From: Candidatus Delongbacteria bacterium
GTDB taxonomy: Bacteria > UBA4055
Direction of reading: 5' to 3'
NCBI GenBank assembly: GCA_016937995.1
Contig: JAFGVM010000074.1
Coordinates: 1-31,460 of the forward strand
Length of the DNA: 31,460 bases
Part shown: positions 1 to 31,460 of the stretch, one piece after another
Numbering within the stretch: position 1 is the stretch's first letter
Layout of the letters: each line of letters starts with the position of its first letter
Notes under the pieces: model-generated
The model's input: the letters and a program-made list of their open reading frames with translations, nothing else
Database searches by the model: none
Told to the model about the DNA's origin: nothing
Position numbers and translations under genes: made by a program

Positions 1-6
1 AACGTG

Positions 7-80
7 CGGCAAAACGCCATATGGCGTTTTGCTACCAAGTTTGTGCCTGGTTAAAACGGCAAAGCGCCATATGGCGTTTT
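7..80. repeat. Two direct copies of a palindrome at 50-bp spacing
   Basis: Bases 7-30 and 57-80 are the same 24-mer with one mismatch, exactly 50 bp apart. Each contains the self-complementary core CGCCATATGGCG flanked by A and T runs. The first copy is part of a perfect 24-bp palindrome at 9-32. The second is followed by a T run and looks like an intrinsic terminator. No gene overlaps them; an ORF that begins inside the first palindrome is not credible. They could be tandem terminators of a gene left of the window, or copies of a dispersed palindromic element. Confidence 0.75.
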
Positions 81-83
81 TTT
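61..83 (+). terminator. Intrinsic terminator for an upstream plus-strand gene
   Basis: A hairpin with arms GCGCCAT and ATGGCGT (G-U closing pair, flanked by A/T pairs) runs into seven Ts at 77-83. The T run exists only on the plus strand, so the signal would end transcription arriving from left of the window. The palindrome at 9-32 lacks a T tail and could be a first, weaker stem of the same site. Confidence 0.6.
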
Positions 84-115
84 CTACTGTGTCTGCATAA
101 TTGTACATTTTTATA

Positions 116-132
116 TCACTACATTGTAGTGA
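116..132. other. Perfect 7-bp inverted repeat, possible operator
   Basis: TCACTAC and GTAGTGA flank a 3-base centre. The element lies in the 139 bp between the terminator hairpin and the end of the MOSC gene. No T tract follows and no promoter could be assigned, so a role as operator or weak hairpin is a guess. Confidence 0.25.
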
Positions 133-222
133 AAATTATTGACTTCTGCAAGTGGAAATTAAAGTCAGAAATTAGAGGGAAGAATATTAACAGTAAAATA
201 AGTTCAGTTCGATAGATGAGAT

Positions 223-669
223 CTATATCATTACAAAAAGATCATTCACTGAAACAATAGAACTTTTTAAAACTTTTGCAAACAGAAAGAACTTGGGTAG
301 CGGACACTCGTCTTTTTCTTTCCCGATGGGACAGAACTTATGGCAGTTCATTCCGATCTGAGTGATCTCAATTTCAGCACTCTCACCGATCTTAAAAATA
401 TCCCCGACAGAAATATTGGATAGATCTATTCCTTCGAGAGTAAGCGTTTCGGAAAAGTCTCCCGGAATCAGATCACCTTCATTTCTAACTCTCGGGCAAA
501 ATACCTGATCTTTTATCAGCTCCTTAGAAGTAATTGATATTTGACGGTCACCGGGTTTGTTATAAGCATCACCTTTTAAACCGATATCCTTAACTAATTC
601 ACCCGTTTGAGTCCGGGTCTTACCACCTTTTTTCTCTGCGATATTTATTGAATATATTCTTCCTTTCAT
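223..669 (-). CDS. MOSC domain protein
   Basis: This 148-residue protein consists of a single MOSC (molybdenum cofactor sulfurase C-terminal) beta-barrel domain. Visible hallmarks are GLKGDAY followed by RQISI near residues 30-47, and the C-terminal segment GMNCHKFCPIGKEKDECP with two cysteines before the first proline and one after the basic stretch. It resembles the small MOSC proteins that anaerobes fuse to or place beside MogA or MoaC. MOSC proteins bind molybdopterin-type cofactors or transfer sulfur; the exact substrate here is unknown. Its ATG shares one base with the moeA stop (TAATG), so the two are translationally coupled, which supports a molybdenum-cofactor role. It is the last gene of the fluoride channel-moeA-MOSC unit. 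Confidence 0.85.
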   Translation of the reverse strand: MKGRIYSINIAEKKGGKTRTQTGELVKDIGLKGDAYNKPGDRQISITSKELIKDQVFCPRVRNEGDLIPGDFSETLTLEGIDLSNISVGDIFKIGESAEIEITQIGMNCHKFCPIGKEKDECPLPKFFLFAKVLKSSIVSVNDLFVMI

Positions 670-1859
670 TAAAACCTCAGGAATTGAGTTTCTTCCCCCA
701 CATTTATAACTGAAATTTCCTCATCTGCAATCAGAAAACCATTAGCTTTAGCGAGAGAAAGAATATCGGCTGAACCGTTGGATTTTACCGGGGTTATAAA
801 GAACTGATCATCGTCCTCATTTATTACAGCGGGAAAAAAGTTTTTCCTGCCAGGTCTTTGCTTAAACTCTTCAGTCATAAAACCTGTTTCGAATACCGGA
901 AGTACAGGATCATAGTTCATCATTTTTTTCACAGCTGTAGTTACGAATAAAGTAAAACCTACAAAGTTTGATAAAGGGTTCCCAGGAAGTCCGAATACAA
1001 TACCTTTTGAATGCTTTCCAAAGAACAAAGGTTTTCCCGGTTTTATCTTAACTTTGTGAAATATTTTCTCAACTCCGGCTTTTTGCAGCATATCAGGGAC
1101 AAGATCGAATTTGCCCATTGAAACACCCCCTGAGATTAGAAGGATATCGTACTTTAAACCTTCAATTAGAGATCTTGACAAACTATCTTCGTTATCCTTT
1201 GCGATACCGATGTACTCTACAGGTAAATTAAGAGCTTTACACATAGCCTGCAACATTTGCCCGTTACTGTTATATATTTGACCAGTCCTAAGCTGATCTC
1301 CAGGTTCGATAATTTCGCTTCCGGTGTTTAAAATAGCGATCCGGGGTTTTGAAATAACTTTGATCTTATTGTAACCGCAGGCTGAAATAACTGCAATATG
1401 AGAAGTCTTTATCCTGGTCCCTTTTATTAAAACAAGCTGACCTTTAGCAATATCCTCACCCTGAAAACAAACATTAGCACCTGATTTGAGGTTCTTGTCA
1501 AATACTATTTTCCCGTCTTCTTTATATGTATTTTCGACTGCTATCACAGTGTCAGTAGAATCAGGTAAAGGTGCTCCTGTCATAATGCTTATGCATTCAT
1601 TATTTTTTAACTCGCCAGTAAAAATATCACCCGCAGCAACCATTCCTATATTAAAAAATTCTTTTTCATGTGTTTCATTTCCATCATGCTTAAAAGCATA
1701 TCCATCCATGGCGGATTTATCGAACGGTGGCATATCCGTTGGAGAATAAATATCCTCATCAAGGATATATCCGACAGAATCTGTGACTTTCACAGAAAGC
1801 GTGTTCAATGTATTTGAATTTTCTAATATTAATTCCCAGGCTGTTTTAAGGTCTATCAT
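669..1859 (-). CDS. moeA: Molybdopterin molybdenumtransferase MoeA
   Basis: MoeA inserts molybdate into adenylylated molybdopterin, the last common step of molybdenum cofactor synthesis, in the cytoplasm. The 396-residue length matches the family. Seen in order: the N-terminal MoeA domain with MPPFDKSAMDGYA (about residues 43-55), the MoCF-binding domain with ILNTGSEI and ISGGVSMGKFDLVPD, the signature GLPGNPLSNF (about residue 293), and a small C-terminal beta domain. An AGGAG ribosome site lies a few bases before the ATG. It starts 17 bp after the fluoride channel gene and overlaps the MOSC gene by one base. No other molybdopterin gene (moaA, moaC, mog) is in the window, so substrates must come from elsewhere. 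Confidence 0.96.
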   Translation of the reverse strand: MIDLKTAWELILENSNTLNTLSVKVTDSVGYILDEDIYSPTDMPPFDKSAMDGYAFKHDGNETHEKEFFNIGMVAAGDIFTGELKNNECISIMTGAPLPDSTDTVIAVENTYKEDGKIVFDKNLKSGANVCFQGEDIAKGQLVLIKGTRIKTSHIAVISACGYNKIKVISKPRIAILNTGSEIIEPGDQLRTGQIYNSNGQMLQAMCKALNLPVEYIGIAKDNEDSLSRSLIEGLKYDILLISGGVSMGKFDLVPDMLQKAGVEKIFHKVKIKPGKPLFFGKHSKGIVFGLPGNPLSNFVGFTLFVTTAVKKMMNYDPVLPVFETGFMTEEFKQRPGRKNFFPAVINEDDDQFFITPVKSNGSADILSLAKANGFLIADEEISVINVGEETQFLRF

Positions 1860-1876
1860 ATGTAACTCCTATTGAT

Positions 1877-2269
1877 TTATGCACCTTTTGTTTTAAGAAA
1901 TAAATTTAAAGTGAACGATCCTGCAATGACCATTAAAAAACAAATAATGTTATTCAGAGTAACGTTTAAAATTGCTGCAGCAATTCCATTTTGTTTGAAC
2001 AGGACAACGGTTTCAAGTGAAAATGTTGAAAAGGTGGTAAATGCTCCAAGAATACCGATAGTAAGAAATACTTTCAGCTCGGAAGATACTGAATAGTAAT
2101 TGAATAGAGAATAGAGTAGGCCTATCAGAAAACCACCGATGATATTCACAGTTAAAGTTCCCAAAGGAATATATGAAACAGAATTTAAACTTTGAAAGTA
2201 CCTTAAGATCAAATATCTTGAAACTGATCCTATGCTTCCGCCCATAGCTATGAATAAAAGATGCTTCAT
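1877..2269 (-). CDS. crcB: Fluoride ion channel FluC/CrcB
   Basis: A 130-residue, four-helix membrane protein of the FluC (CrcB) family, which forms dual-topology dimers that let fluoride leave the cell. Family motifs are clear: GGSIGSVSRY in the first helix, PLGTLTVNIIGGFLIG with the conserved Asn in the second, and GILGAFTTFSTFSLE holding the pore phenylalanines and the central sodium-site region. GGAG precedes the ATG. I looked for a fluoride riboswitch in the roughly 150 bp upstream and did not recognise its conserved stem-pseudoknot sequence. Its position as first gene ahead of moeA is unusual; fluoride and molybdate metabolism have no obvious link, so this may simply be gene packing. 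Confidence 0.95.
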   Translation of the reverse strand: MKHLLFIAMGGSIGSVSRYLILRYFQSLNSVSYIPLGTLTVNIIGGFLIGLLYSLFNYYSVSSELKVFLTIGILGAFTTFSTFSLETVVLFKQNGIAAAILNVTLNNIICFLMVIAGSFTLNLFLKTKGA

Positions 2270-2362
2270 CCTTGTACTCCGAATTTATTCAATTTAAACC
2301 GCAGTTATTTTGCAGGTTATCAAATATAGTCCTAAATTATGTAAAAATAAATAAATTATTCT

Positions 2363-2392
2363 TTGTTTTTAAATGTTCAGTATGTGTATATT
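2363..2392 (+). promoter_or_regulatory. Candidate sigma70-type promoter for the GNAT-RidA-HAD genes
   Basis: TTGTTT (2363-2368) and TATATT (2387-2392) are separated by 18 bp, and the -10 lies 29 bp before the chosen ATG at 2422. The region is AT-rich, so chance matches are likely. Confidence 0.4.
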
Positions 2393-2421
2393 ATGAAAAA
2401 TTATTGTATCAGGATAAACTT

Positions 2422-2868
2422 ATGACAAAAGCGGATATTGAATATTATTTTTCTGATTTCGAGGATACCGATTATGATGAACTTGTCAATTTCTGGGAAG
2501 ATACCGGAGTTGGGGGTAAACATAGAGGTGACAATGTAAAGATCATAAATGAAACTGTGAAGAACGGTGGAAAGCTGATCCTGATGAAAATGAAACCGGA
2601 CGGTATTATAATAGGAAGTGCCTGGGTAACTACTGATAAACGAAGATCTTATCTTCATTATTTCGCTATTGCGGAAGACCTTAGAGGAAAAGGATTGGCA
2701 AAAAAATTAATGAACGAAGTAATGGTCCATGCTGAAAAACTGGGCTTGCAGTTCAGACTGGAAGTACATATTGACAATGCTGCTGCGATAAGTTTGTATG
2801 AAAGATATGGTTTTGGATATCTTGGTGATTATGATATTTATATCAATAGAAGTGTACAAAAAAAATAA
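2422..2868 (+). CDS. GNAT-family N-acetyltransferase
   Basis: A 148-residue GCN5-related acetyltransferase. The acetyl-CoA pyrophosphate-binding motif is LRGKGLAKKLMNEV (about residues 87-100), followed by the beta5 and alpha4 elements ending in NAAAISLYERYGFGYLGDY, the usual end of the fold. The acceptor (protein N-terminus, amino acid, drug) cannot be told from sequence. The frame stays open 50 codons further upstream, but ATG 2422 has AGGA seven bases before it and matches the family's normal length, so I use it. It heads a plus-strand trio with ridA (15 bp downstream) and a HAD phosphatase, and is divergent from the fluoride channel gene. Confidence 0.88.
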   Translation: MTKADIEYYFSDFEDTDYDELVNFWEDTGVGGKHRGDNVKIINETVKNGGKLILMKMKPDGIIIGSAWVTTDKRRSYLHYFAIAEDLRGKGLAKKLMNEVMVHAEKLGLQFRLEVHIDNAAAISLYERYGFGYLGDYDIYINRSVQKK

Positions 2869-2883
2869 ATTTGGATGTGAGCT

Positions 2884-3261
2884 ATGAAAAGGATAATTCA
2901 AACAATTAAAGCACCAAAAGCTATTGGTCCATACAGTCAGGCCGTGGAAATTAACGGAACGGTTTATGTTGCAGGGCAAATAGGTAATCTACCCGACAAC
3001 GGTGTAGTTGTGGAAGGCGGTATAAGAGAACAGACCAGACAGACCCTGGATAATATTCGCGAAATTTTAAATGAAGCCGGTTATACATTCGAAGATGTTG
3101 TAAAATGTACTTGTTTTTTAACAGATTTCAGGGAATACAAGGATTTTAACGAAATATTTGGTGAATATTTTCAGGTGGACCCACCTGCAAGGTCAACTAT
3201 CGGTATAAGCACATTGCCTATCGGTGTTAAAATAAAAATTGACTGTATAGCTACAAAATAG
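2884..3261 (+). CDS. ridA: RidA family reactive enamine/imine deaminase
   Basis: A 125-residue RidA (YjgF/YER057c/UK114) protein. RidA proteins hydrolyse reactive 2-aminoacrylate-type imines released by PLP enzymes, protecting the cell from enzyme damage. Seen: KAPKAIGPYSQAVEING near the N-terminus, VAGQIG, the helix QTRQTLDNIREILNEAG, and the C-terminal DPPARSTIGISTLPIGVKI with the arginine that binds the substrate carboxylate in active RidA members. Length and motifs are complete. It starts 15 bp after the GNAT gene and ends 17 bp before the HAD gene. A threonine/serine dehydratase, its usual source of substrate, is not in the window. Confidence 0.95.
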   Translation: MKRIIQTIKAPKAIGPYSQAVEINGTVYVAGQIGNLPDNGVVVEGGIREQTRQTLDNIREILNEAGYTFEDVVKCTCFLTDFREYKDFNEIFGEYFQVDPPARSTIGISTLPIGVKIKIDCIATK

Positions 3262-3278
3262 TCGGACTTAAGAGTGTA

Positions 3279-3749
3279 ATGTTAGAATATAGAATAACTG
3301 AGAATAAAGTTTACAGGATCGAAAACTTAGTTTTGGATTTTAACGGAACTATAGCTGTCGATGGTAAGTTGATCCCGGGAGTTAGAGAACTTCTGAATAA
3401 AATTTCTGAAAGTATTGAAGTTCACATTATTACTGCGGATACTTTCGGAAGTGTAAGGAATGAGTTGTTAGGGATCAGCTGTAAACTTAAAATATTAGTG
3501 GACAAAGATCAGATCTCTCAGAAAAAAACTTTTATCACAGAGCTTGGAAAAGAGAGAACTGTCAGCATAGGTAACGGAAGAAATGATTCTGATATGGTAA
3601 AAGAAAGTGCGATCGGAATTTGTCTGGTCCAGAATGAATGTGCAGCTACAGAGACATTATTAAATTCAGATATCGTATCAACGAACATTATTGATGCCCT
3701 GGAAACATTACTGAAACCTGATAGGATCAAAGCGACTTTAAGATACTGA
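3279..3749 (+). CDS. HAD-superfamily hydrolase, soluble P-type-ATPase-like
   Basis: A compact 156-residue HAD-fold protein with no cap domain. Motif I is LDFNGTIAVDG (about residues 20-30), with the nucleophile Asp but Asn where most HAD phosphatases have the general-acid Asp. Motif II is the threonine in HIITADTFG; motif IV is IGNGRNDSDMVKESAIG, binding magnesium. The overall pattern matches the small 'soluble P-type ATPase' HAD group (COG4087 in my memory). The substrate is unknown. Its stop codon directly abuts the stop of the convergent MBL hydrolase gene (TGA/TCA), leaving no intergenic space. The start has only a weak ribosome site (AAGAG). Confidence 0.85.
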   Translation: MLEYRITENKVYRIENLVLDFNGTIAVDGKLIPGVRELLNKISESIEVHIITADTFGSVRNELLGISCKLKILVDKDQISQKKTFITELGKERTVSIGNGRNDSDMVKESAIGICLVQNECAATETLLNSDIVSTNIIDALETLLKPDRIKATLRY

Positions 3750-4379
3750 TCATTGCAGAAAAGGATTAAAGAGTTTTTCCTCTTTTAAAGTAGTGCTCCT
3801 ACCGTGACCGGGGAGAATAATAAGTTCATCATCCAGAGGAAGGATCTTCTTATTTATTGATCTCAGGATAGTTTCTGTGTTCCCACCATAAAGGTCTGTT
3901 CTTCCTATCGATCCTGCGAATAAGGTATCTCCGGCGATCATGACATTTTCATAGATAAAACAACAGCTTCCCAATGTATGACCCGGAGTATGAATGATTT
4001 TAAACTCCAAAGTTCCAACAACTATTTTATCTTTTTCTGTAAAAAGTTTATCCGGTCTTATTGAGATCTGTTTTCCAGATAAAGAGGAGTAATTTTTGGA
4101 AGGATCTAAAAAATACTCCTCTTCATTTTCATGAATCCACAAAGGAATGTTGAATATTCTTTTAAGTTCAATGATGGCACCGATATGATCATAATGTCCA
4201 TGAGTATTCACAATCAGCTGAGGAACGGCCTGAATGCTATCTAAGTATTTTATGATTTTACCTGCTTCTTCTCCCGGATCGAAGATTATTACCTTAGATG
4301 TTTCCGGACATTTAGCGATGATGCAGTTTTCTTCAATACCGCCAACTGTAAGAATATGGAATATATCGTTTATTTTCAT
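3750..4379 (-). CDS. Metallo-beta-lactamase-fold hydrolase (glyoxalase II-like)
   Basis: A 209-residue MBL-fold enzyme. The metal ligands are visible: NTHGHYDHIG (HxHxDH, about residues 58-67), HTPGHTLGS (about 131), AGDTLFAGSIGR (about 149) and LPGHG near the C-terminus. This layout is that of hydroxyacylglutathione hydrolase-like thioesterases; the C-terminal domain of true glyoxalase II is missing, so glutathione specificity cannot be claimed. Its ATG shares one base with the dapA stop (TAATG), so expression is coupled to lysine/diaminopimelate synthesis, with no known functional link. It ends tail to tail with the HAD gene. Confidence 0.9.
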   Translation of the reverse strand: MKINDIFHILTVGGIEENCIIAKCPETSKVIIFDPGEEAGKIIKYLDSIQAVPQLIVNTHGHYDHIGAIIELKRIFNIPLWIHENEEEYFLDPSKNYSSLSGKQISIRPDKLFTEKDKIVVGTLEFKIIHTPGHTLGSCCFIYENVMIAGDTLFAGSIGRTDLYGGNTETILRSINKKILPLDDELIILPGHGRSTTLKEEKLFNPFLQ

Positions 4380-5257
4380 TACTTTATAAGTTTGTATTTT
4401 TTTAGTACATTGGTCAATATATCCACCTTATCCTGAGACAACTCTGTTAACGGAAGTCTGGTAGGACCGGTTTCCAATCCCAGAAGCTCCATAGCTTTTT
4501 TTACAGGAATAGGATTTGTGTCGATGAACATGGTGTGACATAATTCATTTGTATACTTGGCAAGCTGTAAACCTTTCTCGTAGTCTCCCTCAAGCATCGC
4601 TTTTACCAGCATGCTCATCTGTTTCGGGATTATGTTGGAGGTAACACTGATACCGCCTTTTCCGCCAAGTGCCATCATTGAATAGATAAGATCGTCCTCT
4701 CCGGATAATATGGAAATTTTATCTTCCACAGCAAATATTATTTTTTGAACCTGTGACATTGAACCGCTGGCTTCCTTTAACGCTATAATGTTCTCATTAA
4801 TTGATAATTTCTCTACTGTTTCAGGAAGTAGATTTACTCCGGTCCTCGAAGGGACATTGTACATTACAATAGGAATGGGTGAGTGGTTTGCAACTTCTGA
4901 AAAATGCCTATAAAGTCCTTCCTGATTCGGTTTGTTGTAGTAAGGGGTTATAACAAGAGCTGAATCAGCTCCAACCTGTGATGCCATTTTACACAAACTG
5001 ATAGCTTTATTAGTGTCGTTACTTCCGCATCCTGCAATGACTTTTATGTTGTGAAAATCAGCAAATTCTGTACATAATTCAAAGATCTCACGGAATTCAT
5101 TTTCCGAGAATGTTGGATTTTCTCCTGTAGTTCCCCCGGGTACGATCCCGCTAACTCCGCCTGCTGCTTGAAAAGCTATCAATTCCTTTAATTTTTCTTT
5201 ATTTAAACTTCCGTCTTTTTTAAAAGGCGTTACGATCGCAGTGTACAAACCTTGCAT
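4379..5257 (-). CDS. dapA: 4-hydroxy-tetrahydrodipicolinate synthase
   Basis: DapA condenses pyruvate with aspartate semialdehyde, the first committed step toward diaminopimelate and lysine. The 292 residues match the family exactly. Seen: GGTTGENPT (pyruvate-binding Thr pair region), VITPYYNKPNQEGLYRHF, MYNVPSRTG with the catalytic Tyr and substrate-binding Arg, and IALKEASG with the Schiff-base Lys (about residue 161). A strong AAGGAG site precedes the ATG, and a candidate promoter lies 29-57 bp upstream. No lysine riboswitch fits in the short leader. The next gene, an MBL hydrolase, overlaps by one base. Confidence 0.97.
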   Translation of the reverse strand: MQGLYTAIVTPFKKDGSLNKEKLKELIAFQAAGGVSGIVPGGTTGENPTFSENEFREIFELCTEFADFHNIKVIAGCGSNDTNKAISLCKMASQVGADSALVITPYYNKPNQEGLYRHFSEVANHSPIPIVMYNVPSRTGVNLLPETVEKLSINENIIALKEASGSMSQVQKIIFAVEDKISILSGEDDLIYSMMALGGKGGISVTSNIIPKQMSMLVKAMLEGDYEKGLQLAKYTNELCHTMFIDTNPIPVKKAMELLGLETGPTRLPLTELSQDKVDILTNVLKKYKLIK

Positions 5258-5285
5258 TTTATATCTCCTTCACTTTTTAGTCAGA

Positions 5286-5314
5286 TTTATACAAATATAC
5301 TCGAATTTGGTAAA
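5286..5314 (-). promoter_or_regulatory. Candidate promoter for dapA
   Basis: Read on the minus strand: TTTACC (5314-5309), 17 bp, TATAAA (5291-5286), 29 bp before the dapA ATG. Good spacing and position for a sigma70-type promoter. Confidence 0.5.
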
Positions 5315-5402
5315 AAATAAAAAACAAATATTTGTTATTGAATTATTGAAATCGATTATATAGGTTACATATTAAAATTTTAATATTCATGAGAAGGTGA
5401 TC

Positions 5403-6683
5403 ATGTTCTCTGTGATAAAAAGAGAGACTATACTTATCGTATTGTTCCTTGTGACTTCAAGTTTAGTGATGTTAGCGGTATTTTATTATCATTATTATTC
5501 AAAATTGTCTGAGATCGAAAACATGAATTTAGAAGAGATCAGCAAAGAGTATAGTATTGTTATCCAAAATTATGAAAATATGGCAAAATTTCTCTATGCT
5601 CACGTCGATGGACGTGATGACATAAAAAAAATATTTTATGAATCCTCACTTGAAAAGAATGCTGAGAGGATTAAGAGTTTTGAGGATAAATTTAGAGACT
5701 TAATAGAACCTTTTTACAATGAGATCAAAAGATATGGATTTAGTGATATTCAATTAAATTTTAAAAACAGTTCTGCATTTTTGTCAATGAAAAATGATAA
5801 AGAGTCTAATTTTGAGGTTAATAAATCCAGACAGACGATAATCAACTCAAATAAACACACAAAATACACATCGGGATTAGAATATAGCGATAATGAATTT
5901 TCATACAGGTTTGTTTTTCCTGTATTTTACAGAGACGAACATATTGGCTCAATAGAATTTTCAGTTACACTTTCAATGATCAGCAGTAGTTTAGAAAGCT
6001 TATTCGGGAACAGATATCAAGTGATACTTAGTGGGAAAAAACATGGCGGTCCAATCCCCAATCTCGACATCTATAAATGGTGTGAGAATGAAAGATTTTA
6101 TGTAACCGGTCACAGAGACAAGGAAATAGAACGTGTAATTTTAGCAAGTGATCAAAAAAATGTCATTTTTGATAAACTTAGCCAATGCAGATCTTTTAAC
6201 AACCGTGTTGTAAATACTGACAAAGAATACCTCGCAGGTTTTTATTCACTGGTAGCTTATGAGGGTAAAAAGATCGGATATCTTGTCAGACTGAATGAGA
6301 ACAGATTGATAAGTGATGCCCAATATACATATAAGCTTAATTCGATTATCAATGTTCTCATTTCAATTATTTTAATAGTATTCATACTTTCTTATAACCG
6401 GATCCAGGGAAGAATAAAAGAAGTTAAAATGTTCGATGCTATGGTGGTTACAGCGAATCATCAGATCAAACAACCGCTTTCAATTATATCATCATATCTG
6501 GAAATTATGATCCATGATGAAAGTTTAGATGAGAATTCAAAAATTAAACTTAAAAAAATTTGGGCCAATGCGGATAAAATAAATCATATTCTGGAAAAGT
6601 TAAAACAGATAGATGATCCCTCTTATGTTGATTACGCAAACTTTACCAAAATGATAGATATTGATAAGAGATCCAAGAATTAA
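5403..6683 (+). CDS. Membrane sensor with HisKA-like domain but no ATPase domain
   Basis: A 426-residue protein: transmembrane helix at about 8-28, a roughly 285-residue extracytoplasmic domain (probably Cache-like by size and topology; not recognised by motif), a second helix at about 314-331, then a cytoplasmic tail. The tail holds an H-box, VTANHQIKQPLSIISSYLEI, with His near residue 353, and a second helix, so it looks like a histidine-kinase dimerisation domain. It stops about 74 residues after the His: no N, G1 or G2 box of the HATPase domain follows in any frame before rnhA. It may be phosphorylated by a partner kinase, act as a dimeric scaffold, or be a truncated relic. ATG 5403 is preferred over GTG 5397 because GAGAAGG sits five bases before it. 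Confidence 0.8.
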   Translation: MFSVIKRETILIVLFLVTSSLVMLAVFYYHYYSKLSEIENMNLEEISKEYSIVIQNYENMAKFLYAHVDGRDDIKKIFYESSLEKNAERIKSFEDKFRDLIEPFYNEIKRYGFSDIQLNFKNSSAFLSMKNDKESNFEVNKSRQTIINSNKHTKYTSGLEYSDNEFSYRFVFPVFYRDEHIGSIEFSVTLSMISSSLESLFGNRYQVILSGKKHGGPIPNLDIYKWCENERFYVTGHRDKEIERVILASDQKNVIFDKLSQCRSFNNRVVNTDKEYLAGFYSLVAYEGKKIGYLVRLNENRLISDAQYTYKLNSIINVLISIILIVFILSYNRIQGRIKEVKMFDAMVVTANHQIKQPLSIISSYLEIMIHDESLDENSKIKLKKIWANADKINHILEKLKQIDDPSYVDYANFTKMIDIDKRSKN

Positions 6684-6761
6684 TATCAGGCACTTTCAGC
6701 CCGGTAAATCTTGCTAAAAAAAATCCTTTATTACATAAAGACCAAAAAAAGAATTTTTTTT

Positions 6762-6790
6762 TTGCTTATTCATTATTAATGGCATAATTT
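6762..6790 (+). promoter_or_regulatory. Candidate promoter for the rnhA-nusB-secA-topA genes
   Basis: TTGCTT (6762-6767), 17 bp, TAATTT (6785-6790), 32 bp before the rnhA ATG. It follows an A7/T10 tract at 6744-6763 that might act as an UP-like or weak terminator element. Confidence 0.4.
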
Positions 6791-6822
6791 TCCTACTCAA
6801 AAAATTGTGAAGCTGTTATTTA

Positions 6823-7263
6823 ATGAAAGATGTTACTATATATACCGATGGAGCATGCAGCAATAACCCGGGACCAGGAGGATGGGGAGCGATAATAATG
6901 TATGGGAACATCAGACGTGAATTATCGGGTTACGAACCGGATACAACGAATAATTCTATGGAGCTGAGAGCTGTTATCGAGTCGCTGAAATTGCTTAAAG
7001 AGAGTTGTAATGTAAAATTGTACACAGATTCAAAATATATCGTTGACTCTGTAACAAAATGGGTACATAACTGGAAGAGTAACGGTTGGAGAACTTCAAA
7101 AAAAGAACCGGTTAAGAATAAGCATCTTCTCGAAGAAGTATTAAAATTGTCGGAAGTGCATAAAATAGAGTGGCATTGGGTCAAAGGACACGATGGAAAT
7201 CAGTTTAATGAAGAATGTGATCTGCTTGCTAAAAACCAAATAAAGATACATTCATCTAACTAA
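6823..7263 (+). CDS. rnhA: Ribonuclease HI
   Basis: RNase HI cuts the RNA strand of RNA-DNA hybrids (R-loops, primers). The 146-residue length is typical. All four catalytic acidic residues are visible: Asp in YTDGACSNNPGPGGWG (about 8), Glu in NSMELRAV (about 48), Asp in YTDSKYIVDS (about 68), and Asp in NEECDLLAKNQ near the C-terminus, with the active-site-region His in KGHDGNQ. The handle region WKSNGWRTSKKEPVKN is also present, as in the E. coli-type enzyme. It opens a run of closely spaced core genes; nusB follows after 15 bp. Confidence 0.97.
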   Translation: MKDVTIYTDGACSNNPGPGGWGAIIMYGNIRRELSGYEPDTTNNSMELRAVIESLKLLKESCNVKLYTDSKYIVDSVTKWVHNWKSNGWRTSKKEPVKNKHLLEEVLKLSEVHKIEWHWVKGHDGNQFNEECDLLAKNQIKIHSSN

Positions 7264-7278
7264 AGAAGAAATTTAAAC

Positions 7279-7977
7279 ATGTCCGATTTTAAACTGAGTA
7301 ACAGAAGGAAAACAAGAGAATTTCTGCTTATGTTTTTCTACAGCAAAGAAATAGAGAACTATAATTTTTCGGAAATAGAACCTAACATATATGATCACTT
7401 TAAAGCTGTTAACGCTCTGCTTGAAGAAGATGATTATGAAATAGTAAGAGAGCATATTTTAGATATATTTAACTCTGTTAAGATAACAAAATTAGAGAAG
7501 TATTCTTTAGTTGAGTTCAAACTACCGGGTACTGGTAAAGACCATTCAATGGAATTCGGTGAGATGGACAGGGAGAACATTAAGGATGGATTCCTTTCAT
7601 ATTCTTTCAAACTTACCGATTCAAAAATGGATAAAGCTCATATTGATATCCCGAAAGGAAAAAAAGAAAATGACGAATCGGGGAATTTGAGATTTTTCAA
7701 ACAATACTTTGAATATTACGAGAAAAATATAGATGAAATAGACTCATTCATAGATAAAAAATTAGAGAACTGGGATTTTTCCAGGATCTCGATAATTGAT
7801 AAATTGATCATCAGAATGGGAATCGTTGAATTTATATATTTCCCGGAAATACCCGAAAAAGTAGTTATAAATGAAGCTATTGAACTGGGAAAAAAATATA
7901 GTTCAGAGAAAAGTAATGTTTTTATAAACGGAATATTGAATAAGTTCAAAAACGAGCTTAGATTGGATAAGAAATAA
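7279..7977 (+). CDS. nusB: Transcription antitermination factor NusB, enlarged
   Basis: NusB binds boxA RNA together with S10 in rRNA antitermination. The N-terminal helix NRRKTREFLLMFFYSKEI (about 8-25) and the C-terminal core IIDKLIIRMGIVEFIYFPEIPEKVVINEAIELGKKY are diagnostic (conserved INEA motif, FINGILNK at the end). The protein has 232 residues whereas most NusB proteins have about 140-160; the extra material, roughly residues 60-145, is charged and lies between the N- and C-terminal halves of the helical fold. It sits between rnhA and a phosphoesterase gene, 15 and 14 bp away. Confidence 0.92.
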   Translation: MSDFKLSNRRKTREFLLMFFYSKEIENYNFSEIEPNIYDHFKAVNALLEEDDYEIVREHILDIFNSVKITKLEKYSLVEFKLPGTGKDHSMEFGEMDRENIKDGFLSYSFKLTDSKMDKAHIDIPKGKKENDESGNLRFFKQYFEYYEKNIDEIDSFIDKKLENWDFSRISIIDKLIIRMGIVEFIYFPEIPEKVVINEAIELGKKYSSEKSNVFINGILNKFKNELRLDKK

Positions 7978-7991
7978 TTATAAGGTAATTT

Positions 7992-8669
7992 ATGAAAATT
8001 GCGATCATATCAGATATTCATTCAAATTATGAAGCTTTAACAGAAGTGCTGAAAGAGATCGAACGTATAAAGGTAGATGATATTTACTGTCTGGGTGATA
8101 TTGTCGGATACGGACCTAATCCAAATGAATGTATCGATCTGATCAAATCTGTTACAGAGAAGGTTGTAGTCGGAAATCATGATAGTGCCGTAATTAATCA
8201 AACTGATATGATGCTGTTCAATTCATATGCAAGAGAGTCAACTGAGTGGACAAGAAGGATGATCTCAGATGAAAACTATGAATATCTTTTAAAATTACCT
8301 TTGAAGATATCAGAGAACGATCTTTTGTTCGTTCATTCAACTCCTTTGATACCAGAGGATTGGAATTACATTCTTACACAACACAGTGCGGAAAAGCACT
8401 TCAATTATTTTACAGAACAGGCTTGCTTTATCGGGCATTCTCACAGACCTGAAATGTTCAGGTCCATTGATGACAGACTTATCATAAATGTTGGATCGGT
8501 CGGACAGCCAAGGGACGGGAATTCCAAATCCAGTTTTGTTATTTACGGAACTGAGGAAGGTGAATACGAGTTAGTTAGAAAAGAGTATGATATCAAAAGC
8601 GTATATAAAAGCATTGTAAAAGCAGGTCTGAACGAATTCCTTGGCGAAAGACTGATGGTAGGAAGGTAA
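7992..8669 (+). CDS. Metallophosphoesterase, YfcE/MJ0936-like
   Basis: A 225-residue calcineurin-like phosphoesterase. Metal-ligand motifs appear in order: SDIHSNYEAL (DxH, about 7-16), LGDIVGYGPNPNEC (GD), VVGNHDSAV (GNHD, about 60-67), FVHSTP (H) and FIGHSHRPEM (GHxH, about 147-156). The C-terminal INVGSVGQPRDGN is typical of the group that hydrolyses phosphodiesters; the natural substrate is not known. An AAGG site lies six bases before the ATG. It lies between nusB and secA in the same direction. Confidence 0.93.
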   Translation: MKIAIISDIHSNYEALTEVLKEIERIKVDDIYCLGDIVGYGPNPNECIDLIKSVTEKVVVGNHDSAVINQTDMMLFNSYARESTEWTRRMISDENYEYLLKLPLKISENDLLFVHSTPLIPEDWNYILTQHSAEKHFNYFTEQACFIGHSHRPEMFRSIDDRLIINVGSVGQPRDGNSKSSFVIYGTEEGEYELVRKEYDIKSVYKSIVKAGLNEFLGERLMVGR

Positions 8670-8729
8670 AAAACCTGATTACCGAATAAATTTAAATTTT
8701 AGTCAATAATTAAAATAAAGATGATATTT

Positions 8730-11678
8730 ATGTTAGGTTTCCTGTTAAATAAAATATTCGGTACAAAGCAAGACAGAGATGCAAAAATTTATAAGCCCAT
8801 GGTTGATAAGGTCAATGAATATTATGATGCTTTCAATCAACTTTCTGAAGATGAGCTTAAAAATAAAACTGTTGAATTTAGAGAAAGATTAAAGAACGGT
8901 GAAACTGAAGAAGATATTATGCTTGAAGCATTTGGTGTTGTTAAAGAAGCCTGCAGAAGGATGATCGGTAATTCCTGGTCTATTGACGGAAGAATGCAGG
9001 AATGGAATATGATCCCTTACGATGTTCAGATCATGGGTGGTATTATACTAGCGAGAGGTTCGATTACTGAAATGGCTACAGGAGAAGGTAAAACACTTGT
9101 TGCTTTGTTCCCTGCTTATTTAAATGCTTTATCAGGTAAAGGTGTTCATATAGTCACAGTAAATGATTATCTGGCAAAAAGAGATAAAGACTGGATGGGT
9201 CATGTGCTTGAATACCTAGGTCTGACAGTAGGTGTTATTACTTCAGAAACAAAAGATCCTTCTCTTAGAAAACTTGAATATCAGAAAGATGTTCTTTATG
9301 GAGTTAATCATGAATTCGGATTTGATTATTTGAAAGATAATATGGTCCTCGATGTAGAGGATATGGTTCAGAGAGGATTTAATTATTGTTTGATCGATGA
9401 GGTCGATTCAATACTTATAGATGAAGCAAGAACACCTTTAGTGATCTCAGGATCTGTTCAAAAACAAAATGATCAGAGGTTCGATGTTTTAAAACCAAAA
9501 ATATTTGATCTGGTGAGAGAGCAGACAAAATTAGTGAACAAATATCTATCTGAAGCTGAAGAAATAATGAAAAGTGATGAAGATAATAATCAGGCATCAT
9601 TTTTAATCTTAAAAGCTTCAAAAGGTGCTCCAAAAAATAAAAAGTTACTGAAATTATTATCTTTACCCGGTGTCAAAACGAAAGTATTAAAAATGGAGAA
9701 CGAACTTCTCCGTGATAAGAACTTTCAGCAGGTGACCGAGGAATTATTTTACACTATCGAAGAAAGGTCACATAGCGTTGATCTATTCGTAAACGGTCAT
9801 GAATTCCTGGCAGGATCAGCTGAAGATATTAATATGTTCATCATACCCGATATGTCCACTGAATTACAAGAAATTGAAAAAATGGATATTTCCCGCATTG
9901 AAAAAGAGTCAAAAATAGAAGCCCTTCATACGGACTATGCTGAAAAAAGTGATAAAATCCATACGATCCATCAGTTGCTCAGAGCTTATGCAATGTTCGA
10001 GAGGGATGTCGATTACGTAGTTCAGGACGGAAGAGTGATCATTGTTGACCAATCCACAGGTCGTTTAAAATACGACAGTCGTTTCAGTAACGGAATGCAT
10101 CAGGCAATCGAGGCGAAAGAAGGAGTTAAAATTGGTGAAGATACACAAACTGTCGCATCGATAACGTATCAGAATTATTTTAGAATGTACCGAAAATTAA
10201 GCGGTATGACCGGTACAGCTGTAACGGAGGAAGGGGAATTTTACGAGATATACAGTTTGCCGGTTTCCGTTGTTCCTACTAATCTTCCTGTGGTAAGAGA
10301 AGATTACGAAGATTACATTTACATGACGAAAAAAGAGAAATATGAAGCTGTGATCGATCAGGTCATTAAACTTAGAAATGAAGGAAGGCCGATACTTTTA
10401 GGTACACCTGATGTCGATGTCAGTGAAATTATGCATAGACTGTTAAATCAGAGAAAAATACCTCACAATCTACTTAATGCTAAAAATCATGCTAGAGAAG
10501 CACAGATAATAAGAGATGCCGGAGTTTCAGGTACGATAACCATAGCTACAAATATGGCTGGTAGGGGAACAGATATCAAATTAGGTGATGGCGTCAAAGA
10601 AAAAGGCGGACTGGCTATTATTGGATGTGAAAGGCATGACTCGAGACGTATTGACAGACAGTTAAGAGGAAGAGCAGGAAGGCAGGGAGATCCAGGATCA
10701 TCCAGGTTCTATGTGTCACTTGAAGATAATTTGATGAGAATATTCGGTTCTGAAAGGATCTCAGGTATAATGGACAGGTTCGGAAGAAAAGACGGAGAAC
10801 CTATTGCTCATCCTTGGATAACAAAGTCAATCGAGAGAGCTCAAAAAAGGGTTGAGATGCATAATTTTGCGATGAGAAAGCATATCATCCAGTATGACGA
10901 TGTAATGAACAAAAAAAGGGATGTTGTATACAGAAGAAGAAGAGCTGCTCTGATAAAAGGTGCTATTAGCGATGGTATAGAAGTTCCGTTCGCAGAAGAA
11001 TATGGTATAGATCCTGGCGAAAGTATTTTCAAAGAGGTTGAAGATATGGTGGAGGATTATCTAAAGGAGATCATATTCATAGCAACTTCGTCTTCAAGAT
11101 CAGCCGAGAACTGGGATCTAGAATATTTGAACACAAATTTAATGAAAACAATGTTGATAAACGTTGATAAAGATAGTGGAGAATTTAATTCTCCGGATGA
11201 GCTTTTTGATAAATTATATGATCTGTCGATCGAGAAATTAAAAAGAAAGCAGGAAAAGATCGGCAACAATCTTTTTGATCTTTTGGCGAAGATAGCTATT
11301 GTAAAAATTATGGATAAAAACTGGCAGGAGCATTTAAGAGAAGATGATGATCTTAGAAGTGGAATAAGTTTGATGGCTCATGCGCAGAAAGATCCATTGA
11401 TCGAGTATAAAAGGAAATCTTTTGAATCGTTCAGAGATATGCTTTTAAAAGTCAACCAGGAAGCGCTGGAATTTATTTTTAAAGCAAATGTAGAGATCCA
11501 GAGGAGCGAGGAAGAGGAACGAAGAATGAAGGAGAAAGAGAGGGTTTCATCCCTGAAACTAGATAACAGCATTCAAAAAAAACAACCAACGGTCAAGAAG
11601 AGTGAAGAGAAAATTGGCAGAAATGATCCATGTCCGTGCGGAAGTGGGGAAAAATATAAAAATTGTCATGGTAAATAA
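8730..11678 (+). CDS. secA: Preprotein translocase ATPase SecA
   Basis: SecA drives export of unfolded proteins through SecYEG. At 982 residues it is longer than the roughly 840-900 of most species. Seen: MATGEGKTL Walker A (about 112-120), LIDEVDSILIDEARTP Walker B, GRGTDIKLGDGV and RQLRGRAGRQGDPGSSRF of NBD2, the helical wing/scaffold, and a C-terminal SEC-C zinc motif GRNDPCPCGSGEKYKNCHG. About 130-150 extra residues lie between the DEAD motif region and SHSVDLF, an insertion I associate with Bacteroidetes/Chlorobi-type SecA. ATG 8730 gives the usual start MLGFLLNKIFG and is preferred over the ATG three codons upstream. topA follows after 26 bp. Confidence 0.98.
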   Translation: MLGFLLNKIFGTKQDRDAKIYKPMVDKVNEYYDAFNQLSEDELKNKTVEFRERLKNGETEEDIMLEAFGVVKEACRRMIGNSWSIDGRMQEWNMIPYDVQIMGGIILARGSITEMATGEGKTLVALFPAYLNALSGKGVHIVTVNDYLAKRDKDWMGHVLEYLGLTVGVITSETKDPSLRKLEYQKDVLYGVNHEFGFDYLKDNMVLDVEDMVQRGFNYCLIDEVDSILIDEARTPLVISGSVQKQNDQRFDVLKPKIFDLVREQTKLVNKYLSEAEEIMKSDEDNNQASFLILKASKGAPKNKKLLKLLSLPGVKTKVLKMENELLRDKNFQQVTEELFYTIEERSHSVDLFVNGHEFLAGSAEDINMFIIPDMSTELQEIEKMDISRIEKESKIEALHTDYAEKSDKIHTIHQLLRAYAMFERDVDYVVQDGRVIIVDQSTGRLKYDSRFSNGMHQAIEAKEGVKIGEDTQTVASITYQNYFRMYRKLSGMTGTAVTEEGEFYEIYSLPVSVVPTNLPVVREDYEDYIYMTKKEKYEAVIDQVIKLRNEGRPILLGTPDVDVSEIMHRLLNQRKIPHNLLNAKNHAREAQIIRDAGVSGTITIATNMAGRGTDIKLGDGVKEKGGLAIIGCERHDSRRIDRQLRGRAGRQGDPGSSRFYVSLEDNLMRIFGSERISGIMDRFGRKDGEPIAHPWITKSIERAQKRVEMHNFAMRKHIIQYDDVMNKKRDVVYRRRRAALIKGAISDGIEVPFAEEYGIDPGESIFKEVEDMVEDYLKEIIFIATSSSRSAENWDLEYLNTNLMKTMLINVDKDSGEFNSPDELFDKLYDLSIEKLKRKQEKIGNNLFDLLAKIAIVKIMDKNWQEHLREDDDLRSGISLMAHAQKDPLIEYKRKSFESFRDMLLKVNQEALEFIFKANVEIQRSEEEERRMKEKERVSSLKLDNSIQKKQPTVKKSEEKIGRNDPCPCGSGEKYKNCHGK

Positions 11679-11704
11679 TTTAACAGGGAACTAAGGGAAA
11701 ATAA

Positions 11705-13957
11705 ATGAGCAAAGAGTTAGTTATTCTGGAGTCTCCAGGTAAAGTAAAAGCTATAAGTAAATATTTAGGACCATCATATCATGTAATAGCAAGTAATGGA
11801 CATGTTATTGACTTACCATCCAAGGAATTGGGTGTTGATATAGAAAATAATTTTAAGCCAACCTACAAAGTAATAAACAATTCGGGACAAGCTCAAAAGA
11901 TATTGAAAAAGATAGAATCTCTTGCAAAGACGAGCAGTAGAATCCTAATAGCAACTGACCCTGACCGTGAGGGAGAGGCTATTGGCTGGCATATTGCTAA
12001 CCGTCTCAAAGATTCAAATGACAAGATATTCAGAGTCACTTTCAATGAGATCACAAAAAAAGGGATCCAGAACGGATTGCAGAACGAGGGGAAGATAGAC
12101 CAGAACCTGGTAGATTCTCAGCAGGCAAGAAGAATAATGGACCGTTTGGTTGGCTATAAAATAAGTCCTTTTTTATGGAAAACAGTCACTAACGGATTAA
12201 GTGCAGGAAGAGTTCAATCTGTTGCTCTGAGAATTATTTGTGAGAGAGATAATGATATCCAAAAGTTCAACCCTGAAGAGTATTGGACGATAAAAGCACA
12301 ATTCAGTAATAAGGAAGAATTTTTTAATGCTGAACTTTTTAAAATAGACAATAAAGATTTCAAAGTTTCTAACTCAGATCAAGCTAAGAAAATTGAAAGT
12401 GAAATTAAAAAACAGTCGTTTAAAATTTCCAATATTTCAAAGAAAAAGATAAAAAAATCTCCAATGCCACCATTTATTACCTCCACATTATTGCAGTCAG
12501 GAGTAAATAAACTCGGTTTTTCATCAAAAAAAGTAATGCAGATAGCACAACAGCTGTATGAAGGTATAGAATTAGGCAGTAAAGGTGTTGTAGGTTTGAT
12601 CACATATATGCGTACAGATTCAACCAGAATATCAACTGAAGCAATTGATGAGTTGAGAGATTTTGTTACAAAAAAATTTGGTGTGGATTACGTAGCAAAT
12701 AAAACAAGGAAATTTAAATCCAAGAAGAACATTCAGGATGCTCATGAGGCAATCAGACCCACAAGTGTAAATTATGAGCCCAAAAAGATCCAGAATTATT
12801 TGTCGAAAGAGCAATTTAAAGTATATCAACTGATATGGTCACGATTTGTAGCAACTCAAATGAAAGATGCATTATACGACCAGACAGTTGTTGATATAGA
12901 TAGTGAGAACTATAAGTTTAGAATTAGTGGCAGAGTAATTGTTTTCAAAGGTTTTACTCAAGTGCAGAATTATAGCGATAATTTAGTAGATAAGGATGCA
13001 GAAGTTACATTGAAGCTACCAAAAAATATTGATGTAGGTAAGGAAGTTTATATTGATAAAGTATTTCCGGAAGAACATTTTACTAAGCCTCCACCCAGAT
13101 TTAATGAGGCATCTATTACCAAAGAACTTGAAGATGATGGTATAGGACGTCCGTCTACTTATGCGACCATAATTGAAAGATTGCTGGTGCAAAAATATAT
13201 AGAAAAAAAAGACAAAAAACTGATTTCCACAGAATTGGGAAATATAGTCAACAATATACTGGTTGAAAATTTTTCAGAAATATTCAATATCAAATTCACC
13301 AAGAAAATGGAAAAGAATTTAGACAAAATAGAATTTGGAGAAATTGAGATCCTTGATCTTCTCAATAAATTTTACAAACCTTTTGAAAAAACCCTTGAAC
13401 TTGTGAACCAGAAAAGGTCAGAGATCAAGAAAACCGCACAGGTCCTAACAGGTGAAAAGTGTCCTTCATGTAAAACAGGTGATCTAGTTATCAAATGGGG
13501 TAAAAACGGGAAATTTATTGCATGTAATAATTTCCCTAAGTGCAAGTATACTTCCTCTTTAGTTGATGAGAATGAAACAGTTAAAAAAGAGACCGAAATA
13601 GTTGGAAAATGCGAAAAATGCGGTAAGGGTTCCCTGGTTGTTAAATTTGGTAAATTCGGAAAATTTATAGCATGTGACAATTACCCTGAATGCAAAAATA
13701 TTATTTCAGAGCAGATCGAAGTAAACTGTCCGGTTGAGGGCTGTGACGGACACATAAAAAACAAGATAACAAAGAAAGGCAAAAAATTCTTTGGCTGCAG
13801 TAATTTTCCAAAATGTTCTTTTGCGACCTGGAATAAACCGATCAGTAAAACATGTGATAACTGCAAATATCCAATGCTCGAGGAAATAAACAACATAAAG
13901 ACTAAAGAAAGTTATTATGTCTGTCCGAGTTGTAAAAAAAAGTATGATGCTCTATAA
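11705..13957 (+). CDS. topA: DNA topoisomerase I (type IA)
   Basis: TopA relaxes negative supercoils by a transient single-strand break. The 750-residue protein shows the Toprim domain (LVILESPGKVKAISKYLG at 5-22; ATDPDREGEAIGWHIA), the strand-passage domains, and the active-site Tyr in GLITYMRTDSTRIS (about residue 302). The C-terminus has four Cys4 zinc-ribbon units: CPSC...CNNFPKC, CEKCGKGS...CDNYPEC, CPVEGC...CSNFPKC and CDNC...CPSC. AAGGG lies seven bases before the ATG. It is the last gene of the rnhA-to-topA run. The 174 bp that follow carry no recognisable terminator, only the promoter of the next operon. Confidence 0.98.
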   Translation: MSKELVILESPGKVKAISKYLGPSYHVIASNGHVIDLPSKELGVDIENNFKPTYKVINNSGQAQKILKKIESLAKTSSRILIATDPDREGEAIGWHIANRLKDSNDKIFRVTFNEITKKGIQNGLQNEGKIDQNLVDSQQARRIMDRLVGYKISPFLWKTVTNGLSAGRVQSVALRIICERDNDIQKFNPEEYWTIKAQFSNKEEFFNAELFKIDNKDFKVSNSDQAKKIESEIKKQSFKISNISKKKIKKSPMPPFITSTLLQSGVNKLGFSSKKVMQIAQQLYEGIELGSKGVVGLITYMRTDSTRISTEAIDELRDFVTKKFGVDYVANKTRKFKSKKNIQDAHEAIRPTSVNYEPKKIQNYLSKEQFKVYQLIWSRFVATQMKDALYDQTVVDIDSENYKFRISGRVIVFKGFTQVQNYSDNLVDKDAEVTLKLPKNIDVGKEVYIDKVFPEEHFTKPPPRFNEASITKELEDDGIGRPSTYATIIERLLVQKYIEKKDKKLISTELGNIVNNILVENFSEIFNIKFTKKMEKNLDKIEFGEIEILDLLNKFYKPFEKTLELVNQKRSEIKKTAQVLTGEKCPSCKTGDLVIKWGKNGKFIACNNFPKCKYTSSLVDENETVKKETEIVGKCEKCGKGSLVVKFGKFGKFIACDNYPECKNIISEQIEVNCPVEGCDGHIKNKITKKGKKFFGCSNFPKCSFATWNKPISKTCDNCKYPMLEEINNIKTKESYYVCPSCKKKYDAL

Positions 13958-14061
13958 TCGGCAAGTACTGCACCAAATTAGGCTATCATGTGTATCACGA
14001 TTTAATCATTTGAAGTCCTGAACTTACGGCATATCAGTTCTCAAAAACAAAAAAATAAATC

Positions 14062-14090
14062 TTGACAAGTTAACAGCTTTAGGTTTATAT
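14062..14090 (+). promoter_or_regulatory. Promoter of the ParA-pilMNOPQ operon
   Basis: TTGACA (14062-14067) is a perfect -35 consensus, followed after 17 bp by TTATAT (14085-14090), or TATATT one base later with an 18-bp spacer. It sits about 42 bp before the preferred start at 14132 and is the best promoter match in the window. Confidence 0.65.
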
Positions 14091-14131
14091 TCAGAACTGA
14101 TAGTTTTTTAATAATGAAAACAGGTATGATT

Positions 14132-14866
14132 ATGCGTAAAATTGCAGTTCTGTCATCAAAGGGCGGAACAGGTAAAACAACAACATCGATAAATCTGGCT
14201 CATGGTTTAGCTCTAATGGGTAGAAGTGTGCTTTTAGTTGACAGTGATCCTCAAAACACAATCGGTATCGTTTTCAACGTAAATCCTGAGAAAAATTTAT
14301 GTGATCTTCTTCTGAAGAGAAGAACAAGTATCACCAAAGTGCGTGAAAAACTTCATATTATAACTTCTGGAGGGAAGCAGTTAGTTGACACAGAAGTTAA
14401 GCTGACTAAAAAATTCGGAAAAGAATACAAGCTTAAAAAGAATCTGTCTCATTTGGAAGGTGTGGATTATATCATTCTGGATTGCGCTCCATCAATTAAC
14501 CTGATCAATGTGAACGTACTTACTTACTGTGATGAAGTGATCATCCCGATTGCAATGGATTTCTTATCTCAAATTGGGGCAAATCAAATATTAGGAATGA
14601 TCGATAATATCAGCAAATCGTATAATAAAAATCTTGACATATTAGGTGTTCTGCCGGTCTATTACAATGAGAAGAGAAAAATATCTTTGGAGACCGTTTC
14701 TATACTGAAAGAATTTTTTAAAGAAAAGTTATTCAATACATATATCAGAGAAGATGTGAATTTGAAAGAAGCACCAAGTTTTATGAAAACGATCTATGAA
14801 TATGCTCCTGATTCTATGGGTGCACAAGATTATTTTAAATTAGCTCAAGAAGTTGACAGTAGATAA
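14132..14866 (+). CDS. ParA/MinD-type ATPase at the head of a pilus operon
   Basis: A 244-residue deviant-Walker P-loop ATPase: SKGGTGKTTTSINLAHGLA with the signature lysine, LLVDSDPQNTIG as switch region, YIILDCAPS as Walker B, and PIAMDFLSQIGANQIL. ParA proteins move or position cargo by ATP-dependent dimerisation on DNA or membrane. No C-terminal amphipathic helix of MinD type is evident, and no ParB or parS-like site is nearby, so chromosome partitioning is unlikely to be its job. It is followed by pilM after 24 bp and shares a promoter with pilMNOPQ, so I infer a role in placing the pilus machine. ATG 14132 has AGG seven bases upstream; ATGs at 14114 and 14126 lack that. Confidence 0.88.
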   Translation: MRKIAVLSSKGGTGKTTTSINLAHGLALMGRSVLLVDSDPQNTIGIVFNVNPEKNLCDLLLKRRTSITKVREKLHIITSGGKQLVDTEVKLTKKFGKEYKLKKNLSHLEGVDYIILDCAPSINLINVNVLTYCDEVIIPIAMDFLSQIGANQILGMIDNISKSYNKNLDILGVLPVYYNEKRKISLETVSILKEFFKEKLFNTYIREDVNLKEAPSFMKTIYEYAPDSMGAQDYFKLAQEVDSR

Positions 14867-14890
14867 ACTTAGTTTTTAAGGTATGATTTT

Positions 14891-16243
14891 ATGACTGATG
14901 ATCCTCAAAATGAATCAAAAAGCTTAGGTAGGAATATTTTCGCAGAAAATAAACCTCCAATTAGTGAAAAAAAAGTTGAAATTAAAACTAATGAAGATCA
15001 ACAACCTTCTGAATCGAGAAGTATAGGAAGGAATATGTTCTCAGAACCTTTAAAAGAACAAAGTTCTGCTGCTGGTGAATCAGGTGAATTTGAAATAAGG
15101 GAAAGTTCTTCCCTTCTTGATAAAACATCTAAAAAATCAAAGCCCGTTAAGAGTTCAGGAAAATCAAAACTCATAAATGCTCTTCATATCACGGATGAAA
15201 ACGTTGTGTTTGCTCAAACATTTTATGATGGTGCGAACTATAAATTATCCAATTTGCAAGTAGTTCCTATTGAACTGCCTAAGTTAACTGAAGAAAATGT
15301 GTTCAAAGATAAAGAAGATCCTATTATAGCCAGAAAAAGACTTCAGTTAGAAGCTATTAACAGAGTATTTTCAAATGCAGGGGTCTCAAAAAACGATCCG
15401 CATATAGTTTCGGCTCTAACCGGCAACAAAATTATCATAAAGGAAGTATTCTTAAAAAATACACCTGAAGAAAATATTGAAATTGAACTTCCGAAGGTTT
15501 TGCAATCTCCTTTTGATGCATTCAGCAGGTATGAGTATCTGAAACTCAGTTCAACAGGGACGGATCACAGGATTCTGGCTTCTATAGTTGACAGTAAAAT
15601 ATTTTTTGGGTATCAGTCTTTTCTTAACTCAGCAGAAGTTGAATGTAAGATACTGGATATTGACAAAATGGCTCTAATAAATCTGTATAATGAGTCAGTA
15701 AACCCGCCGATCGGGACTGTTGCCTGTATAATTGATATTGGAGAGGACAGTTCGAACATTATAATTGTTCCAAACGGTAACGAGGAACTTTATATCAGAA
15801 GTATAGATTTTACAGGTTCTCAATTTAGAAAGATGCTACAAAAGAACAGGGATATTTCTTCTGAAGAAACCGAAGAAATGTTAAGAACAAGAAATTTTTA
15901 TGATTACATTACCAAGGCTTTTGAGGCAGAAACTACTGAAAATCTAAACCAGCATTACGGTGTAAAAAAATATATCAGGATGCAGTTGTTAAGAGAATTA
16001 CAAAAGACATTCCAATATTATTCAGGTCAAAATCACAATAAAATACCTACAAAAATTTACGTTACAGGTAAAGCTGTTGGAATGAATAAATTCCCTCAAT
16101 TTATTACAAAGAATACAGATATACCTTGTGAATATTTAGATGTTGCAGGTTTTTTTGAGGGAGATGGAAATATGATCAAGTATGCAAATGAAACACAGGA
16201 TGTCTGCTATACTTGTCTTGGATTAGCTTTAAGGTATGAATAA
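14891..16243 (+). CDS. pilM: Type IV pilus assembly protein PilM, with extended N-terminus
   Basis: A 450-residue protein whose residues from about 95 onward fit the actin-like PilM fold (NALHITDENVVFAQTF at the start, CIIDIGEDSSNIIIVPNG as the phosphate-binding region, YVTGKAVGMNKFPQF near the end). PilM binds the cytoplasmic tip of PilN and links the cytoplasmic motors to the alignment complex. Order and neighbours (PilN, PilO, PilP, secretin) support this over a generic ASKHA ATPase. The first 90 or so residues are extra, polar and probably disordered, with the motif S-(K/R)-S-(L/I)-GRN-(I/M)-F-(A/S)-E at 9-19 and 42-52. Typical PilM proteins are about 350 residues and start at the actin fold. 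Confidence 0.85.
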   Translation: MTDDPQNESKSLGRNIFAENKPPISEKKVEIKTNEDQQPSESRSIGRNMFSEPLKEQSSAAGESGEFEIRESSSLLDKTSKKSKPVKSSGKSKLINALHITDENVVFAQTFYDGANYKLSNLQVVPIELPKLTEENVFKDKEDPIIARKRLQLEAINRVFSNAGVSKNDPHIVSALTGNKIIIKEVFLKNTPEENIEIELPKVLQSPFDAFSRYEYLKLSSTGTDHRILASIVDSKIFFGYQSFLNSAEVECKILDIDKMALINLYNESVNPPIGTVACIIDIGEDSSNIIIVPNGNEELYIRSIDFTGSQFRKMLQKNRDISSEETEEMLRTRNFYDYITKAFEAETTENLNQHYGVKKYIRMQLLRELQKTFQYYSGQNHNKIPTKIYVTGKAVGMNKFPQFITKNTDIPCEYLDVAGFFEGDGNMIKYANETQDVCYTCLGLALRYE

Positions 16244-16273
16244 TATTTTTATAATAAAGGACGATCATAAAAC

Positions 16274-16909
16274 ATGTACAAATTTAATTTCTTACAAAAA
16301 ATAAACATTGAGAAGATAGAAACTAACAAAAGAAGTAAATTTATTACGACTGTCTTTACGATATCACTTTCTGCACAGTTATTGCTATTATCTCTACTAT
16401 ATTTAAAATCTTTGAACGTGAATTCCAGCTACGATACCGCAATACAGGAAAAGGAAAAACTTGAAGTTCAAACTAAAGAATTCAGAAAAAAAGATTTTAT
16501 TAGCTATAAAAATCTTCAGCATATTTATAACGTACAAACATCGAGGCGTCAGTTATCATACATATTTAAGTCCTTTGAAAATTCAGTTGATTCTACTGTG
16601 ATCATTGAGAGAGCTGATTATGAATCCTCTGAAATCAGGCTGGATATTATTTCAAGGTCAAGTGGTAGTAAGTCTAAGCTTATGAGTGAAATGAATATAA
16701 TAAAGAGCAGACTGAGTGAAGAACTGATATCTGAAAATTTTATTTCTAAAGCATCTGACATAGATCTGATCAGAGGTCCTGATCTAAAAAGTAAAGAAAA
16801 GAACAGTGACGGAACTCAATATTGGTCATTCAGTTATTTGATCAAAATGCAAAAGAATGCAGTTAACACTGTAAAGAAAAAACCTGTTGTACCGGAAGTC
16901 AAAATTTAA
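16274..16909 (+). CDS. pilN: Type IV pilus alignment protein PilN-like
   Basis: A 211-residue bitopic protein: short cytoplasmic N-terminus starting MYKFNFLQKINIEK, one transmembrane helix at about 24-46, a predicted coiled coil (about 50-80) and an alpha/beta periplasmic domain. This is the PilN architecture; the cytoplasmic N-terminus would dock on PilM. Sequence identity to named PilN proteins cannot be judged by eye, so the call rests on topology and position between pilM and pilO. Its leader AAGGACGATCATAAAAC is nearly repeated before pilP, and the AGGA lies unusually far (13 bases) from the ATG. Confidence 0.72.
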   Translation: MYKFNFLQKINIEKIETNKRSKFITTVFTISLSAQLLLLSLLYLKSLNVNSSYDTAIQEKEKLEVQTKEFRKKDFISYKNLQHIYNVQTSRRQLSYIFKSFENSVDSTVIIERADYESSEIRLDIISRSSGSKSKLMSEMNIIKSRLSEELISENFISKASDIDLIRGPDLKSKEKNSDGTQYWSFSYLIKMQKNAVNTVKKKPVVPEVKI

Positions 16910-16934
16910 AATAACTTAGGTTAACCGTATATAT

Positions 16935-17516
16935 ATGAAAAGAGAATATTTATTTATACTTGTCACAATAGTTGTAGCTATCTTAGGATTGATCTACAAG
17001 GGAATGTTCGTTGCTGATAAACTGGATGAGACACAGAACATAATAATTGAGAATAATGATAGGTTGGCCAAATTCAAAAGAGATACACTAGTTCAGAGCA
17101 ATGCCAAAAACCTTGTTTTAATGAGGGAATTAAACAAAAGAGATAACAGAAGTTATGGCGAAGTCATAGCGGAATTGTTAAAAACTACTGAAGATATCCT
17201 GAAAGAATCAAATATCAAATATAATGTGAATGACATAAATCAGGAACAGGAATCAGCAAGTAATAAAAACTGGCCACAAATGAAAGAAAGTTTTTATATA
17301 AATGTTAATTTCACTACAAGCTACGAGAACTTAATGGTACTAATGAACACGATAGAAAGACATAAGTTATTAGTAAGTGTATCTTCTTTGTCTTATTTTC
17401 GTGCAAAACCAGTCAGAGATTCGAAAGAGAAAGGTCCCGGAGTACATGTTGACGAATATGCAATAAAAGCTCCACTTATTGTTACCATGAGATTAGAGTA
17501 CATAAAATTCTTATAA
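16935..17516 (+). CDS. pilO: Type IV pilus alignment protein PilO-like
   Basis: A 193-residue bitopic protein with a transmembrane helix at about 5-23, a helical stretch (about 30-80) and a C-terminal ferredoxin-like domain (FYINVNFTTSYENLMVLMNTIERHKLLVSVSSL... region, ending in strands). PilO pairs with PilN in the periplasm and contacts PilP. The assignment comes from size, topology, the 'ENLMVLMNTIER' helix typical of PilO/GspM folds, and gene order. It starts 25 bp after pilN and stops 19 bp before the pilP-like gene. Confidence 0.72.
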   Translation: MKREYLFILVTIVVAILGLIYKGMFVADKLDETQNIIIENNDRLAKFKRDTLVQSNAKNLVLMRELNKRDNRSYGEVIAELLKTTEDILKESNIKYNVNDINQEQESASNKNWPQMKESFYINVNFTTSYENLMVLMNTIERHKLLVSVSSLSYFRAKPVRDSKEKGPGVHVDEYAIKAPLIVTMRLEYIKFL

Positions 17517-17535
17517 CTTAGGATGATCATTAAAA

Positions 17536-18225
17536 ATGAAAGACTTTGATAAATTACAGATAGTAGTTATAATAATATCACTCATAGCAATTGCAGTAAC
17601 TGCTATTCAGGTGATCACTATGAACACAGAGATAAAAGATGAAGGTATGAGCAGATATCAGGCAAGTGTGGATAGTGTAAAGCAGTCAGACAGTATTTAT
17701 TTTAAATTCAAAACCAGTGAATTATTCACAGACAGAGATGCCAGTAATTTTAAGATCAAAGAGGTCAAAAAGGTTATTCAAGATAACAAACCTGTAGAAA
17801 AAAAGGTTGAAACTTATTGGGTCAATACAGGTATAGAATTATTCCCCAAAGATAAAGTCACATTTACGATGTTCTTTAACGACCAGGCTACTTTTAATAT
17901 TGACGGGAAAAATCAAAAACTTAAGGTAGGTGAGAAGTTAACGGTCGGAAATCTGATAATGAAACAGAAATATAAAGAATCTAATCAGTTTACAGGAAAT
18001 TCTAAGCTTGGGAATGAATACTCTGGAAAAATATTGGCAATAGCAGCAAGATATGTGTATGTAGAACATTATAAATCAAATTTAGCGATTAAATATAAAC
18101 CTAACCAAGACCCTACTGTTGTATCAAAGGATCTTGTTCCAACAGAGTCTTCTAATCAGGAAACATCTGACGAAAAAGACAATTCCGGTGATCAGGATGA
18201 TAAAAGTGGAAGAAGAAGAAGGTAA
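17536..18225 (+). CDS. PilP-like periplasmic alignment protein, membrane anchored
   Basis: A 229-residue protein with an N-terminal transmembrane helix (about 7-27), a linker, a beta-rich domain (about 95-190, with KVGEKLTVGNLIMK and GKILAIAARYVYVEHYKSN) and a low-complexity acidic then basic tail ending in RRRR. Its place between pilO and the secretin fits PilP (or GspC), which bridges inner-membrane PilN/PilO to the secretin N0 domain. Unlike classical PilP it has no lipobox and seems anchored by a helix, as in GspC. I call it PilP by position and architecture only. Confidence 0.6.
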   Translation: MKDFDKLQIVVIIISLIAIAVTAIQVITMNTEIKDEGMSRYQASVDSVKQSDSIYFKFKTSELFTDRDASNFKIKEVKKVIQDNKPVEKKVETYWVNTGIELFPKDKVTFTMFFNDQATFNIDGKNQKLKVGEKLTVGNLIMKQKYKESNQFTGNSKLGNEYSGKILAIAARYVYVEHYKSNLAIKYKPNQDPTVVSKDLVPTESSNQETSDEKDNSGDQDDKSGRRRR

Positions 18226-18304
18226 GGTTGTAATCAGTCAGTTAAAAATAGTATCTTCATAATTGTATATAAAGAAAATAATTAATTTAATAGGGAGACG
18301 GATA

Positions 18305-19687
18305 ATGAAGAAGTTAATCGGAATGTTCCTGATGTTCTGTGTCAGTGCTTATTCTTTTGGCTCAACACTACTGTATGATACAACATCAGATAATTTCAAA
18401 ACTCCAATTTCTTTAACAGCTCTTGACCAGTCAGTTGCTCAAGTCTTAGATGCTCTTGCTGAAAGAGCTGGGGTCAATTTAGTTCAGAGTTCCGAAACAG
18501 TTGATAAGAAAGTTACACTCACTTTGAATGAAATACCCATCAAAGACGCTTTGGACCTTGTAGTAAGAGCTACAGATCTGAGCTATCAGATAATTGATAA
18601 CTCTATTATTGTTGCAACTCAAGCTAAAATTGACAGAGAGATTGGTTTAACAACATCAGTATTTGACCTGCAATATGCAGATGCAACATCTGTTAAAAAA
18701 ATGTTAGCCGACATTTCACAAAAAATACAGGTCGATGATCTGGGTAACAGAATAATTTATCAGGCCTCACCAAAAGTATCAAAAGAAATTGAAAAAGTAT
18801 TGATCAGAATTGACAGACCGCTTCAGCAGGTATTATTCAAAGCAAGGATTAAAGAAGTTGGTAACGAATCCGGTGAACGATATGGTATTGAGTGGGAAAA
18901 GATCAATAATTATTCAACCACTATCAGAGAAGGTGCATTTCAGGATTATGGTGTATGGAAATATGATGAAGCTGCAAATACTTACTCATTTGAATATGAC
19001 GAGGCAGATTGGCCTGTAAGAAATCTTTTCGGAAATTATACTGCAACTGAAGATTATAATTACTTCAGCCGTTCACCTTCATTTGCCAATGAAACAAATG
19101 CCGGATTTGCTAACCCTTGGCATAGAGTGATCGGTCAGGAATACGTTCTAAGTCTGGATTTTAAAAATAGAGATAACGATGCAACTATTCTTGCTGAACC
19201 TGAAATTGCGACTTTGAATAATAAAGAAGCTTATGTTCACATTGGAGATATTGTACCTTACACTGTAACTTCTGTAGAACAGGGAACAACAAAACAATCA
19301 GTTCAAAAAGAAGAGGTTGGTATTAAATTACGTGTTAGACCTATCATTAATGAAGAGAACGATATAACTGTTGAATTATCAACTGAAGTATCTTCAATTT
19401 TTGGATGGGTTGGTCCTAATTCAGAAATTCCTTGGGTAAAAGTTAGAAAAGCAAATACAACAGTTCGTGTCAGAGATGGACAAACTATTAGGATCGCCGG
19501 TATGTTATTAGAAGATGATACTTATACTGTTAATAAAGTTCCTTTATTGGGCGATATTCCTTTCTTGGGATATTTATTCCAGCATCAAGTAAGAACTAAG
19601 AAGATCACAAATCTGATAATCGAAGTAACTCCTTACATTATGATCGACGGAGAAATCGTAGTTGATGAAGAAGAGGAATTTGAATAG
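18305..19687 (+). CDS. pilQ: Short type IV pilus secretin, PilQ-like
   Basis: A 460-residue outer-membrane secretin. It has a signal peptide (MKKLIGMFLMFCVSAYSFG), an STN/N0 domain (about 30-110, ISLTALDQSVAQVLDALAER), an N1 domain (about 115-180, VFDLQYADATSVKKMLADI) and the secretin barrel, recognised by ILAEPEIATLNNKEAYVHIGD, the region VGIKLRVRPIINEEND, and the terminal VPLLGDIPFLGYLF. It lacks the AMIN peptidoglycan-binding domains of classical PilQ (about 700 residues), so anchoring must come from elsewhere. ATG 18305 has GGGAG eight bases upstream and starts the signal peptide cleanly; an ATG-less extension to 18263 does not. The gap to the previous gene (79 bp) is the largest inside the operon. 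Confidence 0.93.
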   Translation: MKKLIGMFLMFCVSAYSFGSTLLYDTTSDNFKTPISLTALDQSVAQVLDALAERAGVNLVQSSETVDKKVTLTLNEIPIKDALDLVVRATDLSYQIIDNSIIVATQAKIDREIGLTTSVFDLQYADATSVKKMLADISQKIQVDDLGNRIIYQASPKVSKEIEKVLIRIDRPLQQVLFKARIKEVGNESGERYGIEWEKINNYSTTIREGAFQDYGVWKYDEAANTYSFEYDEADWPVRNLFGNYTATEDYNYFSRSPSFANETNAGFANPWHRVIGQEYVLSLDFKNRDNDATILAEPEIATLNNKEAYVHIGDIVPYTVTSVEQGTTKQSVQKEEVGIKLRVRPIINEENDITVELSTEVSSIFGWVGPNSEIPWVKVRKANTTVRVRDGQTIRIAGMLLEDDTYTVNKVPLLGDIPFLGYLFQHQVRTKKITNLIIEVTPYIMIDGEIVVDEEEEFE

Positions 19688-19700
19688 ATCCAGAATAATT

Positions 19701-19733
19701 AGAAGCAGAATGAAAATTCTGCTTCTTTTTTTT
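19701..19733 (+). terminator. Intrinsic terminator overlapping the next gene's start codon
   Basis: Arms AGAAGCAGAAT (19701-19711) and ATTCTGCTTCT (19716-19726) pair perfectly over 11 bp around a GAAA tetraloop, followed by eight Ts (19726-19733). This is a textbook Rho-independent terminator 13 bp after the secretin stop. The ATG at 19710-19712 lies in the stem and loop, so folding would also hide the start of the downstream gene. Confidence 0.85.
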
Positions 19734-20579
19734 ATATCATCATTATTTTTTAATTGCGCTCACACTTCTAGTGTGAGTTTTATTTATACTGGAAAAAGTA
19801 ACGGTATTCTTGAAAATTGTAATTGTCCTAAGAATATGTACGGTGGATTATTAAATCGCCTTTATTTTTTTAAACAGAATAAAGATTCAGTAGACCTGTT
19901 CATAGATGCTGGAGATATCTTTTCCTATAGAAAAGATGAAAACATAAATAATATTATATGTGAAATATTACCGGAATTTAATTATTCTGCGATTACACCA
20001 GGAGAGCTAGATCTGGATAAAATAAGCTCCATTACCGATCTTGCAATATCACAAAATATCAGTAATTTGAAAAAGGAAATATTTCTTGATGTGAATGGTG
20101 TTAAAATATGTGTCACAGGAGCAATAGATCCATCATTTATAAAATACGATAAGAACCATAAAATAATTGAAAATGTTGATCTGAACAGCATAATAAATTA
20201 CAATAAATCATTGAAAATCAGATCTGATATTTTAATTTTTCTTTCCCATATGGAAGTTGAAAATGAAAGAATATTATTTATGGAAAGCACTGATATAGAT
20301 GTAATGGTATCGGGTCATAGCGGTATAAGAACTTATGAAACTTTTGATAACAGAGTATATGTTTCTCCCGGAAGAAATTCAGAGTATGTCGGTATACTTA
20401 AACTTATTATGAACAAGAATTCTAAAGGAATGTATAATATTGAAGAACTTAGGAACAGATTCCATTCAATGCATATTGATTCAATTCCTGAAGACATTGG
20501 TGCCAGAATGCTGGTCGACAGTATGAAAAGTATAAATAAGATAGATATGAAAACAGAGAAAGATAATGATTATGAATAA
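19710..20579 (+). CDS. UshA-like metallophosphatase-fold putative lipoprotein
   Basis: A 289-residue exported protein: signal MKILLLFFISSLFFNC with a cysteine at 16 in a poor lipobox (Asn at -1). The mature part has SNGILENCNCPKNMYGGLLNR, LFIDAGDIF, ITPGELDL, FLSHMEVEN and VSGHSG, in the order of a UshA/5'-nucleotidase-type metallophosphatase domain of the CGC...GGLxRR subgroup. Several ligand positions look altered (no DxH in motif 1, GE for GNHE, GHSG for GHxH), so it may be inactive. ATG 19710 lies within a terminator hairpin; TTG 19662 or ATG 19665, overlapping the secretin end, would add 15-16 basic residues. It overlaps the next gene by about 8 bp. Confidence 0.7.
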   Translation: MKILLLFFISSLFFNCAHTSSVSFIYTGKSNGILENCNCPKNMYGGLLNRLYFFKQNKDSVDLFIDAGDIFSYRKDENINNIICEILPEFNYSAITPGELDLDKISSITDLAISQNISNLKKEIFLDVNGVKICVTGAIDPSFIKYDKNHKIIENVDLNSIINYNKSLKIRSDILIFLSHMEVENERILFMESTDIDVMVSGHSGIRTYETFDNRVYVSPGRNSEYVGILKLIMNKNSKGMYNIEELRNRFHSMHIDSIPEDIGARMLVDSMKSINKIDMKTEKDNDYE

Positions 20580-21618
20580 AATATTATCAGTTATTCTGCT
20601 ACTGACAATGTTCTTGTCACTCAATAGTAAGATATTGACAAATATTGAAGGTGTTGGTATCGCAGACAATAAACTGGAAGCTTTGTTTCAGGCTAAAAGA
20701 GATGTATTGGAAAAAAGTTTTGGCTTGATCCTTTCTTCAAAGAGTATTGCTAAAAATAATATGATAATTAATGACAGGCTTTTAATCAAATCAGAAGGCT
20801 ATATAAAAAAGTATGATATTGTTAAAGAATCTTTTGATGAGGGAATTTATCATACCACAATTAAGGCTGAAGTCACAGATCTTTTGGACGACATACTTAA
20901 AGATGAATTTGCAAAAAAGTTCCTTATCTTAGAAATGGGTTTCCCTAAATTCGGAGTAATTATTACTACGAAAGATAGTCTAAGAGAGAACTTTGCTGAA
21001 AATATCATCATTGATAATTTTATGAGATCATATTTTGATGTTCATAAGATAAATGATGAAAATTCAGATGAGCCTGATAAAGTAGATTTTATAATTGAGG
21101 GATCTGTGGATTACTCTACCAGTAAAATAAGCTCTTATAATATTGAGAATATGTATTCAGTACATACTCAAATAGAATGTCAAATCAGAGCAGCAGGCAA
21201 CGATAAAATTATCTCATCTGAAATATTTAAAACGAAGAAAGCTCATTTTGATTCGGTCGAAGCTAAAAGACAATCAATAGCATTGTGTTCGGATATGATA
21301 TCCAAATATTTAATTGAGGATTCAATTGAGAAATGGAGTAAATATTTTAATGAAGAGACAAGAAAATTAGATATTGTAATAAAAAATATTTCTTATGAAA
21401 CTTCTGAAAGATTACTGGCGGAACTGAATTATTTATTCAGTGGTACAGAATCAGTTTGTGCCAATGATTATCATGAACGCCACAGAACAATTATTATCAA
21501 TTCATTTATGAACGGGAACGATATCCTTGAAACTATTAAAAAATTTCTGTTAAAACATGATCATAAGGTCAGAGTAGAATCAGTAAATGAAAGTTGTATA
21601 AATCTAGAACTGATCTAA
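20572..21618 (+). CDS. Exported protein with FlgT-N/LPP20-like domain
   Basis: A 348-residue protein with signal peptide MNKILSVILLLTMFLSLNSK. Residues about 22-105 (EGVGIADNKLEALFQAKRDVLEKSFG, then INDRLLIKSEGYIKKYDIVKE and YHTTIKAEV) follow the pattern of FlgT N-terminal / LPP20-like domains: alternating helix, 'S.GYI..Y.I' strand and 'Y.V.I.AEV' strand. A middle alpha/beta domain (about 120-230, FGVIITTKDSL, DFIIEGSVDY) could be a TolB-N/ABD-like domain; the C-terminus is unassigned. The start overlaps the previous gene's stop (ATGAATAA), showing coupling. Proteins of this kind often assist outer-membrane rings, so a secretin accessory role is an inference. Confidence 0.65.
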   Translation: MNKILSVILLLTMFLSLNSKILTNIEGVGIADNKLEALFQAKRDVLEKSFGLILSSKSIAKNNMIINDRLLIKSEGYIKKYDIVKESFDEGIYHTTIKAEVTDLLDDILKDEFAKKFLILEMGFPKFGVIITTKDSLRENFAENIIIDNFMRSYFDVHKINDENSDEPDKVDFIIEGSVDYSTSKISSYNIENMYSVHTQIECQIRAAGNDKIISSEIFKTKKAHFDSVEAKRQSIALCSDMISKYLIEDSIEKWSKYFNEETRKLDIVIKNISYETSERLLAELNYLFSGTESVCANDYHERHRTIIINSFMNGNDILETIKKFLLKHDHKVRVESVNESCINLELI

Positions 21619-21663
21619 ATCTAATATTTAATAAAAATTCACTAAAATATTCTGAAAAATTAT

Positions 21664-21692
21664 TTGTTATTTCGTAATAATTGCCATATTAT
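21664..21692 (+). promoter_or_regulatory. Candidate promoter for gcvPB
   Basis: TTGTTA (21664-21669), 17 bp, TATTAT (21687-21692), 38 bp before the gcvPB ATG. With the terminator at 23207 this makes gcvPB a stand-alone transcript. Confidence 0.5.
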
Positions 21693-21730
21693 TATCAGGT
21701 AATAAATCACGAACTACAGGAGCAAATCCA

Positions 21731-23176
21731 ATGGAAGATAAATTGATATTTGAAAAATCAAAAACAGGTAGAAAAGCTTATACTTTACCTAAATGGAACG
21801 GTGAAAAGGCCTTTGATGTTCCTGAGAAGTATTGTAGATCTGAAAAGATCGGTCTGCCGGAAGAAAGTGAATCAGAAATAATAAGGCATTATATAAATCT
21901 ATCAACAAAAAATCATCATGTTGATAAAGGATTTTATCCTCTTGGCAGTTGTACGATGAAATATAATCCTAAGATAAATGAAAAATTATCAAACCTGGAA
22001 GGCTTTACAGAAATACACCCTTATCAAAACGAAGATTCAATTCAGGGTGTGTTAGAAGTATATCATGAACTTGATTCAATGCTTTCAGAAGTATCCGGAA
22101 TGAGCAAAGTTTCATTGCAACCTGTAGCAGGAGCTCACGGAGAGTGGACGGCACTTAAAGTTATTAGAGCATATCACGAGAGTAACGGAAATCCGAGAAA
22201 AAAGGTTATTATTCCTGATACCGCACATGGAACAAATCCTGCTTCTATTATTATGGCGGGATATGAAGTTGTTCAACTTGACTCAACAGCCGAAGGATTA
22301 GTGGATATTGATGAGCTGAGAGAATATTTTGATGAAGAAACAGCTGCTTTTATGATAACAAATCCTAATACATTGGGATTGTTTGAAAAGAACATAAAAG
22401 AAATAGCTGATATAGTTCATTCAAAAGGTGGTCTTCTTTACATGGATGGAGCGAATTTCAATGCTCTTCTAGGAATAGTGAAACCCGGTGAATTGGGTTT
22501 TGATATCATGCACTTCAATTTACACAAAACTTTTTCCACACCTCACGGTGGTGGTGGTCCGGGGGCAGGACCTATCGGAGTTGTTGAAAAATTGATACCA
22601 TTCTTACCGGTACCTGATGTTAGTAAAGAGAATGGAAAATATAAGCTAAACTATAACATCCCTCAAACTATTGGTAAAGTACATTCATTCTACGGTAATT
22701 ATTTGATACTCGTCAGAGCCTATATTTACATGAAAGTACTTGGAAGTAACGGATTACACCGTGTTTCAGAGAATGCAATAATAAATGCCAATTACGTTAA
22801 AAAGATGTTAGATGGTTATTATGACCTTCCGTATAAGCAGCATTGTATGCACGAAGTGGTTTTTAGTGGTGAAAATTTAGCAAAGTATGGAATAAAGACT
22901 CTTGATGTTGCTAAAAGATTACTGGATTTTAATATGCATGCCCCTACGATCTATTTCCCACTTTTAGTACATGAAGCGATCATGATAGAACCTACAGAAA
23001 CAGAAGGGAAAGAGGTATTGGATAATTTCATAAACATTATGAAACAAATAGCAAAAGAAGCAGAAGAAAATCCTGAAAAATTAAAAATGGCTCCCGAGAC
23101 AACACCGGTTAAAAGGCTTAATGAATCTTTAGCTGCAAAAAACCTTAATTTGAAATATGAGAAAGGGTCAAATTAG
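21731..23176 (+). CDS. gcvPB: Glycine dehydrogenase (decarboxylating) subunit 2
   Basis: GcvPB is the PLP-binding half of the split P-protein of the glycine cleavage system, which decarboxylates glycine and passes the aminomethyl group to GcvH. The 481 residues match the family. Seen: SCTMKYNPKINE and HPYQNEDSIQG near the N-terminus, AGAHGEWTALKVIRAYH, the PLP lysine in MHFNLHKTFSTPHGGGGPG (about residue 266), and the C-terminal APTIYFPLLVHEAIMIEPTETE. The partner gcvPA, gcvT and gcvH are absent nearby; instead the gene has its own promoter and terminator. AGGAG precedes the ATG. Confidence 0.97.
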   Translation: MEDKLIFEKSKTGRKAYTLPKWNGEKAFDVPEKYCRSEKIGLPEESESEIIRHYINLSTKNHHVDKGFYPLGSCTMKYNPKINEKLSNLEGFTEIHPYQNEDSIQGVLEVYHELDSMLSEVSGMSKVSLQPVAGAHGEWTALKVIRAYHESNGNPRKKVIIPDTAHGTNPASIIMAGYEVVQLDSTAEGLVDIDELREYFDEETAAFMITNPNTLGLFEKNIKEIADIVHSKGGLLYMDGANFNALLGIVKPGELGFDIMHFNLHKTFSTPHGGGGPGAGPIGVVEKLIPFLPVPDVSKENGKYKLNYNIPQTIGKVHSFYGNYLILVRAYIYMKVLGSNGLHRVSENAIINANYVKKMLDGYYDLPYKQHCMHEVVFSGENLAKYGIKTLDVAKRLLDFNMHAPTIYFPLLVHEAIMIEPTETEGKEVLDNFINIMKQIAKEAEENPEKLKMAPETTPVKRLNESLAAKNLNLKYEKGSN

Positions 23177-23206
23177 ATAAGTTTTCTTTAGTAATAAATA
23201 ATAATG

Positions 23207-23236
23207 AAAGAGGACCGTGTCCTCTTTTATTTTTTA
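23207..23236 (+). terminator. Intrinsic terminator after gcvPB
   Basis: AAAGAGGAC (23207-23215) pairs perfectly with GTCCTCTTT (23219-23227) around a CGT loop, followed by a T-rich tract TATTTTTT. It lies upstream of ATG 23246, which argues against the in-frame ATG at 23204 as the start of the next gene. Confidence 0.8.
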
Positions 23237-23245
23237 CGGATATCA

Positions 23246-26095
23246 ATGAAAAAGTTATACAAAGAATTAAAATTAGAAAATTATGTAGTGTTTGACATTG
23301 AGACTACCGGAACGGACTGTTTTTCTGATAAAATTATTGAAATAGCCGGTGTTAAGTATAAGAACGGTGAAGTTCAGAAGATATTTAATAATCTGGTAGA
23401 TCCGGGACTGATGATCAGTGAGCAGATCACAAATTTAACCGGTATAGAAAATTCTGATCTTATCGGTAAACCGGGAATAGAAGAAATCTTACCTGATTTT
23501 TTGGATTTTATAGAGGATCTGCCGCTCGTAGCCCATAATATTGATTTTGATCTGAGTTTTATCAGATATCAGATCCAAATGACCGGAATGCCTGAACTGG
23601 CAACTGATGAATTTCATGACACATTGCTTCTGAGTCAGATATTTTATCCGATAGGTCCGGCAAATCACAAATTATCCACTCTGGCGGAATTTCTCAATAT
23701 CGATACTGAAGGTTTCCACAGAGCATTAAATGATTGTATGGCAACCGGTAAGTTGTTCGAAAAGCTGATTGAAAAGTCCGTTACACTGACAGAGAACACT
23801 GTAAAAAAAATAACCAAAGTTGCTGGTAAATCAAAATATGTGAAATATTATTTTGTGAATTTGGCAAATTATTATTTGAAATCAGCGTTCGATAGAAAGA
23901 TCAGTAAGAAAGAGAAACGAGTTTCTATACCTAATATTCTTGAAAGATCTAATGAATTAGATTATGATGACCTGAGAAAATTGCAGGAGAATGATATTGC
24001 TGAAAAGGTATTTGCTGAAGGCGGATTATTAAGTAAGATCATACCGAATTATGAATACCGCGAGGAACAATATTTGCTTTCAAAGAAATGCGATGAAGTA
24101 TATACCACTGATAAGTTCCTTGTATCTGAGGCAGGTACCGGTATCGGAAAATCTTTTGCATATCTGGTCCCGTCAATAGTCCATTCTCTGATGAATGATT
24201 CGAAAGTCGTAATATCAACAAATACAAAGAATCTTCAGGAGCAGATTTTTTTTAAAGACCTTCCGGTACTTCACGAAATGTTCAATGAATCTTTTAAAGC
24301 GATCCTGCTGAAGGGCAGAAATAACTATTTGTGTATGAAAAGATTTGAAAATATCTGTCAGCATCCACTGGATAATCTTTCAGAAATAGAAATAATTCAA
24401 TTTCTTCCACTTATTTACTGGGCTGAAATTACAAGTACTGGAGATATTGAGGAAAACAGCGGATTCAAGATCGGTTTTGCCAGAAGTGCATGGAGTAAAA
24501 CTGTTTCAGACAAGGGTTACTGTTCAGGTAAAAAGTGTAAATATAATAAGCAGTGTTTTTTGCAGAATGTGAGGAAGAATTCATTTAAATCGAATCTGGT
24601 TATCGTTAATCATTCACTGCTATTTTCAGATCTGGCATCAGGAAATGCAGTTCTGGGGAACTTTGAAAATCTTGTAATGGATGAAGCTCATAATATAGAA
24701 GCAGCTGCAACAAAATATTTAGGTGTGGAATACAGTCTTTATCAGTTAAAAGGTTTAATTTATAAAATTTATAATTCGAGACAAAAAAATAATTTTTGCA
24801 AAAAGATAGAGAACTATTCTGATAAATTCCAGATCGATAAAGACGGTATATTAGAGCTTTCGGAGAGAATAAAGGATAAAGTTGACAGCTTTTATGAAAA
24901 AGGTATTGAGCTGTTCGAACTTGCTGCAGAACAATTAAATAAGAGATTAAATGATTCGAACAGGTTTAGAGGAGTTGTAAAGAACAGATACAAAGATACT
25001 TCTGAAATATTTAACGATATTGTTGATATACAGATATTCAAAAAATTGAACGAGGAGTTGATAGGTCTTATAAAAAGAGTTAGTATTGCCCTGAAACAGG
25101 AATCAGAAAAAAATATAGACCATGAAGAATTATTCCTTGAAAGTCAGTCAATTCTTGAGCAGGCACAATCAAGTTATGATTCTTTTTTATTCCTTACACA
25201 GGCCCAGAGAGAAAATGATGTATTCTGGTATGAGCTTACTCAAAAAGATTCAAATATGTATTTATCATTATTCAGTGCTCCTTTAAATGTTTCAAAGATA
25301 CTTCATGATAACCTGTACAGTGTAATGAAAAGTATTATTTTTACAAGTGCCACACTTACTATAGAAAATAGATTCAAGTATATGATCAGAAAATTAGGTC
25401 TGGACCTGATAGACGAAAATAAAATTGAAACTTTAATGCTCGGATCGCCTTTTGACCTTGAAAATCAATTGAAGATCGTGATACCATCCTATTTTGCTAT
25501 TCCGAGGAACAGTATTGTTTTCGATAATGATATAACAGAATTTCTAAGCCATCTGGCTTCAGAAAACGATGATGGTACTCTTGCATTGTTTACGAGTTAT
25601 AAACAAATGCGGGACATTGCAGGAAAGATCAGAGAAATATTTGTGAATAAAAAAAGACTTTTCGCAGTTCAAGGTTCTGACGGGAACAGATCAGAACTGA
25701 TAAAGCAGTTTAAGAGTGTAACGAATTCATTTCTTTTTGGAACTGACAGTTTCTGGGAGGGAATAGATGTGCCCGGTGATGCATTACACACACTTATTAT
25801 AATTAAGTTACCGTTTGCTGTTCCAAGTGAACCTGTTATACAGGCCAGGATAGAAGAGATCGAAAAGAAGGGTAATGATGCCTTCATGTTCTATTCAGTT
25901 CCTGAAGCTATCCTTAAGTTAAAGCAGGGGGTAGGCAGATTGATAAGGCATAATTCAGATCAGGGAATAGTATATATTTGTGACAGCAGATTAAGTAATA
26001 CACGATGGGGAAAAGCGTTCGTTAACTCTTTGCCGGTAGAACCGGTCATTGCTGATTCTTTAAGTGTCCTCAAGAGCATATCAAAAAAATATTAA
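23246..26095 (+). CDS. dinG: DEDDh exonuclease-DinG helicase fusion
   Basis: A 949-residue protein joining a PolC/epsilon-type 3'-5' exonuclease to an XPD/DinG superfamily 2 helicase, as in Gram-positive DinG. The exonuclease (about 1-175) has VVFDIETTG, AHNIDFDLSF and FHRALNDCMATG, giving D, E, D and the DEDDh His/Asp. The helicase has SEAGTGIGKSFAYLVPS (Walker A, about 293-309), VMDEAHNIE (about 477), SATLTIENRF, GTDSFWEGIDVPGDAL and KQGVGRLIRH. Four cysteines between about 362 and 436 (YLCMKR, YCSGKKCKYNKQCF) would bind an iron-sulfur cluster. All catalytic residues look intact in both halves. The start is set by the terminator just upstream; the GGAT ribosome site is weak. Confidence 0.92.
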   Translation: MKKLYKELKLENYVVFDIETTGTDCFSDKIIEIAGVKYKNGEVQKIFNNLVDPGLMISEQITNLTGIENSDLIGKPGIEEILPDFLDFIEDLPLVAHNIDFDLSFIRYQIQMTGMPELATDEFHDTLLLSQIFYPIGPANHKLSTLAEFLNIDTEGFHRALNDCMATGKLFEKLIEKSVTLTENTVKKITKVAGKSKYVKYYFVNLANYYLKSAFDRKISKKEKRVSIPNILERSNELDYDDLRKLQENDIAEKVFAEGGLLSKIIPNYEYREEQYLLSKKCDEVYTTDKFLVSEAGTGIGKSFAYLVPSIVHSLMNDSKVVISTNTKNLQEQIFFKDLPVLHEMFNESFKAILLKGRNNYLCMKRFENICQHPLDNLSEIEIIQFLPLIYWAEITSTGDIEENSGFKIGFARSAWSKTVSDKGYCSGKKCKYNKQCFLQNVRKNSFKSNLVIVNHSLLFSDLASGNAVLGNFENLVMDEAHNIEAAATKYLGVEYSLYQLKGLIYKIYNSRQKNNFCKKIENYSDKFQIDKDGILELSERIKDKVDSFYEKGIELFELAAEQLNKRLNDSNRFRGVVKNRYKDTSEIFNDIVDIQIFKKLNEELIGLIKRVSIALKQESEKNIDHEELFLESQSILEQAQSSYDSFLFLTQAQRENDVFWYELTQKDSNMYLSLFSAPLNVSKILHDNLYSVMKSIIFTSATLTIENRFKYMIRKLGLDLIDENKIETLMLGSPFDLENQLKIVIPSYFAIPRNSIVFDNDITEFLSHLASENDDGTLALFTSYKQMRDIAGKIREIFVNKKRLFAVQGSDGNRSELIKQFKSVTNSFLFGTDSFWEGIDVPGDALHTLIIIKLPFAVPSEPVIQARIEEIEKKGNDAFMFYSVPEAILKLKQGVGRLIRHNSDQGIVYICDSRLSNTRWGKAFVNSLPVEPVIADSLSVLKSISKKY

Positions 26096-26117
26096 ACTTA
26101 AAGCTCAAAAAATTTCC

Positions 26118-26147
26118 TTGCAGAGATGAGTATCTTTGGAATATATT
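26118..26147 (+). promoter_or_regulatory. Candidate promoter for mraY
   Basis: TTGCAG (26118-26123), 18 bp, TATATT (26142-26147), 32 bp before the mraY ATG at 26180. Confidence 0.45.
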
Positions 26148-26179
26148 CTATTGTAAATAACTAAAAAATCAGGTCAAAT

Positions 26180-27289
26180 ATGTTTCAGTATCTATCTTAT
26201 TTATCAGTGGATCATAAATTCTTATCTTTTTTAAGATTATTCGATTCCATAATGTTCAGATCGATGGCGGCAATGATAACAGCGCTATTATTTTCACTGA
26301 TAGTAGGAAATAAGATCATTATATTGCTATATAAGAAAGGAATGAGAGATATTGTCAGAGATTACGGTAATATAGGCGTAAGTGATAAGAACGGTACTCC
26401 TGTGATGGGTGGATTGATAATAATTTCATCACTTGTATTTTCTATTTTGCTCTGGTCAAATCTTCGTTCAACTTTTGTTCTTTTATCCCTGTCCGCGATT
26501 CTCTGGTACGGATATATAGGGGCACTTGACGATATTAAGAAAGTTAAGTACCGTAACAGTGATAAAGGAATGAAGCAGCTTACAAAGATAATTCTGCAGG
26601 GTATTTTCGCGTTGGTAATCGCTTTGATATTCTATTTAAAAGAAACGACCCCGTTCCCTGACGGGCTTGTTTCAAATATGACAATTCCATTTATAAAAGG
26701 AAATTTCTTCATAGATCTTGGATGGTTCTATATTCCATTTGCCACATTTACAATGCTTGCTATTTCCAATGCTGTTAATTTTGCAGACGGACTGGATGGA
26801 CTTGTTATTGTTCCGTCAATAGTGACAGGAATAGTGTATGGTGTGTTCGCATACATAATCGGGAATATTAAATTTTCGGAATATTTATTGTTTAACTATA
26901 CTCCGGGAACAGGTGAATTAACCATTATAATGTCAGCTTTATTCGGAGCGGGTCTGGGATTTTTATGGTATAATTGTTATCCTGCAACTGTATTCATGGG
27001 AGATACCGGTTCAATGGCGATCGGAGGGCTGTTAGGAGTTACGGTTCTGGCGACAAAGCAGGAATTGATATTCCTTATTGCAGGAGGTATTTTTGTAGCC
27101 GAAGCAGCGTCTGTATTGATCCAGGAGAAGATAGGGATCAACTGGCTGGGGAAAAGAATATTCTTTAGAGCACCACTTCATCATACTTTCCAGTTCAGAG
27201 GTATTTCAGAGACAAAAATAGTTCAGCGTTTCTGGATAGTAAGTATTATTCTGGCAATGATAAGTTTGATATCGATAAAAGTAAGATAA
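26180..27289 (+). CDS. mraY: Phospho-N-acetylmuramoyl-pentapeptide transferase
   Basis: MraY transfers phospho-MurNAc-pentapeptide to undecaprenyl phosphate, making lipid I at the inner membrane. The 369-residue polytopic protein shows GTPVMGGLIIISSLV, the DD-containing GALDDIKKVKYRNSDKGM (about residues 114-131), NAVNFADGLDGL (about 197) and VFMGDTGSMAIGGLLG (about 272), plus the cytoplasmic histidine cluster APLHHTFQFRG (about 333-343). Length and motifs are full. Unusually it stands alone, with promoter and terminator, rather than in a dcw cluster with murF, murD and ftsW. AGGT lies six bases before the ATG. Confidence 0.97.
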   Translation: MFQYLSYLSVDHKFLSFLRLFDSIMFRSMAAMITALLFSLIVGNKIIILLYKKGMRDIVRDYGNIGVSDKNGTPVMGGLIIISSLVFSILLWSNLRSTFVLLSLSAILWYGYIGALDDIKKVKYRNSDKGMKQLTKIILQGIFALVIALIFYLKETTPFPDGLVSNMTIPFIKGNFFIDLGWFYIPFATFTMLAISNAVNFADGLDGLVIVPSIVTGIVYGVFAYIIGNIKFSEYLLFNYTPGTGELTIIMSALFGAGLGFLWYNCYPATVFMGDTGSMAIGGLLGVTVLATKQELIFLIAGGIFVAEAASVLIQEKIGINWLGKRIFFRAPLHHTFQFRGISETKIVQRFWIVSIILAMISLISIKVR

Positions 27290-27315
27290 AAAAAGCGGGA
27301 TTACCCGCTTTTTTT
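27288..27315. terminator. Bidirectional terminator between mraY and buk
   Basis: AAAAGCGGG and CCCGCTTTT pair around ATTA, with A and T runs on both sides, directly after the mraY stop. On the minus strand it lies 17 bp after the buk stop, so it can serve both convergent transcripts. Confidence 0.85.
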
Positions 27316-27331
27316 AAGAACTAAAATTATT

Positions 27332-28405
27332 TTATACATAATCTATAGGTTCGATCTCTTTGTTAAGAACCATTAAACCGTTCATCGCAAGTGCTTCCAT
27401 TTCGTCTTCACCAGGGTAAACAGTTATCGGAGCGATCCAGTCACATATTTCTCTCATTTTTACTATGAAAGGTTTGTTATAAGCGATACCGCCGGTGATT
27501 ATGATCTGATCTACTTTTCCGTAAAGAACGGTTGCCATTGCTCCAATAGACTTAGCTATCTGATAAGCCATTGCACAATGAATAAGCTTAGCTTTTTCAT
27601 CACCGTCAGCGACCCTTAATTCAACTTCATAAGCATCGTTAGTTCCCAAATATGCAGCAAATCCACCCTGTCCAGTGACCATTTTTTTCATTTCGTCCTG
27701 AGTATACTTTCCGCTGAAAGCCATTGCAATTACATCTCCCACAGGTAATGTACCACTTCTTTCAGGTGAGAAAGGGCCTTCTCCGTCAATTGCCTGATTT
27801 ACATCGATAACTTTTCCGTTCTTGTGACCACCGATAGATATTCCACCACCAAGGTGTACAACTATAAGGTTAAGTTCTTCATATGGTCTGTCAATGCTTT
27901 TTGCATATTTTCTTGCAACGGCTTTCTGATTTAGAGCATGAAATATAGATACTCTTTCAAAAAGAGGATGTCCGGTTATTCTTGCAAGATCATGCATTTC
28001 ATCCACAACAACAGGATCAGCAATATATGCAACCGCATCAGGAAGGGATCTTGCGATATCATCAGCGATAAGTCCACCTAAATTACTTGCATGTTTTTTA
28101 ATTCCATTTTTCAGATCATACTTCATCTTATCATTTACTTTAAATACCCCTGAAGGAACAGGCTTTAGAATTCCGCCTCTTCCAACAATGATCTTCAGCT
28201 TGTCAAGATCGATCTCAGCTTCTTTAAGCTCTTTAAGTATTACGTTCTTTCTGAAATCAAACTGATCAGTGATCTCTTTGAACGGAGCAAGATCTTCTAC
28301 AGAATGTTTGATGTTTTTCAAAAATATCAGTTTTGATCCGGCATAAACTGCTATCTTTGTAGATGTTGATCCGGGATTGATAGCCAATATTCTTTGTTCT
28401 TCCAT
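27332..28405 (-). CDS. buk: Butyrate kinase
   Basis: An acetate/butyrate kinase of the ASKHA superfamily, 357 residues. It converts acyl phosphate and ADP to acid and ATP, the energy-yielding step of butyrate or branched-chain acid formation. Seen: LAINPGSTSTKIAVY (phosphate 1, about 7-21), VGRGGILKPVPSGVFKV, VVHLGGGISIGGHKNGKVIDV (phosphate 2, about 177-197), EGPFSPERSGTLP, and the adenosine motif ITGGIAYNKPF. It is the last gene of ptb-ptb-buk, 30 bp after the nearer ptb, with AAGGA before its ATG. Confidence 0.97.
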   Translation of the reverse strand: MEEQRILAINPGSTSTKIAVYAGSKLIFLKNIKHSVEDLAPFKEITDQFDFRKNVILKELKEAEIDLDKLKIIVGRGGILKPVPSGVFKVNDKMKYDLKNGIKKHASNLGGLIADDIARSLPDAVAYIADPVVVDEMHDLARITGHPLFERVSIFHALNQKAVARKYAKSIDRPYEELNLIVVHLGGGISIGGHKNGKVIDVNQAIDGEGPFSPERSGTLPVGDVIAMAFSGKYTQDEMKKMVTGQGGFAAYLGTNDAYEVELRVADGDEKAKLIHCAMAYQIAKSIGAMATVLYGKVDQIIITGGIAYNKPFIVKMREICDWIAPITVYPGEDEMEALAMNGLMVLNKEIEPIDYV

Positions 28406-28435
28406 TTTAGTCCTTCTTTTTATATTTATAAGTTT

Positions 28436-29344
28436 TTAAGCCATTAAACACGACATAGCAATGCAATAGAACTTGGATTTCTCACTTTCACTTCTTGACA
28501 TAACGACAACAGGTTTATCAGTTCCCTGGATCAACCCGCCAAGCTCTGCATTGGCAAAGAGCATCAAGCCTTTATAAAATGAATTACATGCTTCCAGTGT
28601 CGGAAATATTAAAACATCCGCATCTCCGTTTATTGGTGTAGCAACACCTTTAATATCAATACTTTCTGTATCGCATGCCAGGAAAATATCCAATGGGCCA
28701 TCAATGATACAATCCTGTAACTGACCTCTTTCACACATTTTGCAGATAGCTGAATAATCTATAGAGTTCGGTAAACTGAGACTTACTTTTTCAGTTGCTC
28801 CGATCAATGCTACTTTAGGTTTCGTTATACCAAAAGCTCTGGTCATATTTATTGCGTAATTCAGCATTGCGATCTTTTGATTCAGGTCGGGATTCAATAA
28901 TACTGCTGTATCTGTTATGAAGAGCAATTTGTGATAAGCCGGGATCTCCAGAGCTGCTACGTAACTCATTGTGGATTTAGGATGAAGCAGACCCTTTTTT
29001 TTATCCAGAACTGCTTTAAGAAAAATATCTGTGCCGACAAGACCTTTCATCAAAACATCAGCTTCATCACTTTTTACAAGCTCTAAAGCTTTATCTACAG
29101 CTTGAATTGGATTATGTATGTCAATTATCTCAAATATTTCCGGATCGATATTCTCTTCTTTAGCTCTTGCAATGATCTTATCTTTATTCCCAACCATCAC
29201 AGCAGAAGCAAAACCTTTTTCGATAGCCTCGGCTAGTGCTCCTATCGTATTCTGATCTTCACCGCAAGCAACAGCGATCTTTTTCTTTATACCAGAAGAA
29301 ATTACATGTTCCACCATTTGATCAAGTGATCTTATCGGTTCCAT
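28436..29344 (-). CDS. ptb: Phosphate butyryltransferase, second copy
   Basis: A 302-residue phosphate acetyl/butyryltransferase that swaps CoA for phosphate on an acyl-CoA, feeding butyrate kinase. Seen: ADVLMKGLVGTDIFLKAVLDKKKGL (about 96-120), LFITDTAVLLNPDLNQKIAML, VALIGATEKVS and DVLIFPTLEACNSFYKGL. It is clearly paralogous to the preceding gene but well diverged. Its ATG overlaps that gene's stop (TAATG), so the two are made together, which may mean a mixed complex or two acyl specificities (straight and branched chain). Some Ptb proteins are annotated as phosphate acetyltransferase; the operon with buk favours butyryl. Confidence 0.92.
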   Translation of the reverse strand: MEPIRSLDQMVEHVISSGIKKKIAVACGEDQNTIGALAEAIEKGFASAVMVGNKDKIIARAKEENIDPEIFEIIDIHNPIQAVDKALELVKSDEADVLMKGLVGTDIFLKAVLDKKKGLLHPKSTMSYVAALEIPAYHKLLFITDTAVLLNPDLNQKIAMLNYAINMTRAFGITKPKVALIGATEKVSLSLPNSIDYSAICKMCERGQLQDCIIDGPLDIFLACDTESIDIKGVATPINGDADVLIFPTLEACNSFYKGLMLFANAELGGLIQGTDKPVVVMSRSESEKSKFYCIAMSCLMA

Positions 29345-30246
29345 TAGGCGTTCATTGCCCCCAGTGCGATAGAATATAATTTTGTTTTAACACTGTCTCC
29401 GCGTGAAGATAGAACAGCCGGAACTTTTGCTCCACACACTATAGCTCCCAGTTCACCGCCTGTAAGTTTAGTATGAAATTTATAGAAAACATTGCCCGAT
29501 TCAATGTTAGGAAAAACAAGACAGTCTGCATCTCCTGCAACTTCACTTTTTAATTTTTTTATCTCAGCGCTTTCTTTGTCAATTGCAACATCCAGTGCTA
29601 AAGGACCATCAACATAAGCACCTTTTATCTGCCCTCTGTCAGCCATTTTTGAAATTATTGCAGCATCGGCACATGCAGGTATCTTGTGGGATGTTTGTTC
29701 AGTTGCTGCTATTAAAGCGACTTTAGGCATTTCAACACCTAAAGATTTTGCGATTTTTATTACATAGTTTGTAATAGCAATCTTCTGGTCCATATCAGGT
29801 GCAGGTATAAATGCAACATCACTGACCACAAGTAATTTATGATAACCTGAATTCTCTATCACGGTGACATGAGTAAGAATTGCTTTCGGCGTCATCAGCC
29901 CTTTTTCCTTGTTGAGGATAACTCTTAAATATTTGTCAGTAGTAACAAGACCTTTCATGATGAAATCAGCTTTACCTTCATTGATGATGTCCACTGCTTT
30001 CTGAGTTGCTTTTATCTCATCAGATTCTTCAACTATACTGAACTTGTTAATATCTATTCCCTCTTCAAAACAAACCTTTTCAATTTCAGATCTGTCACCG
30101 ACGAGGATACCTTCAATAATTCCAAGGTCGATCGCTTTGCTTACAGCATCGATAGTATGTGAATCGTTTGCATAAGCTGCTACCATTTTCTTTTTTTCTT
30201 TCGATTTCAGTACTTCAAACATTTCTTCAAGTTTCGTAATAGGCAT
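29344..30246 (-). CDS. ptb: Phosphate butyryltransferase, first copy
   Basis: A 300-residue member of the phosphate acetyl/butyryltransferase family and the promoter-proximal gene of ptb-ptb-buk. Seen: ADFIMKGLVTTDKYLRVILNKEKGL, LVVSDVAFIPAPDMDQKIAI, VALIAATEQTSHKIP, DGPLALDVAIDKESAE and DCLVFPNIESGNVFYKF. The ATG at 30246 is preferred over 30258 because GGAG lies six bases before it; the upstream ATG actually overlaps that ribosome site. Both copies retain the conserved core motifs, so neither looks like a pseudogene. Confidence 0.92.
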   Translation of the reverse strand: MPITKLEEMFEVLKSKEKKKMVAAYANDSHTIDAVSKAIDLGIIEGILVGDRSEIEKVCFEEGIDINKFSIVEESDEIKATQKAVDIINEGKADFIMKGLVTTDKYLRVILNKEKGLMTPKAILTHVTVIENSGYHKLLVVSDVAFIPAPDMDQKIAITNYVIKIAKSLGVEMPKVALIAATEQTSHKIPACADAAIISKMADRGQIKGAYVDGPLALDVAIDKESAEIKKLKSEVAGDADCLVFPNIESGNVFYKFHTKLTGGELGAIVCGAKVPAVLSSRGDSVKTKLYSIALGAMNA

Positions 30247-30284
30247 GATAAACTCCATTAATATATCTTTGACATAGGGAAAAG

Positions 30285-30313
30285 AAATTACTTTAAATCT
30301 ATAGTTTAGTCAA
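30285..30313 (-). promoter_or_regulatory. Promoter of the ptb-ptb-buk operon
   Basis: On the minus strand, TTGACT (30313-30308), 17 bp, TAATTT (30290-30285), 39 bp before the preferred ptb ATG. It lies just downstream (minus-strand sense) of the G-rich array at 30346-30372. Confidence 0.55.
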
Positions 30314-30345
30314 GAAATTATTTTAGAAAGGATGAGGAAAAAATT

Positions 30346-30372
30346 GGGGTGTTGTGGGTTGTGGGTTCTGGG
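30346..30372 (+). other. G-quadruplex motif in a heptamer G-rich array
   Basis: Runs of G at 30346-30349, 30356-30358, 30363-30365 and 30370-30372 are separated by loops of 6, 4 and 4 bases, meeting the G3N1-7 rule for an intramolecular quadruplex. The last three units are a 7-base tandem repeat of TGGGTT type. This is striking in AT-rich DNA. The Gs are on the plus strand, which is the template strand for ptb-ptb-buk. Confidence 0.7.
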
Positions 30373-30377
30373 TTGAG

Positions 30378-30406
30378 AAAAAAAGAGAGACGCAAAAATG
30401 CGTCTC
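30378..30406 (-). terminator. Intrinsic terminator after pspC
   Basis: On the minus strand GAGACGCA and TGCGTCTC form an 8-bp stem around a T4 loop and are followed by TCTTTTTTT (complement of the A run at 30378-30384). It ends the SPFH-PspC transcript about 49 bp after the pspC stop. Confidence 0.75.
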
Positions 30407-30414
30407 AGACTGTA

Positions 30415-30440
30415 AGATACTGAAATAAATTCAGCATGAC
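30415..30440. repeat. Probable dispersed palindromic repeat
   Basis: The imperfect palindrome GATACTGAAATAAATTCAGC and following ATGAC resembles the family 'GATCCTGAAACAAGTTCAGGATGAC' that I recall as a scattered intergenic repeat in many bacterial genomes; its translation gives the recurring spurious peptide HAEFIS. Arms CTGAA and TTCAG flank ATAAA. Only one copy is in this window, so the repeat status rests on memory, not on sequence seen here. Confidence 0.5.
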
Positions 30441-30454
30441 TTAAGAAGTTTAGC

Positions 30455-30643
30455 TTACTCTTCAGGATCGGGCATAATGAATATGAGCAGTATATAAACA
30501 AGTATTCCCGGGAAAGCAGCACTGAATATCGATGCAAGTACATATCCGATTCTAACTACTGTAGGATCCCATTCCAACCAGTCTGCTATACCTCCGCATA
30601 TACCGAAAAGCATAGAATTACTTTTTGATTTTGTAAGTCTCAT
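30455..30643 (-). CDS. pspC: PspC domain protein
   Basis: A 62-residue PspC-domain membrane protein: SKSNSMLFGICGGIADWLEWDPTVVRI is the diagnostic amphipathic/glycine segment, followed by one transmembrane helix (about 30-55) and an acidic end, PDPEE. In enterobacteria PspC senses envelope stress with PspB; stand-alone PspC domains like this one have less defined roles in membrane-stress response. ATG 30643 is chosen because GGAG lies six bases upstream; ATG 30646 is possible, while the ATG at 30655 overlaps that ribosome site. It follows the SPFH gene by 75 bp in the same direction. Confidence 0.88.
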   Translation of the reverse strand: MRLTKSKSNSMLFGICGGIADWLEWDPTVVRIGYVLASIFSAAFPGILVYILLIFIMPDPEE

Positions 30644-30691
30644 CATTATCTCCATTTTTTTATTTATGGACAATTAAATGCTCAAATAGTT

Positions 30692-30703
30692 GTCATTAAT
30701 GAC
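30692..30703. promoter_or_regulatory. 12-bp perfect palindrome, possible operator
   Basis: GTCATTAATGAC lies between the SPFH and pspC genes, about 50 bp before the pspC ATG. No T tract follows on either strand, so it is not a terminator. A protein-binding site controlling pspC is possible but unproven. Confidence 0.3.
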
Positions 30704-30718
30704 GATAATAAATAAAAA

Positions 30719-31460
30719 TTATTTTTTAGTATCTCCAATATTCATAAGAGGAAGAGGATTCGGACTGTCACCATTAAGGAAATAAATCTTTGCATTATCG
30801 TCTTTTGAAATGGCCTTCAAGGCCTCGAGAGCCTGCAGTTTTATGTAGTTTGTATTGTTAGCAATTGATTTATTTATCGCTGAAATTCTGTAAGCTTCAG
30901 CATCTGCGAGAAGCTTGATCTTATCCGCATCCATTGCCGCAGCTGTTTTTTCGGCCTCAGCCTGAGCGATCTTCTGCTGCTGTTCTGTTTTGAATCTTTC
31001 AAGTTCAGCCTTTTGCTTTTCTACTTCCTGTTCTCTTTCCTTCTTTTTTTCAATGGCGAGAGTTATGAATTTAGGCAGAGTGATATCCCTTATAAGAACC
31101 GCACTCACCTCGACTCCCTTAGGAGCCAGATATTCCTGAAGTCCGGAAAGTAAAGACATTTCAAGTACGGTCTGAGTTTCATCTGTAAAGAAATCTTCCG
31201 CTCTTTTTATTGATTTACCCTGCTCTCTGATAATAGACCGGAGTTTAGGAACTATCTGTACTCTCAAGACATCCTCGAACTTGCCTGTAGATCTCAATAT
31301 CTCGGGAGTTGCTTCGGCAACAAGTCTGAACTGCACACTTACATCAACGCTGGTCTGAAGCTGATCCTGGGTCGGTACCTGAGCCTGCTCAAGATGTGTC
31401 TTCTGTCTGACATCGTATATATGCCATTTGTAGAGGGGATTAACAGGAATATGCAGACCT
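30719..31460 (-). CDS. SPFH/prohibitin-family protein (N-terminus outside window)
   Basis: The frame stays open to the window edge, so this is the C-terminal 246 or so residues of a longer protein; an internal GTG at 31336 is not a real start. It matches the SPFH/Band 7 domain of prohibitin type: VRQKTHLEQAQVPTQDQLQ, VDVSVQFRLVAEATPEIL, GLQEYLAPKGVEVSAVLIRDITLP, then a long coiled coil of K/E/Q/A-rich repeats (EKKKEREQEVEKQKAEL... through MDADKIKLLADAEAYRIS). Such proteins form membrane-bound rings that organise lipids and regulate proteases such as FtsH. Pairing with pspC suggests a membrane-integrity module. Confidence 0.9.
   Translation of the reverse strand, partial: GLHIPVNPLYKWHIYDVRQKTHLEQAQVPTQDQLQTSVDVSVQFRLVAEATPEILRSTGKFEDVLRVQIVPKLRSIIREQGKSIKRAEDFFTDETQTVLEMSLLSGLQEYLAPKGVEVSAVLIRDITLPKFITLAIEKKKEREQEVEKQKAELERFKTEQQQKIAQAEAEKTAAAMDADKIKLLADAEAYRISAINKSIANNTNYIKLQALEALKAISKDDNAKIYFLNGDSPNPLPLMNIGDTKK

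Follow-up and report, generated by a model that had tools for sequence, protein, structure and literature searches.

A conserved terminator-like hairpin within the signal-peptide codons of the gene that follows pilQ in Delongbacteria

Results

Gene content and hairpins downstream of pilQ

The window, by which we mean the whole 31,460-nt stretch of DNA analyzed here, comes from a Candidatus Delongbacteria genome of 2.75 Mb in 99 contigs and carries a pilM-N-O-P-Q gene series, in which PilM was named by Pfam and N, O, and P by position. The final gene of this series, the secretin gene pilQ (18305–19687, forward strand), matches Pfam Secretin (E 6.6e-42), STN, and Secretin_N; its start at 18305 is predicted from a signal peptide, and its TAG stop codon lies at 19685–19687. 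Gene 2 (19665–20579, forward strand) appears to encode an UshA-like phosphoesterase lipoprotein, given its matches to NCBIfam NF041198 and Pfam Metallophos, and its frame is also open in relatives. The ORF as listed spans 19662–20579 and contains both of the hairpins described below.

Hairpin 1, which was also found by a pattern scan, begins 13 nt past the pilQ stop (spacer 19688–19700, forward strand) and reads AGAAGCAGAAT-GAAA-ATTCTGCTTCT at 19701–19726 on the forward strand. Its 11-bp stem is formed by the 5′ arm (19701–19711) and the 3′ arm (19716–19726) around the GAAA loop (19712–19715), with eight T residues at 19726–19733 and a 10-bp core of −13.3 kcal/mol. The whole structure is coding sequence: it encodes RSRMKILLL, the n-region and the start of the h-region of the gene 2 signal peptide, with the 5′ arm giving the basic Arg-Ser-Arg and the 3′ arm and T-tract (CTG CTT CTT TTT TTT) giving the Leu-Leu-Leu-Phe-Phe of the hydrophobic core. 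In the window species, an ATG at 19710–19712 sits in the stem and loop. An earlier, sequence-only reading of this DNA had described an 11-bp stem, GAAA loop, and T8 tract 13 bp after pilQ, with ATG 19710 inside the stem-loop and the T-tract coding for the signal peptide, and each element of that description is accurate. A second terminator-like structure, hairpin 2, occupies the codons right after the lipobox Cys of gene 2; it consists of a 9-bp stem, GCTCACACT-TCT-AGTGTGAGT, followed by TTTATTTAT (19758–19778, forward strand; terminator score 7.8).

Hairpin 1 is strong by the standard of its own genome, and it is exceptional in lying within a gene of substantial length. We scored terminator-like sites from their U-tract and their stem energy per length, with a formula after d'Aubenton Carafa, in 339 kb of the window genome (20 stretches plus the window) in which ORFs were called by a simple longest-ORF rule. 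With a score of 37.0, hairpin 1 ranks 10th among the 105 terminator-like sites in this sample, which bears out the previous assignment of a strong intrinsic-terminator structure. Scores of at least 20 were reached by 26 sites, 19 of which lie within 60 nt past a stop codon, where genuine terminators would be expected, so that intrinsic terminators of such anatomy are in use in this organism; only two of the 26 are contained in a same-strand ORF, namely hairpin 1 and one site in an ORF of ~90 codons. Hairpin 1 combines the features of an intrinsic terminator, a stable G-C hairpin with a short loop and a directly adjoining U-tract, in a structure that is under selection (see below). No Rfam leader, riboswitch, or attenuator family matched in the window at gathering thresholds. 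A repeat or mobile element was rejected as its source, as the exact stem motif, where found, is confined to the pilQ–gene 2 junction, and another hairpin at an ORF start (L106) was dismissed as a parallel, being a weak hairpin in zinc-finger-like Cys codons.

Two other sites in the window were noted in passing. The listed ORF at 23204–26095 (a DinG-like helicase with an exonuclease domain, named from sequence) begins in a terminator-like hairpin at 23205–23229, after gcvPB; its real start is probably a downstream ATG (MKKLYKEL), so ORF calling alone can also put a start codon in a terminator. Between the convergent genes ending at 27289 and 27332 there is a bidirectional terminator, A7-GCGGG...CCCGC-T7, at 27287–27316.

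Conservation of hairpin 1 across the phylum

Loci in relatives were found with the pilQ C-terminus as query against the contigs of a phylum sample of 13 genomes, seemingly all MAGs, and 13 pilQ–gene 2 loci were compared: the window (L001), L004, L026, L006–L011, L002, L054, L013, and L019. The hairpin 1 stem is spread across the phylum, lying right after pilQ in 11 of the 13 loci, that is, in the window and ten others (L004, L026, L006, L007, L008, L009, L010, L011, L002, and L054) from six genera, with a spacer between the pilQ stop and the stem of 13, 19, 22, 26, 28, or 34 nt. The locus of a seventh genus (L013, genome G007) lacks this stem but has, slightly deeper in gene 2, a 15-bp hairpin that is unrelated to it and ends in a T6 tail (terminator score 29.3), while no strong hairpin was found after pilQ at L019 (genome G004). 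In genome G010 the match to pilQ breaks off after 222 residues, with no gene 2 detected next to it. At two outgroup loci from Cloacimonadota (L065, L066), a different gene follows the secretin and no such hairpin is present there.

The U-tract is more variable than the stem. T7–T8 stands directly 3′ of the stem in L001, L004, L026, L006, and L009, and the tails of L007 and L054 are T-rich, with weaker U-tracts in L007, L008, L010, L011, and L002. The tract has degenerated to TTTCATTTATC in the genus of L010, L011, and L002, and L007 has an A-U-rich stem; terminator scores there are about −2 and −21, respectively, yet the stem persists at all four loci. Across the span from pilM to gcvPB in six relatives with longer loci, the hairpin is the sole or top terminator-like site, but it is weak in L062.

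One of these loci, L002 (G000:C38:1-2434), is a second pilQ–gene 2 pair in the window's own assembly; its DNA shares 85% identity with L011, a locus of genus 4, and only about 72% with the window's own pair. Contamination of the assembly or a second gene copy may explain it.

Selection on the stem

Nine distinct sequences share a 12-bp stem, over which 97.2% of cells are paired, vs 94.0% in shuffles, and sliding the partner strand destroys this pairing. Both sides have changed in four of the 12 pairs: two A-U/G-C exchanges lie in the outer stem, and two G-C/A-U exchanges lie at column 5 and at the topmost pair that the stems share. None of 500 shuffles equalled the covariation score of 0.280, although the count behind it is small and kinship of the sequences can inflate it. 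Conservation of the stem in relatives, whose absence the sequence-only reading had named as a refutation, is thus observed, with compensatory changes.

Given the small count and possible inflation by kinship, we used a second, independent test, in which the 38 codons after the pilQ stop were redrawn 1000 times with amino acids fixed and with the locus's own codon usage. This addresses the idea that the hairpin arose by chance from its coding content, the basic n-region supplying a purine arm and the Leu/Phe codons behind it a pyrimidine arm and a T-tract; purine-rich Arg/Lys codons and pyrimidine-rich Leu/Phe codons do favor complementarity. In the window, however, an equally long stem arose in 0.6% of redraws and an equal terminator score in none of the 1000. 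At each of the 12 loci, 0–0.9% of redraws (P ≤ 0.009) reached the real stem length; redraws with the real terminator score made up 0–0.4%, but 2.5% at L007. As shuffles almost never rebuild the stem, it is under selection rather than a by-product of coding; we ruled out coding coincidence on this ground, the compensatory changes in the stem also speak against it, and we regard it as scarcely credible.

Within the window's genus the two hairpins are held still at synonymous sites. When codons with identical amino acids are compared between the window and L004, none of 16 differs synonymously under the two hairpins, vs 66 of 162 elsewhere (Fisher P 4e-4). Hairpin 2, which is kept within this genus, shows zero synonymous changes in this comparison, and in the synonymous shuffle it gave P 0.001–0.002 in each of the genus's three genomes. 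Gene 2 itself is under purifying selection, with dN of 0.25 and dS of 1.0 between the window and L004.

Start and reading frame of gene 2

The gene 2 frame is open from inside pilQ and through the stem in all 13 loci, with zero stops over the 75 nt past the pilQ stop, while the other two frames are nearly always stopped. Although the spacer varies, the first base of the stem is a first codon position in 11 of 11 stem-bearing loci. ATG 19710, by comparison, is ACG in L004 and TTT in L026, the two other genomes of the genus, and is missing in other genera; L004, L026, L006, L008, and L054 have no ATG, GTG, or TTG start within the stem at all, so translation there must begin upstream. In-frame starts in or at the end of pilQ include ATG 19665 in the window and its genus and an MKTR start in L006 and L008; elsewhere we find MSF in L010, L011, and L002, TAATG in L007, and no ATG in L009. 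Taken together, the open frame from pilQ, the constant register, and the lack of conservation of ATG 19710 place the hairpin within the signal-peptide codons of a gene that starts upstream of it, probably at ATG 19665, with TTG 19662 or TTG 19680 as possible starts. TTG 19662 and ATG 19665 had been named before as starts at which ribosomes might disrupt the hairpin, and the comparison with relatives, whose open frame begins upstream, makes them better candidates than ATG 19710.

The start codon inside the stem appears to be an accident of the window species. It had been proposed that the hairpin conceals this start, blocking initiation until opened, and here ATG 19710 does lie in stem and loop and is the first start immediately ahead of the hydrophobic stretch. 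Most relatives, however, lack a start codon at the corresponding stem position, and the upstream in-frame extension is open in all loci, with starts in or at the end of pilQ; we rejected masking because ATG 19710 is not conserved, and consider it very unlikely. A programmed frameshift joining PilQ to gene 2 was likewise set aside, as the downstream protein would start with a signal peptide.

Identity of gene 2 and gene 3

Gene 2 matches Pfam Metallophos (E 2e-4) and the NCBIfam family NF041198, UshA-like (seleno)protein (E 3.5e-14), the latter at 52 bits against a cut-off of 275, which makes it a distant relative of that family rather than a filed member. Its alignment also matches PDB 3ivd, a nucleotidase (E 1.5e-11), and a search of viral contigs with the lipoprotein alignment gave no matches. 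The stem-bearing loci have a lipobox-like Cys after the hydrophobic stretch, whereas L013 has none. Adjacency of gene 2 to pilQ is conserved. The same cannot be said of gene 3 (20566–21618), which is missing at the syntenic place in L055, L056, L058, L059, L062, and L063, where gcvPB directly follows gene 2; in the window, gene 3 has a weak match to the lipoprotein LipL46 (E 0.0018), far below the cut-off. Genes 2 and 3 had been taken for an accessory pair of the secretin, with the hairpin setting the stoichiometry between them and PilQ. The absence of gene 3 from the six relatives examined means that this pair is not a conserved unit, and a partnership with the secretin finds no support in gene 2 either: Pfam and NCBIfam searches returned only its Metallophos and UshA-like matches, and no pilotin or TPR domain.

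Several relatives of gene 2 (L003, L013, L015, L019, L027–L031, and, from another phylum, L018) contain one in-frame TGA, at the second Cys of a C-x-C motif (C-G-U-P), with a hairpin about 12–15 nt downstream. SelB is found over its cut-off in 11 of the 13 genomes and tRNA-Sec in 10 of the 13. Given the TGA, the hairpin, and the presence of this machinery, these relatives are probably selenoproteins related to the NF041198 family; in genomes G007 and G004 the pilQ-adjacent gene is itself the Sec form.

Discussion

In our view the best reading of these data, to which we give a probability of roughly two in three, is that hairpin 1 acts as a partial, ribosome-sensitive intra-operon terminator after pilQ that limits the downstream UshA-like lipoprotein. 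Its anatomy, together with published work in Escherichia coli, makes it very likely that hairpin 1 terminates transcription: in that host, terminators are efficient when placed in an ORF's first 100 bp (PMC4824070). Because the frame of gene 2 starts upstream of the hairpin, every gene 2 mRNA would run through it, whatever the promoter, and each passing RNA polymerase would probably either stop there or proceed to gene 2. Most pilM-Q transcripts would end just past pilQ, giving messages that are fine for PilQ and stop-less for gene 2, while polymerases that pass the hairpin would make the lipoprotein mRNA, with downstream output below that of the secretin.

Ribosomes may gate this decision. 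Readthrough would rise if a ribosome, either completing pilQ or initiating on gene 2, trails the polymerase closely and covers the 5′ arm, and the effect of a close pilQ ribosome would be strongest where the spacer is 13 nt, as in the window's genus. A terminator that lies only a few bases past a stop codon in E. coli is largely repressed by the finishing ribosome, and full strength returns beyond about 30 nt (PMC4824070). Gating is the weakest step of this reading, since the spacer is not conserved (13–34 nt), and it is weakened further by the finding that a translating ORF begun 30 bp before a terminator lowered efficiency only about 10% in E. coli (PMC4824070). The purpose of hairpin 1, we infer, may be to set expression ratios. 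Possible, if somewhat unlikely, is the further step that one sequence sets both how often gene 2 is transcribed and where its protein goes, with readthrough tied to translation of the signal peptide or of pilQ.

The main rival, a serious contender that we nonetheless place somewhat short of probable, is a plain, leaky end-of-operon terminator that insulates pilM-Q and leaves gene 2 to live on readthrough, its embedding in the signal peptide being a tolerated accident. The position and strength of hairpin 1 resemble those of other end-of-gene terminators of the genome, spacer lengths vary, and early-ORF translation hardly affects a terminator in E. coli (PMC4824070). Even so, gene 2 mRNA must cross the hairpin, so that gene 2 would be controlled whether or not it is regulated, and the retention of the structure inside a conserved gene across genera, along with the unrelated hairpin in G007, suggests a benefit in restraining gene 2. 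A role apart from termination, as an RNase-processing or 3′-end-stabilizing hairpin or as a ribosome brake during signal-peptide synthesis, also fits a stem that is kept despite a decayed U-tract (L010, L011, and L002) or A-U richness (L007). Hairpins within polycistronic mRNAs can set the stability of individual segments. Against this stand the T7–T8 tracts after the stem in five loci, the T-rich tails in L007 and L054, the tandem hairpin 2 with its T-rich tail in the window's genus, and the unrelated T6 hairpin in G007, and we judge a non-termination role unlikely. Partial termination, with ribosomes as a possible modulator, remains the reading we prefer.

Leader-peptide attenuators are classic, and a selected strong terminator in the signal-peptide codons of a full gene, kept across several genera, is unusual; in the part of the open-access literature that we covered, we found no described case of a terminator overlapping the signal-peptide codons of a downstream gene. 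In the frdD-ampC attenuator of E. coli, one terminator both ends the upstream operon and attenuates the gene that follows, and a role for ribosomes has been proposed; hairpin 1 would likewise control a following gene through the terminator of an upstream operon. The ampC attenuator differs in being situated in an untranslated leader, and ampC is served by a promoter of its own inside frdD. The pyrBI attenuator of E. coli is closer in that an intrinsic terminator lies within a translated ORF, pyrL, of about 135 bp, where ribosomes near the polymerase can prevent folding (PMC4824070). Hairpin 1 is likewise inside an ORF, which is open through the stem region in 13 of 13 loci and presumably translated there; pyrL, however, is a short, UTP-responsive leader peptide at the start of its operon, whereas the ORF here is a complete, conserved mid-operon gene of about 300 codons. 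A nearly identical geometry, a gene, a short gap, and a second ORF with a terminator in its early codons, exists in the synthetic construct W48, in which the lambda tR2 terminator placed 30 bp into the second ORF terminated well and lost about 10% to translation, although W48 is artificial, was not under selection, and has a short frame rather than a functional gene as its second ORF (PMC4824070). Finally, intra-operonic terminators mapped in Methanococcus maripaludis lower expression of downstream genes by partial termination between adjacent genes, as proposed here; those terminators are intergenic, whereas hairpin 1 lies inside the downstream coding sequence and encodes a signal peptide (PMC10450193).

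In conclusion, the hairpin after pilQ in Delongbacteria suggests that the base composition of a terminator suits that of signal-peptide codons. A purine-rich 5′ arm naturally specifies basic residues, and the remainder of such a terminator hydrophobic ones, so that such overlaps could recur at the ends of operons, and gene or terminator finders that forbid overlap may miss such cases. The arrangement also suggests that expression ratios can be set in mid-operon without intergenic space, and if readthrough does depend on translation of the signal peptide or of pilQ, lipoprotein output would be tied to secretin synthesis in these bacteria.
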